A stretch of DNA of 64,000 bases, taken from Candidatus Altimarinota bacterium. Its GTDB lineage: Bacteria; Patescibacteriota; Gracilibacteria; UBA1369; UM-FILTER-53-11. Within the stretch, counting starts at the first letter, position 1. Every line of letters starts with the position of its first letter. A program made the translations under genes and the position numbers. Below are positions 1-64,000 of the stretch, piece by piece. The notes under the pieces were generated by a model. It was given only the letters and a program-made list of their open reading frames with translations. It searched no databases and was not told where the DNA came from. The stretch spans positions 5,111-69,110 of the forward strand of contig JAGOUV010000002.1 of assembly GCA_018061065.1 (NCBI GenBank). Direction: 5' to 3'.

Positions 1-138
1 CGCAAAGAGACGCTCTACATTCTCTGCGCCAAAATCTGCGAATAATTCGGGAGGTATAGTTTTGGGAACTTCAGGTCTTTTTTCAGCGGCGAGGTACCCC
101 GCAAGTGCGAGTCCCGGTCCCTGCTTAGCTTTTTTCAT
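1..138 (-). CDS. Hypothetical protein, N-terminal part only
   Basis: An open frame runs from ATG at 138 to the window edge, giving 46 codons with no stop. It begins MKKAKQGPGLALAGYLAAEK and continues into a Pro/Glu-rich stretch. I do not recognise the family. The start is the only ATG near this end and sits in an AT-rich upstream region, consistent with a real gene start. It is cut by the window, so length and function cannot be judged. Confidence 0.45.
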   Translation of the reverse strand, partial: MKKAKQGPGLALAGYLAAEKRPEVPKTIPPELFADFGAENVERLFA

Positions 139-215
139 ATTTGTTTAAACGAATACAATCCTTATATTTTACAACAAAATGGCCTTTATAGCCATTGTTA
201 CCGCTGGGTAATTCT

Positions 216-899
216 TTATAAAGAATCACGTTCCGCTAAGTATGAGTAGGTTGGTGCTCGATCTTGCACCCAATTTCCTGGATGTGTTGTATAGGTTGCT
301 GCACCTAACGTATCACGTGCACCCCGCTCAATTTCCTTGCCCATGTTCTCGTAACTCAATCTATGTCCCGGATTATAACCTGCTAATTCGGTATGAGATT
401 CTCCTCTACCGAAGTAGGTATCGCCACACTGTATCGAAGACTGCCATCTAAAGCTCCAATCATTAGCATTTCTAATGGGCGGATGTAATTCGAGTGTACA
501 AGATGCACTCTCATCAATCTCAAAACCAGCCCGTGTAATAGCCGCTGCGGCTACATCAGGAGGTGTGATCAAATAGGTACATGCTGCATCAGGATAGCAA
601 TGTAATCTACCATCTTGATTTTGTCTGATGGTAACTCGAACCTTTAAGCCCTCTTCTATGAATTCTTGAGCAGCATCATGACGGTTCACTTTTTCCTGAT
701 CCTGCAATGATACATTTTGAGTATCGAGTACCATTGGTTCTGTATTCGAAGCAGCGACTTTTGTAGAAATACTTGAGGCGACATCAGCACATACACACTC
801 AGATTGCTTTGCTGAATCTTCTTTAGGTACGCAGTTTGCGCCAAGGGCTGCTAGAGAGAGCGCGATAATTTTTGGGGCAGATGAGGGTTTTGACAACAT
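216..899 (-). CDS. Putative secreted protein of unknown function
   Basis: A 227-residue protein whose N-terminus has a short basic segment followed by a hydrophobic stretch (IIALSLAALGANC, residues 11-23), as in an export signal. A Cys at residue 23 suggests a lipoprotein, but the residue before it is Asn, so the lipobox is poor. The mature part is Cys-containing and polar, with segments such as CTYLITPPDVAAAAITRAGF. No known domain recognised. It has its own consensus promoter upstream (927-954) and stands alone, convergent to nothing nearby. Confidence 0.6.
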   Translation of the reverse strand: MLSKPSSAPKIIALSLAALGANCVPKEDSAKQSECVCADVASSISTKVAASNTEPMVLDTQNVSLQDQEKVNRHDAAQEFIEEGLKVRVTIRQNQDGRLHCYPDAACTYLITPPDVAAAAITRAGFEIDESASCTLELHPPIRNANDWSFRWQSSIQCGDTYFGRGESHTELAGYNPGHRLSYENMGKEIERGARDTLGAATYTTHPGNWVQDRAPTYSYLAERDSL

Positions 900-926
900 A
901 GATAGATATAAGTGATTAGGATTGGC

Positions 927-954
927 ATTATAACTATTCTACGTATTTTGTCAA
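927..954 (-). promoter_or_regulatory. Sigma70-type promoter of the secreted-protein gene
   Basis: Reading the minus strand, a perfect -35 TTGACA (954-949) and a perfect -10 TATAAT (932-927) are separated by 16 bp. The gene start at 899 lies about 20 nt after the expected transcription start. Confidence 0.65.
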
Positions 955-1040
955 TGTACACCGCTAACACCTTTGGTAATTGATTATTCCCTGTAGTATA
1001 CTAGCCGCAACCTGATACTTTATCACGCCACCATCACCTT

Positions 1041-3119
1041 ATGATGCACGCAATTGAATCGGAGTTCGTATTTATTGGACGCGGAGACGAGAGTTTTTTG
1101 GAGAATTACTCCTATGAGTTAAACAACGACCCCAGCGGCCAGGCGGGAAAGGTCTTTATGGCGTTGGAAATTGTAAATAATCAATCTGAAGCAGAGGAAA
1201 TTGGCGAGCTTATTTTTACGACCTTCCGCACACACTTTTATAAACACTTAGATCTCGATGGATATGAGCGTTTTGAAGAATCACTTAAGGCGGTGAATGC
1301 AGCAATCGAAGACTTGAAACGTCAAAAGGCAACGCGGTTTATTGGTACCTTGCACATGGCATTGGCCACGGTAGTGGGAGAAAATTTGTATATCTCAGTG
1401 ACCGGTGAGGCCGAGGTGTATCTTGTTCGCAAACGCTTTGTTTCAGCCATTTCTGAGGGGCTCGTGGAAGATCCTAAGTTCGAAGGATTTTTGAATATTG
1501 CCAATGGATCACTGGAAGAAGGGGACACCGTATTGCTCTCTTCTACACGTTTAATGCGTTACATTACCAAGACAGAGTTGGGGAAATTATTGCATGTTGG
1601 CGGAGAAGGACAGATTGGAAATGCATTACAAGAATTACATGACTATTTAAAAACTGAAATTTTAGGACGTGCTGCTGCCACCGGATTGTATATTGGAGAA
1701 GGAGTAGAGGTGACAGAAGAGATGGCTGCAAAAATGGGACGTAGCTCAGGAGTAGATGCTATGGATCCGGGAATGTTTGACGATCAAAGAGGGCCTTCTA
1801 TGGTGACGCGCATGCGTGATGTCGTTGGTCAGGTATTTAGTAAGATGCGCAGCAAAGCATCTAAACTACCAAAAGTAGAAGAGGTCATGCCCTCAAAAGA
1901 AACGATGGGACGTGTGGGGGGCGTTGTGGGAAACATGTTCTCAAGTGTGGGACGCGTGTTTGGGAAAGTAACAGACAAACTTCAGCATCGATCGACGTTC
2001 CTGGGCAGATTTTCTCGTCAGCGGGTTCTGGTGGTGATTGTTTTATTAGTCGTGGTGTTGGTTGGTGGTGTCTTCTGGTTGCAGACGAGCGCAGGCCAGC
2101 GCGAGGTCATTGCCGCACAACAGGCAAAACTTAATCAAGCACATGATTTAATTTCTGAGGCGACGACCTTTGGACAGTTTGATAAAGCAAAGGCATCTGA
2201 ACTTCTCAATGCAGCTGAACAACAGGCATTGGCCGTATTGAATTCTAATTATATGCGTGGTGAGGCAGTGAAAGTTTTGGACGATATAAATGAAACACGC
2301 GACTCTCTTGATGAAATCAAACGTGTAAAACAGCCTACGGTGGTAGCAGACTTAACTGAAAAACGTCAGGGGGCAATTGCATTAGGATTATTGGCTTTAA
2401 AAGAACACATTTACTCATTTGAATACAACGCACTGTACGAAATTGTTTTAGATAAACTTCAAGATCCACTCACCATCAGCTCATTGCAGAGTGTGGTGAT
2501 GGGAACAAATTATGATGAAGGTGATTCATTGGTATTCTTAACTAAGACGGGAAAATTGATTGAGTTCAAAGATGGCCGCTTCCTGGAAGTATCTACAAAA
2601 GACGGCATTTGGAAAGTTGGTGTTGATTTGAAATCATACGGTGAACGTTTGTATGTATTGGATAGCGAGCGAAACCAGATCTGGCGCTATACCCGCAAGC
2701 GTGATGGATTTGAAGCAGGCGAGGCATACAATCAAGATGCTGATTTGAAGAAAGCTGTTTCACTTGCGATTGATGGAAGTGTGTATGTTTTGAACAACGA
2801 TGCAACGGTGATTCAGCTTTATCAGGGAAAGAAACAAGAATATCCGCTACGCAAATCTCCACTGGTTGCGCTGAAAGCTCCGACTAAGATCTACACGGCG
2901 CTTGAGATGAATTATGTATTTATTCTTGAGCCATCACAGAAACGCGTGTTGTTGTATCGCAAAGATCCTCGCAACGGCGGTGCACAGTATGTTTCTCAGT
3001 ACATCTTTGATAACACGGGAGTGCTGCGTGATCTCATCGTAAAAGACAACCGCCTCTATGTAGTGGACGATACGAAAGTCTACTATGTGAACTTAAGCGG
3101 ACTTCAGGAGGCTGAGTAG
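1041..3119 (+). CDS. Membrane-anchored PPM-phosphatase-like protein with C-terminal beta-propeller
   Basis: A 692-residue three-part protein. Residues ~1-225 resemble the PP2C/SpoIIE (PPM) phosphatase fold (segments such as TRFIGTLHMALATVVGENLY and GSLEEGDTVLLSSTRLMRYI), but I cannot see the paired metal-binding Asp motifs, so it may be a non-catalytic relative. A single membrane helix follows at ~330-350 (VLVVIVLLVVVLVGGVFWLQ), then an Ala/Gln-rich helical segment, then residues ~480-690 with repeating beta-strand units (VFLTKTGKLIEFKDGRF, LYVLDSERNQIWRYTRKRDG) typical of NHL/propeller folds, expected outside the membrane. The layout suggests a signalling or envelope sensor protein; the ligand is unknown. 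Its 3' end overlaps the convergent glycosyltransferase by 27 nt. Confidence 0.7.
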   Translation: MMHAIESEFVFIGRGDESFLENYSYELNNDPSGQAGKVFMALEIVNNQSEAEEIGELIFTTFRTHFYKHLDLDGYERFEESLKAVNAAIEDLKRQKATRFIGTLHMALATVVGENLYISVTGEAEVYLVRKRFVSAISEGLVEDPKFEGFLNIANGSLEEGDTVLLSSTRLMRYITKTELGKLLHVGGEGQIGNALQELHDYLKTEILGRAAATGLYIGEGVEVTEEMAAKMGRSSGVDAMDPGMFDDQRGPSMVTRMRDVVGQVFSKMRSKASKLPKVEEVMPSKETMGRVGGVVGNMFSSVGRVFGKVTDKLQHRSTFLGRFSRQRVLVVIVLLVVVLVGGVFWLQTSAGQREVIAAQQAKLNQAHDLISEATTFGQFDKAKASELLNAAEQQALAVLNSNYMRGEAVKVLDDINETRDSLDEIKRVKQPTVVADLTEKRQGAIALGLLALKEHIYSFEYNALYEIVLDKLQDPLTISSLQSVVMGTNYDEGDSLVFLTKTGKLIEFKDGRFLEVSTKDGIWKVGVDLKSYGERLYVLDSERNQIWRYTRKRDGFEAGEAYNQDADLKKAVSLAIDGSVYVLNNDATVIQLYQGKKQEYPLRKSPLVALKAPTKIYTALEMNYVFILEPSQKRVLLYRKDPRNGGAQYVSQYIFDNTGVLRDLIVKDNRLYVVDDTKVYYVNLSGLQEAE

Positions 3120-4409
3120 AAAAGTCGTGATGTCAGCCATGGCGTTTGGTTTGCTAAGGCGCGATGCGTTGCGCGTGAAGTTTTTGTGATTGATGCGAAT
3201 TTGATCAATCCCTTCTGCAACATTGTCGTAGGTGTCCTGCGCAATAATGCCACAGCCTGATTGTTGAACGAGCAATGCGTTACCTTCTTCTTGGCCCGGT
3301 AATACATCGATAATCATGAGCGGTTTTTTTGCGTAAATACACTGCATAATCGTATTGCCGCCGGCCTTGGTAAGAACTAAATCTGCCGCGTTCATGTAGT
3401 GGTGAAGCTCGTTTGTCCATCCAGAAACGTGAGTGGGAAATGGCCATTTAATTTCTTGGAGCGAGTGGAGTACCTCATCATTAACTCCATAAGCAATGAA
3501 AATCGCCTGAAAATCTGGTGCGCGGTATTGGGCAAGTTTTTTCAAAAGTGTCGTAATTTTTTTGGTACGAATAACATTTGAGATAATTACGAGCGCGGTA
3601 AATGCAGTGGGACGCAATTGAATAGATTCCAGAAATTCTGCACGGGGAGTGCTTTGTGTAAATTCTAATGCAACAGGATAGCCGAGTGGTTTTATTTTTT
3701 TAAGTGGAACGCCTTGTTCATGAAGCGCGTGGCGTGTTTGATTATTTGAGACAATATAATAATCTGCATCGCCCAGAGCCCAGGCGCAGTGAACCGTATT
3801 TGTGTCAGTGATAAAACTGATAAAAGGGAACTGACGGGGAGGGAGATGTTTTGTATTATGTTCTACGTGTTCTACGGGGATTTCTCCGCTGGTGCCATTG
3901 CCATTTCCATTGCTGTAATCTTCCCATGCTTTGCCAAGCAAAAGATTCCAAATAGGAAAGGTAGAGATGAGCATCCGAGGTTTTTTCTCCTGAAGAAAGC
4001 GCATAAGCTTGCGGTGCATGAAGGCATCAGCGAGATGGTTGAGGATTTTTACCGTCCACGCGCGATCACGAGTTTCGGCAAAAAGTAACTCATACATGCG
4101 TGGTGAAAGCTTGAGCGTGTTGAGATAAATTTTCTTTGTCGCGGTGGCAATAATATTTTTAAAAGTCACGAAAAAATCGGCGATCTCGATGGTAAGCGTG
4201 GGATCTGCTTTATGAAGCGACTCGGCGATAGCTTGAGCCGCGACGTGATGTCCCGCGCCGATCGAGCCACTGAGAATCAGCACATCGCATCCACTGGATT
4301 CGATAGGAATTTCAGACGGTTGCGGCTGCGTGAGGGTGTTCGTCGAGCTCTCGGGCTTGGATGACTTCGACTCCAAAATCTCGGAGGGTGTCGTAGATGG
4401 GTATGACAT
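3093..4409 (-). CDS. MGDG synthase/UgtP-like glycosyltransferase (GT28 type)
   Basis: A 438-residue GT-B glycosyltransferase of the MurG/MGDG-synthase/UgtP group, expected to transfer a sugar from a nucleotide donor to a lipid such as diacylglycerol. The N-terminal signature SGSIGAGHHVAAQAIAESL (~47-65) matches the SxGxGHxxAA motif of this group. The C-terminal half has GWTNELHHYMNAADLVLTKA followed by GGNTIMQCIYAKKPLMI, the donor-binding region. The ATG at 4409 makes the gene overlap the upstream dCMP deaminase by 98 nt; an internal GTG at 4283, just before LILSGS, is a plausible shorter start. Lipid acceptor is inferred from family only. Confidence 0.8.
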   Translation of the reverse strand: MSYPSTTPSEILESKSSKPESSTNTLTQPQPSEIPIESSGCDVLILSGSIGAGHHVAAQAIAESLHKADPTLTIEIADFFVTFKNIIATATKKIYLNTLKLSPRMYELLFAETRDRAWTVKILNHLADAFMHRKLMRFLQEKKPRMLISTFPIWNLLLGKAWEDYSNGNGNGTSGEIPVEHVEHNTKHLPPRQFPFISFITDTNTVHCAWALGDADYYIVSNNQTRHALHEQGVPLKKIKPLGYPVALEFTQSTPRAEFLESIQLRPTAFTALVIISNVIRTKKITTLLKKLAQYRAPDFQAIFIAYGVNDEVLHSLQEIKWPFPTHVSGWTNELHHYMNAADLVLTKAGGNTIMQCIYAKKPLMIIDVLPGQEEGNALLVQQSGCGIIAQDTYDNVAEGIDQIRINHKNFTRNASRLSKPNAMADITTFLLSLLKSA

Positions 4410-4809
4410 CGGGGAAGCCTTTTATATAAACTACTTTAACAATGCCGCTTTCCGCAATAATGCCTTCGCAGATGCGGCAGGGATGTGAGGTAACGTAGAG
4501 AGTGGAACCGCCCAAGGTAATGCCGTCTTTTGCAGCGCGTGCAAAAAGTCGCTGCTCGGCACAGATACCGTAGCAGATCTCGCGGCGTTGGCCGGAGGGA
4601 ATTTGTTGGATGTCGCGGATGCAGCCGATCTTGGAACAGTTGTAGCAGCTATGTGGACTGTTGTCTGCATAGCCGATCATCTTGCCATTTTTTACTGCAA
4701 TGGCACCCACATGGGCGCGCAGACAAGTGGAGCTCTCGCTTACTTTTTTAAGCTGAGTGATGAATTTATGATCTGTTTCGGTGAGCGCGGTTGCTTTGTC
4801 GTGTGGCAC
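4312..4809 (-). CDS. Deoxycytidylate (dCMP) deaminase-like protein
   Basis: A 165-residue zinc deaminase of the ComEB/dCMP deaminase group, which makes dUMP for dTTP synthesis. The zinc site is visible as CAEQ (residues ~85-88) and SHPCRICEG (~108-116). Most dCMP deaminases have HAE at the first position; here it is CAE, as in cytidine deaminases, so substrate preference is uncertain. The Cys-rich insert SPHSCYNCSKIGC resembles the extra zinc site of dCMP deaminases. Start codon is GTG at 4809, 7 nt after an extended -10, suggesting a leaderless mRNA. The glycosyltransferase follows on the same strand. Confidence 0.82.
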   Translation of the reverse strand: MPHDKATALTETDHKFITQLKKVSESSTCLRAHVGAIAVKNGKMIGYADNSPHSCYNCSKIGCIRDIQQIPSGQRREICYGICAEQRLFARAAKDGITLGGSTLYVTSHPCRICEGIIAESGIVKVVYIKGFPDVIPIYDTLRDFGVEVIQARELDEHPHAAATV

Positions 4810-4816
4810 GGTCGAT

Positions 4817-4836
4817 ATTATAACATATGATAAAAT
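4817..4836. promoter_or_regulatory. Back-to-back extended -10 promoters for two leaderless genes
   Basis: On the minus strand TGT-TATAAT occupies 4825-4817 and is followed after 7 nt by the GTG start at 4809. On the plus strand TGA-TAAAAT occupies 4828-4836 and is followed after 6 nt by the ATG at 4843. Both spacings put the expected transcription start at or next to the start codon. Confidence 0.6.
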
Positions 4837-4842
4837 CCACCT

Positions 4843-6930
4843 ATGGACATCGCGCTTTCTTTTCTGGCATTTGTGGCACTGAATGTAGTGGTGGGGTGGA
4901 CGGCTTTGAAAATACTGTCATTACTAAAAAGGGGCGCGTTGGTGTGGTTTGTCTTATATATAGGTGAGATTTTGTTAATTCAAGTGGTGTTGGGCGCTTT
5001 TGGAATATTGAATTTTGCAGCAGTGAGTGTTTTTGCGGTGCTTATTGCACTTTCTGTGGGATGGAAATGGGGCTGGCGGATTCACCGTGCAAAAAATCCT
5101 CCGTGGCTAGGACTTGGTTGGTCGTCGCATTGGATGTTAGTTGTTTTGGCGCCGCTGGTGGTGCTCTTTATCTTACGATTATTCTTCGCGCTTCTCGAGC
5201 TGCCTTTTGAGTATGATAGCGGCGCCTATCATTTACCCATGGTAGTAGAGTGGTTGCGCACGGGCAGTTTATGGAATGTGTATTACAGTGCCTTTGCAGG
5301 GCCGGTGGGTTTTTATCCGGGCAATGGCGAGTTGCTCACGCTCTGGCTCTATCTGCCATTTCACAGCGATTTATTTGCCAATCTCCTTAACTTTTTCCTC
5401 TATCCGTGGCTGTTTATTGCGCTGTATCAATTGGGACGCACGCTGGGATTTGCGCGGAATGTGGCGATCGGTATCGCTGCGCTTTTTATGTATATGCCGC
5501 AGAGTTTGCAGCAACTGGGCACGCCGCAGGTTGATATATTTTTTACGCTGACGTTTGTACTGGTACTTTATTTTGGGATTCAGTATTTCAAGAAAATGGA
5601 GCTCGTTGATTTATTCTTATGCGGACTGTCGGTTGGTTTTTGTGTAGGTACAAAATATTTGGGGCTGCCGTATCTTGCACTGCCGCTCCTGGTTCTTGCT
5701 GGATTTATTTTGTATAAAAAAAGAAAGTGGCCGGTGAAAGTTTTGGCACATTATGGTGCGGGTATCGGAGCGTTATTGATGGGTGGGGGATTCTGGTTTG
5801 TGCGAAATATGGTTATTACAGGAAATCCGCTTTTTCCGCTTGAGGTAAAGGTGGGAGGCGTCACACTCCTGCAGGGTTACGGCGATCTGACCGCACATCT
5901 TGCGACCACAAGTGTGAAATATGCATTATCATCCGTGGCAGTGGCAAAGGAAGTGGTGGGCGCGCTCTGGCAGGTCACGGGTGTCTCTGGAATTCTTTTT
6001 TTGACTGGCGGTGCGCTCGCGTTTTTGTATACGGTGAAGTCATGGCGCGTGTCACTTATTTTGATCGCAAGTTTTTTGTATGGATTTTTTGTGTATGTTT
6101 CTTCGCCTTTTACCTACGAAAATCTTTTGGCAAATATGCGCTATGCGATGCCGCTTTTTATCGTTGGATTATTACCGTGGGGCTATGTCGTGGGACGGAA
6201 CTGGCTCATGAAAAGTTTTTTTTATGTTGTGGTGATGGGAGCGGTGACGGCGAATCTTTTATTTTTTATGATCGACGCGTTTCCCGGGCAGGGGAGTTTG
6301 TACGTGCAGTATGGAATGAAATTTCTATCACAGTGGAGCGTGTATTTTATGCTATGCGTTGCGGCCATGTGTGGGCTATTTTTATTGAAGTATTGGAAAA
6401 AGGCTATAGCCGTATATGCGTTACTTTTCTTTATGGTAAGCGGTTTGTGGCTCAATCAAATGAATGAGGTTCGCAATCGTGAATGGTTTAGTATCGCTCA
6501 AGAGATTTTTAATTTGAGTGTCTATAAACATCCTGTTGTTTTCAATGCACTGACTATCACGGACAAATTAGAGAAGTTGCCCGATGCAAAACATGTCGCC
6601 TTTACTGGACTCAACTATCACTATCACTTTTTGGGACGAGACCTCAGCCGCGAGGTGAATTATATAAATATTAATGAGTGTACCTACTGTCGCTATCAAG
6701 ATTATCGCACCAGTCCACAGTCCGTGCGTCGTGATCCGTCATTTGAGTCGTGGTATGCAAATCTTCAGACACGCAGCATTAACTATGTCGTCGTCGCACC
6801 AAACTTTATGCCATCGGTAAGAAATTATGAGTTTGAGTGGATGAATGAGCATCCTGAAAAATTCCAAAAGGTTTTTGATACGACAAATGGCGAAGAGCAA
6901 TTTCAGCACTACTTGTTTAAAGTTCTCTAA
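4843..6930 (+). CDS. GT-C type membrane glycosyltransferase (PMT/ArnT-like)
   Basis: A 695-residue polytopic membrane protein with roughly a dozen hydrophobic helices over residues 1-545 and a soluble C-terminal domain (~550-695). After the third or fourth helix it carries an acidic extracytoplasmic loop motif, ELPFEYDSGAYHLPMVVEW (~126-144), like the catalytic loop acidic residues of GT39/GT83 polyprenyl-phosphate-sugar-dependent transferases. It probably adds a sugar to a surface polymer, lipid or protein. Divergent from the dCMP deaminase and read from a leaderless-type promoter. Substrate is unknown; assignment rests on topology and the acidic loop. Confidence 0.68.
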   Translation: MDIALSFLAFVALNVVVGWTALKILSLLKRGALVWFVLYIGEILLIQVVLGAFGILNFAAVSVFAVLIALSVGWKWGWRIHRAKNPPWLGLGWSSHWMLVVLAPLVVLFILRLFFALLELPFEYDSGAYHLPMVVEWLRTGSLWNVYYSAFAGPVGFYPGNGELLTLWLYLPFHSDLFANLLNFFLYPWLFIALYQLGRTLGFARNVAIGIAALFMYMPQSLQQLGTPQVDIFFTLTFVLVLYFGIQYFKKMELVDLFLCGLSVGFCVGTKYLGLPYLALPLLVLAGFILYKKRKWPVKVLAHYGAGIGALLMGGGFWFVRNMVITGNPLFPLEVKVGGVTLLQGYGDLTAHLATTSVKYALSSVAVAKEVVGALWQVTGVSGILFLTGGALAFLYTVKSWRVSLILIASFLYGFFVYVSSPFTYENLLANMRYAMPLFIVGLLPWGYVVGRNWLMKSFFYVVVMGAVTANLLFFMIDAFPGQGSLYVQYGMKFLSQWSVYFMLCVAAMCGLFLLKYWKKAIAVYALLFFMVSGLWLNQMNEVRNREWFSIAQEIFNLSVYKHPVVFNALTITDKLEKLPDAKHVAFTGLNYHYHFLGRDLSREVNYININECTYCRYQDYRTSPQSVRRDPSFESWYANLQTRSINYVVVAPNFMPSVRNYEFEWMNEHPEKFQKVFDTTNGEEQFQHYLFKVL

Positions 6931-7791
6931 TTATTTGATCATCCACGGATACGCTTTTTGTACTTCTGACACGAGCGTTTCCGGCTTAAAGACGCCCAGT
7001 TCAGTGATGATGCCGTTAATCTGATCTGAGTTAGTGAGCTCAAAGGCGGGATTGATGATAGAGATGTTTGCAGGCTGATTTTCCCAGACTTCTTTGCTGC
7101 TGCGTTCTTCGATAGGTTCGTCTTTTCCGCCAATCGTAGCAGGATCAAACTTCCATGAGTTCGTACATGAATAGGTGGGAATAGTAAAATTGTGAGCAAA
7201 CTGGGCGAACATTGTCGTGCCAATTTTATTTACCACATTTCCTTCCACGGTCACTGCATCTGCGCCAAACAAAAATAAGTCAGATTCTTTGAGTTGTAGG
7301 CGGCCCGTTGAGTCTACGCCGTGAATCACAGGAATGCCGTGTTTTGCCAATTCCTCTGCAGTTTTTCGTCCCTGGAACTTGGGGCGGGTCTCAGTGTTGC
7401 GTACGGTAAAACGTTTGCCCTGATCCCAGGCTCTCATAAGAATTGCCGTTACTGTACTTGCGTGGCAGTGGGTGAAAACCGTCATGCCATCGTGAATTTT
7501 TTGTGAGCCGATTTCTGCAATCTTTGTCTTTGCATCTTTGAAATACTGCATCACTTCTTCCACTACGTTCGCGCGTTCCTTGAAAAAACGCATACAATAA
7601 GCCAATCCATTGCGTAAAGCTGGTTCAGTAACACGCAGATTCGAGAGCTCCTCAATGTACTGTTGGAGAAGTACGGGATCCTGTGTCTCCTTTAATTTTT
7701 CACCGAAAGCCTGCACACCCGCCACGGCGATATTTTCTGCACCCTGGATGGTAAGGTTTTTTATGCCCTCGGTAATTTCCTGATAATTCAT
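6931..7791 (-). CDS. Ribose-1,5-bisphosphate isomerase (eIF2B-like)
   Basis: A 286-residue member of the eIF2B alpha/beta/delta and MtnA superfamily. It shows TVFTHCHASTVTAILMRA (~103-120), ETRPKFQGRKTAEELAKHGI (~134-153) and GADAVTVEGNVVNKIGTTMF (~176-195), the substrate-site segments of archaeal R15P isomerase. In the AMP pathway it converts ribose-1,5-bisphosphate to ribulose-1,5-bisphosphate. It starts 3 nt after the AMP phosphorylase gene, exactly the partner enzyme expected, which supports R15P isomerase over methylthioribose-1-phosphate isomerase. The RuBisCO that would use the product is not in this window. Confidence 0.85.
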   Translation of the reverse strand: MNYQEITEGIKNLTIQGAENIAVAGVQAFGEKLKETQDPVLLQQYIEELSNLRVTEPALRNGLAYCMRFFKERANVVEEVMQYFKDAKTKIAEIGSQKIHDGMTVFTHCHASTVTAILMRAWDQGKRFTVRNTETRPKFQGRKTAEELAKHGIPVIHGVDSTGRLQLKESDLFLFGADAVTVEGNVVNKIGTTMFAQFAHNFTIPTYSCTNSWKFDPATIGGKDEPIEERSSKEVWENQPANISIINPAFELTNSDQINGIITELGVFKPETLVSEVQKAYPWMIK

Positions 7792-7794
7792 GGA

Positions 7795-9270
7795 CTATTT
7801 AATAATGTAACCGTTGTTTTTTGAGAAATCCAATGCGTACTTCAATCGATCAGTGTTGCTTGCATATACAGTGTACAACACATCACCGACTTTAATACGG
7901 TCGCCGACTTTTTTGTGAATTACTAATCCCGCAGTCACGTCTTTTGGTGCTCCCGCAATACGCGCCAAGTGTGCGATCAGCTTATTATCAATTGATCGAA
8001 TCGTACCTGCCGTCACCGCCTTGATTCCCACCGTATATTTCGCTGGCTTAGGAATGCGTTTTGCACCCTGTGCCTTAACAATTCGATTAAATTGTTTCCA
8101 TGCGCGGCCAGATGAGACCAGTTCCTCAGCCATTTTATAGCCTTTGCCTTTTGCTGCTACGCCCGTCATCTCGAGCAATGTTCCTGATTCATAAATCGAC
8201 TTTTCACGTAGGTCTTCCGGCTGTGCAGGATCATTTTTCAAGACGTTCATAACGTCGATCATCTCAAGCAGCGGACCGATTCCATAGCCGATTGGTTGTG
8301 AACCATCTGTCACCAGTACCTGTACCTTCATACCGAGCATTTTTCCAATTTGAATAAAACGATTTTTCAAATGTTGTGCATGAGCTGCATCTTTAATTTT
8401 TACGGTCGGACCTACGGGAATATCAATCAACACATGGTTTGCAGAAACTGAGTGCTTCTTTGCCATGATAGAGGCGAGCAACATTCCTTCTGGATCCAAA
8501 CTCATTGGATTGCGAATTTTAATCATACGATCGTCAGCAGCAGCAAGGTCAACGCCGCCACCCCAGACCATAAATCCGCCCACTGTTTCTGCGATCGTTT
8601 TCAAGCGATGCGCATTGATGGTCACCTCACATACTACTTCTACTGCATCTGCAGTTCCGGCAGGAGAGGTAATGGCACGAGATGATGTTTTTGGCATCAG
8701 GATGCCCGCGCTGGTGATAATTGCAACTACGATAGGTGTCACGCGATTTCCCGGAACACCACCGATACAATGTTTATCTGCGATAATTTTATTCGTAAAT
8801 GTTAACTTTTTTCCGTTCGCCACAATTGCCTTAGTAAGTGCGGCAGTTTCATCGTCACTCAATCCATGTGCATAACACCCGGAAACAAAATAAGTCATCT
8901 CCACATCTGACAACTCACCGTGCACAATGTCACGCACAATATTATTAAGTTCATCTGGCGTCAGACGCTTGCCGTCCAACTTTGCACGAATAGAAAGAAG
9001 TGATGCTGGTTTGTCCGCAGGAATCACCTGCACCATGTCGCTCTCGGTATCGATATTTAATTCTTTGTATGTCTCAGCAAAAAGTCCCACACGTTTCTTG
9101 GGAAAACCATTTTTTGTCACATCGAGCATACAGGTAATTGTCGTGCGGCCGCTTTTTAGCTTTACGCGATCTCCCACATGCAGATCGAATTGCTGCGCAG
9201 TTTCTTCATGAAGCACTGCTACTAACGGACCACCTGTCTTAATCTTAATTTTGTATGGCTTCAGAAGCAT
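7795..9270 (-). CDS. deoA: AMP phosphorylase
   Basis: A 491-residue protein of the thymidine/AMP phosphorylase family. An N-terminal ~80-residue beta domain (MLLKPYKIKIKTGGPLVAVL), present in archaeal AMP phosphorylases but not in bacterial thymidine phosphorylases, precedes the nucleoside phosphorylase core: DKHCIGGVPGNRVTPIVVAI (~164-183), KTSSRAITSPAGTADAVEVV and MVWGGGVDLAAADDRMIKIR. It converts AMP and phosphate to adenine and ribose-1,5-bisphosphate. It is the first gene of a two-gene operon with the R15P isomerase and has an extended -10 promoter at 9302-9310. Confidence 0.9.
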   Translation of the reverse strand: MLLKPYKIKIKTGGPLVAVLHEETAQQFDLHVGDRVKLKSGRTTITCMLDVTKNGFPKKRVGLFAETYKELNIDTESDMVQVIPADKPASLLSIRAKLDGKRLTPDELNNIVRDIVHGELSDVEMTYFVSGCYAHGLSDDETAALTKAIVANGKKLTFTNKIIADKHCIGGVPGNRVTPIVVAIITSAGILMPKTSSRAITSPAGTADAVEVVCEVTINAHRLKTIAETVGGFMVWGGGVDLAAADDRMIKIRNPMSLDPEGMLLASIMAKKHSVSANHVLIDIPVGPTVKIKDAAHAQHLKNRFIQIGKMLGMKVQVLVTDGSQPIGYGIGPLLEMIDVMNVLKNDPAQPEDLREKSIYESGTLLEMTGVAAKGKGYKMAEELVSSGRAWKQFNRIVKAQGAKRIPKPAKYTVGIKAVTAGTIRSIDNKLIAHLARIAGAPKDVTAGLVIHKKVGDRIKVGDVLYTVYASNTDRLKYALDFSKNNGYIIK

Positions 9271-9301
9271 ATATTTGTTTTTGTTATCTGTTAGTAAGTA
9301 T

Positions 9302-9310
9302 ATTATACCA
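9302..9310 (-). promoter_or_regulatory. Extended -10 promoter of the AMP salvage operon
   Basis: Minus-strand TGG-TATAAT lies 31 nt upstream of the AMP phosphorylase ATG at 9270, giving a leader of about 25 nt. The same core ATGGTATAAT or ATGGTAyAmT recurs before pta, the pilin array and the pilus operon. Confidence 0.55.
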
Positions 9311-9323
9311 TATTTTAAGCAGA

Positions 9324-9578
9324 TCAGACAATGCGACGGGTAAATAAAGCGTAATACTGCGAATTCGGTGCAATTTCTATAAATGTATGTTGCAAACCTG
9401 GATCTCCATTGAGGCGAGCACTTCTTTCTTGTGCGGCATCAAACTCTTTATCAAAACGGAAATAGTAATCTCCGATAAACGTCCAGCCTGCTGTACCACG
9501 TTCTTCCTTTAACGTTCGCAGCGATTCTCGCAGCGTATCCATTTCTGATTCGTCTGGTCGGCCCGGATTATTTTTCAT
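9324..9578 (-). CDS. Small hypothetical protein
   Basis: An 84-residue charged, soluble protein (…ESLRTLKEERGTAGWTFIG…) with no signal peptide or recognised domain. It follows trpA on the same strand after a 63-nt gap but has its own promoter in that gap (9594-9621), so it is probably transcribed separately. Family unknown. Confidence 0.5.
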   Translation of the reverse strand: MKNNPGRPDESEMDTLRESLRTLKEERGTAGWTFIGDYYFRFDKEFDAAQERSARLNGDPGLQHTFIEIAPNSQYYALFTRRIV

Positions 9579-9593
9579 ATATATAGATAAGTT

Positions 9594-9621
9594 ATTTTAC
9601 GATATTTATACATAAAGTCAA
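9594..9621 (-). promoter_or_regulatory. Promoter of the 84-aa hypothetical gene
   Basis: Minus-strand -35 TTGACT (9621-9616) and -10 TAAAAT (9599-9594) are separated by 16 bp; the ATG at 9578 is 15 nt after the -10. Confidence 0.5.
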
Positions 9622-9641
9622 CGGCGGACTGACTTAAACAA

Positions 9642-10433
9642 TTAGATACTAGAGTGAGGCGGCGTTTGTAGTGTTTGGAGAAGACCATCGAGCTGTGGAG
9701 TAGGTGTTCCAACCAGTTTACTGCCAATAATGGCACCATCTGCACCCGCTTTTTCAAGCTGTTCGATGTGTGCTCTTTGTGAGATGCCAAAGCCTACAAC
9801 GAGAGGAAGACTGGTCTGTTTTTTGAGACGCTTAAGGAGAGTGAAGAGCGCCGGGTCCATTTCCTTGCGTGCGCCGGTGACGCCCATGGTTCCCACCACA
9901 TAAAGAAATCCTGAGCCGATTTTTTCAATCTTCTTCAGGCGGGATGCATCAGTGTACTGACTCACCAGTACGATGTGATGGATGTTGTTCTCTTTTGCAG
10001 TAGTAGCAAAGGGTACTGCCTCTTCCAAGGGCACGTCGGCGACTAAGACGCTGTCGACGCCGGATTTTTGTGCAGTTTCATAGAATTTTTCTATGCCGAA
10101 TTGTAAGACAGTGTTTGCGTAGACGAGCAGTCCAATGGGGATGTCAGTTTGTGCGCGGAGCTTTTTGACAAGCTCAAGTGCTCGGGTGGTGTTCATACCG
10201 TTGGCCAGCGCGCGTTCGTCAGCCTGTGCGACGGTGGGGCCATCGGCGACTGGGTCAGAAAAGGGGATTCCCAGTTCAATGAAATCGGGCTTGTGCTTAA
10301 GGTAAATCGCCATGCGATCGAGGAACTCTTCCGCGGTAGGATCGCCGATAACAGCAAAAGGACAGACGCCGATACGCTGTTCATTTTTCAATTTTTCAAA
10401 AGTTTCCGTGTAGCGGTTGTGAATAGTTTTCAT
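9642..10433 (-). CDS. trpA: Tryptophan synthase alpha subunit
   Basis: A 263-residue TIM barrel that cleaves indole-3-glycerol phosphate to indole and glyceraldehyde-3-phosphate in complex with TrpB. Visible motifs: [20 protein letters not shown] with the catalytic Glu, [11 protein letters not shown] with the catalytic Asp, and the C-terminal phosphate-binding GFGISQ and [12 protein letters not shown]. The open frame extends upstream to 10592, but the ATG at 10433 overlaps the trpB stop as ATGA and gives the family's normal N-terminus, so the longer frame is rejected. Last gene of the trp operon. Confidence 0.95.
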
Positions 10434-11590
10434 ATGGTGAGGTGAGAAGTTATCGTAGTAAGATCTTTGTCTCCGCGGCCGGAAATATTTATGAGAATTA
10501 AGGAGTTTTTCTTCATTTTTTTTGCGGTTTGCAATGCTGCGGCAATCGCGTGACTTGATTCGAGCGCCGGTAGAATTCCTTCGAGCGTGCACGTTTCCTG
10601 GAGTGCATCGAGTGCCTGTTGGTCGGTGATGGGAAGGTAGACTGCGCGCGCTGCGTCTTTTAGTGCGCTGTGTTCAGGACCCACTCCCGGATAATCTAAA
10701 CCCGCTGAGATACTCTGACTCTCTGAAATATTTCCGTAGGTATCTTGGAGAACATAGGAGTACGAACCGTGCAAAATTCCGGGTGTGCCATTGTTTAGTG
10801 ATGCACCGCCGGCCGCCTCTGCGCCAAATAATTTTACCTTTTTATCTCTTAAGAAAGCCGAAAAAATACCAATTGCATTTGAGCCACCACCTACACAAGC
10901 AAAGACCGCGTCGGGTAATTTTCCCTCGCGTTTGATGATTTGTGAACGCGATTCTTTTCCAATTACCTGTTGGAAGTATCGTACGATAGAGGGGAAGGGA
11001 TGTGGGCCGGCTGCAGTTCCGAATACATAATATGAGTTGTCGCTGTGTGCTACATAGTAACGTAGTGCCTCGTTGATTGCGTCTTTGAGAGTCTGCGAAC
11101 CAACCGTGACGGAAACCACCTGAGCACCAAATAACTTCATGCGCATGACATTCATATGTTGACGTTCTACATCGCGGCTCCCCATAAATATTTTCACGGG
11201 GATACCCAGCAGCGCACCGATCATCGCAACCGCAACGCCATGTTGACCTGCGCCTGTTTCCGCAATCAGCTCACGTTTTTTCATGATTTTAGCGAGAAGA
11301 CCCTGGCCCAAGGTATTGTTTGTTTTGTGTGCACCGCCGTGAAGCATGTCCTCGCGCTTAAAATATATTTTATGGCCATATTTTTTAGAAAAATTTTCTG
11401 CGCAATAGAGAGGAGTGGGGCGTCCCGCAAAATCGTGTAATAAAAGCTGAAGCTGCGCCTGTGCTTTTTTATCTTTTTTGAATTTTTCAAATGCGACCGC
11501 AACTTCTTGTAGTGGTTTAACAAGCAATTCGGGGACAAACATGCCACCGAAGTCTCCAAATGTTCCTGTTTGAGCGTGAAATGATTTCAT
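10430..11590 (-). CDS. trpB: Tryptophan synthase beta subunit
   Basis: A 386-residue PLP enzyme that joins indole and serine to make tryptophan. Key features: the PLP lysine in [12 protein letters not shown] (~85-96), [13 protein letters not shown] with the catalytic Glu (~111-123), the phosphate cradle [10 protein letters not shown] and the C-terminal [10 protein letters not shown]. Length and N-terminal [11 protein letters not shown] match canonical TrpB1. Lies between trpC (4-nt gap) and trpA (ATGA overlap), so translation is probably coupled to give equal subunit amounts. Confidence 0.96.
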
Positions 11591-11594
11591 AGAA

Positions 11595-12260
11595 TTAGAA
11601 TGTAGTGAGGTCGTGAATAATAGTTGATGGATCGGTTGCAGTGAGCAAGCTGGTACCCACTAAAATGGCATCGACACGCCAACGATAGGGGATTACGGCA
11701 GCTTTAGTAGCGAATCCACTGGCCGCGATAATCGTGTGGTCTGGATTAATAAGTGGAAGGATTTCTAACCCATGAGCCGCATTAATCTCCAGTGTATCTA
11801 AGTTGCGATTATTAATGAGAATGATCGTCTCGAGCGGCAGATCTTTAATTTTTTCCGTATCGGCAGGGGAGTACACCTCCGCAACAGGATCAATGCCAAT
11901 CGCAATACAGTGTGCGACCAATTTTTCCAACTCTTCCTTCGTAAGGTCTTTTACAATTAACAGTGCTGCATCTGCGCCATAGGCTTTTGTCTCGTCTAAT
12001 ACTTTTTCATCGCGGATAAAATCTTTTCTTATAATTGGGAGATCAGTGAGCTCTCGCGTCTGACGGATAAGTTCAACACTCCCATTAAATCTGACCGGAT
12101 CGGTCACGAGTGAGACTGCATCTATGCCCGCAGCTAGATATTTTTTGATCTGGTCTTCCAATGTCACACCTTTAAACTCGCCGTGGCTTGGGCTTTTTAG
12201 CTTTACCTCCGCGATAATCGAGAGCTGTTGTTTGCCTTTAATAGCATCATTAAATCTCAT
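11595..12260 (-). CDS. trpC: Indole-3-glycerol phosphate synthase, N-terminally short
   Basis: A 221-residue IGPS barrel with [14 protein letters not shown] (catalytic Lys of strand 1), LPIIRKDFI (catalytic Lys), [10 protein letters not shown] and [12 protein letters not shown]. Canonical IGPS is about 250 residues; here the ~35-45-residue N-terminal helical extension, which helps bind the substrate's ring and phosphate, is missing, and the frame opens directly before strand 1 inside the trpGD 3' end (11-nt overlap). It closes the ring of CdRP to indole-3-glycerol phosphate. Family assignment is firm; the effect of the missing extension is unknown. Confidence 0.92.
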
Positions 12261-13812
12261 TAGATAGTTGTTTATAGCTATTAAAAAGTGCTAATGCCGC
12301 ACCACTCGTAATAATTTCTTGAGCCTTTTGAACGCCTTCTTTTATGGTTCTTGTCGTCCCGCGTATATAAAATCCAAAACCACAATTCAGTGCGAGAAAA
12401 TTTTGAAGTGACTCAGTTGATTTCCCCTCAAGTAACTCAAGAAATATTTTTTTGTTCGTCTCACTATCTCCTCCCGCAATTTCTTCAAACGCTTCTACTC
12501 GGTGCAGACCCGCTTCTTCCGGAAGAAATTCATAACAACGTTCGATTCCATTTTCTAAATCAAAAATAGTTGTCTTGCCCACAAGAGTGATCTCATCCAA
12601 TCCATTTTCTCCCACGCATACCATAATGCGTTTATAATTGAGCAAACGGCTTGCTGCTGCTATTTTCTGTGCTGCCACAAGACTCGATACGCCAAGTAAG
12701 TGATAGGATGGTTTGAGTGGATTACTGAGCGGCCCCAGTAAATTAAAAATTGTTCGTATGCCCAGTTTTTTACGAATTGGTGCGAGCGACTTCATTGCAG
12801 GATGAAAAAGGGGAGCATAGATAAATCCAATGCCCAGTTTTTTTAACGTAGTTGCTACTGCTTCTGCATCCAGCTCAACTCTTACTCCCAACGCCTCCAG
12901 TAAATCAAAACTTCCACATCGTCCGCTCGCTGCTTTGTTTCCATGTTTTGCTACCACTACGCCGCCCACCGCCAGGACAAAAGCCGCTGCTGTCGAGATA
13001 TTCATGCGTGGAAGCCCAGAACCACCTGTTCCACAAACATCCATAACCTCGCCGTCATATGGAATTTTCACGCTTCGACTGCGCATTGCCCGTGCCATGC
13101 CCGTAATTTCTTCCACCGTTTCGCCTCGTTCAGCCATTGTTTTTAGCGTCTGCAAAATTTTTTCATCGTTCATGGCACCACTGACCATTTTATGAAAAAG
13201 CAGTTCCGCCTGTTCTTCTGGGGATGTACTGCCAGAGCAGGACAGGAAGTTGGCAATAATAGTTTTCCCTGTTGGTGTTCCGATGCTTTCAGGGTGAAAC
13301 TGAATTCCAAAGAGTGGACGTGTCTTGTGCTGCACGCCCATAACTAAATGGTCTGCTGTCGTCTCGGCGGTGATCGAAAATTCCTCAGGCAGCGACTCAC
13401 GCTCGCCAATGAGCGAATGATAGCGCATGCCCGTTATCTCAGTGGGCAAGCCCTTAAATAAGACACTATCTGTATCCACCTTCATCGTGCTTCGTTTGCC
13501 ATGAACTGGTTCGGGAGCGCGCACCACACGCCCGCCGAGTGCGTAAATCATTCCCTGGTGTCCCAGACAGACTCCCAGTATTGGCGTATCGGTACACTGT
13601 TTGATAACCTCTGCACAAATGCCAAAATCTTTTTGATTCTCCGGTGAGCCTGGTCCCGGCGAGATGATAATGTGGCTATAGCCTTCCGACTTAATTTTCT
13701 CAAGCGTTATTCCGTCATTGCGTATAACAACAGGATTTCCTCCTAGTTCAGCAACATACTGATAGAGGTTGTAGGTAAAGGAATCGTAATTATCGATGAT
13801 AAGCGTTTTCAT
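12250..13812 (-). CDS. trpGD: Fused anthranilate synthase glutaminase / anthranilate phosphoribosyltransferase
   Basis: A 520-residue fusion. Residues ~1-190 are the class I glutaminase TrpG: oxyanion segment SPGPGSPEN, nucleophile Cys in ILGVCLGHQG and the His-Glu pair in GIQFHPESIGTPTG. Residues ~200-520 are TrpD: DVCGTGGSGLPRMNISTA (PRPP loop), VVAKHGNKAASGRCGS and GENGLDEITLVGKT. It supplies ammonia to TrpE and then phosphoribosylates anthranilate. TrpG-TrpD fusions also occur in enteric bacteria. Lies 10 nt after trpE and overlaps trpC. Confidence 0.95.
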   Translation of the reverse strand: MKTLIIDNYDSFTYNLYQYVAELGGNPVVIRNDGITLEKIKSEGYSHIIISPGPGSPENQKDFGICAEVIKQCTDTPILGVCLGHQGMIYALGGRVVRAPEPVHGKRSTMKVDTDSVLFKGLPTEITGMRYHSLIGERESLPEEFSITAETTADHLVMGVQHKTRPLFGIQFHPESIGTPTGKTIIANFLSCSGSTSPEEQAELLFHKMVSGAMNDEKILQTLKTMAERGETVEEITGMARAMRSRSVKIPYDGEVMDVCGTGGSGLPRMNISTAAAFVLAVGGVVVAKHGNKAASGRCGSFDLLEALGVRVELDAEAVATTLKKLGIGFIYAPLFHPAMKSLAPIRKKLGIRTIFNLLGPLSNPLKPSYHLLGVSSLVAAQKIAAASRLLNYKRIMVCVGENGLDEITLVGKTTIFDLENGIERCYEFLPEEAGLHRVEAFEEIAGGDSETNKKIFLELLEGKSTESLQNFLALNCGFGFYIRGTTRTIKEGVQKAQEIITSGAALALFNSYKQLSNEI

Positions 13813-13822
13813 AGAGAGAGAT

Positions 13823-15160
13823 TTAGAGGGCGCTGTAACACGAGCGCGCTTTATTAAGACATTCTTTTAATTCCAATTCTGGTTTTGAATCATAAACAAT
13901 TCCTGCTCCCGTCTGTAGCGTTACTTCGCTATTTTTATAGAGCATCGTACGGATTGCAATTGCAAAATCCATCTCATTATTCAGTCCAAAATACCCTACG
14001 GCACCACCATACACACCACGCGAACGCTGCTCAAGCTTGTTGATGAGCTCCATCGCACGAATTTTGGGCGCACCGGTCAGTGTTCCGGCGGGAAAACAAG
14101 CTTTAAACACGTCGATTAATCCTTTATCGGGAGCCATTTTTCCGCGCACCTCTGAAACCAAGTGCATGACATGGCTGAAACGCTCGAGTGCCATGTGCTG
14201 TGTTACCCGCACGCTTCCTGGCACGCTTACCGTTCCCACATCATTGCGTCCCAGGTCTACTAACATCATATGTTCAGCCTGTTCTTTTTCATCATTGATA
14301 AGTTCCACTGCCAACTGTTCATCGCGCTCTTTTGTAGATCCACGGTGACGTGTACCCGCAATAGGTCGGACGACTACATCGCCATTTTCTGTTCGCACGA
14401 GCGTTTCTGGTGAGGCACCGATAACCGCATGATCGGGGAACTGCAGCAGATACATATAGGGCGACGGCGCACTGATCCGCAATCGACGATAGACGGTGAG
14501 GGGAGTGTCAGTCGTTTTTTCGCTGTACTGATGAGACAGGACGATCTGAAATACCTCACCTGCAGAGATTGCCTTTTGTGCTTCATCTACCATAGTAGTA
14601 AAACGTTTTTGATCGGTTGCATTCATATGCGGCTCAATTGCCCGAGCTGTTTTATGTAACTCGGGGCTCTGGACGCCCGCACGTAACGCTATCTCGTAAC
14701 GCTGTCGCAATTCGTTCAGATCTTCTTCACTGTAGGCAATCAACGTAATCGTCTTATTGTAGTGGTCAAAGGCGATCACATAGCGCGGCAAAAAGAATAA
14801 CGCCTCGGGCTTTTCCTGTTCTTCTTTATGAATAGTAATCTGTACTGGCGCGGCATAGCGCACGGTTTCATAGGTGAAATAACCAATAAATCCGCATTGT
14901 AGGCGCGGAAGCGCCGCATCACTTTCATATGATAAACCCTGCATTTCTTTTTCAAAAGCATCAAAAATATTTGTGGTGCTCGTGGCATCTTGTTTAAAAA
15001 CGCTCAATGGAGAAAACGCAATAAATGAATATCGTCCAATTTGCGCATGAGACTCAGCACTCTCCAGAAGACACGCGTATGTTTCTTCAGAGCAAAGCTT
15101 CATATACAGAGTGACCGGGGTTTCAGTATCGCAGAGAATGGTATGGGAGTAGGGGCGCAT
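13823..15160 (-). CDS. trpE: Anthranilate synthase component I
   Basis: A 445-residue chorismate-utilising enzyme that makes anthranilate with the TrpG part of TrpGD. The feedback-site-like N-terminal segment LESAESHAQIGRYSFIAFSP (~33-52) matches the Trp-binding LLES region of TrpE, and the C-terminal half has IGASPETLV, RPIAGTRHRG, DLGRNDVG, FPAGTLTGAPKIRAMELI and QTGAGIV. The LLES-like motif favours TrpE over PabB, as does the operon. Start is ATG at 15160, 96 nt after trpR. Confidence 0.94.
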   Translation of the reverse strand: MRPYSHTILCDTETPVTLYMKLCSEETYACLLESAESHAQIGRYSFIAFSPLSVFKQDATSTTNIFDAFEKEMQGLSYESDAALPRLQCGFIGYFTYETVRYAAPVQITIHKEEQEKPEALFFLPRYVIAFDHYNKTITLIAYSEEDLNELRQRYEIALRAGVQSPELHKTARAIEPHMNATDQKRFTTMVDEAQKAISAGEVFQIVLSHQYSEKTTDTPLTVYRRLRISAPSPYMYLLQFPDHAVIGASPETLVRTENGDVVVRPIAGTRHRGSTKERDEQLAVELINDEKEQAEHMMLVDLGRNDVGTVSVPGSVRVTQHMALERFSHVMHLVSEVRGKMAPDKGLIDVFKACFPAGTLTGAPKIRAMELINKLEQRSRGVYGGAVGYFGLNNEMDFAIAIRTMLYKNSEVTLQTGAGIVYDSKPELELKECLNKARSCYSAL

Positions 15161-15256
15161 GGGGGCGGGGAATAGGGTAAAGGATATGGTTAATACAAAA
15201 TTCGCACAAAAAACGCGACTTATCCCAAAACATAATAGGAATAACGCCGCAGTGAG

Positions 15257-15541
15257 TTATTTAACGCGCCAACGAAGATTTTTTGCAACTTTCTGGAATC
15301 CGCCCTGTGATTTTTTGAGTGCCTGAGCCCCGCGTGTCACCTTTGAGATACTTACGCGAAGTGATTTTGCCACTGTACGATGAGACATCTTGCTTGTGAG
15401 GCCTTTTACAATCTGCAAGCGCTGTGCCAGCGTCGCCATTTCCTTTTTTGTAAGGATATCTTTCAAAACCGCCTCAGTTTCTTTTACATTACGGAGGTTT
15501 GAGAGAGCCTTAAACAATTCTGGAAAAGCGTCTTTTTTCAT
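15257..15541 (-). CDS. trpR: Trp repressor family transcriptional regulator
   Basis: A 94-residue all-helical TrpR-family DNA-binding protein. Its core LTKKEMATLAQRLQIVKGL and VSISKVTRGAQALKK lines up with E. coli TrpR, keeping the Trp-contacting Thr44, Arg54 and Arg84 equivalents (LT, QR, VTRG). A basic C-terminus (NLRWRVK) is extra. It is directly upstream of trpE on the same strand, so it most likely represses its own operon when tryptophan is plentiful; a TrpR-operator-like palindrome overlaps its start (15542-15559). Alternative: a YerC-type regulator, but the Gly after Arg84 favours TrpR. Confidence 0.87.
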   Translation of the reverse strand: MKKDAFPELFKALSNLRNVKETEAVLKDILTKKEMATLAQRLQIVKGLTSKMSHRTVAKSLRVSISKVTRGAQALKKSQGGFQKVAKNLRWRVK

Positions 15542-15559
15542 GTACTGGTGTAACGGTAC
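15542..15559. promoter_or_regulatory. Candidate TrpR operator at the trpR start
   Basis: GTACTGGTGTAACGGTAC is an imperfect palindrome that shares 11 of 18 positions with the E. coli trp operator core GTACTAGTTAACTAGTAC, including both GTAC ends. It touches the trpR ATG and overlaps the place of the -10 for a minus-strand promoter whose -35 would be TTGACT at 15581-15576. Fits autoregulation; inferred from sequence likeness only. Confidence 0.45.
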
Positions 15560-15577
15560 ATGCCGTCACGATAAAAG

Positions 15578-16282
15578 TCAATACTTTTTGAATATATTTG
15601 AGAAAGCGAACATGGGACTGCTGCCCTCCTGACGTTGATGTTGAACGGAGTTGCGATACAGTATCACGCTTAGCACTGCCGCAAAGAAACACCAAACTGA
15701 GGTGAAATTAATATAATACTGATAGCTTGTTACCGCTGCGGAAATACCTAGCAACATACTAAACATGCGGATTGTCTTGTTGCTTGATATTAGTCCCGCT
15801 CCAATAGTTGCAATAACATAAAGGGCTAAAATAGGCGCAGGAACAAAGAGATGTGCATCATAGTTTATACAGCTTCCAATAATACGCGGGGTCACCGGCT
15901 GCAACATAAAGCTCGAATAGAGCGTTACACCCGAGATTAAACCGCCCACAATGAGTGCACCCATCACGATTTTGCGCCCACGTACTTTTTCAGCCAGATA
16001 ATAGGCACATGGCGTATAAATGGGCCACCATAAAAATGCATAAAATAGGAAAAAATACGTCAAAAACATCACCAACTGATTGTCTGATATAAATTGTGAT
16101 ATGGGGCTATTTCCCTTAAGTGCGAGCCATAGAAAACCCTCACCCGCCTGTTGAATGGCAAAAAAGAGGGGAATTGATGCCACGGGAAGATCGCTGCGGT
16201 CTTTCGTATTTTTAACCGTTGCGATGCCAATGCCACCTAAGACTGCACTCGCGGTAAAACTCGCTGTTGCTGAAAAACACAT
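15578..16282 (-). CDS. Polytopic membrane protein of unknown function
   Basis: A 234-residue protein with about seven hydrophobic segments and the distinctive N-terminus MCFSATASFTASAVLGGIGI, which I associate with an uncharacterised membrane family (possibly DUF6629). Polar motifs FFAIQQAGEGFLWLAL and GSCINYDAHLFV lie in or between helices. No transporter or enzyme signature recognised. It lies 36 nt upstream of trpR on the same strand; its stop overlaps the candidate trpR -35, so it is probably a separate unit. Confidence 0.6.
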   Translation of the reverse strand: MCFSATASFTASAVLGGIGIATVKNTKDRSDLPVASIPLFFAIQQAGEGFLWLALKGNSPISQFISDNQLVMFLTYFFLFYAFLWWPIYTPCAYYLAEKVRGRKIVMGALIVGGLISGVTLYSSFMLQPVTPRIIGSCINYDAHLFVPAPILALYVIATIGAGLISSNKTIRMFSMLLGISAAVTSYQYYINFTSVWCFFAAVLSVILYRNSVQHQRQEGSSPMFAFSNIFKKY

Positions 16283-16338
16283 ATGACGTTAACCTATCAT
16301 CTCAGAGTAATAATTACAAAAAATAATCGCTCATCCTT

Positions 16339-17529
16339 ATGAAGCTCATAAAATTTATCTTTGCATCAGTATTTTTTCTTGGTTTTACTACGGTGAGTTA
16401 CGCAAATTTTACCGATATAGATAACACAGAGCTCTATTATAAGGGAATTATTTATTTGCAGGAGCAAGGCATTGTAAGTGGGTATCAGGATCACACCTTC
16501 CGACCTGAAAATCTCGTTAATCGTGCGGAAATGCTTAAGATGGTTGTTGAATCAAAGGGCATTTCAGCTCAAGTGCTCGCGCCTTTCAATGATGATCGCT
16601 GTTTTAACGATGTTCCGCGCCGCGAGTGGTACACCAAGTATGTTTGCTATGCAAAAGAACAGGGATGGATAGAGGGCTATGCTGATAATACGTTCCGCCC
16701 CGAAACGCCGATTAATGCAGTTGAGTCGTTGAAAATTATTTTGGAAGTGTGGGGGATTGATTACGAAAAAAATCCTCGTATTTGGTATAAAGGCGTCGTC
16801 GAGCGTGCTGCACAAAGTAATTATATTCCTTTTAATGTAAGCGATTTTGGAATGGAGCTTCGCCGTAATCAAATGGCGGATATGGTTACGCGTGCCATGA
16901 CTCAACAGGAGGGAACTCTCGGAGATTATCTTGGGGTACGCGCTAAGCTCACGGCTAATTACGCCACTATTCAGAAGGCAATGTCACATAAATCATGGGA
17001 TGTTGATCCCAATAATAATGCGCTTATTCTTACGACTATTTTAACGTCGCAGGCTGATGATGAAAAAGTGTTTACAGTTTTGATGTTACCTGTCGGAAAT
17101 AAAAATGATGTGTCACTCAAAAATATCCCAATGCAGTTTTTGTTTGAAGATGAATTTAATACCTATTACTACACGACCAGTGCAATCTGTATTTTGGATG
17201 GAACGTGCAGCAAAACTCAGATTAAGAAGATTGATGAAATTCTTAATGATGCAGATTATCTATCGATTAATTTTGCACTCGGTGGAAATAAGCAGCCCAC
17301 GGGTTGTTACTATGTGAGTGACTTTGATTTTTCAATGACGTTCCCTGAAACTTGGGGCGCAATACACGATTTTACTATTCTTGATGCGGCTCATTGGGAG
17401 AGTCACGGAATGACCGATCCTTCATCATTTGTAGGACAGGGAGTAGTCTGTAACGGTGATCCACACCAAGGCGAAGGGCAGGATTTAGGTAATAATGATA
17501 ATCGTCAAATCAGAATTCAGGGAAAATAA
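16339..17529 (+). CDS. Secreted SLH-domain protein (S-layer or cell-wall associated)
   Basis: A 396-residue protein with a signal peptide (KFIFASVFFLGFTTVSYA, cleavage near residue 22) and S-layer homology domains: SLH1 at ~23-70 (GIVSGYQDHTFRPENLVNRA), SLH2 at ~88-140 (GWIEGYADNTFRPETPINAV) and a weaker third at ~148-192 ending RRNQMADMVTRAM. SLH domains anchor proteins to the wall or to an S-layer. The C-terminal ~200 residues, with Cys pairs (SAICILDGTCSKTQ, TGCYYV), are not recognised. Single gene, divergent from the membrane protein. Confidence 0.85.
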   Translation: MKLIKFIFASVFFLGFTTVSYANFTDIDNTELYYKGIIYLQEQGIVSGYQDHTFRPENLVNRAEMLKMVVESKGISAQVLAPFNDDRCFNDVPRREWYTKYVCYAKEQGWIEGYADNTFRPETPINAVESLKIILEVWGIDYEKNPRIWYKGVVERAAQSNYIPFNVSDFGMELRRNQMADMVTRAMTQQEGTLGDYLGVRAKLTANYATIQKAMSHKSWDVDPNNNALILTTILTSQADDEKVFTVLMLPVGNKNDVSLKNIPMQFLFEDEFNTYYYTTSAICILDGTCSKTQIKKIDEILNDADYLSINFALGGNKQPTGCYYVSDFDFSMTFPETWGAIHDFTILDAAHWESHGMTDPSSFVGQGVVCNGDPHQGEGQDLGNNDNRQIRIQGK

Positions 17530-17554
17530 GCCCTACGACAATAGGTTGTATGGA

Positions 17555-18595
17555 CTATAAAAATTTCATGGACTCTTCTGCTATTTTTTTCTCTTCGTGA
17601 GTAGGGATCACTAATACAGTGGGTTTAATGAGAGCGGAAATATACTTGAGGATTTTTTTGCGCAGATACCATGCATGTTCACCTGTTCCGCCCGTAAAAA
17701 CGATGCAATCCAGACCGCCCAGTGCAGCTATATAAGAACCAATATATTTTGCGATGCGATAGGCAAACCATTCCATAGTGCGTATCGCTGCGGGATTTTT
17801 TTTCTGATACTGCTTCCAAATTTCACGCATGTCGCCCGTAGATTCAAAAACTCCGGTAAGTCCCGATTTTTTCGTAAGTGTCAGCTCAATATCATCCAAC
17901 TTCATTTTTTTGCGTGCCATGTGGAATATGATTGCCGGATCGATATCTCCGCTGCGCGTACCCATAGGAATACCTTCCAGGGGAGTGAATCCCATACTCG
18001 TATCGATTACTTTCCCCTTCAAAATCGCGCTGAGAGAACAGCCGTTACCTAAGTGACAGGTGATGGTGCGCTGAGTTTTTCTTGCACCCAGTTTTTTTTC
18101 AGCCTGTTCATATACATATTGATGACTAATTCCATGGAAGCCGTAACGACGCACGCCGTAGTCGGTGTACCACTTCATCGGTACACCGTAGAGGTATGCT
18201 TTTTCTGGCATAGTTTGATGAAACGAGGTGTCAAAAACCGCAACATGCAGGGCATCCGGCAGTATGCTTTGTGCAGCACGAATCGCAGCGAGATTAACAG
18301 GATTATGGAGCGGAGCCAGAGCGCAAAGTGACTCTATATCTTTAATGACACGCGGAGTGATGACCGTAGATTTAAAATATTTTTCACCGCCATGTACTAC
18401 GCGATGTCCCACCGCGACAATATTTTTCACATGGCTCTTTAATGCCTTTTGCAAATGCTTCTCAATATGCGTAAGCGGTTTTCCGTGATTATCAATATGC
18501 CCCTTCATCACGGATCTAAGCGACTTCTGTGCATCCTCAAAAATCTCATACTTGAGTGATGAAGAGCCGGCGTTGATAGAAAGAATATATTTCAT
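17555..18595 (-). CDS. ackA: Acetate kinase
   Basis: A 346-residue ASKHA-fold kinase that makes ATP from acetyl phosphate and ADP. Motifs: SINAGSSSLKYEIF (phosphate 1, residues 5-18), VFDTSFHQTMPEKAYLYGVP (~120-139), RRYGFHGISHQYV, TCHLGNGCSLSAI, DTSMGFTPLEGIPMGTRSGD and FTGGTGEHAW. About 50 residues shorter than the usual ~400, with trimming between the N-terminal domain elements and at the C-terminus, but the catalytic elements are kept. Two nt downstream of pta, forming the usual Pta-AckA pair. Confidence 0.94.
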   Translation of the reverse strand: MKYILSINAGSSSLKYEIFEDAQKSLRSVMKGHIDNHGKPLTHIEKHLQKALKSHVKNIVAVGHRVVHGGEKYFKSTVITPRVIKDIESLCALAPLHNPVNLAAIRAAQSILPDALHVAVFDTSFHQTMPEKAYLYGVPMKWYTDYGVRRYGFHGISHQYVYEQAEKKLGARKTQRTITCHLGNGCSLSAILKGKVIDTSMGFTPLEGIPMGTRSGDIDPAIIFHMARKKMKLDDIELTLTKKSGLTGVFESTGDMREIWKQYQKKNPAAIRTMEWFAYRIAKYIGSYIAALGGLDCIVFTGGTGEHAWYLRKKILKYISALIKPTVLVIPTHEEKKIAEESMKFL

Positions 18596-18597
18596 AA

Positions 18598-19620
18598 TTA
18601 TCGAATCGAAGTAGCCTTAGATCCCTCCACTTTCATCTCGTGTGCTTCTACAGAAGTAATCGCTGCCAAATGTACGATATCACTCACGCTACATCCGCGC
18701 GAAAGATCATTTACTGGCTTAGCCATGCCTTGCAAAATAGGTCCAATCGCCTCGGCATGAGCGAGTCGCTCCACCAGCTTGTAGGCAATATTTGCGGCTT
18801 CCAGATTGGGAAAAATCAGAATGTTTGCTTCGCCTTTAATTTTTGAACCGGGAAATTTTCTCAGTGCAACTTCTGGAACAATAGCAGCATCCACCTGAAT
18901 TTCACCTTCGCACATCAAGTCCGGTCTGAATGAATTCACCATAGCAGTAGCTTCACGCACACGATCTACATTTGGATGTTTTGCAGAGCCGTTAGTGGAA
19001 AAAGATAACATAGCAATTTTTGGCTCAATTCCAAATCGCTTCGCCGTCTCCGCCGTATCAATTGCAATTTCAGCAAGCTCACGCGAGTTAGGCTCGGGAT
19101 TTACCATACAATCGGCAAAGAGCATAAGTCGTTTCTCCAGTACCATAAAGAAAAATCCCGATACCTTGTGGAATTTCTCCTTGGTTTTAATAATCTGCAG
19201 CGCGGGTCTCAGGGTATCGTGGCTTGGGGCGTTAGCACCGGTGATTAAACCATCAGCATCGCCCATCTGTAATACCATTACTGCAAAATAATTAAGATCA
19301 TTCATTAATTTTCGCGCCTCATCTAAGGTCATGCCCTTAGCCTTACGTTGTTCAAAGAGCGCAGTAGCATACCGCTCGATCAGTACGGGATCTTTTGGAT
19401 CAATCATTGTGCACGCCTCTACATCGAGCTCAATATTTTTTTCGCGGCACATGGTCACTATCTCACTTTTATTTCCTATTAAGACGAGATCCGCAGTTTT
19501 TTCTTTCTGAATCTCAGCGCACGCACGCACCGTGCGTTCATCAAACATTTCCGGAAACGCAATCCGCGCTGGATGTGCCTGTGCCTTCTCTTTTACCAGT
19601 TGTAGAAAGGGTATACTCAT
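18598..19620 (-). CDS. pta: Phosphate acetyltransferase
   Basis: A 340-residue catalytic-domain-only Pta (no N-terminal DRTGG part) that interconverts acetyl-CoA and acetyl phosphate. It shows ARIAFPEMFDERTV, GDADGLITGANAPSHDTLRP (~137-156), AMLSFSTNGSAKHPNVDRVR and GEANILIFPNLEAANIAYKL, all typical of the family. Followed by ackA after 2 nt, together giving substrate-level ATP with acetate as product. The ATG lies 6 nt after an extended -10, implying a leaderless mRNA. Confidence 0.95.
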   Translation of the reverse strand: MSIPFLQLVKEKAQAHPARIAFPEMFDERTVRACAEIQKEKTADLVLIGNKSEIVTMCREKNIELDVEACTMIDPKDPVLIERYATALFEQRKAKGMTLDEARKLMNDLNYFAVMVLQMGDADGLITGANAPSHDTLRPALQIIKTKEKFHKVSGFFFMVLEKRLMLFADCMVNPEPNSRELAEIAIDTAETAKRFGIEPKIAMLSFSTNGSAKHPNVDRVREATAMVNSFRPDLMCEGEIQVDAAIVPEVALRKFPGSKIKGEANILIFPNLEAANIAYKLVERLAHAEAIGPILQGMAKPVNDLSRGCSVSDIVHLAAITSVEAHEMKVEGSKATSIR

Positions 19621-19626
19621 CTTATA

Positions 19627-19635
19627 AGTATACCA
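19627..19635 (-). promoter_or_regulatory. Extended -10 promoter, leaderless pta-ackA transcript
   Basis: Minus-strand TGG-TATACT ends 6 nt before the pta ATG at 19620, so transcription should begin at the start codon. The context TTTATGGTATACTTATAAG is nearly the same as that before the pilin array. Confidence 0.6.
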
Positions 19636-19642
19636 TAAAAAT

Positions 19643-19954
19643 CTATAGAAGTGATCTCCACATAGCTTTTACCCTTTCACTAATTCTTTTCTGCATTTCC
19701 AGCTGGGCAATTTCTGTCCGAAAAACTTCAGCTGCTGCATCTTCCGTGAGGCGCGGTCTCCTGTAAGGTTTCGCCAATTGAGATAAACGCCAATCTGTTT
19801 TTTTAGCGCTAAGTTCACTCTGTTCTTGTTGAGCTACAACTCCTGCTGAAAGCAGTTGCCGTAAAATCTCTGGATTCACATCAGGATTGTCCCCCAACAA
19901 AGCAAACACATCGATATATGGATCGGGTCTTTCTGTATTTTCTATGTCTCCCAT
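19643..19954 (-). CDS. Small hypothetical protein
   Basis: A soluble protein of about 103 residues (MGDIENTERPDPYIDVFALL…) rich in charged residues and Gln in its second half (LLSAGVVAQQEQSELSAKKT). No known domain. ATG at 19954 is 7 nt after the upstream lipoprotein's stop; another in-frame ATG at 19975 would overlap that gene by 14 nt. Probably the last gene of a three-gene unit (20554 to 19643). Confidence 0.5.
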   Translation of the reverse strand: MGDIENTERPDPYIDVFALLGDNPDVNPEILRQLLSAGVVAQQEQSELSAKKTDWRLSQLAKPYRRPRLTEDAAAEVFRTEIAQLEMQKRISERVKAMWRSLL

Positions 19955-19961
19955 AATGTAG

Positions 19962-20225
19962 TTATTCTCCCACATTCTTCACCGCATCCACTGCTTCATT
20001 TACCTGCTTCACCGCATTATTAACATCATCCACCTTCTTCTTCACTGACTCAGTCGTTTTATTCACCTGATCTTTTACCCCTTCAACTGTTTCACTTGCG
20101 GTTACGACAACACCATTAATTGTGTCTTGTGCCTTGGTACGTGCGTCAGAAAGTGATTTACAGCCGCTGAGCAAAGCTAAGCTCAGGAGAAGTCCCGCAA
20201 CGATAAAAAGATTTTTCTTATTCAT
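19962..20225 (-). CDS. Small helical lipoprotein
   Basis: An 87-residue protein with a lipoprotein signal: basic MNKKN, hydrophobic FIVAGLLLSLALLSGC and a good lipobox LSGC with Cys at residue 22. The mature part is a continuous heptad-rich helix with repeated V-K/N spacing (VEGVKDQVNKTTESVKKKVD), likely a coiled coil on the membrane surface, resembling small Lpp-like or apolipoprotein-like proteins. Overlaps the upstream zinc-ribbon gene by 4 nt (ATGA). Confidence 0.68.
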   Translation of the reverse strand: MNKKNLFIVAGLLLSLALLSGCKSLSDARTKAQDTINGVVVTASETVEGVKDQVNKTTESVKKKVDDVNNAVKQVNEAVDAVKNVGE

Positions 20226-20554
20226 ACATCAAAGAGTTCGCGAATATCATTACCTCGCCAGTTTTTAAGCGTGTTATGTACGTCTAATACTTCATTCATG
20301 CTGATTGCCGTACCTGTGGGAGCAGGAGAGGTAGCTTGTACGCGAATGTGCTGGCCAACCTCTACCATCATGAAAGCCTCTGCCTGACATTTGGGACAAA
20401 CGACCAAGAAAAGTCCATGGCCGAGATCTGCTTCTATGTTAAAAGTTGAGGCGAGGACAAAGATTAACTCCTCGGTAAACTTAGATTTACAAAATGGGCA
20501 ATCGCTGTTCTTGCGTAAGTGTGAAATGACCTGTTTTAGTAATTTGAATGGCAT
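20222..20554 (-). CDS. Zinc-ribbon-like hypothetical protein
   Basis: A 110-residue protein with two Cys pairs, CPFCKSKF (~20-27) and VVCPKCQAEAFM (~54-65), spaced as in a zinc ribbon. The rest is mixed alpha/beta without a recognised fold. First gene of the small-protein unit; a short perfect palindrome GTGAAATTCAC (20561-20571) lies 7 nt upstream of the start and might be an operator. Confidence 0.55.
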   Translation of the reverse strand: MPFKLLKQVISHLRKNSDCPFCKSKFTEELIFVLASTFNIEADLGHGLFLVVCPKCQAEAFMMVEVGQHIRVQATSPAPTGTAISMNEVLDVHNTLKNWRGNDIRELFDV

Positions 20555-20618
20555 ATAGTGGTGAAATTCACATTACTTCCAAATGCTAGATTTTTCAATC
20601 AATTTTCTCATTAAACTA

Positions 20619-22103
20619 CTACAGTACCTCGGTGATCTGTGGAAGTGCTTGTGCGATTCTGGCAAGTGATTTTTCTTTTCCTAAAGCCCATAATACCTCA
20701 AATACTCCCGGTGAAAATTCCTCACCTGTAAGTGCCACACGGGTAGGCCAGAAGACCTGGCCATTTTTAAGCCCTAGTTTCACAACAAGTGCCAACATGT
20801 GTTCTTTTATAGCCTCCTCACTTTCCCAATGTTCAAAATTCTTAAGCGACTCAGCTACTGCCTCTAGTGCCTGCTTGGCAATCTCGTGAGTCACCTTCAT
20901 TTTTGGACTCAAGATCAACTCAGGTTTTATAAAGACGATATCGTGGAAATAAAATCCCAGATGCGTTGCGGCGGTTGTCGGCTCTTTAATAATTTTCTCA
21001 GACACCGTTTTTAAACAGCGTTGCAGAAATGCCTCGTCATGCAACCACTCTTTGGGAATATGCGGCTTTGCAATCTCAACCAATTTTTCCTCAAGCGTTC
21101 CGGCCATCGCATCAAACTTCTTTCGTCTCCACTGCCAGTTAATCCAGTCCAATTTTTCAATATCAAAGACGGCACCCGCTTTGTGAACCTTATCTAAGCT
21201 AAATTTTTCGATGAGCTCATCCATAGTAAAAATCTCCTGTGTTTCATCGCCACCTGGATGCCAACCGAGCAATGCACAAAAATTAATTAACGCCTCCGGC
21301 AAATATCCTTTATTACGATAATCTTCCACTGCCACATCACCCTGACGTTTGGATAATTTTGAGCGATCTTTGTTTAACAGAAGCGGTAAGTGAGCGAATG
21401 TGGGAATTTTCCAACCAAACGCCTCGTAGAGCAAAATGTGTTTAGGCGTAGAAGAAAGCCATTCTTCGCCACGGATTACGTGAGTTACACCCATATCGTG
21501 ATCATCGATGACATTCGCGAGATGGTAGGTGGGGAAGCCATCGGATTTCATTAAAACCTGGTCGTCGACTAAGTTACTTTCAAAAGAAACGTCGCCGCGC
21601 ACAAGATCTTGCCAGGTGATGCTGCGTCCAGTGGGGATTTTTTGGCGCAAGACATACGGTTCATTTTTTGCGAGCATGGCTTGAACTTCCTCCGCTGATA
21701 ATTTGAGACAGTGACGGTCATACTTAGGTGCCAACTTTGCCTCTTGCTGAGATTTTCTCATCTGCTCCAGGCGTTCGCTCGTGCAGAAGCAATAGTAGGC
21801 GTGGCCTTTTTCCAAAAGTTCCTGCGCAAATTTCTTATAGAGGTCGAGACGCTGCGACTGAACATACGGGCCGTGAGGCCCGCCGACATCTGGACCTTCA
21901 TCGTAACTAATACCTGCCCATTTTAAGACATCGATAAGGTTCTCTACTGAGCCCTCTACATAGCGGGTGCGGTCGGTATCTTCTACGCGGAATATGAATT
22001 TACCTTTTTGCTGGCGGGCCAAGAGGTAGTTATAGAGTGCGGTGCGTAAGCTGCCTACGTGGACGAAGCCGGTAGGGGATGGGGGAAATCGTGTGACTAT
22101 CAT
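20619..22103 (-). CDS. gltX: Glutamyl-tRNA synthetase
   Basis: A 494-residue class I synthetase. The HIGH-region RFPPSPTGFVHVGSLRTALY (~5-24, HVGS) and KMSKS-region KDRSKLSKRQG (~247-257) are both clear, with EEWLSSTPKHILLYEAFGW between them and a C-terminal anticodon-binding helical domain. It charges tRNA-Glu, and perhaps tRNA-Gln if a GatCAB system exists, which cannot be judged here. Divergent from ftsK across an 86-bp spacer. Confidence 0.95.
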   Translation of the reverse strand: MIVTRFPPSPTGFVHVGSLRTALYNYLLARQQKGKFIFRVEDTDRTRYVEGSVENLIDVLKWAGISYDEGPDVGGPHGPYVQSQRLDLYKKFAQELLEKGHAYYCFCTSERLEQMRKSQQEAKLAPKYDRHCLKLSAEEVQAMLAKNEPYVLRQKIPTGRSITWQDLVRGDVSFESNLVDDQVLMKSDGFPTYHLANVIDDHDMGVTHVIRGEEWLSSTPKHILLYEAFGWKIPTFAHLPLLLNKDRSKLSKRQGDVAVEDYRNKGYLPEALINFCALLGWHPGGDETQEIFTMDELIEKFSLDKVHKAGAVFDIEKLDWINWQWRRKKFDAMAGTLEEKLVEIAKPHIPKEWLHDEAFLQRCLKTVSEKIIKEPTTAATHLGFYFHDIVFIKPELILSPKMKVTHEIAKQALEAVAESLKNFEHWESEEAIKEHMLALVVKLGLKNGQVFWPTRVALTGEEFSPGVFEVLWALGKEKSLARIAQALPQITEVL

Positions 22104-22129
22104 GTCCGTAAGATACCTGAGCCCGGCAA

Positions 22130-22162
22130 CTATATAAAGTCCCTAGTAGTCTTTTTATATAG
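22130..22162. repeat. Inverted repeat between gltX and ftsK
   Basis: CTATATAAA (22130-22138) and TTTATATAG (22154-22162) are a perfect 9-bp inverted repeat with a 15-nt centre containing CCTAGTAG, in the spacer between two divergent genes. It could be an operator or a cruciform/hairpin; no T-run for termination. A -10 TATACT for ftsK lies at 22175-22180. Confidence 0.4.
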
Positions 22163-22189
22163 CCAATCCCGCTGTATACTAGTCCCCAG

Positions 22190-24571
22190 ATGGTCCGTCG
22201 CAGAAATAAATCATCCAGTATCTTTAATTTAATCACCGGTAGCTCAAGTCGCCGAAAGGTGCTTTCTAATAGAGAGGCACGTCGACTGAGAGCTAGAGGT
22301 AAAGGATTTAAGCTCGAGCTTGAGTATCAGGTGGCGCGTGAGATTTTTGCGATTATTTATCTGGCACTTTCTCTCCTTATCGTCCTCTCTATATATGGAG
22401 GCCTGGGACGAGTAGGGGAGGCGTTCAGCAGCTTCCTGCGTCCCATGTTTGGATTTGGTATTCACTTGGTGCCGGTTCTCTTTTTTGGACTCTCACTCTC
22501 CCTCTTTTTTGCAAAAAAAACGCCGTTTACCTTTACGAAAATTACCGGAATTGTTTTGTTTTTCACCTCGTTGCTTTCGATTTTCCATCTTTCAGTTCCG
22601 GTCGACGGTATTTTGACTGCCGCTCAGGCAGGTGAGTATGGTGGCTATATTGGCTTTATCTCGAATTTTTTCTTCCGTTCGGTCTTACAGATTGGCAATT
22701 TGGGCTCCACTATCGTCTTTGTGGCCTCGTTTATCGTGGGTGGATTGATGACCTTTGAGTTCTCAATTGTGAATTTTTTGAAAGAAGCCCGACCTGAAAT
22801 TCGTTTGGAACGCCGTGGCCGTGTGAAAGAAACAGAGGATGGAGTGATTGAAATTCCTGAAGAGGATGAGCAGACACAGGATGACATTAATATTATCAAG
22901 CCGTTGAAAGATCGTGATGATCGTGACGATGTGGATTTTGTCGACGACGATGAGGATGAAGATGATGAAGAGAATGAAGGAGGCGAGCAGAAACGTCCTG
23001 AAATTGGCATCATCCGTGGTAAAAAAGATGAGGCGCAGCAGCCGGTGGTATCTTCTAAAAAACAGATGGACTGGGTATTCCCCCCGCTGGATATTTTGGA
23101 CAAACCTCAAACTGCCGATGCCATTAATGATGATTTATTAAAAGAAAAGGCAGAGAAAATTCGTACAAAGTTGGAGCAGTTCGGTATCGATGTGGTGATG
23201 TCCGATGTGCATGTGGGGCCTACGGTGGTGCAGTACACACTCAAGCCGCATGAGGGAGTTAAGCTTTCAAAAATTACCGGACTCAAGAATGATTTGGCGC
23301 TTACGCTTGCCGCTCCTGCGATTCGTATCGAGGCACCGATTCCGGGTAAGTCACTTGTGGGAATTGAAATTCCAAATGAACAGCGCACGATGGTTCGTTT
23401 GCGTGAAATGCTTGAGACGGAGGATTGGAAAGAAATTGGTTCACAGTTACGTATGCCACTTGGCCGTACGGTAAGTGGAAAACCGATGGTGATTGATTTG
23501 GCTTCTATGCCGCATATCCTTATTGCGGGTGCTACGGGTGCAGGTAAGTCAGTAGGTATGAATAGTTTTTTGATGAGCCTTTTGTATCAGAACTCGCCAC
23601 AGGATTTGAAGTTGATTATGGTTGATCCTAAGCGCGTGGAGCTTAATACGTATAATGGTATTCCGCATTTGCTCACGCCCGTGATTACCGATGTAGAGAA
23701 GGCCGCAACCGCGTTACGCTGGGCAGTAGCAGAAATGAATCGCCGTTATATTGTGCTTGCGGATACGGGCCACAGAAATATCAGTGACTATAATGCTGAC
23801 TCAAAAATTGAGCAGCGCATGCCTAAGATTGTCATTGTGATTGATGAGTTGGCCGACCTCATGATGGCCGCAGGAAAAGATGTGGAAGCTTCGATCTGTC
23901 GTATTGCGCAGATGGCGCGTGCAGTGGGAATGCACTTGATGGTGGCCACGCAGCGTCCGTCTGTTGATGTCATTACGGGTCTTATTAAAGCCAATATTCC
24001 AGCTCGCGTGGCGTACGCGGTGACCTCGGGAATCGACTCACGCACGATCTTGGACTGCATAGGTGCGGAGGATTTATTGGGAAAAGGTGACATGCTCTTT
24101 ATCTCCGGACAGATGAGCAAACCTGTGCGTATTCAAGGAATTTATGTGTCATCAAAAGAAATTGAGCGCGTGACCAATCGCGTAAAATTAACGATCGAGC
24201 CTGAGTATGATGAGACGATTACTTCAAGCGAGGTCGCACGTTCACATATTCAAGGATTGCCTAATTCTAGGGGTGGCGGTGGCAACGATCCGATGTATCA
24301 AAGAGCCATGGCAGTGGTGGTGGAGTCACGCAAAGCCTCTGCGTCTTTGTTGCAGCGACGTTTAGAAATTGGGTATGCCCGTGCAGCACGAATTTTGGAT
24401 GAGATGGAGAGTAACGGGGTGATCGGTCCCGTGCGTGGTGCTAAACCGCGTGAAATTTATGTAACGCAAACAGCAGAGTCAGGAGATGACGCAGGTGCAG
24501 CCGGTCAGGATTCAGCTCTGGTTTCTGGAAGTCCTTCAATGATTGCAACGCACGAAGATCGCGAAGATTAA
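22190..24571 (+). CDS. ftsK: DNA translocase FtsK/SpoIIIE
   Basis: A 793-residue double-stranded DNA pump that clears the chromosome terminus from the division septum. About four membrane helices at ~50-200, an acidic linker (~215-270, DDEDEDDEENEG), then the alpha domain, the RecA-like motor with Walker A GATGAGKSVGMN (~448-459) and Walker B KIVIVIDELADLMM (~545-558), and a C-terminal gamma winged helix (~705-765, KASASLLQRRLEIGYARAAR) that reads KOPS-like polar sequences. The ATG is 9 nt after TATACT, almost leaderless. Its end overlaps the convergent gene at 24568 by 4 nt. Confidence 0.95.
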   Translation: MVRRRNKSSSIFNLITGSSSRRKVLSNREARRLRARGKGFKLELEYQVAREIFAIIYLALSLLIVLSIYGGLGRVGEAFSSFLRPMFGFGIHLVPVLFFGLSLSLFFAKKTPFTFTKITGIVLFFTSLLSIFHLSVPVDGILTAAQAGEYGGYIGFISNFFFRSVLQIGNLGSTIVFVASFIVGGLMTFEFSIVNFLKEARPEIRLERRGRVKETEDGVIEIPEEDEQTQDDINIIKPLKDRDDRDDVDFVDDDEDEDDEENEGGEQKRPEIGIIRGKKDEAQQPVVSSKKQMDWVFPPLDILDKPQTADAINDDLLKEKAEKIRTKLEQFGIDVVMSDVHVGPTVVQYTLKPHEGVKLSKITGLKNDLALTLAAPAIRIEAPIPGKSLVGIEIPNEQRTMVRLREMLETEDWKEIGSQLRMPLGRTVSGKPMVIDLASMPHILIAGATGAGKSVGMNSFLMSLLYQNSPQDLKLIMVDPKRVELNTYNGIPHLLTPVITDVEKAATALRWAVAEMNRRYIVLADTGHRNISDYNADSKIEQRMPKIVIVIDELADLMMAAGKDVEASICRIAQMARAVGMHLMVATQRPSVDVITGLIKANIPARVAYAVTSGIDSRTILDCIGAEDLLGKGDMLFISGQMSKPVRIQGIYVSSKEIERVTNRVKLTIEPEYDETITSSEVARSHIQGLPNSRGGGGNDPMYQRAMAVVVESRKASASLLQRRLEIGYARAARILDEMESNGVIGPVRGAKPREIYVTQTAESGDDAGAAGQDSALVSGSPSMIATHEDRED

Positions 24572-25467
24572 TATGATTGGTCGCAGAGCTCGTCGTCGAG
24601 CATCCAGCCATTCCCTAGCGGGCCAATGTCATATTCTTCGAATCCCAATGTGTCTAATTTTTCGCTTAGATATGGGTTAAATGTGACACCACTGAGCAAC
24701 GTATTTATTCCATCTACCTTTTCTTCGCAGGCAGGTTTGCCATGCAATCGTATTTTTCTTTCAAAATCTTCTTGGGTCTCAAAGGGAAGAATAATGTGCT
24801 GTAGCAGTGCAAAACGGGTGTCGAGATGTAAACTACTTAGGGTACGTAAGGTGTGATCGTAGGAAAGATGAGGTGTATTTTTCCTTATGGCTCTTACTGC
24901 TTGAGAGACCGTTTGTGAGACCGTTAATTTTCCTCGATGATTCCAGTTGCCCCTAAAGACAGGTGTTTTTCGTTTTGTAGCAGTAGTATGGTCGGCATGG
25001 ATGCTGCTCTGACTTTTATACCACTCCCATATCGCATCACTATTACCAGACGATAACGAATCGTTGGCACCAGACGAACAGTTTGAAAATCCCAGTCCTC
25101 CACCTTGTGCACTTACGCAGCCATTTTCTATTTTAATTTCAATTACCTCACCGCGAGCTTGAGCCCGTAACAATTCTGCTTCATCTCGAATCTCTGCAGC
25201 TTTTTCAGCAAGGTAATCTATTGTTGGTTCTATTTTTGAACGAGTCGTATCCGCTATGTTAAGAATAAAATGATCGTCAGGAACAGGTGAAATGTCCATG
25301 TTCGGCGAAAAAGATTCGGCTGCTGGTGGGGCACCATGTTTTTCTCGGTGAACTATTTCTGAAGTAGGATGCACAAACGGCAGTGGTTCTCGCACGTCAA
25401 CATCGCCTCCCAAAAAAGAAGTTCCAATGACAAACGCTGCCTCTTTAAATCCCAGATTGCGTGCCAT
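24568..25467 (-). CDS. Hypothetical protein
   Basis: A 299-residue protein beginning MARNLGFKEAAFVIGTSFLG, with a polar, Ser/Gly-rich middle (FSNCSSGANDSLSSGNSDAI, ~128-147) and a charged helical C-terminal half. No transmembrane helix or known domain recognised. It stands alone between ftsK and the pilin array. One of several long single-gene hypotheticals in this window. Confidence 0.5.
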   Translation of the reverse strand: MARNLGFKEAAFVIGTSFLGGDVDVREPLPFVHPTSEIVHREKHGAPPAAESFSPNMDISPVPDDHFILNIADTTRSKIEPTIDYLAEKAAEIRDEAELLRAQARGEVIEIKIENGCVSAQGGGLGFSNCSSGANDSLSSGNSDAIWEWYKSQSSIHADHTTATKRKTPVFRGNWNHRGKLTVSQTVSQAVRAIRKNTPHLSYDHTLRTLSSLHLDTRFALLQHIILPFETQEDFERKIRLHGKPACEEKVDGINTLLSGVTFNPYLSEKLDTLGFEEYDIGPLGNGWMLDDELCDQSY

Positions 25468-25557
25468 GCCTCATTATGCCCTTTTACTTTTTAAAAAGGC
25501 AACCTGAAAGCACAATTTAATATGATCTCTAAGCCACTATCCACGGTGCGTTATTTA

Positions 25558-25566
25558 TGGTATAAT
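25558..25566 (+). promoter_or_regulatory. Extended -10 promoter of the pilin array (leaderless)
   Basis: TGG-TATAAT lies 6 nt before the ATG at 25573. This makes the in-frame ATG at 25522 upstream of the promoter and therefore unlikely as the start. Confidence 0.6.
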
Positions 25567-25572
25567 AATCAG

Positions 25573-26055
25573 ATGCAAAAAATGAAATTATTCCTGTGGA
25601 CGGTGATGTTAGGAGCAATGGTTTTTACAGCCGTTATTCCAAGTGCTTTTGCAGAAGATGATAAGTACGATCCATGCCGCGTTTCTTCTGATAAAACGGC
25701 AATTCCCGATACATTTAATGTACGTGATTGTTTGACGACATCGGAGCAACAGGATTCACAGTTAATCCCAAAAAATGCTTCGGATCCTGCACGAGGTGAA
25801 CAAGGTCCCCGTGAGCTGCCTAATGAAGAGGGAATTATTGTATTGCTCGTCTATGCGATTGATTTGTTTGTAAAAATTATCGGTTCGGTTTCACTGCTCG
25901 TATTTATTTTTGGAGCAGTTTTGGCTATTACCGCTGAGGGAAAAGAAGACCGTCTCACGCGTGGAAAAGATGCAATGATTTATGCAGTTATTGGCTTAGC
26001 GATAACAATGTTGTCATTTGTGATCGTCGCCTTTGTTCAGTCAATTTTCTATTAA
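25573..26055 (+). CDS. VirB2/TrbC-like pilin family protein 1
   Basis: A 160-residue protein with a signal peptide (LFLWTVMLGAMVFTAVIPSAFA, ending near residue 26), a Cys-containing polar stretch of about 65 residues, then two hydrophobic helices joined by a short charged loop (AEGKEDRLTRGKDA) as in TrbC/VirB2 pilins. First of five consecutive genes with the same C-terminal design. VirB2-like proteins build conjugative or T4SS pili, but no VirB4 or other secretion gene is present here, so the role is inferred from topology. Confidence 0.68.
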   Translation: MQKMKLFLWTVMLGAMVFTAVIPSAFAEDDKYDPCRVSSDKTAIPDTFNVRDCLTTSEQQDSQLIPKNASDPARGEQGPRELPNEEGIIVLLVYAIDLFVKIIGSVSLLVFIFGAVLAITAEGKEDRLTRGKDAMIYAVIGLAITMLSFVIVAFVQSIFY

Positions 26056-26060
26056 TACAA

Positions 26061-27218
26061 ATGGTTTCTTTTATAAAACGAATAACGGGTCAGCTGCTGA
26101 TGGTAACGCTTTTGTTGCCTCTTATGACGATGTCCGTATATGCACAGAGCCCAGCAGCGGAGCAGGGACCTGGTGCACGTAATCCTGATGAGGTTCGTAT
26201 ATATTATTCCGAGCCGATTGGCGCGGGTGATAAAGTTATGCAAATCACCGGATGCAAAAAAGTACAGGCGTATGCAGGTGTGGCATGTAATGACTTTACT
26301 AAGGATATTTCTACCGCGCAGTGTGTTGATAACAAAACAAATAAAGTGCAGACAGGTAAATTAATTAAAGGTTGCATTAAACCAAAAGACGAACAGGATT
26401 TTCCTGAAGGTGATCCTCGTGCAAAATATCCGGTTGTCGATGCAGAGTCTATAGCGGCTTATGATCGCAATGATCCATGCCGCACAAATCCTTCAGAAAA
26501 CGCCTATCTCTATGGCCCGGTCTTGGGAGTCGCGATTGTAAGGGATGCCAATGGAAATGAGCTTACCAATAGTATGGAGTGGAAAAGTTTAGGAATATTT
26601 CCTGTACAAGATGAGAAAGTGCCACCTACTAAAGCCCAAGTTCTCAAGGAATTTAAATCATCTCTTAAGGAAGAAGATATTAAACTGGTTCCGCTCTATA
26701 AGCCTACCGTATGCGGAAAATTTGATGTGCTTGCGGGAGATAATCCGGGCAGTCCGGAGGCGATGGGAGGAATTACGCTTGGCCAGTTAACGGAACTTTT
26801 TAAGGCTGAGGGGGGAGGACAATCGTATGCACCTGATTTTGTTGCGAAAGAATTTGACCGAGTTGGCTGTAATTCAGATAATTCTACGGGAAAGGTGGGT
26901 GATATCGAACAATCTACTTTTTACGATCAAAATCCTTCATTTACCTGCAGCATACTGGAACGCATTACCGGCAGATCGGGCAGTGATCTTTTTGGCCGTT
27001 ATGTAAGTGCGTTATATCGTTGGGCCGCAAGTGTTGTAGGCATCATTGCTGTGCTTGTAATGGTCATTTCCGGCATACAGATTTCTGTGGCGGGCAGTGA
27101 TTCAGGAAAAATCGAAGAGGCAAAAGGCCGCATTGCACAGTCATTAGTCGGTCTTGCGATTTTATTTTTATCAGGCTTAATTCTTTACACGATTAACCCC
27201 GGATTCTTTACTGGTTGA
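26061..27218 (+). CDS. Large VirB2/TrbC-like protein with long extracytoplasmic domain
   Basis: A 385-residue protein: signal peptide (~1-29, ending MSVYAQ), about 270 polar residues with seven or more Cys (likely disulfides), then the paired-helix VirB2-like C-terminus (~310-385; GIIAVLVMVISGIQISVAGS, loop DSGKIEEAKGRIAQS, second helix ending LYTINPGFF). The paired-helix part is homologous in layout to its four neighbours; the long insert is not recognised. Starts 5 nt after gene 1 and ends 10 nt before gene 3. Could be an adhesive or cap version of the pilin. Confidence 0.66.
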   Translation: MVSFIKRITGQLLMVTLLLPLMTMSVYAQSPAAEQGPGARNPDEVRIYYSEPIGAGDKVMQITGCKKVQAYAGVACNDFTKDISTAQCVDNKTNKVQTGKLIKGCIKPKDEQDFPEGDPRAKYPVVDAESIAAYDRNDPCRTNPSENAYLYGPVLGVAIVRDANGNELTNSMEWKSLGIFPVQDEKVPPTKAQVLKEFKSSLKEEDIKLVPLYKPTVCGKFDVLAGDNPGSPEAMGGITLGQLTELFKAEGGGQSYAPDFVAKEFDRVGCNSDNSTGKVGDIEQSTFYDQNPSFTCSILERITGRSGSDLFGRYVSALYRWAASVVGIIAVLVMVISGIQISVAGSDSGKIEEAKGRIAQSLVGLAILFLSGLILYTINPGFFTG

Positions 27219-27228
27219 TTATATTATT

Positions 27229-27633
27229 ATGAAACGATTTTTTCTTACTACCTTGGTGATGTTGTCGACGCTCATGTGTACTGTTTCAGCAGTACAGGCT
27301 CAAGATGGAAAAGTGGGACCAGCAAAAGGAATTCCCTGTATTCCTAGCTTACCCTGTATTACTCAAGAGACTCAAAAGAGTGGGCAAGGCACGCGAGATG
27401 AGATTCTTAATAATTTTGGTTCAAGTTTTATCACCGCATTTATTGGTTTGATAGCAGTTGCATCGGTTATTTTTATTATCGTAGGTGGTGTGCGCCTGCA
27501 TACATCCATGGGTAATGAAGAGGCAGTTGGTGCTGCAAAAAAAATAATTATCTGGGCAATTGCCGGTTTGGCTATTTCTCTTATGGCTGCGGCTTTGGTC
27601 AGCATTGTATCTCGTGTTAACTTTGGTGCATAA
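27229..27633 (+). CDS. VirB2/TrbC-like pilin family protein 3
   Basis: A 134-residue protein with signal peptide (~1-24, ending VSAVQA), short linker with two Cys (CIPSLPCITQ), and two helices around the loop GGVRLHTSMGNEEAVGAAKK. The GNEE-x-x-G-x-x-KK loop and the W-A-I-A-G-L-A-I second helix are shared with gene 4, showing tandem duplication. Membrane location is expected. Confidence 0.72.
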   Translation: MKRFFLTTLVMLSTLMCTVSAVQAQDGKVGPAKGIPCIPSLPCITQETQKSGQGTRDEILNNFGSSFITAFIGLIAVASVIFIIVGGVRLHTSMGNEEAVGAAKKIIIWAIAGLAISLMAAALVSIVSRVNFGA

Positions 27634-27635
27634 CT

Positions 27636-28040
27636 ATGAAAAAAACTATTTCACTTATCGTACTCTGCGTCGCTCTTTCCGGGCTCTATATCCCCGCAGC
27701 ATTGGCGCAAGCAACAGAGCGCAAGGCACCATCGATTGAAAATATCTTACCTAAAACTGTTGGACAGCGTGAGGACTCAGGCAAGCAATCTCTTCCTACG
27801 GGAAATTTGAAGACGGAAATTGTTCCTACTGCGATTAAAATGTTTCTGGGGTTCATGGGAGTCATTAGCTTTGTCATTTTCTTATATGGAGGTGTGATGT
27901 TGGTTGTTGCGCAGGGGAATGAAGAAGAGATCGGTAAATTTAAAAAAATGTTGCTCTGGTCTGTTGTAGGTTTAGTTATAATTCTTGCATCGTACGGTAT
28001 CGTTGATGGTGTCGCACGATTAATAACGCGTAGCGCATAA
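27636..28040 (+). CDS. VirB2/TrbC-like pilin family protein 4
   Basis: A 134-residue paralogue of the previous gene: signal peptide ending PAALA (~24), polar linker without Cys, first helix, loop VVAQGNEEEIGKFKKMLLW and second helix VVGLVIILASYGIVDGVARL. Two nt after gene 3. Same predicted topology as VirB2-type pilins. Confidence 0.72.
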   Translation: MKKTISLIVLCVALSGLYIPAALAQATERKAPSIENILPKTVGQREDSGKQSLPTGNLKTEIVPTAIKMFLGFMGVISFVIFLYGGVMLVVAQGNEEEIGKFKKMLLWSVVGLVIILASYGIVDGVARLITRSA

Positions 28041-28042
28041 CT

Positions 28043-28495
28043 ATGAAACGACTTTCACTTTTACTGTCCACATTTCTCCTCCTGATGAGCTTTTCTGCGC
28101 CGATGGCTTTTGCTACGGGAATGGGACTCAATCCTGATTTACGTCCTAATAGTGCGCCAACGATTTCAGGAAATAAGGAAGATCCGTATACGAATTTCGA
28201 TGAAGCGCGTGTTAAACTTACTCAGAGAGTAGTGAATATTGTACTCGGAGTTGCAGGTGTGATCGCGGTTTATTTTATTGTGAACAGTGGATTTGCGTTG
28301 GTTATTTCGAGTGGAAGTGAGGAAGCAGTGACACAACACAAAAAAAGCATTACATGGGCACTTTTGGGCTTGCTGCTCATTATTCTTTCGTACTCGATTA
28401 TTACGTTTGTTATCAAAGTGACGCTTACGGCCGATCAATCAAAAACTCCGCCCGCAGCTACGTATATTGAAACAATTCACGAAAAAGCAGCGTAA
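28043..28495 (+). CDS. VirB2/TrbC-like pilin family protein 5
   Basis: A 150-residue paralogue: signal peptide ending PMAFA (~24), linker, first helix, loop ISSGSEEAVTQHKKSITWAL, second helix LLLIILSYSIITFVIKVTL and a polar C-terminal tail of about 20 residues that the others lack. Two nt after gene 4; its stop directly abuts the convergent metG. Confidence 0.72.
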   Translation: MKRLSLLLSTFLLLMSFSAPMAFATGMGLNPDLRPNSAPTISGNKEDPYTNFDEARVKLTQRVVNIVLGVAGVIAVYFIVNSGFALVISSGSEEAVTQHKKSITWALLGLLLIILSYSIITFVIKVTLTADQSKTPPAATYIETIHEKAA

Positions 28496-30025
28496 TTATT
28501 CTGCTTTTGGTGTGCCGATCTTGGGAAAAAGCGCAGGAATCTTTTTTGTCATGGTTCCTTCTTTGAGCACGCCCCAGTTAACCGCATCGGGGTAAAGCTT
28601 GTCTGTTGGTGCACCCAGCGCATCGAGGATTTTATCTGCAGTCTCGGGAATAATTGACTTTAACATGAGTGCGGCATGGCGAATCATCTCAAGCAAATTA
28701 TAGAGCGCAATATGAACCGCTGCAGGATCTTTCTTGGCTAACTCCCACGGCTTTTTCTCTTCAATATACTGATTGCTAAAGGTGAGCAGGCCGATAATAT
28801 CTTCAATAGCCATCTTTATATTAAACTCGGCAATATGCTGCTGATAATTTTTCCATGTTTCCAAGACGCGTCCAGAAATAGCATCTTCACGAACGAGTGC
28901 GGGAACTTTTCCTCCACAGTATTTTTCTGTCATGGTGAGAACACGGCTCACGAGATTTCCCAAGTTATTAGCGAGCTCACTGTCAAAAATAACTTCATAG
29001 CGCAACTTTGAAAAATCACCATCGTCAGTTGTGGGGATTTCGCGCAATAAATAATAGCGTAGTGATTCGACACCATACTGTGCACCAATCTCAAATGGAT
29101 CTACAACATTTCCCAGCGACTTGCTCATCTTTTGGCCTTCAGAGGTAATATATCCGTGTACGTAAATGCTTTTAGGAATGGGAAATTCAGCTGCGATCAA
29201 CATGGCAATCCAGAGTCCGGCATGGAATCGTAAAATGTCTTTTCCAATCAAGTGTACATCGGCTGGCCACCATTTTTTATATTGTGCTTCATCGGTGCCA
29301 TACCCCACGCCTGTCATATAATTCGTCAGTGCATCGGGCCATACATACATGGTTTGAGTTGGATCGCCAGGTACCTCGATACCCCATGAGAGCGATTCGG
29401 TTGGTCGAGAAAAACTGACATCTCTGCCGTCTTCTATACCACTTTCGATCAATCCCAAAATTTCATTTTTGCGTGACTCGGGAAGAACGATCAACTCGCC
29501 CTTCTCAATTTTCTCTTTTACTTGAGGAAGATAATTGCTGTATTTGAAAAAATAATTTTCTTCTTTGAACTCTATCGGTGCTTTTTGATGAATGGGACAT
29601 TTGCCCTCAACTAAATCTTTTTCTGTGACATATGCCTCGCAACCGACGCAATATAATCCCTGATAACTTTTTTTATAGAGCGCGCCTGCCGCCTCCAATT
29701 TTTTCCACAACTCAATACATCCTTTTACATGGTAGTCATCGGTCGTGCGGATGAAGTGATCAATTGAGATATTTAAAAAACCACTTAGGCGACGAAACTC
29801 TGCGGAATTTTTGTCTGCTAATTCCTGAGGAGTCATGTTTTGTTCGCGTGCGGTTTGTGCCATTTTCAAGCCATGTTCGTCAGTTCCGGTCATGAAAAAA
29901 ACATCATCCCCTACAAAACGATGGTAGCGTGCCAAACAGTCTGCCTGCACTAACTCCATTGAAAATCCCACATGGGGCTTTGCATTTGTATAGGCAATAG
30001 AAGTAGTGATGTAAAATTTTGGCAT
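28496..30025 (-). CDS. metG: Methionyl-tRNA synthetase
   Basis: A 509-residue class I synthetase with FYITTSIAYTNAKPHVGFSM (HIGH region, HVGF), a zinc knuckle CVGCEAYVTEKDLVEGKCPI (~127-146), YVWPDALTNYMTGVG and the KMSKS motif in GQKMSKSLGNVVDP (~304-317). The C-terminal tRNA-binding (EMAP-like) domain of longer MetRS is absent. It lies 29 nt after hisIE on the same strand and may be read through from the his operon. Confidence 0.95.
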   Translation of the reverse strand: MPKFYITTSIAYTNAKPHVGFSMELVQADCLARYHRFVGDDVFFMTGTDEHGLKMAQTAREQNMTPQELADKNSAEFRRLSGFLNISIDHFIRTTDDYHVKGCIELWKKLEAAGALYKKSYQGLYCVGCEAYVTEKDLVEGKCPIHQKAPIEFKEENYFFKYSNYLPQVKEKIEKGELIVLPESRKNEILGLIESGIEDGRDVSFSRPTESLSWGIEVPGDPTQTMYVWPDALTNYMTGVGYGTDEAQYKKWWPADVHLIGKDILRFHAGLWIAMLIAAEFPIPKSIYVHGYITSEGQKMSKSLGNVVDPFEIGAQYGVESLRYYLLREIPTTDDGDFSKLRYEVIFDSELANNLGNLVSRVLTMTEKYCGGKVPALVREDAISGRVLETWKNYQQHIAEFNIKMAIEDIIGLLTFSNQYIEEKKPWELAKKDPAAVHIALYNLLEMIRHAALMLKSIIPETADKILDALGAPTDKLYPDAVNWGVLKEGTMTKKIPALFPKIGTPKAE

Positions 30026-30054
30026 CGGGCAGTATTGTAGCAGATTGCGGGTGG

Positions 30055-30612
30055 CTATTCCATTCTTTTTCGCATCTCTGCCTCAATTGTTTCCAGGCTG
30101 ACTCTTTTTTGCACCAATACGACAAAGAGGTGATAGAGTAGATCAACGGTTTCTTCCGTGAGACGCTGGTTCGTTTCTTTTTTTGCTGCTTTTACTACTT
30201 CGGCAGCTTCTTCATATATTTTTTCGCATTGAGAAGAGAGCCCTTTTTTAAACAGTTCTGTGGTGTATGAAGATGGCGGAAGCTTTTTTTTGCGATCACT
30301 AATAATCCCATAGAGCTGGGCAAAAGCGCTTGAGAAACAGCTTTGTGTAAGGGTGTGACAGGTGGGGCCTTTTGGAGTAGCCGTAATAAGTAGCGCGTCA
30401 TCATCGCAGTCGCCGATAATTTTTTTTACAAAGAGGGTGTTGCCACTTGTCTCGCCTTTCATCCACAGTTTTTTGCGTGAGCGTGAATAGAACCAGACCT
30501 TTCCAGAAGTCTCAGTTTTTTTTAGAGATGCGGCGTTCATATAGCCGAGCATCAAGACTTTTTTTGTTGAATCATCTTGAATAATGGTGGGAATAAGTTG
30601 AGTTGTTTTCAT
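30055..30612 (-). CDS. hisIE: Bifunctional phosphoribosyl-AMP cyclohydrolase / phosphoribosyl-ATP pyrophosphatase
   Basis: A 185-residue fusion for steps 2 and 3 of histidine synthesis. HisI part (~1-100): [33 protein letters not shown] and QSCF carry the metal Asp/Cys/His ligands. HisE part (~105-185): [19 protein letters not shown] and [13 protein letters not shown], a MazG-like all-helical domain. Its start overlaps the hisAF stop (ATGA-type overlap), so translation is coupled. Order HisI-HisE is the normal fusion order. Confidence 0.93.
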
Positions 30613-32096
30613 ATGCGTACGGGAATGTTAAGGGATGCTAAATACTGCTTGGCTGCAGCGGTCGTCGTCTCGTGGTAGTGGAATAGACTTGCTGCTAAAA
30701 CCGCATCAGCATTACCTTTAGTGAGCGCTTGAGCCAAATCTTCCAGCGAGCCTGCGCCTCCCGAGGCGATCACGGGAATGCGCACTGCTGATGTTATTTT
30801 TTGAAGTAGTTCAATGTCAAAACCTGTGTGAGTTCCGTCTCTGTCCATTGAGGTGAGCAGTAGTTCGCCAGCGCCTAATTCTTCTACACGTTTGGCCCAC
30901 GAAACGGCTTCAAGTTCAGTTTTTTTACTTCCACCTTTTATATAGACATCATAACGGTCGTCTTTGCTATCACGATCTTTTTTTACGTCTATGGCAATAA
31001 CTACGCACTGTGCGCCAAATTCTTTTGAAGCTTCTGTGATGAGTTCTGGTTGAATAATGGCGGCGGTGTTGAGGGACACCTTGTCTGCACCAGCATTGAG
31101 AAGCGCGCGGATATCCTCAAGAGTTTTGACACCGCCGCCTACGGTAAAGGGGATAGAAATATGCGCCGCTACGCGGCGCACGGTATCGATCATCGTCTCA
31201 CGATTTTCTTTCGACGCCATAATATCCAGAAAAACAAGTTCATCGGCACCTTCTTCTGAATATTTTTTTGCAAGCTCCACCGGATCACCTGCATCTTTTA
31301 TATTCAAAAAATTAACTCCTTTTACCACACGCCCTTGTGCAACATCGAGACAGGGGATGATGCGCTTTGCTAGATTTGAGCGTGGACGAGTTACATTGAA
31401 TGCTTCAGATAATGAAATTTTGTTTTCATAGAGCGCCTTTCCGAGCACGGCACCGTAGGTTCCTCTACGGAAGAGTTTTTTGAGACTTTCAGTATCGGAC
31501 ACTCCTCCTGCTGCCACTACGTTGAATCCAAAACTCTGCACTTTTTCAATCAACTCAAAATTTGGAGTGGTGAGTGTGCCATCGCGTGAAATATCTGTTA
31601 CTAGCACTTCAGTAATTCCCCTTCGTTTAATTTCCTGCGCAAATGTATTAAGGTCTTGGCCACCGGTTTCAAGCCAGCCTTCGCGCGCAAGCTTTTCATC
31701 AATTATATCTAGTGCTACGACAATTCTTTTTGCTCCAAATTCTGTGACAAGTTGTCTCAGAAAATCAAAATCAGCGAGTGCTTTTGTTCCTAGTATAATA
31801 CGGTCGATGCCTTGCATGAGATAAGTTTGCGCAGCCTCAAGCGTGCGAATTCCTCCACCAACCTGCACAGGAATTTTTAGCGCATTTCTCATCTTAATGA
31901 TAAGCTCTTGATTCTTAGGTATGCCTGTTTTTGCCCCATCTAGATCAATAATGTGAACCATGGGTGCTCCTTGTGATTCAAATAGTTGTGCCATAGCAAC
32001 CGGGTCGTTTGCATAGATTTTTTTCGATGCAAAATCACCCTTAGTAAGTCGTACGCACTGGCCGTCGATAATATCAATTGCGGGAATGACTAACAT
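30609..32096 (-). CDS. HisA-HisF fusion protein (two consecutive TIM barrels)
   Basis: A 495-residue single frame. Residues ~1-237 are His[21 protein letters not shown] with the catalytic Asp, [28 protein letters not shown] and AAGGVSD. Residues ~243-495 are His[20 protein letters not shown] with catalytic Asp, [21 protein letters not shown] with the second Asp, [14 protein letters not shown] and [10 protein letters not shown]. It would carry out ProFAR isomerisation and, with HisH, formation of IGP and AICAR. HisA and HisF are normally separate proteins. No stop or frameshift separates the halves. Because trpF is missing from the trp operon, the HisA half may also isomerise PRA (PriA-like). 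Confidence 0.93.
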
Positions 32097-32686
32097 TTTG
32101 TGGAGAAATTAAAAAGTAACTGCTGACCTACGTCCGAAGATTTTTCTGGATGAAACTGAGCCCCGTAAAAATTGTTTTTTTGTACGATGGCACAGAAAGG
32201 TATTCCATACATTGTTTCTGCACATGTGTTGTCAGCATCTGCATCAAAAAAATATGAATTAACAAAATAAAAATAACTATTATTCGGGATGCCCTCCGTG
32301 AGTGGTGTCTCACGCACAATCGAAACTTGATTCCAACCAATCTGCGGAATTTTTACGTTGTCTGGTAATCTGCGAACTTTTCCCGAGATAATTCCAAGAC
32401 AGGGGATATTGTCCTCATACGAAAAGTCTGCAAGTGCCTGCATTCCTATACACAAGCCAAGAAAGGGCACGGTACTATTTTGAATTACTTCAATAAGATT
32501 GCGCTTTTTGAGCTCCTCCATAACCGTTTCTGCACGTCCCACCCCGGGAAAAATAATTTTTTCTGCCCGAGCAATTTCACGCGCATTAGCGGTCAACACA
32601 TAAGGAATTGCTAATTTTTTTAGCGCGTTCGTGACCGATCCTATATTGCCCGCATTGTAATCGATGATAGTAATTATTTGATTCAT
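32090..32686 (-). CDS. hisH: Imidazole glycerol phosphate synthase glutaminase subunit
   Basis: A 198-residue class I glutaminase that feeds ammonia to HisF. Motifs: [15 protein letters not shown] (~8-22), nucleophile Cys in [12 protein letters not shown] (~75-86), and [14 protein letters not shown] (~174-187) with the catalytic His-Glu. It overlaps hisAF by 7 nt, so partner subunits are made together. Length is normal for the family. Confidence 0.95.
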
Positions 32687-32690
32687 AGAA

Positions 32691-33281
32691 TTAAAGGGTT
32701 CCCTTTGTAGAAGGAGGAGTTTTACTTGTCGTAACCTGCCATGCCATCTTCATCGCGCGTCCGATTGCTTTGAAAATAGCTTCAATCCTGTGGTGCTCAT
32801 TGCGTCCGGGATTCAACATCTTTATTTGAAGATTTATCCGCGCTTCGTTCGCAAACGTATTGAGAAAGTGCCAGAGCATCTCTGTGGAAAAATCATTCAC
32901 CATCTCACGAACGGGGGAATAGTCTGTCTGGAAAAATGGCCGTTGCACCAGATCCACGGCAGCTAAACAGAGCACGTCATCCATAGGTAAAATGCTTTGT
33001 CCGTAGCGCTCAATGCCCGTTCTATCTCCCAGCGCTTCACGCACCAAGGTGCCCAGAACAAGAGCTACATCTTCTATAACGTGGTGATCGTCGCGCCATA
33101 CATCGCCCTGGGCCTTGAGTGTCAGGTTGCATCCACTGTGGAAACAAAGCTGTTCAATCATGTGGGATAAAAATCCAATGGGGATTGCTAACTCTGATAC
33201 GCCATTACCCTCGAGCAGTATACTGCCGCTGACGGATGTTTCTTTGGTCGTGCGACTAGTTGTTGATTGTCGAATATTCAT
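32691..33281 (-). CDS. hisB: Imidazoleglycerol-phosphate dehydratase
   Basis: A 196-residue HisB dehydratase that makes imidazole acetol phosphate. Metal-binding motifs are clear: FLSHMIEQLCFHSG, DDHHVIEDVALVLG (~63-76) and the second-half NEHHRIEAIFKAIGRAMKMA (~160-179). Only the dehydratase is present; the phosphatase that is fused in enteric bacteria is encoded separately at 36412-36879. Overlaps the hisC end by 26 nt. Confidence 0.95.
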   Translation of the reverse strand: MNIRQSTTSRTTKETSVSGSILLEGNGVSELAIPIGFLSHMIEQLCFHSGCNLTLKAQGDVWRDDHHVIEDVALVLGTLVREALGDRTGIERYGQSILPMDDVLCLAAVDLVQRPFFQTDYSPVREMVNDFSTEMLWHFLNTFANEARINLQIKMLNPGRNEHHRIEAIFKAIGRAMKMAWQVTTSKTPPSTKGTL

Positions 33282-34302
33282 AAATAAATTGGTTCATATT
33301 AGAGACGGTGCCAATGCTTACACGAAGTGTATCTTCAATGCGACACCCTGTGCGTGGGCGAATGAGCATGCCGCGTTCGCGTAGCTTATTAAAAATTAAA
33401 GTGGGATTTTCCGGCTTAAATAATATGAAATTTCCATATGATGGATAAAAGGCAATTTCTTTTGAACGAAAAAAATCTTCAGTGAGTGGCTTGGCTTCTT
33501 GCATAACTTCACGACAGTAATCTGTCATATACGCAATGTCTTGAAGTGCTGCTTGTGCGGCAATAACTGCCGCCATATTTACCTCGTATGGGCTCTGTAC
33601 TTTTTTAATAACTTCAATAATCTGTTCGTTTGCCATGAGATAGCCAATGCGCAATGCCGCGAGCCCAAATGCTTTTGAAAAGGTTCGTGTGATGATGAGG
33701 TGCTTATAGCGTGAGAGCAGGGCACTGCAGGTGACTCCACTGAATTCTCCATATGCCTCATCTACAAGCACAAAAGCGCCCACTTCTTGAGCTTTTATAC
33801 ATAGTGTTTCTATGGCTTCCTGACTTGCTAAAGTCCCCGTGGGGTTATTAGGATTGCAGACTATAATCAGTTTCGTTTTTTCTGAAATTGCATCAAGAAC
33901 ACCTTGTAGTGGAAAGGAAAGATCTCGCTCGTATAATGGTTGAATTATTTTTGCTTCACGTATAGTGGCGTACTGTTCAAACAGTACAAAAGTAGGCGCG
34001 GGAATAATTATTTCTTCCCCCGGTGCAACTAGTGTCTGGATGATAAGTTCTATTCCACGGTCAGAGCCATTAGTAATAGCAAGCTGTGATTCGCGTGCTC
34101 CGGTGTACGCTGCCAGTAGTGGATACAGCGCGCTGTATGAAGGATATCTGCGGTACGCACCTGTCGTGACAAACTCCTGTAATGCCGCATCTACAAGCGG
34201 ACTTGCGGGGGTCGTGCGCTCGTTGAAATCCAATAATAATTGACCTGATTTCGTTCGTCCTTCAAGCGGAGGGATATACGGTTTGAGTGATGAAATATTC
34301 AT
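33256..34302 (-). CDS. hisC: Histidinol-phosphate aminotransferase
   Basis: A 348-residue fold-type I PLP aminotransferase. Motifs: NGSDRGIELIIQTLV, CNPNNPTGTLAS (~149-160), FVLVDEAYGEFSG, the PLP lysine in TRTFSKAFGLAALRIGYL (~206-223) and the C-terminal Arg region MLIRPRTGCRIEDTLRVSIG. It converts imidazole acetol phosphate to histidinol phosphate. Position between hisD and hisB supports HisC over other aminotransferases. Confidence 0.94.
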   Translation of the reverse strand: MNISSLKPYIPPLEGRTKSGQLLLDFNERTTPASPLVDAALQEFVTTGAYRRYPSYSALYPLLAAYTGARESQLAITNGSDRGIELIIQTLVAPGEEIIIPAPTFVLFEQYATIREAKIIQPLYERDLSFPLQGVLDAISEKTKLIIVCNPNNPTGTLASQEAIETLCIKAQEVGAFVLVDEAYGEFSGVTCSALLSRYKHLIITRTFSKAFGLAALRIGYLMANEQIIEVIKKVQSPYEVNMAAVIAAQAALQDIAYMTDYCREVMQEAKPLTEDFFRSKEIAFYPSYGNFILFKPENPTLIFNKLRERGMLIRPRTGCRIEDTLRVSIGTVSNMNQFIYEYSTINN

Positions 34303-34306
34303 AGCA

Positions 34307-35593
34307 TTATATTGTTAGTCGTAGTTCTATCGATCGAGCATGGGCGTCGAGTCCTTCCGCATGCGCAATAGTTATCGCTGAAGGTCCTATTTTTTGAACG
34401 CCTTTTCTTGTTACGGATTGAAACTGAAGCATCTTTCCAAATGAACTTACTGATAGGGGGCTAAACATTTTTGAAAATCCTGCGGTGGGTAGTGTGTGAT
34501 TTGCTCCCGTGATGTAATCACCTAGTGGCTCACAGGTATACGGTCCGATAAAAACAGAGCCTGCGTTATTCACCAATCTTGCAAAGCGTTCGTTGTTCGT
34601 ATCGAGCATCAACTCTAAATGTTCTGGTCCATACTCGTTGATAATCTCAAGTGCTTCGCGCTCGTTTTTTACAAGCACCGCCACACTATTTTTGAGCGCC
34701 TCATTGACGAGCACTTTGCGTTTCAACTTTGTGCACTGTGTCTCAATCTCCGCCTGCACACATTCTATAAATGATGCGCTAAAGCTAATTAACAGCGCCT
34801 GCGACGTAGTTCCATGCTCAAGCTGTGAGAGTAGATCTGCCGCTACAAAATCAGGACGTGCGAGATCGCCCGCTACCACTGCAACCTCCGACGGCCCCGC
34901 GGGCATGTCGATATCCACCTCGCCATAGAGCATCATTTTCGCGGTTGCTACATACTGATTTCCAGGCCCTACAATTTTATACACCTTTGGGATTGTTTGC
35001 GTGCCATAAGCCATAGCGGCAATTGCCTGTGCGCCACCGACTTTAAAAATTCTCGTAACTCCGCAGAGGTAGGCAGCAGCTAATGTTGCATCAGAGATCA
35101 TGCCATTTTTTTCTGGAGGCACACACATAATAATTTCTTTGCAACCTGCAAGCCGTGCAGGAATGGCGAGCATCATAACGGTAGAAGGATACGCAGCAAG
35201 TCCACCGGGCACATAAAGTCCCACTTTTTCAATTGGTCGGAATTCTCTCCAGACCTTTACTCCCGGGGATGTTTCCACGGGTGCCTCTTGTTTAGAAAAG
35301 GTTGTTGCGTGGAATTGTGTAATCATTTTTTTTGCCTTTTTGAGCGCAGTGATGAGCTCAGGTGAACAGCGTTTTATCGCATCTATATATTCTTTTTTTG
35401 TTACTTGTAGATTTTTAAGTGCCGCTCCATCAAGCTCTTGAGTTAATTCAAATAGGGTCTTATCTCCCTCTTTTTTTACTCGTTCAATAATAGTAGAGAC
35501 GCGCGCCTGAACAGTAGTAGGGGAACTTCGTTGTGCACGCAGAAGAATGATTATTTCTTCAACTGATTGTTTTGAAGTTGTTACGATTTGCAT
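34307..35593 (-). CDS. hisD: Histidinol dehydrogenase
   Basis: A 428-residue zinc enzyme for the last two oxidations of histidine synthesis. Motifs: GLYVPGGLAAYPSTVMMLAI, KVGGAQAIAAMAYGT, VGPGNQYVATAK, DMPAGPSEVAVVAG, LSQLEHGTTSQALLIS and EYGPEHLELM, covering the catalytic His/Glu and zinc ligands. Normal length. Overlaps hisG by 13 nt. Confidence 0.96.
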   Translation of the reverse strand: MQIVTTSKQSVEEIIILLRAQRSSPTTVQARVSTIIERVKKEGDKTLFELTQELDGAALKNLQVTKKEYIDAIKRCSPELITALKKAKKMITQFHATTFSKQEAPVETSPGVKVWREFRPIEKVGLYVPGGLAAYPSTVMMLAIPARLAGCKEIIMCVPPEKNGMISDATLAAAYLCGVTRIFKVGGAQAIAAMAYGTQTIPKVYKIVGPGNQYVATAKMMLYGEVDIDMPAGPSEVAVVAGDLARPDFVAADLLSQLEHGTTSQALLISFSASFIECVQAEIETQCTKLKRKVLVNEALKNSVAVLVKNEREALEIINEYGPEHLELMLDTNNERFARLVNNAGSVFIGPYTCEPLGDYITGANHTLPTAGFSKMFSPLSVSSFGKMLQFQSVTRKGVQKIGPSAITIAHAEGLDAHARSIELRLTI

Positions 35594-36168
35594 ATAAGTG
35601 ATTGAGAAGTGACAGGACTTTTTATTAGAACCGCTTGTGAGATAAAGATTGTCTCGATGGGTTGTAAATTATTTTTTCTAAGTGTGGTACCACTTTGAGT
35701 CAGATCGCACACCGCATCAGCAAGCCCTAAAGAAGGCGCAATCTCAACTGAACCATTGAGGGGAATGAGTAAGGCGTATATTCTTTTTTCTTTCAAGTAT
35801 TGCTGAAGAAGTCGTGGGTAACTTGTTGCAATACGTTTGCCGCTGAGCATTTCAATTGAGGTGAGTTCACCGTTTATGGGTGTTGCAATAACTAATCTGC
35901 ATCCGCCAAATGGTAATTTTTCTTGGATAGGTAAGAGTGATCCTTGTTCCTGTAAAACATTTTCTCCCACAATGCCAAAATCTGCTGAGCCGTTTTCTAC
36001 TAATTGTGGAATATCATCATCTCGCACAAATAAGACCTCAATGCCGCGCAGCAGGTCAGTAACGATCAGCTCATTTTCATTGCGTTGAAGCAGAATACCC
36101 AGCGTGGCTAGATAGGAGATGCTTGCCTCAGAGAGACGTCCCTTGTTTTGTAGCGCGATACGAATCAT
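35581..36168 (-). CDS. hisG: ATP phosphoribosyltransferase, short form
   Basis: A 195-residue short-form HisG (HisG_S) catalysing the first step. Motifs: IRIALQNKGRLSEASISYLA, NGSADFGIVGENVL, and the PRPP-binding DAVCDLTQSGTTLRKNNL (~150-167). It lacks the C-terminal regulatory domain of long HisG; short forms normally need the HisRS-like HisZ subunit, which is not in this operon or window. First structural gene after the leader terminator, ATG at 36168. Confidence 0.94.
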   Translation of the reverse strand: MIRIALQNKGRLSEASISYLATLGILLQRNENELIVTDLLRGIEVLFVRDDDIPQLVENGSADFGIVGENVLQEQGSLLPIQEKLPFGGCRLVIATPINGELTSIEMLSGKRIATSYPRLLQQYLKEKRIYALLIPLNGSVEIAPSLGLADAVCDLTQSGTTLRKNNLQPIETIFISQAVLIKSPVTSQSLICKS

Positions 36169-36180
36169 AAAAAAGATAAT

Positions 36181-36207
36181 AAAAAACCCGACAGGTAGTG
36201 TGTCGGG
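36181..36207 (-). terminator. hisG: Leader terminator of the his operon (attenuator stem 3:4)
   Basis: On the minus strand CCCGACA (36207-36201) and TGTCGGG (36193-36187) form a 7-bp GC-rich stem with a 7-nt loop, followed by six T. It lies between the leader ORF and hisG, 13 nt before the hisG start. Position and form are those of an attenuator terminator rather than the end of a gene. Confidence 0.75.
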
Positions 36208-36236
36208 ATAAAAGGTGGGGTGAGTTATTCTTAGAA

Positions 36237-36326
36237 TCAGCTCGCGACCAACAAGTACCCGTTCCCACGATGATGTGGTTGAGCAGCCGTTATTGGACGA
36301 GTTGATGGTAAGAAGAGGGAGTTCAT
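36237..36326 (-). CDS. hisL: Putative his leader peptide (29 aa)
   Basis: ATG at 36326 to TGA at 36239-36237. Residues 18-19 are consecutive His codons CAT CAT (36275-36270), then ten more codons. It starts about 20 nt after the predicted transcription start. RNA segment CCAATAA (36296-36290) can pair with TTGTTGG (36254-36248), and TTGTTGG's last six can pair with CCGACA of the terminator. A ribosome paused at the His pair would therefore favour the antiterminator. Only two His codons, as with the two Trp codons of E. coli trpL. Inferred from layout; no homologue recognised. Confidence 0.5.
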   Translation of the reverse strand: MNSLFLPSTRPITAAQPHHRGNGYLLVAS

Positions 36327-36350
36327 AGTGTTTTAACGTAGTAAAACACT
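36327..36350. repeat. Perfect inverted repeat at the his transcript 5' end
   Basis: AGTGTTTTA (36327-36335) and TAAAACACT (36342-36350) form a 9-bp perfect inverted repeat with a 6-nt centre. It spans from the predicted transcription start to the base before the leader ATG. It may be a 5' stem in the RNA or a repressor site in the DNA. Confidence 0.5.
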
Positions 36351-36381
36351 AGCATACTAGCACGCAGCAAAATATTGTCAA
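36347..36381 (-). promoter_or_regulatory. his operon promoter with overlapping TrpR-like operator
   Basis: Minus strand: perfect -35 TTGACA (36381-36376), 16-bp spacer, extended -10 TGC-TAGTAT (36362-36354). Overlapping the -10 is GTGCTAGTATGCTAGTG (36363-36347), with two CTAGT half-site cores spaced as in the E. coli trp operator GTACTAGTTAACTAGTAC (12-13 of 18 positions shared depending on alignment of the last base). CTAG is rare in bacterial DNA, so two copies here are notable. The candidate regulator is YerC or TrpR, both encoded in this window. Confidence 0.55.
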
Positions 36382-36411
36382 TTAATTTATTTCCTCACCT
36401 TGAAATGGGAC

Positions 36412-36879
36412 TTAAAAGGGGAATGTTCCGTTGGTGTCCATCTTTACAAATTTCACACCGATATTTTCTGCAAATTCACCGTCGGTTAGGCGGTCGCCGC
36501 ACATAAAAGAACCTTCAAAATCGATTGAGTTCGTTTTTAGAAAATCATCTACGAGCCCTGTTTTTGGTTTACGGCATGTGCAGTGTGCCTCGGGGAGATG
36601 CGGACAGATAAATACTTTTTCAAAGGCGATACCTTCTGTTGCCAGTATAGTGAGGAAACGATCATGGGGGATTTGAAATGCTTCAAGGGGGAATTCATCT
36701 GATCCGATGCCATCCTGGTTACTTATGAGAATGAGCTTAAATCCATCGCTCTGTAATTTTTTCAAACCAGAAATAGCATTTGGTAAAATAAGTAGTCGCT
36801 CAAGTGAATCAATGCGAAAATTATCTTGTGGCTCAAAGATAAGTGTTCCGTCGCGATCCAGAAAGGCGTACTTTTGCAT
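36412..36879 (-). CDS. Histidinol-phosphate phosphatase (HAD, HisB-N type)
   Basis: A 155-residue HAD phosphatase very like the N-terminal half of E. coli HisB: nucleophile motif FLDRDGTLIFEPQDNF (DxDGT), ISNQDGIGSDEFP, zinc loop CPHLPEAHCTCRKPKTGLV (~91-109) and GDRLTDGEFAENIGVKF. It removes phosphate from histidinol phosphate, supplying the one step missing from the operon. ATG at 36879 is 7 nt after TGC-TATACT, so it is probably leaderless; a GTG at 36882 is less likely. It lies just upstream of the his promoter on the same strand but has its own promoter. Confidence 0.9.
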   Translation of the reverse strand: MQKYAFLDRDGTLIFEPQDNFRIDSLERLLILPNAISGLKKLQSDGFKLILISNQDGIGSDEFPLEAFQIPHDRFLTILATEGIAFEKVFICPHLPEAHCTCRKPKTGLVDDFLKTNSIDFEGSFMCGDRLTDGEFAENIGVKFVKMDTNGTFPF

Positions 36880-36886
36880 CACCTAT

Positions 36887-36895
36887 AGTATAGCA
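36887..36895 (-). promoter_or_regulatory. Extended -10 promoter of the histidinol-phosphatase gene
   Basis: Minus-strand TGC-TATACT ends 7 nt before the ATG at 36879, overlapping the region between the pilus operon's last gene and this gene. Implies a leaderless transcript. Confidence 0.55.
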
Positions 36896-36898
36896 AAT

Positions 36899-38023
36899 CT
36901 AAAAGCCGAATGCTGCTGGCGGACGAAGTGAATTTTGATTAGGACGCAGATCGCGAATTGGGGAGTTGTTTGCGTCAGCAGTGCGGTACAGTGCAAAGTT
37001 GAAGACCGGCAAGAAGCGATCTCTATCCAAGATCAAATCAATACTTTGCTTAGTAGCTCCGATCAGCGCAGATGCGCTAATATGGATGTTGGGCAAGGTG
37101 AGCTTTTTGTCTCCTGCAGCAACAACACGATATTTTATTTTTGAAATTTTTACGCGATTCTCAAATGAAAGTGTGCTGTCATCGGGAGCAATAAATTCTG
37201 GATTAATATAGTTACTTAGAATCAAGAAGTTATTTGTATGCTCGTCTAGGAATTGTTTGATCGTATAATCCGGCTTCACGAGAGTTGTGTCCGCCTGTCG
37301 ATCAAAGTACTGTGCATTCTGCCAACAATCGGGGTCTTGTGTAGTAGTAATACATGCGGGATCAGCTTGAGTGACAATCGGTGGGTTAGCTCCTGGCTGT
37401 GTAGCTGGTGAAAACTCATTGATAACCTCAAATTTCGTCTGATCACCGGCTATTTTTGTTCCAAAAAGTTTCCAACGCAACACGTCAAAATCTCCGATAC
37501 GCGCCAGTTTTTCTGGATTGTTTTCTATTAAGCGTTGCAGTGCCTGACTGATATCCGTAGGAAGATAATACTCCACGGTAAAGTCTTCCACTGCGCCTGT
37601 TGTCTCATCAAAAAGGGGAATGACCACTGATTCATTGAGTCCCAGCTCGGCAAAAGATTCTTCATTAAATTCATTATTTGCTTGCTCGGGACAGTTGCCG
37701 TACTCGTCCGCCGGTACACACTGACCAGTTGCATGAATTTCATAGTTGTATTTTGTGCTTGCAGACAAAAGCGCTTGATCCTGACCATCTTCTTCGTATC
37801 CGGGCTTGTGATCACTCACCGCTACCAATGCACGTTCTATGCCACCTTCTGCGGCATACCATGCCTTTGTTTGTTCCAGTAATAGACGACTGTCTTTTAC
37901 TGTTCCCAACAGCAATTCACTCACGCCCAAGGTAAGGGTCATAAGAATTCCCATGATCACAAGGGCGATCAAGAGTGCGCTACCGCGGCGATGATTTGCA
38001 GTATGATTCATATTAGTAATCAA
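36899..38023 (-). CDS. PilX-like minor pilin/assembly protein
   Basis: A 374-residue protein with the PilX N-terminal pattern: basic stretch then GSALLIALVIMGILMTLTLG (~14-33) and the conserved KAWYAAEGGIERAL (~49-62) that follows the helix in PilX_N proteins. The ~300-residue C-terminal part is mixed beta and unrecognised. Minor pilins of this type prime or decorate type IV pili. Overlaps the preceding pilin gene by 4 nt; last gene of the pilus operon. Confidence 0.72.
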   Translation of the reverse strand: MITNMNHTANHRRGSALLIALVIMGILMTLTLGVSELLLGTVKDSRLLLEQTKAWYAAEGGIERALVAVSDHKPGYEEDGQDQALLSASTKYNYEIHATGQCVPADEYGNCPEQANNEFNEESFAELGLNESVVIPLFDETTGAVEDFTVEYYLPTDISQALQRLIENNPEKLARIGDFDVLRWKLFGTKIAGDQTKFEVINEFSPATQPGANPPIVTQADPACITTTQDPDCWQNAQYFDRQADTTLVKPDYTIKQFLDEHTNNFLILSNYINPEFIAPDDSTLSFENRVKISKIKYRVVAAGDKKLTLPNIHISASALIGATKQSIDLILDRDRFLPVFNFALYRTADANNSPIRDLRPNQNSLRPPAAFGF

Positions 38024-38748
38024 GCTTCTGGAAGATTTACCGAATAGAGTGAGCGCGTTCCGTATGAACGTGACGAGTAGGTAGTTTTGTACTCCACTTC
38101 TTGTTTTGGAATTTTCACTTTAATGCCAATCGATGGCTGCCACTGAACTCCCGTATTAACTGCGTTTTCACGATCGTAGGGATTGAGGCGAGGGAAGACA
38201 TCAAAGGTTACCTGTTCCAATTTGACCGCAGAAGAAGTGAGATTCACCCATGCGGAATCTTGGCCTGATGATGAGGAAATCCAGCTCAATCCGTCAGTTG
38301 AACGCGTCTGTTCTTGTCGTTGTAATTTTTTAGGTGCATCTACCTCATCTGTCGTATCGCCAAAGCGGTACAGCGTGCGGGTCAGTGTTCCATCTGGTAA
38401 TTTTTTTACAAATGCTAGGACATTTACTTCGGTCGATAACTCTGAGTTTTCTGCGTTGGGAGAGCAGTCTGCATCGGAGAGTTCTACACCGTGTTGGCGT
38501 GCATATTCTGTGCCTGCGTTAGGACTAATACATGAAAAGTCGAGCAAGCTGTTGCGTGCTTCGTCGGCAATGATATCAAAGACATGGCGCACTTCTCGGT
38601 ATGTTTTTTGTGCCTCGTTTGCGCGGCGATTAGCACTTACCAAGCCAATATATGACTGTCCTGAAAGTCCAATAAATATAATAAAAATACTGATCGCGAT
38701 GAGCATCTCGATGAGCGTAAAACCTTTATGGGAGATAATAGCTTTCAT
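38020..38748 (-). CDS. PilW-like minor prepilin
   Basis: A 242-residue type IV prepilin-like protein. The processing site and helix HKGFTLIEMLIAISIFIIFI (~7-26) are canonical: Gly before Phe, Glu at +5. Its C-terminal domain is polar with Cys pairs (FSCISP, DADCSP). Length and position after the PilV-like gene suggest PilW/GspJ. Processing needs a prepilin peptidase, not found in the window. Confidence 0.78.
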   Translation of the reverse strand: MKAIISHKGFTLIEMLIAISIFIIFIGLSGQSYIGLVSANRRANEAQKTYREVRHVFDIIADEARNSLLDFSCISPNAGTEYARQHGVELSDADCSPNAENSELSTEVNVLAFVKKLPDGTLTRTLYRFGDTTDEVDAPKKLQRQEQTRSTDGLSWISSSSGQDSAWVNLTSSAVKLEQVTFDVFPRLNPYDRENAVNTGVQWQPSIGIKVKIPKQEVEYKTTYSSRSYGTRSLYSVNLPEA

Positions 38749-38755
38749 TTTGTTT

Positions 38756-39331
38756 TTAGAGGGGACCTTTGCGCCAGTCAGATAAAATAGTTTCGAGCGT
38801 CACCGTCGTTTCTTTGCCACGATTGGTGTACTTCACCTCACTGATCACGTGCATGAGCTCTGCAGGAGGAGTGGCATTTTCCGGCGCAGGCAAAGCGCCT
38901 TCTGCCGCAGGTGTCACGGGCTCGGGAAGAGCCGGTGCCTCAGGAGTTTCGTATGAGATCGTGATTGTTCGTCTAAAACGTTCACTCTCATCCGGCGTGC
39001 CTACATCAAGTGTCCATGGTGGCGTACCTTCCTGTCTTCCTAAGGGATCAACCGTAGTAACTACATAGGTTCCTTCGTCCAATCCGGTATCCCACGATCG
39101 GTTTTGCAGCCAGTTTGAATCGCGCTTGTTGCGAACAATTTCTAAACCTTCTTCTGCCAAATGATATGCGGCAAATTGATTGTGAGTCACATCGCTCAAT
39201 TTAATTGAGCCCTGCGTAAGCTCCGCAGTTGCCGTGATTACCAACGCAATCACCGCGATACCGATGAGTGTCTCGATGAGCGTGAAGCCACGGGCGTGGT
39301 TAGTAGTTAGTAGTTGGTAGTTAAATTTCAT
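38756..39331 (-). CDS. PilV/GspI-like minor prepilin
   Basis: A 191-residue prepilin with cleavage/helix motif ARGFTLIETLIGIAVIALVI (~13-32), then AAYHLAEEGLEIVRNKRDSN (~50-69), the pattern that follows the helix in PilV/GspI. A Pro/Ala/Glu-rich insert (~135-160) is low complexity. Starts by overlapping the FimT/GspH-like gene by 4 nt. Confidence 0.78.
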   Translation of the reverse strand: MKFNYQLLTTNHARGFTLIETLIGIAVIALVITATAELTQGSIKLSDVTHNQFAAYHLAEEGLEIVRNKRDSNWLQNRSWDTGLDEGTYVVTTVDPLGRQEGTPPWTLDVGTPDESERFRRTITISYETPEAPALPEPVTPAAEGALPAPENATPPAELMHVISEVKYTNRGKETTVTLETILSDWRKGPL

Positions 39332-39891
39332 GGTGTTGATTCTTGGCTTACAGTACAGCTTCCCGCCTCAGTATTGGGCGTGCTTTTTTCAATCGTTTCA
39401 CTGGCGGCACTGATAGAAACTTGTCGGCAGCGCACTTGAGATCCGCGTTGAATTTTCAACATAACATCCAAAACATCAGCAGGATTTTCCAATTTTAATT
39501 TTCCTTCCGGCGGAACAAACCACACAATTATTTCAGTATCCCGCGTATCAGCATTCATATACATTTGATCCACACTAATATCTGGCGGCCATGACATAGG
39601 CACGATTCTTTTATTTGCGGAATCGACTTCACAGATGCGTTGTCTCTGTATATAGGGCACATATACCATCTGTGGATATTCACCTGTCTTAAAACGCATG
39701 CCAATACAATTGGCTTGTGTCTGAGCCTCTGCGCGTAGGGTGTGGAATTGTGCGACCACTTTATCCGCTTGCAAATCAATCGCCATGTTTACTCGAATCA
39801 GCCCATAAGCGCCAACCGCCATTGTCGCCAAAATGGCAATAACAGTGATGACGATGAGGATCTCAATAAGGGTAAATCCATGACGTTTCAT
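39328..39891 (-). CDS. FimT/GspH-like prepilin
   Basis: A 187-residue prepilin with KRHGFTLIEILIVITVIAIL at the very N-terminus (residues 2-21), needing only a 5-residue leader to be removed. The following helix and AQFHTLRAEAQTQANCIGMR resemble FimT/GspH. Three nt after pilC. Could alternatively be the main pilin, since no other major pilin is visible. Confidence 0.78.
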   Translation of the reverse strand: MKRHGFTLIEILIVITVIAILATMAVGAYGLIRVNMAIDLQADKVVAQFHTLRAEAQTQANCIGMRFKTGEYPQMVYVPYIQRQRICEVDSANKRIVPMSWPPDISVDQMYMNADTRDTEIIVWFVPPEGKLKLENPADVLDVMLKIQRGSQVRCRQVSISAASETIEKSTPNTEAGSCTVSQESTP

Positions 39892-39893
39892 AT

Positions 39894-41090
39894 TTATTGT
39901 ACGGTTTGTGCGAGATTGAAAATCGGTGAAAGAATTGCGATGGCAAAAAATGCGACCGCCACACCAATCACCAAAATCATCAATGGCCCAAGTACCGTGG
40001 TAAGTTGCTTCAATGTGTTATCAATTTCACGCTGATAGTGAACTCCCACTTTGAGCGAAATTTCTCCAATGGTTGCGGACTGTTCTGCAATCGCGATCAT
40101 ATTGGAAACCGTTTCAGGGAAGAGAAAGGGCGCACGTAACAGCGTCAGAGAGAGCGGCTCACCCATCTGTACACTGGCGAGTGCCTCATATGTTTTATGT
40201 CGATACACCTCATTTCCAATGGTATTAGCAACGTACTCAAGTGCCTTGTTAATCGGAAGGCCACTTTCTACGAGTAATCCCAGCGAATCCACAAAGCGCA
40301 AAACATATACGGATCTCAAAAGTCGTCCGATAATAGGAATGCGCAACTTGTGAAAATCCCATGAGAAACGTCCTTCATCAGAGTGTGTATAAACGTGAAA
40401 TCCGATAATCGCAAAAATAATCAGAATGAAAATCACCCACCAATAGTGAGTAAACCACACGCTTGCTCCAATGAAAATTTTCGTCAGAGTTGGCTGTTGT
40501 ATTGCATTTTCAGCAAAGAGTGTTTGCATGCGAGGGACGACGAGTCCTAAAATCACTGCGATACTTGCGAACAGCGCAATCAAAACGGCGACCGGATAAA
40601 TCATCGCACCGATCAAACGTGAGCGTAGACCATCTTGTCGTTCAATATTTCCTGCAATCTTAAAAAGTGACTGTTCCAAATTTCCCGTAGCTTCTGAAGA
40701 GCGAATAATGCCGCGTTCAGAATCAGAAAAAACATCGGGAAAACGCTCAAGTGTCTGTGAGAATTGTTTTCCATGTTCTAGCTCGTAAGCGATAGTCGCA
40801 ATCACACGGCGAAGACGCTGATTTTCTGTTTTAGTACGCAAAATCTTAACCGATTGCACGAGCGAAATACCTGCACGAATCATCGTAGCAAGGAGCTCAA
40901 AAAAGTATCCACGTTCTTTGAGTGGAATACTGGAACGATCGATCAAAAAATCATTCACCTTTTGTGCAAATGTTCTGTGCGAGCGATCAGTTACACCGTA
41001 AATGAACTCATCATTGACCGTCTGTGACTGGACCTTTGAGAGTAATGCGGCGAGCTTTTGTGATTGTTTTTCATTTTGCAGTGCATCCAT
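39894..41090 (-). CDS. pilC: Type IV pilus inner-membrane platform protein PilC
   Basis: A 398-residue T2SS-F/PilC protein: two homologous cytoplasmic helical domains, each followed by membrane helices (three in total, near ~170, ~220 and ~375). The first repeat shows LIDRSSIPLKERGYFFELLA and the second FVDSLGLLVESGLPINKALE. PilC couples the pilus to its motor ATPase. PilB/PilT and PilM are not encoded nearby. Overlaps nothing; 2-3 nt gaps on both sides. Confidence 0.92.
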   Translation of the reverse strand: MDALQNEKQSQKLAALLSKVQSQTVNDEFIYGVTDRSHRTFAQKVNDFLIDRSSIPLKERGYFFELLATMIRAGISLVQSVKILRTKTENQRLRRVIATIAYELEHGKQFSQTLERFPDVFSDSERGIIRSSEATGNLEQSLFKIAGNIERQDGLRSRLIGAMIYPVAVLIALFASIAVILGLVVPRMQTLFAENAIQQPTLTKIFIGASVWFTHYWWVIFILIIFAIIGFHVYTHSDEGRFSWDFHKLRIPIIGRLLRSVYVLRFVDSLGLLVESGLPINKALEYVANTIGNEVYRHKTYEALASVQMGEPLSLTLLRAPFLFPETVSNMIAIAEQSATIGEISLKVGVHYQREIDNTLKQLTTVLGPLMILVIGVAVAFFAIAILSPIFNLAQTVQ

Positions 41091-41092
41091 AA

Positions 41093-41629
41093 TTACAAGT
41101 CTCTAGTTCTATAAAAACTGTGCATGGTGATATTTAAATTTACCAACTCAAGTCCCGCAGCGGTGACCGTGCGTGAGACTGATGCATTTTGTACAATAAA
41201 GAGACGAGGATTCTGCTCAACATATTTCAAGAAGCGAATCAGATTCTCATAAGGTCCCTGGAATCCAGCACTGATGCTGATTGACGGAACGCCTGCATTT
41301 TTTTGAAGTGAAAACGTCAACGCATTAAACGTAACCTGAGAGGTTTTTGCGAGGCGATTGATGTCATTAATAAGGGCTTCCTGCTGCAGTGTATCAGGAA
41401 TCTTGCTCGCCAACTCCTGTTCTTCAATTTCACTCAATACCTGACTTGTTTCATTTGAACCGCTGCTTGCGGTGATAGTATTGATTTCCTCCTGCAACGC
41501 ATCTACCCGTGATGCAAGATCGCTGTGGTCACTGCGTGCGGGGCTCGTATGAAATAGGAGCACAATGAGTGTTGCAAATAGTACGAGTCCGGCGACAAAG
41601 CTTGGTTGTATTTTTTTCTCTGAGTACAT
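41093..41629 (-). CDS. PilO-like pilus alignment protein
   Basis: A 178-residue bitopic membrane protein: short cytoplasmic N-terminus, one helix (VAGLVLFATLIVLLF, ~12-26), coiled coil (~35-85) and a ferredoxin-like domain with GPYENLIRFLKYVEQNPRLF, the PilO signature region. It partners the PilN-like protein encoded just upstream. Confidence 0.78.
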   Translation of the reverse strand: MYSEKKIQPSFVAGLVLFATLIVLLFHTSPARSDHSDLASRVDALQEEINTITASSGSNETSQVLSEIEEQELASKIPDTLQQEALINDINRLAKTSQVTFNALTFSLQKNAGVPSISISAGFQGPYENLIRFLKYVEQNPRLFIVQNASVSRTVTAAGLELVNLNITMHSFYRTRDL

Positions 41630-41639
41630 AGTGTTTGTT

Positions 41640-42350
41640 TTATTTTGGCTGAGCGGGAGCTACCGGTGTCGGTGTGCTCTGCTGGCTTGCTGGATTTTTT
41701 ATTTTTTGTGTTGCTGGAGTAGTTGGTGTTGTCGTAGCTGCGGGCGTTGTTGCCTCGGCCGGTACTGAGAAGTCAGTTAAGTTATCTGGTGTCAGTGCAT
41801 CTTTCAAGAAATTCATGTTCATAGAAAATGAGATCACCGTAGCACCCTCAACCGTTAAACTTCGTGTAATAGAAGGCACAAATACATTCTTAAATGACGG
41901 ATCACTTGAAAATGCGCTAATCACATCTGCAACATCTTTAAACGCATCACCACTTTCTGGACGTGTCATCGCATTGAGCGTGAGACGACCATCAGTTGTA
42001 CCATTATAGGTACGCACAATAATGACGGGCTGTTGCGTATCAGGTGTCTTAGGAATTGTTCGATCAATGCGTTCAGCAATGCGTGACCACTCGATACTCG
42101 ATTCTTTCAGATCATCCAATTTTGCTTTTACCTCCAAAGCCTTTGCACGCTTGCTCTCACGAGTCTGTGAGGCACTTGGCGTAATGAGCTCTTTTTTCTG
42201 ACCTTCTAAAGCCGTAATTTTATTTTCGAGCTGTGTTTTACTAATTTGATAATAGGCAGAAAATGCACTCACGACCACGAACGCTACCGCGGCAATAATG
42301 AGAATGCGTGGCTGTGCTGTACTTTGTGTTGGTGTTTCTTGTGATATCAT
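41640..42350 (-). CDS. PilN-like pilus alignment protein
   Basis: A 236-residue bitopic protein with one helix (ILIIAAVAFVVVSAFSAYYQ, ~16-35), a coiled coil (~36-80) and a globular domain, then a Thr/Pro/Ala-rich tail of about 40 residues. Position before PilO and PilC and the topology point to PilN, but the N-terminal INLLP motif that binds PilM is missing, and no pilM lies upstream. First gene of the pilus operon, with a strong promoter at 42368-42396. Confidence 0.62.
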   Translation of the reverse strand: MISQETPTQSTAQPRILIIAAVAFVVVSAFSAYYQISKTQLENKITALEGQKKELITPSASQTRESKRAKALEVKAKLDDLKESSIEWSRIAERIDRTIPKTPDTQQPVIIVRTYNGTTDGRLTLNAMTRPESGDAFKDVADVISAFSSDPSFKNVFVPSITRSLTVEGATVISFSMNMNFLKDALTPDNLTDFSVPAEATTPAATTTPTTPATQKIKNPASQQSTPTPVAPAQPK

Positions 42351-42367
42351 AGTAATTGAATCGTATT

Positions 42368-42396
42368 ATTGTACCATTTTTACCTAATTGAATCAA
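42368..42396 (-). promoter_or_regulatory. Promoter of the type IV pilus operon
   Basis: Minus-strand -35 TTGATT (42396-42391), 17-bp spacer, extended -10 TGG-TACAAT (ending 42368). The first pilus gene starts 17 nt downstream at 42350. Confidence 0.65.
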
Positions 42397-42398
42397 GC

Positions 42399-42698
42399 AT
42401 GGGTCGCAAATCCTTCCAAAAGCACAACGAACCTTTTATCTGTGAGTATTGTAAGACGGAAAACCTCCGTGCGAACACCTCTGAGCGCAATCACTGTCAT
42501 AAGTGCCTGCGTTCAAAACATGTTGATGAGGAGATCCCGGGTGACCGCCTGAGCGCCTGTGGCGGCAAAATGGAGCCGATGGCGGTTCGGTATAAGGGCT
42601 CAAAAGGTTATATGGTGGAGCATCAATGTGAAAAGTGCCAGAAACGCATATGGAACCGAGCAGCGGACGATGATGAGGGATTAGATCGATTGGTTTAA
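42399..42698 (+). CDS. RNHCP-domain zinc-ribbon protein
   Basis: A 99-residue protein with four CxxC-type pairs: CEYCKTENL (~14), the name-giving RNHCHKCLRSKHVDEEIPGD (~30-49) and CEKCQKR (~82). This is the RNHCP family, common in bacteria but without an assigned function, probably zinc and nucleic acid binding. ATG at 42399 (MGRKSFQKHNEPFIC) is chosen over an in-frame ATG at 42369, which lies inside the divergent pilus promoter. Ten nt before tilS. Confidence 0.78.
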   Translation: MGRKSFQKHNEPFICEYCKTENLRANTSERNHCHKCLRSKHVDEEIPGDRLSACGGKMEPMAVRYKGSKGYMVEHQCEKCQKRIWNRAADDDEGLDRLV

Positions 42699-42708
42699 AC
42701 AATCTTCA

Positions 42709-43653
42709 ATGTCAAAATCCCAAATTCCAACCACTCTATTCTCCACCCTCTATCCGCTATCTACTAATTCCGTAGTGATCGCGGGAATTTCTGGTGGACC
42801 GGATTCAACCGCACTACTTGTACTGCTCCATCAGTACGTACAGAAAAAGAATATTCGTGTCATTGTGGCGCACGTAAACCATGGCATTCGTGGGAAGGCA
42901 GCAGATCGCGATGAAGCCTTTGTGCATGCCCTCGCACAGAAGTTCAATTTTGATTTTGAGTCGTTGCGTACGAATCTCTCTGGAAGTGGTATTGAAGAGC
43001 AGGGAAGAGAAGTACGTCGTGAATTTTTTCTTGAGCTGCAAAAACAATACAAGGCAGACTGGATTCTCACTGCTCACACTGCAGATGATCATGCCGAGAC
43101 TATTTTGTTTCGCCTTTTGCGCGGTACGGGAATTGGTGGACTGGCCGGTATTGGCTCACAGGAAGGAACTTTTCTACGCCCCTTAATTAATACAACAAAA
43201 AAAGAACTCCTCGCTTTTCTTAAAAGAAATAAACAAAAATTCTGCACCGACGCAACTAACACCGATGAAAGCTACACGCGCAACTTTATTCGCAAAAAAA
43301 TGATGCCGCTCTGTGAAAAAATAAATCCTTCTTATAGAGATGCATTTTCTCGTCTTTCAAAAATTGCTGAGGGAACAGAAGAGTGGATTGAAAATGAAGC
43401 AGCACTATTTATTGGAAAAAAAGTCACAAAAAATCAGATTCCCGCTCACGACTTACTTCAGCTTGCCTTACCCCTCCAGGCCGCTGTTATTAATAGAGTA
43501 TATAAAGAGGTTGCCAAAACTCATTATCATCTTCCCCTTGAGCAGCTGGACCGGATTCGTGGCATGCTGGTTAAAAACGTTGGCAATAAGCGGGTTATAT
43601 ATAAAAAAGCGCAGTTTCACTTACGCAAAGGTCTTTTAGAGATCTCCCTATAG
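42709..43653 (+). CDS. tilS: tRNA(Ile)-lysidine synthase
   Basis: A 314-residue N-type PP-loop enzyme that converts C34 of tRNA-Ile(CAU) to lysidine. The PP-loop ISGGPDSTALLVLL (~26-39), HVNHGIRGKAADRDEAFV and TAHTADDHAETILFRLLRGT are diagnostic. It contains the catalytic domain and a short following helical domain, but no long C-terminal TilS domain. Likely in one transcript with the RNHCP gene. Confidence 0.94.
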   Translation: MSKSQIPTTLFSTLYPLSTNSVVIAGISGGPDSTALLVLLHQYVQKKNIRVIVAHVNHGIRGKAADRDEAFVHALAQKFNFDFESLRTNLSGSGIEEQGREVRREFFLELQKQYKADWILTAHTADDHAETILFRLLRGTGIGGLAGIGSQEGTFLRPLINTTKKELLAFLKRNKQKFCTDATNTDESYTRNFIRKKMMPLCEKINPSYRDAFSRLSKIAEGTEEWIENEAALFIGKKVTKNQIPAHDLLQLALPLQAAVINRVYKEVAKTHYHLPLEQLDRIRGMLVKNVGNKRVIYKKAQFHLRKGLLEISL

Positions 43654-43714
43654 TCTTGTGAATTTAGTCAGTTTGTTGGATAATATCCAGGCTTTCTTAC
43701 TATATATATTTGCT

Positions 43715-45586
43715 ATGGAGAATACCTCACCAGTTAAAAAACCACGTAACGGCCTAACGACATTACTCGTCGTCGCACTTGTAATAAGTGCGGTCTTTTT
43801 ATATCTCGATCCTCGCGACGAAAGTTCAACTGAAGTTCCTCTTTCAACTTTTACCGAACAGGTGAAGGCGGGGCAGGTTGCTTCTGTAATGGTTGTCGCT
43901 AATAAATTGGAGATCACCCTCGCGGATGGTCAGCGTGAATACGCTATTAAAGAGGCCAATCAAAATATCAGTGATGTGTTGCAGGGAGTGCCAGCAGAAC
44001 AGGTCAGCAAAGTAAAAGTTCAGATTCAGGACGACAGCTCATCTGATTTTTGGCTCAATATGTTAGTGAGTGTGGTGCCGTTTCTCGTTATTATTGGTTT
44101 TTTCTTTTTTATGTTCCGCCAGGCACAGTCATCTAACAATCAAGCGATGTCTTTTGGTCGCAGCAATGCAAAACTGTATGACCGTCAGAAAAAGAAGACA
44201 ACATTTGAAGACGTAGCCGGTGCTGAGGAGGCAAAAAATGAGTTAGTGGAGGTGGTAGATTTCTTGAAAAATCCAACGAAATATAAGGCGATGGGTGCGA
44301 AGATTCCTAAAGGTGTCTTGCTCATCGGTGCACCGGGCTGTGGTAAAACATTGCTCGCTCGTGCAACAGCAGGTGAGGCAAATGTGCCCTTTTTCTCGAT
44401 ATCAGGTTCTGAATTTGTGGAGATGTTCGTAGGTGTGGGTGCCTCACGCGTACGTGACTTGTTCAAGCGTGCTAAGCGCAATGCGCCATGTATTGTGTTT
44501 ATTGATGAAATTGATGCAGTGGGTCGCCAGCGTGGTGCGGGTATGGGCGGTGGACACGATGAACGCGAGCAGACCTTGAATCAGATTTTGACTGAGATGG
44601 ACGGTTTTGATAACGAGACCAACGTCATTGTGATGGCTGCTACGAATCGTCCTGACGTACTTGATCCTGCGCTGTTACGTCCTGGTCGTTTCGATCGTCG
44701 TGTCGTCGTAGATCAGCCAGATATTAAAGATCGTGAGGCAATTTTGAAGGTGCATGTTAGAAATAAGCCACTTTCAAAAGATGTGGATTTGGAAAAAATT
44801 GCTAAACAAACTTCGGGATTTGCTGGTGCTGATTTGGAAAACTTGATGAATGAAGCTGCAATTTTGTCGGCTCGTTTGAATAAGAAGAAGATCTCTATGA
44901 AAGAGGTTGAGCGTTCAATTGAAAAAGTAGTGATGGGGCCTGAACGCAAATCAAAGGTCATGTCTAAGAAGGAAAAGGAAATTACTGCATATCACGAGGT
45001 TGGTCATGCGCTCGTGGCTCAGTTGTCTCCGGGTTGTGATCCAGTTCACAAGGTTTCAATTATTTCTCGTGGCATGGCGTTAGGCGTGACATGGTTTATG
45101 CCCGATGAAGACAAGCATTTGCATGGCAAGGCAAGTTTTGAGGCTCGTTTGGCTTCACTACTTGGTGGATATACTGCAGAGGAAATTATTTTTGGAAAAG
45201 AAAATGTGACGACAGGTGCCTCCAATGATCTTGAGAAGGCAACGGACATAGCACGTAATATGGTGGTGTCCTACGGAATGAGTGAATTAGGTCCCGTTAT
45301 TTATGGAGAACAGAAGCGTGAAATTTTCTTAGGCCGCGACTTTGGTCATGTACGTAATTACTCTGAGGAAATTTCTTCTAAAATTGATGCTGAGATCAAG
45401 CGTTTTATAACTACTGCATATGATCGTGCGAAGCATTTGCTTACCACTCATACTGACAAACTTCATGAGATCGCAAAAGTCTTACTTGAAAAAGAGACAA
45501 TTAATCGTGAAGAATTTATGGAGTTTTTTGGTGTTAAAATAACTAAAAAAGAAGAAGAGGAAATCTCTGAAAATCCCGTTATATGA
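43715..45586 (+). CDS. ftsH: ATP-dependent zinc metalloprotease FtsH
   Basis: A 623-residue membrane AAA protease. Two helices (near ~17-33 and ~124-145) flank a small extracytoplasmic domain; then Walker [14 protein letters not shown], Walker [24 protein letters not shown] region [20 protein letters not shown], and the zinc site [13 protein letters not shown] at 43715 gives the usual N-terminus; the ATG at 43658 is upstream of an AT-rich -10-like TATATA and less likely. Overlaps hsp20 by 4 nt, linking it with protein quality control. Confidence 0.96.
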
Positions 45587-46032
45587 GTAAATCAAAAATG
45601 CATGTCATTCCTGATGAGCAGGATGGCACAGAACCGTTTGTTCAGAAGCATCGTATTGGAGAAGTTGAGCAGCAGCCAGACGCGGGAATACCTACAGAGA
45701 ATCAGGATCCCGAGGGACAGCTGGCAGTCGATGTGTTTCAAACAGAAAATGAGATTGTTATTATTGCGCCGATTGCAGGAGTAAAAAAAGAAGATGTCGC
45801 GATTTCTATTACTGATGACACGCTGATTATTCGCGGCACCCGCGCTTTTCATTTTACTGTATCGCCTGATGAGTACGTGACACGCGAGTGTTACTGGGGA
45901 ACTTTTTCACGCACGATAATTTTGCCTGATTCCGCAGATAGAACTAAAGTAAACGCTTCTTTTAAAAATGCAATTTTGACGATTCGCATTCCTAAGCTCG
46001 CGATGAAGATGAAGAAGGTGGATATCGAATAA
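45583..46032 (+). CDS. Small heat shock protein (Hsp20/alpha-crystallin)
   Basis: A 149-residue chaperone. The alpha-crystallin domain (~48-149) runs from LAVDVFQTENEIVIIAPIAG through ITDDTLIIRG and FSRTIILPDSADRTKVNASF to AILTIRIPKL (the I-x-I-type C-terminal motif region). The acidic ~45-residue N-terminus is disordered. Coupled to ftsH by a 4-nt overlap; holds unfolded proteins for refolding or degradation. Confidence 0.92.
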   Translation: MSKSKMHVIPDEQDGTEPFVQKHRIGEVEQQPDAGIPTENQDPEGQLAVDVFQTENEIVIIAPIAGVKKEDVAISITDDTLIIRGTRAFHFTVSPDEYVTRECYWGTFSRTIILPDSADRTKVNASFKNAILTIRIPKLAMKMKKVDIE

Positions 46033-46044
46033 TTCCCATACCCC

Positions 46045-46911
46045 ATGCCCCAACGCATTAAAAAAGCCATTTTCCCCGCCGCAGGTTTTGGTACACGCTT
46101 TCTGCCAGTTACTAAGGCGCAGCCAAAAGAAATGTTGCCGATTGTAGATAAGCCGGTGATTCAATATTTAGTAGAGGAGGCGGTAGCCGCGGGTATTGAG
46201 GAGATTATTATTGTCACGGGTCGCGGTAAACGTGCGATTGAAGACCATTTCGATTATTCTTACGAGCTTGAAAAAACCTTGGTGGAAAAAGGAAAACGCG
46301 AGTTACTTGAGCAAGTTCGTCATATCGCCGAAATGGCACGATTCATTTATGTTCGTCAGTCACAGCCGCTTGGGGATGGTCACGCAATATTATGTGCCAA
46401 AGAAGTGATTGGAAATGAGCCATGCGCGGTGCTCTTTGGTGATGATATCGTGTGTAGTGAAAAGCCAGCATTGAGCCAGCTCATTGAGGTTTACAATAAA
46501 ACGAATGCACCCGTTATTGCTCTGACACAAATTGCAAAAGAAGAGTCTAAAAAATACGGCATGATAAAGGCGAAAAAGAGCGACGGCCGTCTTCATGAGA
46601 TTGAAGCGTTAGTTGAGAAACCCGCTTCTGCAAAAGCTCCTTCTAATTTAGGAATTATCGGAAAATATATTATTACGCCGGAGGTGATGGAGGCACTTGA
46701 ACACGCAGAAAAAGGACCCGATGGTGAAATTCGTTTAATAGCGGCATTTCAGGCATTGGTGGGGAAAATACCATTGTATGGATATGAGGTGGAGGGAAAA
46801 CGCTATGATACCGGTGATAAATTTGGCTTTCTCCAGGCCACTATCGACTTTGCACTTCAGCGCCCGGATCTGGGGCCACAATTGCGTGCGTACTTAAAAA
46901 CGCTTTTATAA
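46045..46911 (+). CDS. galU: UTP-glucose-1-phosphate uridylyltransferase
   Basis: A 288-residue nucleotidyltransferase. FPAAGFGTRFLPVTKAQPKE (~10-29) is the nucleotide-binding signature, followed by DKPVIQYLVEEAVAAGIEEI, FGDDIVC, VEKPASAKAPSNLGIIGKYI and GKRYDTGDKFGFLQATIDFA. It makes UDP-glucose for glycolipids and surface glycans, a likely donor source for the UgtP-like and other glycosyltransferases here. Twelve nt after hsp20, 1 nt before yerC. Confidence 0.95.
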   Translation: MPQRIKKAIFPAAGFGTRFLPVTKAQPKEMLPIVDKPVIQYLVEEAVAAGIEEIIIVTGRGKRAIEDHFDYSYELEKTLVEKGKRELLEQVRHIAEMARFIYVRQSQPLGDGHAILCAKEVIGNEPCAVLFGDDIVCSEKPALSQLIEVYNKTNAPVIALTQIAKEESKKYGMIKAKKSDGRLHEIEALVEKPASAKAPSNLGIIGKYIITPEVMEALEHAEKGPDGEIRLIAAFQALVGKIPLYGYEVEGKRYDTGDKFGFLQATIDFALQRPDLGPQLRAYLKTLL

Positions 46912-46912
46912 T

Positions 46913-47224
46913 ATGGAAGAAAAAAATCTCAATACGAAAGAGATGAAGTTGCTGTTTGAGGCGATGACGACGTTGAAAACTCCCGCAGAGGCAAAAAAGT
47001 TTCTCCGTGATTTGTGTACGCTCGCTGAGTTGGAAGATATGGCGGAGCGTTTAAACGTAGCAAAACTTGTCGATAAAAAAGTTCCTTATCGTGAGATCGC
47101 AGAAAAAACCGGCTCAAGCACCGCCACGATTACGCGTGTAGCTCACTGGCTCAATCATGGGATGGGCGGCTACAAAATGATGATTTCAAGAACAGCACGC
47201 ACCCTAAATACACAAAAGAAATAA
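46913..47224 (+). CDS. yerC: YerC/YecD-type TrpR-family regulator
   Basis: A 103-residue TrpR-fold protein. LAELEDMAERLNVAKLVDKK and STATITRVAHWLNHGMGGYK match the YerC subgroup. Equivalents of TrpR Thr44, Arg54 and Arg84 are kept, but the Gly after Arg84 is Val. Firmicute YerC-type proteins are predicted regulators of histidine genes, and the his promoter here has a TrpR-like site. Transcribed after galU; its last 74 nt overlap the convergent membrane protein gene. Confidence 0.88.
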   Translation: MEEKNLNTKEMKLLFEAMTTLKTPAEAKKFLRDLCTLAELEDMAERLNVAKLVDKKVPYREIAEKTGSSTATITRVAHWLNHGMGGYKMMISRTARTLNTQKK

Positions 47225-47966
47225 TTTCTCCAAGCAGTGTTCCTATCGCAAGACCGCAGAGCGGATAGAGATAGTATATTGAAAGTACGTAAACAGCGAG
47301 AGTCGTTAAGCTCCAGGATATATTTCGTAAAAAAACGGGAAAGATGGCATCACCGTAGGTGTAATGTACGATGACAAGAAAGGGGAGTATCCCGGTTGGA
47401 AATGCTGAGAAAACGCCTGCCCACTGGGAAGGGACGTAATAGGGCGTAATAGTAATTAATAAGATGACCGTGCCAGCAAAGCATGCACGCAGCAAAATTG
47501 TTTTAAGAGTAAACGGGGCTTTTACAGGAACTGTAGCTGGAGAAATGCGTTTTAAATAAAGAGTGCCAAACACAGTTGCCAGTAAAAAAACAATCGATCC
47601 ACTGATAAGTGTCAGTTGAATGTACCCAATAATTATTGCATGTAGAAAAAATAAGAGGAGTCCAACGAGTGTGCCGCTTGCAATATGTGCTATGCGGGAG
47701 CGTTTTTTTTCAAGCAGCTGACTTCCTCGATAATAGCCGACATAAAATAATACTTCGCCGCCGAGCCCCGCAATCGTTCCCGGAATAGCATCCCTTACAT
47801 ATTGAATACCGTGCTCGTATCCAAAGAAAAATAATACAATTGCTGTACCACCAATTGCCGATCCGCCAATAATTCCTGCTACGCGAGGCGAAGCATATTC
47901 TGCGAGCGCAGCGAGCAGCAAAACAGTAAGTACTGAAACGAATATTTTTATTATTACAAGTTCCAT
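47151..47966 (-). CDS. Polytopic membrane protein, paralogue B of the Cys-rich operon
   Basis: A 271-residue protein with about nine or ten helices. SPRVAGIIGGSAIGGTAIVL (~26-45) in the first half and SQWAGVFSAFPTGILPFLVI in the second align with each other, so the protein looks like an internal duplication, as in many transporters. It is clearly paralogous to the protein at 48888-49715 (SPRIAGIIGGTPIGATAVVL). Loosely recalls the GlpM/DUF3147 style; function unknown. ATG overlaps the Cys-rich gene's stop (TAATG). Its 3' end overlaps yerC by 74 nt. Confidence 0.68.
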   Translation of the reverse strand: MELVIIKIFVSVLTVLLLAALAEYASPRVAGIIGGSAIGGTAIVLFFFGYEHGIQYVRDAIPGTIAGLGGEVLFYVGYYRGSQLLEKKRSRIAHIASGTLVGLLLFFLHAIIIGYIQLTLISGSIVFLLATVFGTLYLKRISPATVPVKAPFTLKTILLRACFAGTVILLITITPYYVPSQWAGVFSAFPTGILPFLVIVHYTYGDAIFPVFLRNISWSLTTLAVYVLSIYYLYPLCGLAIGTLLGEIISFVYLGCVLFLKSSFCSRPSHD

Positions 47967-48904
47967 TATAGTCCGTACGTTAGCACTTCTGGATAAGTAG
48001 TATCAAACCATTTTCCGTAACTGCCCTCTATTTTCATTTGTTCCTTGATTTCCGCTACGCGCTTAAAATAATCTTCCTTTTCATACGCCACATTGAATAT
48101 CGCATATTTAGCATGATTGAGCCCGATACATCCGAAACAGTCGTGACTGTTGTGCATCATATCGCAGTACTCCAAATCTGAAGAATTCCAGCAGCCATAG
48201 CAGAACATGCAGTTATTCAAATTACCACCGCTCATAATTTCATAGCATCCCTCAGACCAGCCTAAATGGCTACAATCAAGCAAATCTTTTGAATCATCAC
48301 AGTGATAAATGTAATTACTGTCGTGCATACCTTTTGAGTCAAAAACCCAAAAACAATTCTTGGAATTATAGACGGTGTTGCCAAAACACTCCTCATTACT
48401 TTTTCCGTCCATGAGAGGTCGCGGCACCGTGAGCGCAACTTGCTCAATATATGTGCCCATCTCGTTTTGTGGAATGCGACGCACCTCTTTTAACTTTTCA
48501 AAATAAGCTTCTTTTGTATACTGCTCATTAAAAATACAGTACTGCTTCTTATTCAATCCCACACAGCCAAAACAATCCTGTGAGCCAATACAGTACATAC
48601 AATTCTCTAAATTTATGCCGTTTTCACAGCGCAACGAGTAGCTACAGTTATAGCAGGCGATGCAGTCCACGCACTCATAACACAGTTCGCATTTTTGACA
48701 GAGCGCGCAATCCACACAGTCAGTGCAATAAAAGACACGGGTGTTGTACATACAGTCTTGCGAGCTATAGCTGGCAAAGGTCATGTAGCAGTTTTTTGAT
48801 TTTTCCGTGTACTGACAATACGGACTATTTTCATTATCGACGCACTGCAAACCGATTCGTGGGGCTTTTTGCTGCAGTGACAAAAAATCATCGCGAAAGC
48901 CCAT
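47966..48904 (-). CDS. Cys-rich repeat protein of unknown function
   Basis: A 312-residue soluble protein with about 31 Cys, mostly in CxxC and CxxxxC steps (CTDCVDCALCQKCELCYECV, ~54-73). A unit is repeated: CFGCVGLNKKQYCIFN followed by a YxKExYFEKL helix, and later CFGCIGLNHAKYAIFN with YEKEDYFKRV. Similar repeat proteins are familiar from CPR genomes but have no assigned function; metal binding or a beta-solenoid held by Cys-metal sites is plausible. ATG at 48904 is preferred to 48928, cutting the overlap with the upstream gene to 17 nt. Third gene of a four-gene operon. Confidence 0.72.
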   Translation of the reverse strand: MGFRDDFLSLQQKAPRIGLQCVDNENSPYCQYTEKSKNCYMTFASYSSQDCMYNTRVFYCTDCVDCALCQKCELCYECVDCIACYNCSYSLRCENGINLENCMYCIGSQDCFGCVGLNKKQYCIFNEQYTKEAYFEKLKEVRRIPQNEMGTYIEQVALTVPRPLMDGKSNEECFGNTVYNSKNCFWVFDSKGMHDSNYIYHCDDSKDLLDCSHLGWSEGCYEIMSGGNLNNCMFCYGCWNSSDLEYCDMMHNSHDCFGCIGLNHAKYAIFNVAYEKEDYFKRVAEIKEQMKIEGSYGKWFDTTYPEVLTYGL

Positions 48905-49715
48905 GACGCATAAAATTAGTAAACACAATAATACTCTCTCGCATAACTAAGAAGTAGGAGAGTGAGATCATGAAAGACGCGATCGTTCCACCATAAACAC
49001 CGAGCACCGGATACAATAGGTAGACCATTAAGATATAAACCACGAGCGTGCTTGTGCTCCAGGAAATATTTTTAATGATGGTCGGGAACATGGCATTTTT
49101 ATAGGTAAGCTGAAGAATGAGCAGCAGGGGAAAAATTGTTGCAGGAAAGCTCGCTAAAATTCCTGACCAGCGATGTGAGAGTACGAGTGGAGCGCTGGTG
49201 ATAAGCAAAATAAGTGCGACTACAAAGGCAATACGGATGATATGCAGAGTGATAGTAAGCGTGCGTTTCTCCATTGGCTCATGGGGAGGAATAAGTTGTG
49301 CCACACTATTGCCAATAAAGTAGCCGATAAAAAATATACTGAGCGCAGATCCAATTGTCAGTGTATTCAACGCCAGTAGTGAACCCATCACCAATAATAC
49401 CGCAAAGCTACAGACAAGCGATGCAGCAACATGCACGAGTGTGTGACGACTTGATTTAAAAATTCTACTTCCCAAGAAATAAGCCACGTAAAAACCTCCT
49501 AATTCAATTCCCAATCCGCCAATTGTCCAGGGGATCGCCTCCTGCACATAACCAATGCCGTGCTCGATACCATAAAAGAAAAGCACGACCGCCGTTGCAC
49601 CTATGGGGGTGCCACCGATAATACCTGCGATGCGCGGCGACAAGTTCTCTGATACGTATATCAGTCCAAGCACCACGACAATACCAACCAGTGCTTTAAT
49701 AACAATAAGTGTCAT
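48888..49715 (-). CDS. Polytopic membrane protein, paralogue A of the Cys-rich operon
   Basis: A 275-residue protein with nine or ten helices and the same two-fold internal repeat as paralogue B: LSPRIAGIIGGTPIGATAVV (~24-43) and LSHRWSGILASFPATIFPLL in the second half. Short charged loops (PPHEPMEKRT) separate the halves. Transporter-like, unrecognised. Its ATG overlaps the stop of the 54-aa gene (ATGA), and it overlaps the Cys-rich gene. Confidence 0.68.
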   Translation of the reverse strand: MTLIVIKALVGIVVVLGLIYVSENLSPRIAGIIGGTPIGATAVVLFFYGIEHGIGYVQEAIPWTIGGLGIELGGFYVAYFLGSRIFKSSRHTLVHVAASLVCSFAVLLVMGSLLALNTLTIGSALSIFFIGYFIGNSVAQLIPPHEPMEKRTLTITLHIIRIAFVVALILLITSAPLVLSHRWSGILASFPATIFPLLLILQLTYKNAMFPTIIKNISWSTSTLVVYILMVYLLYPVLGVYGGTIASFMISLSYFLVMRESIIVFTNFMRHGLSR

Positions 49716-49876
49716 AAATCGGGGAAGTCATCGATTTCGAATACGAGAAATGCAGCAACATAGCCACGAAACATCTCATCCCGTTGCAAGCGTGACATAA
49801 TTTTCAGACAGCGTCCATCTTTTCTAATAAGCTTCAGCGCCGCTTCGATTGCCGGATTGTCATTGCCAGTCGACAT
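49712..49876 (-). CDS. Small 54-aa protein, first gene of the Cys-rich operon
   Basis: ATG at 49876 to TGA at 49714-49712, 54 residues: MSTGNDNPAIEAALKLIRKD then a helical and acidic C-terminus (FEIDDFPDL). Support for being real: a consensus promoter 20 nt upstream (49897-49925), an ATGA overlap with the next gene, and no other explanation for the 160-nt space. No family recognised. Confidence 0.55.
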   Translation of the reverse strand: MSTGNDNPAIEAALKLIRKDGRCLKIMSRLQRDEMFRGYVAAFLVFEIDDFPDL

Positions 49877-49896
49877 AGAGGTCTTTTTGAGCCCTT

Positions 49897-49925
49897 ATAA
49901 TAAGATCGTCAGGCTCAAATGACAA
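49897..49925 (-). promoter_or_regulatory. Promoter of the Cys-rich/membrane protein operon
   Basis: Minus-strand -35 TTGTCA (49925-49920), 17-bp spacer, -10 TATTAT (49902-49897). It is back to back with the TrmB gene promoter, leaving an 18-bp gap between the two -35 boxes for shared regulation. Confidence 0.6.
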
Positions 49926-49943
49926 TATAATATTGGCGTTGTA

Positions 49944-49972
49944 TTGTATATAACAGGTCTAGATGTTATAAT
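49944..49972 (+). promoter_or_regulatory. Promoter of the TrmB-family regulator
   Basis: -35 TTGTAT (49944-49949), 17-bp spacer, extended -10 TGT-TATAAT (ending 49972). The ATG at 49999 is 26 nt further on. The spacer and flank are AT rich and include TGTATATAACA, a near-palindrome that could be an operator. Confidence 0.6.
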
Positions 49973-49998
49973 AAAACTGCCCACCAAAAAAGGGCGTT

Positions 49999-50778
49999 AT
50001 GATTCAAGAACTATTTTCCGCATTGAGCCTGGATCCTAAGGAGCGAGAGGTATATCTAAAACTTCTCCAGTTTGGTCCTCAACGCGCAAGCATAATTGCA
50101 TATCAGCTGGGATTACCGCGTACCACGGTGCAACATATTTTAGTGAGACTTGAACAGCTTGAAGTTGTGGCAAAAACGATTGAAAAAAATGTTTTTGTCT
50201 TTGCTGCGATACATCCGGAAGAATTGGTCGCCGTGCTTGAACTTAAAAAACGACGCCAGGCAGCGCAAATGGATAAGACGATTGAACAACTAAAACGCAT
50301 CACGCCGGAGCTGACGAGCATGATGCAGACAACCAAGAAAATTCCTGGAGTAAAATTCTTTCATGGTCGTGAGGGAGTGCACAATGTACTTTTTGATACG
50401 CTCACCTCTAAAACGCCTTTAAAGGATTTTGCCAATATTGATGCCATGTTCGAATATGTTGAAGATATCAATAATGAATACGTGAAAGCTCGTGAAGAGA
50501 CTACTATTACTAAGCGTAGCCTTATTCTTGATACGCCGTTTGCTCATAAAGTGTATGAGAGTGGGGCCTATTCACCTAAATCACACAAAGGATATAAGTG
50601 GATTAATGCTCAGCTGTATCCGTTCTCGCTTGAGATGAATATTTACGATGGGCGTGTCTCGTATATTACCTATGTCGAAAATGATTTTGTGGGTGTAATT
50701 ATAAAAAACGATTACATCTATGAGATGCATGATTCTATGTGGAATTTGATTTGGGATATATTGCCATCACCATTTTAG
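49999..50778 (+). CDS. TrmB-family transcriptional regulator
   Basis: A 259-residue protein: winged helix-turn-helix at ~8-70 (DPKEREVYLKLLQFGPQRAS, LGLPRTTVQHILVRLEQLEV), a coiled-coil linker (~75-105) and a C-terminal effector domain (~118-259) typical of TrmB/TrmBL proteins. TrmB proteins in archaea sense sugars; bacterial ligands are mostly unknown. Divergent from the four-gene membrane/Cys-rich operon, its most likely target. Confidence 0.82.
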   Translation: MIQELFSALSLDPKEREVYLKLLQFGPQRASIIAYQLGLPRTTVQHILVRLEQLEVVAKTIEKNVFVFAAIHPEELVAVLELKKRRQAAQMDKTIEQLKRITPELTSMMQTTKKIPGVKFFHGREGVHNVLFDTLTSKTPLKDFANIDAMFEYVEDINNEYVKAREETTITKRSLILDTPFAHKVYESGAYSPKSHKGYKWINAQLYPFSLEMNIYDGRVSYITYVENDFVGVIIKNDYIYEMHDSMWNLIWDILPSPF

Positions 50779-50941
50779 GGAACCTCTGGAAAACTATCTT
50801 ATGACTGCAATTTCTGATCTTCGCCTGCAAACTGCCTCATGCCTCCTCACCGTATCTAGCCCGATACGGCATCGTCGTCATTCAGCGTTTTCGGCAGAAG
50901 CTCAGAAATTTCGTTACAAAACATAGTTTTCCAGAGGTTCC
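50779..50941. mobile_element. MITE-like inverted-repeat element
   Basis: A 163-bp sequence bounded by a perfect 19-bp inverted repeat, GGAACCTCTGGAAAACTAT (50779-50797) and its complement (50923-50941). The inner parts also pair: AATTTCTGATCTTC near the left matches AATTTCTGAGCTTC read from the right, and the centre has CCGTATC/GATACGG. The whole unit can fold into one long hairpin and has no ORF. It begins at the base after the TrmB stop codon. A non-autonomous transposon or mobile hairpin repeat; it may also act as a terminator. No clear target duplication. Confidence 0.7.
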
Positions 50942-51113
50942 TTGATTTTTTGCAACAACTTTTTGTTGTAGAAAGTTCCGACAGTTAATAACCGGCACTC
51001 GGTACATCTGCTTCAAGACTCGCAAAAGTGTGGCCTGTTTATTTTTATTACAGGTGTTTTTTGCTGTTTCATGTCAATCTTGCCGCACCTCTCTAGGGCA
51101 GGTAAAGAGAAGG
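50942..51113. other. Non-coding spacer with two hairpins upstream of glnA
   Basis: No gene seen. TGCAACAA and TTGTTGTA (50951-50970) pair around CTTT, and CCTGT/ACAGG (51034-51054) followed by TGTTTTTTG looks like a weak terminator. Together with the MITE-like element these fill the 377-nt gap between the TrmB gene and glnA. The second hairpin could be a leader terminator for glnA if transcription begins further upstream, but no promoter is clear there. Confidence 0.35.
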
Positions 51114-51141
51114 GGATAGAACATATTCTATCCTTTATAAT
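51114..51141 (+). promoter_or_regulatory. glnA promoter with adjoining perfect palindrome
   Basis: GGATAGAA (51114-51121) and TTCTATCC (51126-51133) form a perfect 8-bp inverted repeat around CATA. A perfect -10 TATAAT follows at 51136-51141, with no good -35, so the palindrome occupies the -35 and spacer: the place for an activator or repressor. It does not match the GlnR/TnrA consensus. Confidence 0.55.
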
Positions 51142-51155
51142 CTTTTTAAATTCCT

Positions 51156-52700
51156 ATGCTCGACGTAGCAATGAAAAAACAAACAGCCAAAAGCAACGGG
51201 AAGATGAAACTCACGCCGCATGAACATGAGTTGTTTAGCTGCCTTGCACTTGGGCAGGAGCATTTGTTGGAGTTGAGCTACATAGAGCTGGAAGATCGAA
51301 ATTTGGAAGTTAAAGAAATGCGCGCATCGAAGGCTATGTCTAGTGATGAGATGCGAAAAAGATTTTTGCCTTACTTGAAACAGGAAAAAGGAATTAAAGC
51401 GATCACGGTTTTCTTTTCAGATATGGAAGGTCGTCTTCATGCGTTGGATTACGATAAAAAATTCTTGCTCGATTCAGAAGATAATCTCACCTTTGATGGT
51501 TCATCTATTCGTGGATTTACTGCACAGAAAGAATCTGATCTTCGCTTGAAGTTAGATTGGACGAGCTTCCGCTGGGCACCCGCAGATTTATTTGGTCCGG
51601 GGAAAGTTTTGCTCTTCGCAAATATTGCGGATAAAGACGGTAGTCAATATGAAGGTGATTTTCGTGGGAAACTTTCACGCTTGCTCAATGAACTCAAATC
51701 CAAGCGTGGTATGACGGTTGTTATTGCACCAGAGATTGAAGGATTTCTCTTTGACGGTGATAAATCCGAGCAAACTTTTGAAGAGCATGTCGGCTTTAAG
51801 TTAGTCACAGCAAGCGGTTACTTTAGTTCGCTTCCACAGGATGTGTTGCGTCAGTTTATCGATAAGTTTGCAGAAGTGCAGCGTGCGTTGGGTTTTCAAA
51901 ATGAAAAGGATCATCCCGAAGTTGCTCCCTCTCAATTTGAGTTGAACTTCCGTTATACATTCGCATTGGATACGGCTGATCAAGTGTTGCTCTACAAACT
52001 TCTTGCTCGTCAGGTTGCCAGCATGATGGGGTACACTGCTTGTTTTTTGCCTAAGCCAATTCAGGGAATTAACGGAAGTGGCATGCATACGAATATGTCG
52101 ATCTCGGTAAAGGATAAAAATATTTTCTACGATAAAAATGGCACCTATCATTTGTCGGAAACGGCCAATCGTTTCTTAACGGGCATTTTATACTACGGTC
52201 AGGATTTATGTTTGGCCATCAATGCAAGTGTGAACGCCTACCGACGTTTGGATCCTGCATATGAGGCACCAAACGAAATTAAAATGTCAGCGACCGATCG
52301 TGGTTCAATGATTCGTATTCCTATTGGAAATGAAAAATCAGCACGTATCGAGGTACGCACGGTAGCGCCCGATGCAAATCCATATCTTGCTTTTTATACC
52401 CTTATTAAAGCGGGTTTGCGCGGACTGGATGCGACTAAAGATGAACTCAAAAAAATGGAGCAAAAAGTTTTTCACCGTGAGGTACAAAAATTGCCCGGAG
52501 AGATTTACACGGCTATGGATAATTTCGACCGTAGCGATTTTATGCGCGATATTATGGGGGCGGACAATCACTCCAAGTATCTCGCGCTCAAGCGTATGGC
52601 CGCTGATCGCAGTCCACGTTTGCTTGGTAAAAGTGTGAAGTGCCGAGAAATTCTCGATCATCACGAGATCACTAACCAGCTGCTCTGGTCTGCTTTCTAA
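51156..52700 (+). CDS. glnA: Glutamine synthetase, type I
   Basis: A 514-residue GS. Beta-grasp and active-site motifs: LTFDGSSIRGFTAQKESDLR, VVIAPEIEGFLF (metal Glu), INGSGMHTNMSISV, RRLDPAYEAPNEIKMSATDR and RIEVRTVAPDANPYLAFY. About 60 extra N-terminal residues (Lys-rich MKKQTAKSNGKMK, then helical) precede the normal GS start. No NLYDLP adenylylation motif, so not the enteric-type regulated form. ATG at 51156 is 14 nt after the -10; an ATG at 51171 is also possible. Assimilates ammonia and supplies glutamine to TrpG and HisH. Confidence 0.94.
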   Translation: MLDVAMKKQTAKSNGKMKLTPHEHELFSCLALGQEHLLELSYIELEDRNLEVKEMRASKAMSSDEMRKRFLPYLKQEKGIKAITVFFSDMEGRLHALDYDKKFLLDSEDNLTFDGSSIRGFTAQKESDLRLKLDWTSFRWAPADLFGPGKVLLFANIADKDGSQYEGDFRGKLSRLLNELKSKRGMTVVIAPEIEGFLFDGDKSEQTFEEHVGFKLVTASGYFSSLPQDVLRQFIDKFAEVQRALGFQNEKDHPEVAPSQFELNFRYTFALDTADQVLLYKLLARQVASMMGYTACFLPKPIQGINGSGMHTNMSISVKDKNIFYDKNGTYHLSETANRFLTGILYYGQDLCLAINASVNAYRRLDPAYEAPNEIKMSATDRGSMIRIPIGNEKSARIEVRTVAPDANPYLAFYTLIKAGLRGLDATKDELKKMEQKVFHREVQKLPGEIYTAMDNFDRSDFMRDIMGADNHSKYLALKRMAADRSPRLLGKSVKCREILDHHEITNQLLWSAF

Positions 52701-52716
52701 ACGAATCTATTTAAGT

Positions 52717-52752
52717 AAAGAGCCTCTGTATGATGTACGGGGGCTCTTTTTC
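52717..52752 (+). terminator. glnA rho-independent terminator
   Basis: AAAGAGCC (52717-52724) and GGCTCTTT (52742-52749) form an 8-bp stem, with a T-run completing the right side. It lies 16 nt after the glnA stop. Confidence 0.75.
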
Positions 52753-52807
52753 GTTAAAAGTCAGCTTGCTATTGATAGTTGACATTCGTATTATATATAT
52801 CTTAAAT

Positions 52808-53863
52808 ATGGCTGAAGTACCTGAAAATGATGATAAATTAGATGCGTCAAAAGTCGTCTCTATCGACGAGTGGAAGAATCGGAGGAGTAAGCCTCAGGAC
52901 GATGTGGCAGCGCGGGTTAAAAGAGCGACCAGTCCTCTATGTGATTTTGAGACGACCGAGTTCGAGATGAGCCTTTTTCGGTATAGAGAAATTATCCGAT
53001 ATCAACATGAGGCAATCATAGCTCCCATCCCCTATGGACATAGTTCTGAGAGGGGTACTGATTCAGAAGCGTTAGAATCAATCCTGGATGAGTATGTAGC
53101 CGCGGCCGGTGAACATCCGGTATACCTGGATGTATTTAGGACCATTGAAGAGGAGACGTCTTTTTTTTCTCGCCTGGCTTATCGCATTGTCGCTACTCAA
53201 GTTCCTGCAGGCCCACCTGGATTTACTCCCGCCCAGCTCGCTTTTTTCAAATCGATTGATGTAAACAGAATTGGTTCTCCGGGACTTGCAATCTACTCTT
53301 TGCTGGCAGCACATCATGAACTATATGGTGACAGGGGGTTACTTATATATCTTATGGGGTTTGAATTTAAAGAAATTGCTCAAGATCAATTTTCTGACAT
53401 CATCAAACAAATGGCTGCTTTTGTACGTGAGGGAAATAATCTTAATACGGCACGATCCGCATGTGATGAGTTGATCGGACTGTTATTGGAGATTATGGAT
53501 CGTAATCCTGCTGCTGAGACTGAAGTATGGGAGGTGGTGAGGGCGGCTTCAGATGCAATTCAATTTAGTGCGGTAGATTATGTGCGTCAGACGGTGGATC
53601 ACGAGAAAGGCCGGTCGACTTATATGGTTGAAGGAAATGAGTTTAAACGGGATTTCTTGCCACTTATAGATGCCTACGATAAGCAACAAACAGAATTCGG
53701 CTGGCAGCTGATTTGTCAGTGCGTGAGAGACTGGACGGATGCGGTACGGGATAATACTGTTTTGGTTCAAATAATGGTCGAACAGGCTGCGGAACTTGCA
53801 TCCCGCCGGGGATTTAATAAAGCCCAGATGAAAGAGCGGTTTAGGGAGTTGATTTTTTCCTAA
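52808..53863 (+). CDS. Hypothetical helical protein
   Basis: A 351-residue soluble, mostly helical acidic protein (MAEVPENDDKLDASKVVSID). No signal, membrane helix or known domain. The open frame extends up to 52730, but that region contains the glnA terminator and a TTGCTA-17-TATTAT promoter (ending 52794), so ATG 52808 is chosen; the leader is only about 6 nt. Two copies of a D-E-hydrophobic helical pattern suggest helical repeats, not proven. Confidence 0.55.
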   Translation: MAEVPENDDKLDASKVVSIDEWKNRRSKPQDDVAARVKRATSPLCDFETTEFEMSLFRYREIIRYQHEAIIAPIPYGHSSERGTDSEALESILDEYVAAAGEHPVYLDVFRTIEEETSFFSRLAYRIVATQVPAGPPGFTPAQLAFFKSIDVNRIGSPGLAIYSLLAAHHELYGDRGLLIYLMGFEFKEIAQDQFSDIIKQMAAFVREGNNLNTARSACDELIGLLLEIMDRNPAAETEVWEVVRAASDAIQFSAVDYVRQTVDHEKGRSTYMVEGNEFKRDFLPLIDAYDKQQTEFGWQLICQCVRDWTDAVRDNTVLVQIMVEQAAELASRRGFNKAQMKERFRELIFS

Positions 53864-53907
53864 AAAAGGACTATCATGACTAGATACAAAAATAAAAACA
53901 AATCGTT

Positions 53908-54513
53908 ATGCATGACACAACAAATTTCACTACAACGCTTATTGATCAGGCTGAAAAGTTAAAGCACGCTGGTAAGCATGAAGAGGCGATCAAAGTATGT
54001 GAAACGATTTTATTGAGTGACTTGGAATGTGTGGAGGCGTTTGAAGAATTAGGAGATAATTTTCTTTCTCTAAAACAATATGAGAAAGCAGAGAAAGCTT
54101 TGAAACGTGCGATTCAGTTAGATAGTGATTCTGCGAATGGAAATTATTTGTTGGGTTTTACCTATTCTGCGCTGGGAGATTGGTCACGCTCAATTGATTA
54201 TTTGGAAGCTGCGGATAAACTTCAGTCGAATCATCCTGAGATTCTGAGATGTTTGGGATGGTCACTTTTTCATTACGGACAAAAAAAGAAGGGGATTATT
54301 ATTTTAGAGCGCGCGCGTAACTTGGCATTTGATGACTGTTTGATTTTGTGTGACTTGGGTGTGTGTTACCTCAATGAGAAAAATTTCGAAAAAGCGATTA
54401 CGTTGTTTGATCACGTATTGCAGTTGGAGCCTGAGAACGATAAGGCTCGTGAGTGCCTCAAGGCCTGTAAATTTTTCCAGCGTGAGTACGACAAGATGAA
54501 GACGCGGAAATAG
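53908..54513 (+). CDS. TPR-repeat protein
   Basis: A 201-residue protein built of about five tetratricopeptide repeats: AEKLKHAGKHEEAIKVCETI, LGDNFLSLKQYEKAEKALKR, LGFTYSALGDWSRSIDYLEA, LGWSLFHYGQKKKGIIILER and LGVCYLNEKNFEKAITLFDH. TPRs hold protein partners; the partner is unknown. Not clearly in an operon. A copy of the MITE-like terminal repeat begins at its stop codon. Confidence 0.85.
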   Translation: MHDTTNFTTTLIDQAEKLKHAGKHEEAIKVCETILLSDLECVEAFEELGDNFLSLKQYEKAEKALKRAIQLDSDSANGNYLLGFTYSALGDWSRSIDYLEAADKLQSNHPEILRCLGWSLFHYGQKKKGIIILERARNLAFDDCLILCDLGVCYLNEKNFEKAITLFDHVLQLEPENDKARECLKACKFFQREYDKMKTRK

Positions 54514-54530
54514 TTTTTCAGAGGTTTCTT
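54510..54530. repeat. Solitary copy of the MITE-like terminal repeat
   Basis: ATAGTTTTTCAGAGGTTTCT (54510-54529) matches the right end of the element at 50923-50941 plus its flank with two mismatches over 21 nt. It sits on the TPR gene's stop codon, as the full element sits on the TrmB gene's stop. No partner repeat seen nearby, so it is a remnant or chance match. Confidence 0.35.
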
Positions 54531-55800
54531 ACAGCTGAGTAAGTTCCTCTATAACTCGATTGGTACGTCGTCCGATGGCCTGGTTTGAAGTTTTAAATAA
54601 ATTTGGATGCTCTGGTATGCCGCCTCTTTTTAAGGATTCTTGGATTTCTTGAATCGTATGATCGGCTATATCTCCGGTGCGGCGAACATCTTCTATTCCT
54701 CCCACAATTTCATCGACGCCAAAAGGGAAACCTAACGCATCACTATAGACAATGCAGAGTTCGCGCTGATGAATTAAATGTCCCACCTGACACACAAGAC
54801 CCGTTGCAGGATTGGGATGGCCGTATGAAGCGGCAGCAATATCTGCATCAGGAAGTCGTAATTTGTCTCGTACAAAAACAGGATCACGGTGAGTGTGCCA
54901 GAACACTTCTTGCGTATCGTGATCAACCATAAAGTCGCCCCCATTTATGAATGCACTGAATGCTCGATTAGATGCAATTGCTGCGTGGTACTCATGTCCT
55001 GCAATACTTCTCAGTATGCTACTTGTTGCAGCTGGATTGAGGTCATGTGTTTTTCTTGCTTGATTTAGGCCATTATGAATTCCAACCCTTCTTCGCGGGA
55101 AGGCAAGTTCCTCATCATACATTTCCCTAAAGGCGATATTGAATTCCACTGCGCCCTTTATAAAAGGTGCGACGTACATTGAGGGATATACTCCCATTGG
55201 ATTTTTAAATTGAGCATAACGTTTTATATAGGGAGGTTTTTTTTGTTGGTCAGTTGCCGCTTTATTTACTTCTTTTACACCTTTGTAATCCAGGTCAATA
55301 TCTTCATTGAAAAGTTCATCGCGAGAAACCGTAGCTACAAATGATATTGTTTTTCCATTGAACAGCGCATCAACCTTAAAAATGCCATGGTACTGTCCCA
55401 TTTGAATTAGTTGAATAGTAGCTTTATCAATTGTATCGACGAGTGATTCATCAATACCTTGTACTAATGAAATAAGTTTTTTTAAATATTTTGCTCCATT
55501 AGACATGAGCACTTTCTCAATTCCTTCAAAACACATGTCGAGTGAATATCCCCACTTTTCTGTCCCTATGCCGGGTTCAATAGGCATGGTCCATCGATTT
55601 TGGTCTGTTTGATGGCTATTTCCAAGCCAAGTTTCTGCAGTACGTTGGAGCGGGACCGTACAGCCGGCAACTTCCCGCTGAACACTTGCTCGTAGAGCCT
55701 CGTAGTGAGAACGTGGCTTCATGGCAGCGCGGGGAGTAACTGGATTGAAGCCAGCCATCTCAAGTATTTGTGCTAATTGTTCCGGGCCTGGTCTATGCAT
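54529..55800 (-). CDS. Hypothetical protein
   Basis: A 423-residue soluble protein beginning MHRPGPEQLAQILEMAGFNP. It contains possible catalytic-looking His/Asp clusters (AGHEYHAAIASNRAF, VDHDTQEVFWHTHRDPVFVR), but I cannot link them to a family. No membrane helix. Strong own promoter (55809-55837), near-leaderless start, single gene before rnpB. Confidence 0.55.
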   Translation of the reverse strand: MHRPGPEQLAQILEMAGFNPVTPRAAMKPRSHYEALRASVQREVAGCTVPLQRTAETWLGNSHQTDQNRWTMPIEPGIGTEKWGYSLDMCFEGIEKVLMSNGAKYLKKLISLVQGIDESLVDTIDKATIQLIQMGQYHGIFKVDALFNGKTISFVATVSRDELFNEDIDLDYKGVKEVNKAATDQQKKPPYIKRYAQFKNPMGVYPSMYVAPFIKGAVEFNIAFREMYDEELAFPRRRVGIHNGLNQARKTHDLNPAATSSILRSIAGHEYHAAIASNRAFSAFINGGDFMVDHDTQEVFWHTHRDPVFVRDKLRLPDADIAAASYGHPNPATGLVCQVGHLIHQRELCIVYSDALGFPFGVDEIVGGIEDVRRTGDIADHTIQEIQESLKRGGIPEHPNLFKTSNQAIGRRTNRVIEELTQL

Positions 55801-55808
55801 GGCGAATG

Positions 55809-55837
55809 ATTATATAAACATTTGCCTATTTTGGCAA
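55809..55837 (-). promoter_or_regulatory. Promoter of the 423-aa hypothetical gene
   Basis: Minus-strand -35 TTGCCA (55837-55832), 17-bp spacer, perfect -10 TATAAT (55814-55809), ATG 8 nt later at 55800: a near-leaderless arrangement. Confidence 0.6.
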
Positions 55838-55952
55838 GCCGTCTTACAATGACTTCCCCAGACCTTTTACAATGAGCGATCAAGTTTGTAGGCTCCACTT
55901 TGTACGTAAGTGGCGAGTGAGGAATCCGGCTCTGCCGGTTGCGAACGAAGCG

Positions 55953-56330
55953 GAGCTTATAAATTAGGAAAGTCCGAGCTGCGTAGGACAGGAAAGTTGC
56001 TAACGGCAACCGAGCCGTGCCAAAACACGGTTTAGGGAAAGTACCACAGAGACAATATAGTTCTGCCTTTACTGGTGGGATGAAGGTGAAAAGCCCTCGG
56101 TAAGTTCTTTGGCGCAAGCCAGAGAGAGCCAGGGACCGCCGTAGCGATACGGATGTGTGGGCAAACCCTTTCTGCAGCAAGGCAGGATGGCGGTTGTGGG
56201 ATTAGTCTCGTGTTCGGGGCTCCACACTGCCTGCCGCATGAGTCTGTCAGCAATGGCAGACCTAGAGAGATGATCGTACACCGCTTTTAATCGGGCGGTG
56301 ACAGAACTCGGCTTATGATTTGTAGAAGGT
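55953..56330 (+). ncRNA. rnpB: RNase P RNA (type A-like)
   Basis: The catalytic RNA of RNase P, which removes tRNA 5' leaders. The conserved 5' core AGGAAAGTCCGAGCT with GGACAGGAAAG (from 55966) and 3' core GACAGAACTCGGCTTATG (56300-56317) are plain; between them lie GGTGAAAAGCCCTCGGTAAG and GGATTAGTCTCGTGTTCGGG-like elements. P1 can form from TATAAAT (55958-55964) with ATTTGTA near 56318-56324. Tandem TACAAT -10-like boxes lie at 55844 and 55868. A 5' region with CCACTT/AAGTGG and CCGGC/GCCGG hairpins (55895-55942) may be an extension or a leader. Ends are approximate. Confidence 0.92.
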
Positions 56331-56366
56331 TTGGGGGCTTTGAGAAACTAAGTTATCATTCCAGTA

Positions 56367-57773
56367 GTGAAACGAGTAGAAATTTTTTTCGGCGCTATAC
56401 GGCTTCCCATCGACTTTTTTTTAGTCTTCATGGCGCTGTTGTATGCATACTATTTGCGTCTGCATGCAGATGCCGTTTTTCCGCAGTTTTTTCTCAAACA
56501 GGCAGACTTTGCCAGCTTCCCGCCTCTTGAGACCTATCGAATCTTGTCCTTATATGGGGCCGGCTTGTTTGTCGCGATCGTGGCGCTGGGTCGCGGGTAT
56601 GCTTTGAAATCAACTTCCTCAATCTCGCATGAAATTAAAATAGTTATTGTCGCGGCGCTGATTTGGTTGATGAGTGTGATTACCTATTATTTCTTTTTGC
56701 GTGAGTTCCTTTTCTCCCGCTTGGTACTCTTTTTTGCACTGGGTCTTGCACTGAGTTTTGTATTGGCTGGTCGCTTGGCAGTTCGTTTTTTACAGACGAT
56801 GTTGATTTTGCAGGGGATTGGTGTGCGCAGAATTATTTTGGTGGGCAATGGTTCTGTCGCAGATCAGCTTGATCATTTCATTGGTCTACGTCCACGTTTG
56901 AAAGTGATTGCCCGTGTGCAAACATTTGAGAAACTTGAAGAGACACTGAAACATTTTCGCAACACCGATGAAGTTATTCAGACCGATACCGAGCGCATCA
57001 ATGCGGAAGATATTATTGAACTGTGTCGCGAATATCATGTGCAGTATAATTTTGTACCGACGGTTTTTGAGGTACGTCGTTCAAATATTCACATGCAGGA
57101 AATCAATGGAATTCCGCTCATAACCTTGCAGCCGACGCGTCTTGATGGATGGGGAAAAGTTATTAAACGATTATTTGACTTAGTGGTTTCGTTCTTGGGT
57201 TTGATTATCTTGTCACCAGTTTTTCTTATCATTGCGATTGCGATCAAACTGGATTCACGCGGCAGTGTGTTTTTTAGACGGCTAGATGACGGAACGCCAG
57301 CACTGAGAATCGGAGAGCGTGAAAAACAATTTTGCTGCATCAAATTTCGCACGATGCGTAGTGGAACTCATGCCATGCGTTACAACGAATTAGCCGATAA
57401 AAATATTCGCAAAGGGGGTCCGCTGGTAAAAATTGCAAATGATCCGCGCGTCACGCGTGTAGGAAAATTTCTCCGTCAGACTTCACTGGATGAGTTGCCG
57501 CAGTTATGGAACGTATTAATTGGTGAGATGAGTTTGGTGGGCCCGCGGCCACATCTACCTGAAGAAGTTGCTCGTTATCAACGTCACCATAAATTTGTCC
57601 TCGCCATTAAGCCTGGCATCACAGGTATGGCTCAAATCAGCGGCCGCTCTGATCTACCTTTTGAAGAAGAAGTCCGTCTGGATACCTATTATATCGAGAA
57701 CTGGTCGTTGTGGCTGGATATTAAGATTTTGTTTAAGACGCTCGGGGTCTTGGTGAAGCCGTATAGGGAGTAA
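56367..57773 (+). CDS. Polyprenyl-phosphate sugar phosphotransferase (WbaP/EpsE-like)
   Basis: A 468-residue membrane enzyme that loads the first sugar phosphate on undecaprenyl phosphate for surface polysaccharide. Four or five helices at ~10-140, a CoA-binding-like domain (~150-250), a membrane segment and the catalytic C-terminus: KRLFDLVVSFLGLIILSPVF, IKFRTM, NDPRVTRVGKFLRQTSLDEL and LVGPRPHLPEEV. GTG start at 56367, following a -10-like TATCAT by about 10 nt. The first sugar (glucose or galactose) cannot be told. Confidence 0.92.
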   Translation: MKRVEIFFGAIRLPIDFFLVFMALLYAYYLRLHADAVFPQFFLKQADFASFPPLETYRILSLYGAGLFVAIVALGRGYALKSTSSISHEIKIVIVAALIWLMSVITYYFFLREFLFSRLVLFFALGLALSFVLAGRLAVRFLQTMLILQGIGVRRIILVGNGSVADQLDHFIGLRPRLKVIARVQTFEKLEETLKHFRNTDEVIQTDTERINAEDIIELCREYHVQYNFVPTVFEVRRSNIHMQEINGIPLITLQPTRLDGWGKVIKRLFDLVVSFLGLIILSPVFLIIAIAIKLDSRGSVFFRRLDDGTPALRIGEREKQFCCIKFRTMRSGTHAMRYNELADKNIRKGGPLVKIANDPRVTRVGKFLRQTSLDELPQLWNVLIGEMSLVGPRPHLPEEVARYQRHHKFVLAIKPGITGMAQISGRSDLPFEEEVRLDTYYIENWSLWLDIKILFKTLGVLVKPYRE

Positions 57774-57775
57774 AT

Positions 57776-58927
57776 TTATTCGGCGAGCAATAATCCAATT
57801 TCATCAGCTAAATCGGAGAACATATCTTGAGCCCTCATCCTAAGTTCATCTTTTGCTTTATCTGGTCCCATAAATCTTGAGCTGCAATCTGCTTCATATA
57901 GTTTCCGTACCGCTTGCATGCGTTTTACTTTTGGAAGTGCCTCATTAGTTGCAATTCCCTCAATAATTGAATGATTATCGCAGGCAAAAAGTGCATCAAA
58001 AATATCATCCTTAAGAGCTAGAGGGGATCTGCTAACAAGTCGTAGCCGAACTTCGTAGTGATACTTGTCCATGCTTGTTAGCATAGTAGTGATGTCAGCA
58101 CCTGTGATATCAAGTTGCTCCGATCCTACGGTAGCTGCATCTTCTTTTGCATATTTAAAAGTATTATACCAATCTCCAATAGATGCCCACTCTTCCAATA
58201 AGATGCGTTTTTTGGTGGTGGAAGTTGCATGGGGATGATAGAAAATCTGTACCGGGAATTTACGCAGTTCAGTATCACGGGAAAGTATTTCAACGAAGCA
58301 TTGAATACGGTCACACATTTCATCCAAGACTTCCGGCGGTGTATCAGGGTGATTCAACATAGCTTCCATAATAGTATGATGGCTTAAACCTTGCGCTGTT
58401 GAATTGTAATGCTTCCAGATTTTTCTAATATCATCGGGACTTCGTTCGTCTGCGTATGTAGGATCAAGAAGCAGACGGTGCATGTCCTCGCCAACGGAGG
58501 TGATGTCATAGGCAGGTTTTTTCTTAAATGATCTTATCCGTTGTGCGCTAAGATCTTCGGTATTATCAGCAAGTGCGGCTGCAGATCGACTTGCGCATGC
58601 GCCAATGATTTGGGCAGGGGAAAGATATCTTTTCTCTCCTATCGTAGTGATCATTGATTCACTCATGACTATTAATGGCTGTGTTCTGGCTGGTTCCAAT
58701 GTAAGCTCTCTATCATCTAATTCTAATCTAAGACTGCGGAAACGTTCGCCAAACCTGTCTAAAACTAATTCCAATACTTCCGCCAGTACCTGTTGATTGC
58801 CAAAAAGTGTGTCTACAACTTGCCTAGGAGAAAGCGGAAGACTTGCAACATTATCCATGTCATCCGGCGTAACTGTCGCATCGGGATTTTTTTCAGGGCC
58901 GGCTACTTTATCTTTGTCGTCTGGCAT
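57776..58927 (-). CDS. Hypothetical protein with HEAT/LRV-like helical repeats
   Basis: A 383-residue soluble protein. An acidic disordered N-terminus (~1-25) is followed by helical segments; NHPDTPPEVLDEMCDRI (~197-213) resembles a leucine-rich-variant or HEAT repeat unit, and similar spacing appears at SRSPLALKDDIFDALFACD and TNEALPKVKRMQAVRKL. A protein-binding scaffold is possible; no family recognised. Promoter at 58937-58965 with a 9-nt gap to ATG. Confidence 0.5.
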   Translation of the reverse strand: MPDDKDKVAGPEKNPDATVTPDDMDNVASLPLSPRQVVDTLFGNQQVLAEVLELVLDRFGERFRSLRLELDDRELTLEPARTQPLIVMSESMITTIGEKRYLSPAQIIGACASRSAAALADNTEDLSAQRIRSFKKKPAYDITSVGEDMHRLLLDPTYADERSPDDIRKIWKHYNSTAQGLSHHTIMEAMLNHPDTPPEVLDEMCDRIQCFVEILSRDTELRKFPVQIFYHPHATSTTKKRILLEEWASIGDWYNTFKYAKEDAATVGSEQLDITGADITTMLTSMDKYHYEVRLRLVSRSPLALKDDIFDALFACDNHSIIEGIATNEALPKVKRMQAVRKLYEADCSSRFMGPDKAKDELRMRAQDMFSDLADEIGLLLAE

Positions 58928-58936
58928 AGGCAGGTT

Positions 58937-58965
58937 ACACTACGCATAATTCAGCATTTAGTCAA
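58937..58965 (-). promoter_or_regulatory. Promoter of the 383-aa hypothetical gene
   Basis: Minus-strand -35 TTGACT (58965-58960), 17-bp spacer, -10 TAGTGT (58942-58937), then 9 nt to the ATG at 58927. Confidence 0.5.
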
Positions 58966-59034
58966 GCACGCTATGATGTCCGACATAAGGTGTCTCGTAA
59001 GGCTTCCTTTTTTCCTGTATTCTACAACCCGCAT

Positions 59035-61692
59035 ATGATTACATTCCTTCAAAAATTACTGGGTGATCCAAATGAGGCTGAAATTAAAAAATTATGGCCG
59101 ATTGTTAAGAAGATTAATGAAATTGAAGAGGGCTATCAGAAGAGCCTTACTGATGCCGATATTCCGCTCAAAACAATTGAGTTTAAAGAGCGTTTGGCAA
59201 AAGGTGAGTCGCTCGATGACTTATTGCCGGAGGCTTTTGCATTGGTGAAAAATGCCTGCCGTCGTCTAGTGGGAAAAAAGTGGCCGGTGCGTGGACACGA
59301 CATTACCTGGGATATGGTGCCTTTTGATGTGCAGTTGATTGGTGGAATGGTGCTGCATCGCGGACGTATCGCTGAAATGAAAACAGGTGAAGGAAAAACA
59401 TTAGTTTGTACCTTGCCATTTTATTTGAACGCGCTTGAGGGCAGAGGAGTATTTCTTGTTACGGTAAATGATTACTTGGCGCAACGTGATGCTGAGTGGA
59501 TGGGAGGACTTTATAATTTTTTGGGTATGACGGTGGGCGTGGTAATGCACGGCCAAGATCAAAAAACAAAGTACGATGCGTACCGCTGTGATATTACCTA
59601 TGGAACTAATAATGAATATGGTTTTGATTATCTACGCGACAACATGTCTACGGATCCAGGCCAGATTGTTCAGCGTGAGTTGCACTATGCGATCGTGGAT
59701 GAGGTGGACTCGATTTTGATTGATGAGGCTCGCACGCCATTGATTATCTCTACACCTGCTGAAGAATCGACGGACAAATATTTCCAATACGCCCGTTTGG
59801 TGACGCAGTTGGTTGAAAAAGAACATTACATGGTGGATGAGAAGTTGCGTGCTGCAACGCTTACTGAAGCGGGAATTGCACGTATGGAAGAGTTACTTGG
59901 CATGAAGAATATGTATGAAGAAGGGGGATTTGAGACGATCCATCATATGGAACAGGCACTCAAGGCTCACGCCGTTTTTAAACGCGATGTGGATTATGTG
60001 GTGCGTGAAGGAGAAGTGTTAATTGTGGATGAATTTACTGGCCGTCTTATGCCAGGTCGCCGTTATTCTGATGGATTGCATCAGTCACTTGAGGCAAAAG
60101 AAAATGTTGAAGTGAATCGCGAGACGCGCACATTGGCAACGGTGTCATTTCAGAATTACTTCCGTTTGTTTCATAAGCTCGCGGGTATGACAGGTACGGC
60201 GGTGACGGAAGCTGAAGAGTTCGCAAAAATTTATAAGTTGGATACGATTGTTATTCCCACAAACCGTACGGTTACTCGTATTGATTATTCTGATGCAGTC
60301 TACAAAAATCAGCGTGGGAAATTTATGGCAGCGGTGGAAAAAGTGAAACAGTTGCATGCAAAAGGTCAGCCAGTGTTGATTGGTACTATTTCAATTGAGC
60401 GATCTGAATTGTTGAGTAAGTTGCTCCAGGCAAATGGTGTACCGCATACGGTATTGAACGCAAAAAATCATGAGCAGGAAGCGGAAATTGTGGCCAATGC
60501 AGGTCGCCGTGGTGCAGTGACAATAGCTACGAACATGGCTGGTCGTGGAACAGATATAAAACTCGCTGAAGGAGTGAACGAACTTGGTGGATTGTTTGTG
60601 TTGGGTACGGAGCGCCATGAGTCACGTCGTATTGATAATCAGTTGCGTGGTCGTTCTGGACGTCAGGGTGATCCTGGTGCAAGTCAGTTTTTGGTTTCTA
60701 TGGATGATGATTTGATGCGCCTTTTTGGTGCCGATCGTGTTCAGCGCATGATGGATTTCTTGAAAGTTCCCGATGATATGCCGATTGAAAATCGCATAAT
60801 CACGAACTCAATTGAGGGCGCACAGAAAAAAGTTGAGGCGAGAAACTTTGATGTTCGTAAACATTTGGTTGAGTACGACGATATCATGAACAAGCATCGC
60901 GAAATTATTTACGCTCGTCGTCGAAAAATGCTCTTCACACAAAATGTGAAGAATGACGTGTTGTTGCTTTTGGAAGAAGAGGCTGAACAGTTGGTGCTTT
61001 TCCACACACAGACGGGTGATCATCGCGAGTGGGGTCGTGTGGGTATTAAAGATGCAGTTGAGACGATTCATAAAGATCCTGAACACGCATTCGATTTTGA
61101 ACAGCTTGAACGATTCGATACGCAAGATGAGATCATCGATATGGTGAAACATTATCTACGCGATGCTTACATCCGCCGCGAAAAATCTCTGCCGGATTAT
61201 AAAGAAGGAGATCCTACGGACTCCGCTACAGGTTCAGCAGTTTTGCGCATGGTAGAGCGTTCAGTGTATCTGCGTACGCTCGATCTTTTATGGATGGAGC
61301 ATATTGATAACATGACTCATTTGCGTGAAGCGGTTTCACTGCGTGGCTATGCACAGCGCGATCCGTTGATTGAGTATAAGCAGGAAGCGTTTACTATGTT
61401 CACGACCCTCCTGAATACGATTCGCCACAATACGGTACTCACGCTCTTTAGAATTGAGTTCCAGCAGGAGGTGAAAGATCCGTATATGAAATCGAGCGAA
61501 GAACCAAAAAACCTCGTTACTAATGAAGCGCAGATAGAGAGTAATCTAACAGGTGGCAAGCCAGAGGCGAGCTCACATAAATCGGGAAATGTAGCGCAAG
61601 CGCAAGATAGTCACGAAAAAATTGGTCGCAACGATCCTTGTCACTGCGGCTCAGGGAAAAAGTACAAGAAATGCCATGGCGCGGAGGCGTAG
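59035..61692 (+). CDS. secA: Protein translocase ATPase SecA
   Basis: An 885-residue motor that pushes preproteins through SecYEG. Walker A region RIAEMKTGEGKTLVCTLPF, DEAD-like VDEVDSILIDEARTPLIIS, PPXD segment, second NBD motifs TIATNMAGRGTDIKLAEGV and HESRRIDNQLRGRSGRQGDP, helical scaffold, and the zinc tail GRNDPCHCGSGKKYKKCHG that binds SecB or the ribosome. ATG at 59035 (MITFLQKLLGDPNEAEIKKL) is the standard N-terminus; the ATG at 58990 is less likely. Exports the many signal-peptide proteins of this window. Confidence 0.97.
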   Translation: MITFLQKLLGDPNEAEIKKLWPIVKKINEIEEGYQKSLTDADIPLKTIEFKERLAKGESLDDLLPEAFALVKNACRRLVGKKWPVRGHDITWDMVPFDVQLIGGMVLHRGRIAEMKTGEGKTLVCTLPFYLNALEGRGVFLVTVNDYLAQRDAEWMGGLYNFLGMTVGVVMHGQDQKTKYDAYRCDITYGTNNEYGFDYLRDNMSTDPGQIVQRELHYAIVDEVDSILIDEARTPLIISTPAEESTDKYFQYARLVTQLVEKEHYMVDEKLRAATLTEAGIARMEELLGMKNMYEEGGFETIHHMEQALKAHAVFKRDVDYVVREGEVLIVDEFTGRLMPGRRYSDGLHQSLEAKENVEVNRETRTLATVSFQNYFRLFHKLAGMTGTAVTEAEEFAKIYKLDTIVIPTNRTVTRIDYSDAVYKNQRGKFMAAVEKVKQLHAKGQPVLIGTISIERSELLSKLLQANGVPHTVLNAKNHEQEAEIVANAGRRGAVTIATNMAGRGTDIKLAEGVNELGGLFVLGTERHESRRIDNQLRGRSGRQGDPGASQFLVSMDDDLMRLFGADRVQRMMDFLKVPDDMPIENRIITNSIEGAQKKVEARNFDVRKHLVEYDDIMNKHREIIYARRRKMLFTQNVKNDVLLLLEEEAEQLVLFHTQTGDHREWGRVGIKDAVETIHKDPEHAFDFEQLERFDTQDEIIDMVKHYLRDAYIRREKSLPDYKEGDPTDSATGSAVLRMVERSVYLRTLDLLWMEHIDNMTHLREAVSLRGYAQRDPLIEYKQEAFTMFTTLLNTIRHNTVLTLFRIEFQQEVKDPYMKSSEEPKNLVTNEAQIESNLTGGKPEASSHKSGNVAQAQDSHEKIGRNDPCHCGSGKKYKKCHGAEA

Positions 61693-61696
61693 GAGT

Positions 61697-62215
61697 TTAG
61701 CTATCAAGAAGTTTCCACGCTGCTTTTAAATCTTCACCAATACCCCTAACTATATCACTTACCGTAAGTGGTGTAGTTTTTTTGTCAGCTTCCGCTTTAG
61801 CCATTAGTGCTTTTGCTGTTTCTGGTCGATGTACTTCATGGGTTATTTTCCCATTTATTTTTGTTGTCTCCAGGGCCGTTCCAGGCGGTAATCCGCCGCT
61901 TTCCGCAGCTCTTACCAGCCTACTAACTGCTAATTCTAATGGGTCACGATTTTCTAGTTTTGGATCAGGGGTAACAAATATACTGGTTTGTAGACGATCA
62001 AAACCTGGTGCGGGAGTGCGTACTACCTGCACGTTAACAACTTTTCCTAGACCACTTGTTTGTATAGTTTCCCTAAAAGATTCAACAAGAGCATCGATCT
62101 TGGGTACATGCCTCTCGGGTGTATCAAAAGTGCAGATCACATGCGACCAAGGATGATAGGGATCCTCAAGACCCCGCTCTGCAGCTGGAGTTATTCGTAG
62201 TTCTTCGCCATCCAT
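61697..62215 (-). CDS. Hypothetical protein
   Basis: A 172-residue soluble protein (MDGEELRITPAAERGLEDPY). A central segment HVICTFDTPERHVPKIDALV and a basic C-terminal half are seen, no known domain. Convergent with secA, 4 nt between stops. ATG 62215 follows an AT-rich -10-like stretch. Confidence 0.5.
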   Translation of the reverse strand: MDGEELRITPAAERGLEDPYHPWSHVICTFDTPERHVPKIDALVESFRETIQTSGLGKVVNVQVVRTPAPGFDRLQTSIFVTPDPKLENRDPLELAVSRLVRAAESGGLPPGTALETTKINGKITHEVHRPETAKALMAKAEADKKTTPLTVSDIVRGIGEDLKAAWKLLDS

Positions 62216-62309
62216 AAACGTTAATATTTATGTTGCATATCTGTATTTAGTTAAGACACTACGCTTTTTTAATACCAAATCAATTGACGCAGTAACTAAA
62301 CATTACACA

Positions 62310-62816
62310 TCATAAATCCCTAAACATGAGCATTTTTCCTGATTGTATTGTTTTACCTTTTGTATATCCCCATCGTTCATAAACTCTTATCGCGTTGCTA
62401 TTTTTTTTGTGTACGGCCAGGCTCAAATACGAAGGCTTAGAACTGCGGTCAGCTCGTTTTTGAGATTCTGCTTTAAATGCATCATGTAGCTGACTTGCGA
62501 CACCTTGATCGCGTGCGGCCGCATCAACGATGATCCACACCAATTGCATCTGTACGCCTTGTTCACCTTTATCTGCTTCATGCATCTCAATTAATCCGAG
62601 GACATTTTTTGAAGCATCTTGAACGGTAAAAATTACACTGCCTTTTTTTAGTAGTAAGTTTAATGCACTGTGGCTATTTCGTGCCTCAATATCCGTTTCG
62701 CGTCCCTGTGTGGCATGCGAGGTCGGATAGTTTTGTTCGAAAATCCTTACTATTTCTGTAGCAATTTTCGCGGGCAGAACCGACTTTTTGTCATATCGTT
62801 TTACGGTGTTGCTCAT
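62310..62816 (-). CDS. GNAT-family N-acetyltransferase
   Basis: A 168-residue GNAT. Acetyl-CoA binding motif A is MQLVWIIVDAAARDQGVASQLHDAF (pieces LVWIIVD and DQGVASQLHDAF, ~95-117), followed by LSLAVHKKNSNAIRVYERWG (~134-153), the standard end of the fold. Substrate unknown. ATG is 8 nt after TGA-TATTTT, again leaderless-like. Starts 14 nt after the acyltransferase gene on the same strand, though probably from its own promoter. Confidence 0.83.
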   Translation of the reverse strand: MSNTVKRYDKKSVLPAKIATEIVRIFEQNYPTSHATQGRETDIEARNSHSALNLLLKKGSVIFTVQDASKNVLGLIEMHEADKGEQGVQMQLVWIIVDAAARDQGVASQLHDAFKAESQKRADRSSKPSYLSLAVHKKNSNAIRVYERWGYTKGKTIQSGKMLMFRDL

Positions 62817-62830
62817 GAATGGCTAAAATA

Positions 62831-63928
62831 TCATTTTTTAGAGCCATTGTCAAACGAGTGGGGGTAACCTCTACGATCTAAAAAGGGTTTTTCAACAAAG
62901 TAATAGGTCATGGTAGATAGAACCAGTGCTATAGCCAATGAATATAAAAAAGAATAGGTGAGCCCTAGTGTAAGTTTCATGACCTGCTCAATTACAATAA
63001 AGTGCCAAATATAGAAGCTATAGCTTATTTTTCCGAGGAATTCGGTAATGGGATTTCCCATAACGACTTTGATTCCCTTATGTGCAAAAAATAGCCCAAC
63101 AAAGAAGAGTGCGGTGAAGAGTCCAATTAAAGAGTGGAGGAATATTTGATAAAAAAGAACATCTCTAAATCCGCCACCTAGTTCTGCAAAAACACTCATG
63201 CCCCAATATATTCCTACAGCACCAATTGCCAAAAATACGGGGCTCAAGTAGGTTAATATTTTGTTTCCGGGATACCGCAATACGACAAGTGAGGCGAGCA
63301 TTCCAAATGCGAACTGATCTGCTCTCCCTATGAAATTTTCGGTAAAAATTACTCTTGTAATGCTGTCCCATGCACCATAAAAAGTGGTGATGTAATATCT
63401 AAAGAGATAGCTTGCAATAGCCATTAATAAGGCAAAAACGATGATTCGTCGAGTATTTTTTTTTGTAATAATAAAGAAGAGCGGAAGGAAAAAATAAAAG
63501 ATCATTTCGATCGAGAGGCTCCATAGAACGGGATTGATTCCATAGTAGGTAGAGGGGCTGAAACTTTGTAGGAAAAATAGGTGAGCAACAATATCTTTCA
63601 TGCCCGATAAAGTGGTCAGGGTTACGGGTGTGAGAAAAGCTAATGCAATAATGAGGGAAAAATAATAAATCGGAGCAATTCTAAAAAACCTTCGTTGAAA
63701 ATATGTTTTGTTTACGCCGTTTATGTAGATTGATCTGAAAATAAAAAAACCACTCAACACAAAAAAGATATCCAAGCCTACGTGTCCAGCAAGTCCAACA
63801 GTATGCAAAAAACCTTGACCAGCGATTGCTACCATTCCGCTCAATCCGTAAAAGTGGAAAATAAATACCAGCAGCGCAGCAATTCCACGCATGCTATCGA
63901 AACCAGCATATTTGGCAGCTGAACTCAT
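62831..63928 (-). CDS. Acyltransferase 3 family membrane protein (OafA/YrhL-like)
   Basis: A 365-residue protein with about ten helices. The N-terminal AGFDSMRGIAALLVFIFHFY (~8-27) has the catalytic-type R and H of this family, followed by GLDIFFVLSGFFIFRSIY and WSLSIEMIFYFFLPLFF. Such enzymes add acyl groups to surface sugars. No SGNH domain is attached. Its ATG overlaps the stop of an upstream gene (ATGA), so it belongs to an operon that begins outside the window. Confidence 0.9.
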   Translation of the reverse strand: MSSAAKYAGFDSMRGIAALLVFIFHFYGLSGMVAIAGQGFLHTVGLAGHVGLDIFFVLSGFFIFRSIYINGVNKTYFQRRFFRIAPIYYFSLIIALAFLTPVTLTTLSGMKDIVAHLFFLQSFSPSTYYGINPVLWSLSIEMIFYFFLPLFFIITKKNTRRIIVFALLMAIASYLFRYYITTFYGAWDSITRVIFTENFIGRADQFAFGMLASLVVLRYPGNKILTYLSPVFLAIGAVGIYWGMSVFAELGGGFRDVLFYQIFLHSLIGLFTALFFVGLFFAHKGIKVVMGNPITEFLGKISYSFYIWHFIVIEQVMKLTLGLTYSFLYSLAIALVLSTMTYYFVEKPFLDRRGYPHSFDNGSKK

Positions 63929-64000
63929 AGATATATGCTGATGACGGTTGAGGTGATGGCGATGAAGTAGGGGAATAGTATCTTCGCCTTGCCGACTACA
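63925..64000 (-). CDS. C-terminal end of a membrane protein
   Basis: The open frame from the window edge to TGA at 63927-63925 encodes 24 residues, VGKAKILFPYFIAITSTVIS and IYL, a basic residue cluster then a hydrophobic helix. The ATGA overlap with the acyltransferase supports its reality. Probably the end of a polytopic surface-glycan enzyme or flippase; cut by the window. Confidence 0.4.
   Translation of the reverse strand, partial: VVGKAKILFPYFIAITSTVISIYL

Follow-up and report, generated by a model that had tools for sequence, protein, structure and literature searches.

The window, by which we mean the whole stretch of 64,000 nt analysed here, contains five consecutive genes on the forward strand (25573-28495) with intergenic gaps of 5, 10, 2 and 2 nt. 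The source genome is placed in the Peregrinibacteria/Peribacteria (Patescibacteria), and the array is a VirB2 array in the sense defined for Patescibacteria, a run of 2-11 pilin genes that are tandem or interrupted by a single gene (PMC12102498). An earlier reading, made from the sequence only, had reported five tandem genes with gaps of 2-10 nt, which the coordinates confirm, each encoding a signal peptide and two helices. All five proteins do carry an N-terminal signal peptide with A-x-A type cleavage sites (judged by eye), and a profile search identified one PF18895 (T4SS_pilin) helix-loop-helix hairpin per gene, with E-values of 4.3e-5, 1.2e-8, 3e-8, 4.4e-6 and 1.7e-8 for genes 1 to 5. Genes 2-5 pass the curated cut-off of 26.6 bits and gene 1 stays just under it with 23.9 bits. 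Despite this score pilin 1 groups with the clade of position-1 orthologues, and among the position HMMs its own position gave 85.6 bits compared to 58.9 for the next best. The whole 1.3 Mb genome (98.5% complete) holds 14 PF18895 domains, five of which belong to the array, and the same search gave matches in just one of 14 control genomes.

Table 1. Features of the pilin array and its surroundings in the window.
Feature	Position	Strand	Description
possible extended -10 TGGTATAAT	25558-25575	+	exact extended -10 match; possible leaderless start
pilin 1	25573-26055	+	160 aa; signal peptide; ~70 extracytoplasmic residues including 2 Cys; PF18895 hairpin
pilin 2	26061-27218	+	385 aa; signal peptide; ectodomain of ~270 residues including 8 Cys; PF18895 hairpin with YTINPGFF at its end
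pilin 3	27229-27633	+	134 aa; PF18895; position-3 clade
pilin 4	27636-28040	+	134 aa; PF18895; position-4 clade; some relatives have it fused to pilin 3
pilin 5	28043-28495	+	150 aa; PF18895; position-5 clade; C-terminal tail
metG	28496-30025	-	convergent gene, conserved next to the array throughout the order; no component of the machine
type IV pilus operon	36899-42350	-	Pfam/NCBIfam
PilX/GspK-like	36899-38023	-	type IV pilus operon
three N_methyl prepilins	38020-39891	-	type IV pilus operon
PilC/T2SSF	39894-41090	-	type IV pilus operon
PilO	41093-41629	-	type IV pilus operon
PilN position	41640-42350	-	type IV pilus operon

The sequence-only reading had further described a G-(N/S)-EE-x6-KK loop and a W-A-x-x-G-L motif in the second helix. 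Both motifs exist, but in the alignment the loop spacing is x5 (G-(N/S)-EE-x5-KK) and the second residue of the helix motif is A or S (W-(A/S)-x-x-G-L). The Cys-rich extracytoplasmic domain assigned to one gene is that of pilin 2, and the C-terminal tail assigned to another is found on pilin 5. The proposed origin by duplication also held: the alignment and the joint PF18895 membership support a common origin of the five genes as VirB2-type (PF18895) pilins.

The label VirB2/TrbC-like was retained in part when both profile families were searched. PF18895 agrees with it (4/5 genes above cut-off), whereas all of the window's own genes are below the cut-off of TrbC/VirB2 (PF04956); only gene 4 was listed, with an E-value of 0.087 (13.5 bits; cut-off 27.9). 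The link to PF04956 is a weak one through relatives: three of 30 position-4 orthologues match at E ≤ 0.01 (best 4.8e-5), and a three-hairpin paralogue in the same genome lies above the cut-off (E 3.6e-10). The N_methyl prepilin motif (PF07963) was matched by the prepilins of the window's type IV pilus operon and by none of the five array proteins. In the AlphaFold models the hairpin of subunit 2 had pLDDT values of mostly 82-94 and its ectodomain mostly below 65; the mean for subunit 4 was 77.8, with helices at 58-91 and 96-133. A fold search of these two subunits against the PDB gave no significant match; helical hairpins are so simple that fold comparison could not distinguish those of pilins from others. 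The hairpin predicted for subunit 2 aligned to the CedA1 pilus subunit (8dfu) with a TMt of 0.64 at a non-significant E-value of 3.7, and a sequence-profile search of solved structures matched no pilin.

The exact extended -10 in TGGTATAAT stops 6 nt ahead of the pilin 1 ATG, and a leaderless promoter at this place is plausible. On its own the pattern TATAAT-N5-8-ATG occurred at chance level in the window (3 found, 3.2 expected). TGGTATAAT was not among the sites listed by a sigma-70 scan, where promoter-like sites stayed under the chance mean. Among the family members that share the upstream gene only one other (L072) has a similarly placed -10.

To compare the array with its relatives we used 20 genomes from the window's order together with 50 named loci, some of which belong to those genomes. 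Including the window there were 51 loci, of which 37 carry exactly five hairpins and make up the orthology set (185 hairpins); the shorter arrays are in part due to truncation where a contig ends. For 183 of the 185 hairpins the nearest hairpin from another locus was found at the same position. Positions 3, 4 and 5 formed pure clades (37/37 each) and positions 1 and 2 contained one misplaced member apiece, with clade supports of 0.93-1.0. The mean hairpin identity was 0.35-0.55 within a position compared to 0.18-0.25 between positions. Gene order and synteny were retained in the 20 genomes and in most of the 50 named loci. Two-hairpin (fused) genes occurred in 11 of the 51 loci, and in at least seven arrays with five domains in total the fusion joins positions 3 and 4, its hairpins sorting to both positions. 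By these comparisons the array is a set of five different, anciently fixed subunits in constant order through one whole order. The same five recur in the same order in the relatives, where the sequence-only reading had advised to look, and its idea of a division of labour among the pilins is strengthened by the five separate orthologous lines across 37 arrays.

Homologues of subunit 2 were present in 58 of 59 genomes. Its hairpin is the most conserved one and ends in YTINPxFF; C270, Y376, N379, P380 and F382, among others, are invariant across 38 sequences. The ectodomain is family-specific and good alignment is confined to the window's own family. The records of the 50 named loci with a subunit-2 hairpin are mostly titled Peregrinibacteria, Peribacteria, Gracilibacteria or Patescibacteria, and the two titled Nitrospirota/Nitrospirae are probably mislabelled bins. 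Very long ectodomains were seen on two other pilin-hairpin genes, with 826 aa (L111, first pilin gene) and 714 aa (L177:10646-12790). In five loci (L103, L106, L107, L108, L115) the hairpin genes have neither pilT nor metG nor type IV pilus genes in their vicinity, and most of these loci hold just 2-3 hairpins.

The sequence-only reading had overlooked the type IV pilus cluster near the array, as well as the pilT gene upstream of it in most relatives. The convergent metG lies within 1 kb of the array in 38/44 testable loci and type IV pilus genes follow beyond it in 29/34. In 31 of the 45 loci with enough upstream sequence pilT is found on the same strand at most 1.6 kb upstream of the array, mostly overlapping pilin 1 or no more than 20 nt from it. 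This ATPase was identified as PilT by NCBIfam (442-459 bits, cut-off 319), compared to ~50 bits for VirB11. In the window's own family ftsK replaces pilT upstream of the array; the genome's pilT is located 4 kb past the right end of the window (C5:73309-74328) and is accompanied by dus, its companion gene elsewhere too. The type IV pilus operon directly follows metG in relatives, and in the window histidine genes sit between the two; HisA and HisF are fused there in one 495-aa gene (30609-32096, reverse strand). As metG and dus share the synteny, neighbours need not be partners. None of the 51 loci of the order had virB4, virB3, trsD or a match to the VirB6-like query beside the array.

That neither VirB4 nor VirB6 is near the genes had been stated before. 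This is true locally, but it is incomplete, as VirB4, VirB3, TrsD-like and VirB6-like genes are found scattered elsewhere in the genome. The proposed genome search for a VirB4-like ATPase found one at C18:152109-154166 (CD1110 family, 367 bits; cut-off 325). VirB3/PrgI and a TrsD-like gene adjoin each other at C18:204329-205539; the former is above cut-off (PrgI, E 3.9e-16) and the latter reaches 36 bits, under the NF041427 cut-off of 200. The VirB6-like protein on C20 (E 9.4e-8) was detected with a profile built from unlabelled large membrane proteins adjoining virB3 in other lineages, which has matches in 30/31 genomes. In this genome PF03135 and PF19590 gave no match, and neither did TrbL_3, a search that was silent in all controls too. 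CD1110-type VirB4 was present in 53 of 59 genomes. Loss of VirB4 with the array kept was considered for the other six and rejected: assembly gaps explain these cases and affect gyrA, the usual VirB4 neighbour, which is missing from three of them; in the other three the contig breaks off at gyrA on the side where VirB4 would be expected. For the relaxases we searched one family, PF03432, which was found in 0/59 genomes and matched in the Lactococcus control. In two sister-family genomes a VirB4 of the same model lies ~5 kb away from the pilins, separated from them by metG. Several further lineages of the phylum have a large membrane protein together with VirB4, TrsD and VirB3 right next to a pilin array. 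The simplest view is thus that the array belongs to the phylum's T4SS and has been moved away from the rest. Since this group does have the T4SS, with its genes dispersed, searches restricted to the virB4 neighbourhood miss it.

Tandem pilin arrays have already been published for this phylum and the kind itself is known (PMC12102498, PMC10633639). One study lists 441 VirB2 arrays of 2-11 genes each in 383 assemblies and proposes antigenic variation or host range for them; PilT goes unmentioned (PMC12102498). According to the other, a pilin series is essential in Ca. S. epibionticum, and the T4SS of that organism is without a recognisable relaxase or coupling protein (PMC10633639). It is the one Patescibacterium in which pilin arrays of the T4SS have been tested. 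The array resembles the published ones in its Pfam family, its tandem, chromosomal and relaxase-less state and the strong divergence among its members. It differs from them in that the same five orthologues occur order-wide, at a distance from virB4, with metG and type IV pilus genes as neighbours and in most cases pilT too. New is the constant five-subunit set throughout the order, usually in a row with pilT and in no case adjoining a secretion ATPase of its own; we found no description of a pilT/type IV pilus neighbourhood of pilin arrays in the open-access literature. The Ced/Ted systems of Crenarchaea (CedA1, TedC) are likewise domesticated and relaxase-less and combine VirB2-like pilins with a VirB4/HerA-like ATPase, and Ced acts with a type IV pilus system, Ups (PMC9905601). 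However, they have no array of five pilins, and their VirB4 family is a different one (the CedB model gave 48.6 of 700 bits on the VirB4 of this genome). The conjugative TrbC/VirB2 pilins (PF04956) share the signal peptide, the two helices, the charged loop and the weak profile link via relatives, but the window's proteins are below their cut-off and the PF03432 relaxase was absent from the 59 genomes.

Our best explanation, which we hold with moderate confidence, is that the array encodes five pilin subunits of fixed composition that belong to a relaxase-less, domesticated T4SS. The machine would probably be a pilus or conduit for host contact, assisted by type IV pili. Each subunit would be exported by its signal peptide and sit in the membrane as a hairpin, and sequence and VirB2 precedent suggest that the charged loop faces inside. 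Beyond the homology, fixed five-subunit orthology, synteny and co-occurrence that we observed, there are good grounds to think that the five subunits form one hetero-oligomer: the five fixed orthologous lines and the fused pair argue for a set composition and not for an interchangeable repertoire. This hetero-oligomer would most likely be a short pilus or conduit, and it is likely to be driven by a VirB4 ATPase encoded elsewhere. Subunits 3 and 4 are probably adjacent in the assembly because they are fused in some relatives, and subunit 2 with its changeable ectodomain may be the tip or partner-contact subunit. The gene neighbourhood and the Ced precedent suggest that type IV pili help this structure; they would draw the partner cell near, a role that Ups pili have for Ced in Sulfolobales, with the retraction motor PilT usually encoded in the same gene run as the pilins. 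Contact with a host is the role we infer.

This explanation is supported by PF18895 in all five genes, the five orthologous positions, the conserved synteny and the 3+4 fusions, by the genome-wide VirB4, VirB3, TrsD-like and VirB6-like genes, the sister-family VirB4 near the array and the T4SS genes that adjoin pilin arrays in other lineages of the phylum, and by the published essential pilin series in the T4SS cluster of S. epibionticum (PMC10633639). Against it stands that in all 51 loci of the order the array is without a VirB component next to it. Neither the fold comparison nor the profile search of solved structures pointed to a pilin. VirB4 and the array are both nearly universal, so their co-occurrence cannot prove joint working. 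Furthermore PF18895 hairpins also occur three to a protein and inside a 1665-aa PKD protein, so such a hairpin is not always an extruded pilin. A standing partnership of the two machineries, in which the five VirB2-like subunits form a pilus or conduit whose assembly and use go along with those of a retractable type IV pilus, is a tentative suggestion that we consider possible and rather doubtful. In that case the epibiont would draw a host cell in and open a channel to it, with pilT heading the run of pilin genes. The neighbouring pilT and type IV pilus genes supply a concrete, testable partner.

The same neighbourhood could also mean that the five hairpin proteins left the T4SS and serve the neighbouring type IV pilus as an accessory complex, such as a platform in the membrane or wall that is used when PilT drives retraction or when DNA is taken up. 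The frequent pilT close upstream, the type IV pilus genes past metG and the fact that VirB genes never adjoin the array in the order speak for it. However, pilT and the array are apart in the window's own family and both persist, sister-family arrays lie near VirB4 and metG, and with dus and metG in the same synteny the neighbourhood may be inherited and not functional; we regard such a complex as unlikely. A hetero-oligomeric membrane pore or scaffold that never extrudes a pilus would agree with the fixed composition of one copy per subunit, the 3+4 fusions and the hairpin relatives found as six-helix proteins and inside the PKD giant. Yet VirB2-like pilins are themselves stored in the membrane as hairpins before extrusion, so these features are compatible with a pilus, and signal peptides and ectodomains suit surface display; a pore or scaffold is improbable in our judgement. 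We consider it very improbable that the array is a repertoire for antigenic variation or host range, with interchangeable variants of one pilin, as suggested for arrays in PMC12102498. The low identity among the members and the differences of the subunit-2 ectodomain between families would fit a repertoire, whereas the five conserved orthologous lines in fixed order, free of recent shuffling or amplification, contradict it.

Other gene clusters were encountered during the comparison. At C18:96029-105270 (L009:2029-11270) two proteins with triple PF18895-type hairpins (312 and 351 aa) are followed by two PKD proteins, one of 1665 aa with one hairpin and one of 729 aa. The triple-hairpin protein is present in 56/59 genomes of the order and above the TrbC/VirB2 cut-off; as candidate for the missing VirB6 it was rejected, since the profile comparison with VirB6-like proteins gave a probability of 0.2%. 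Genome G002 has a second compact T4SS cluster (L124:17-11967) with a 1297-aa protein, VirB3, a protein at the TrsD position and VirB4. A recurring cluster (L200:4358-14752, L201, L202, L203) that stands away from VirB4 combines a small protein, probably rpsF, with an ssb-like gene, others, a VirB6-like protein and a protein of ~1090-1320 aa.
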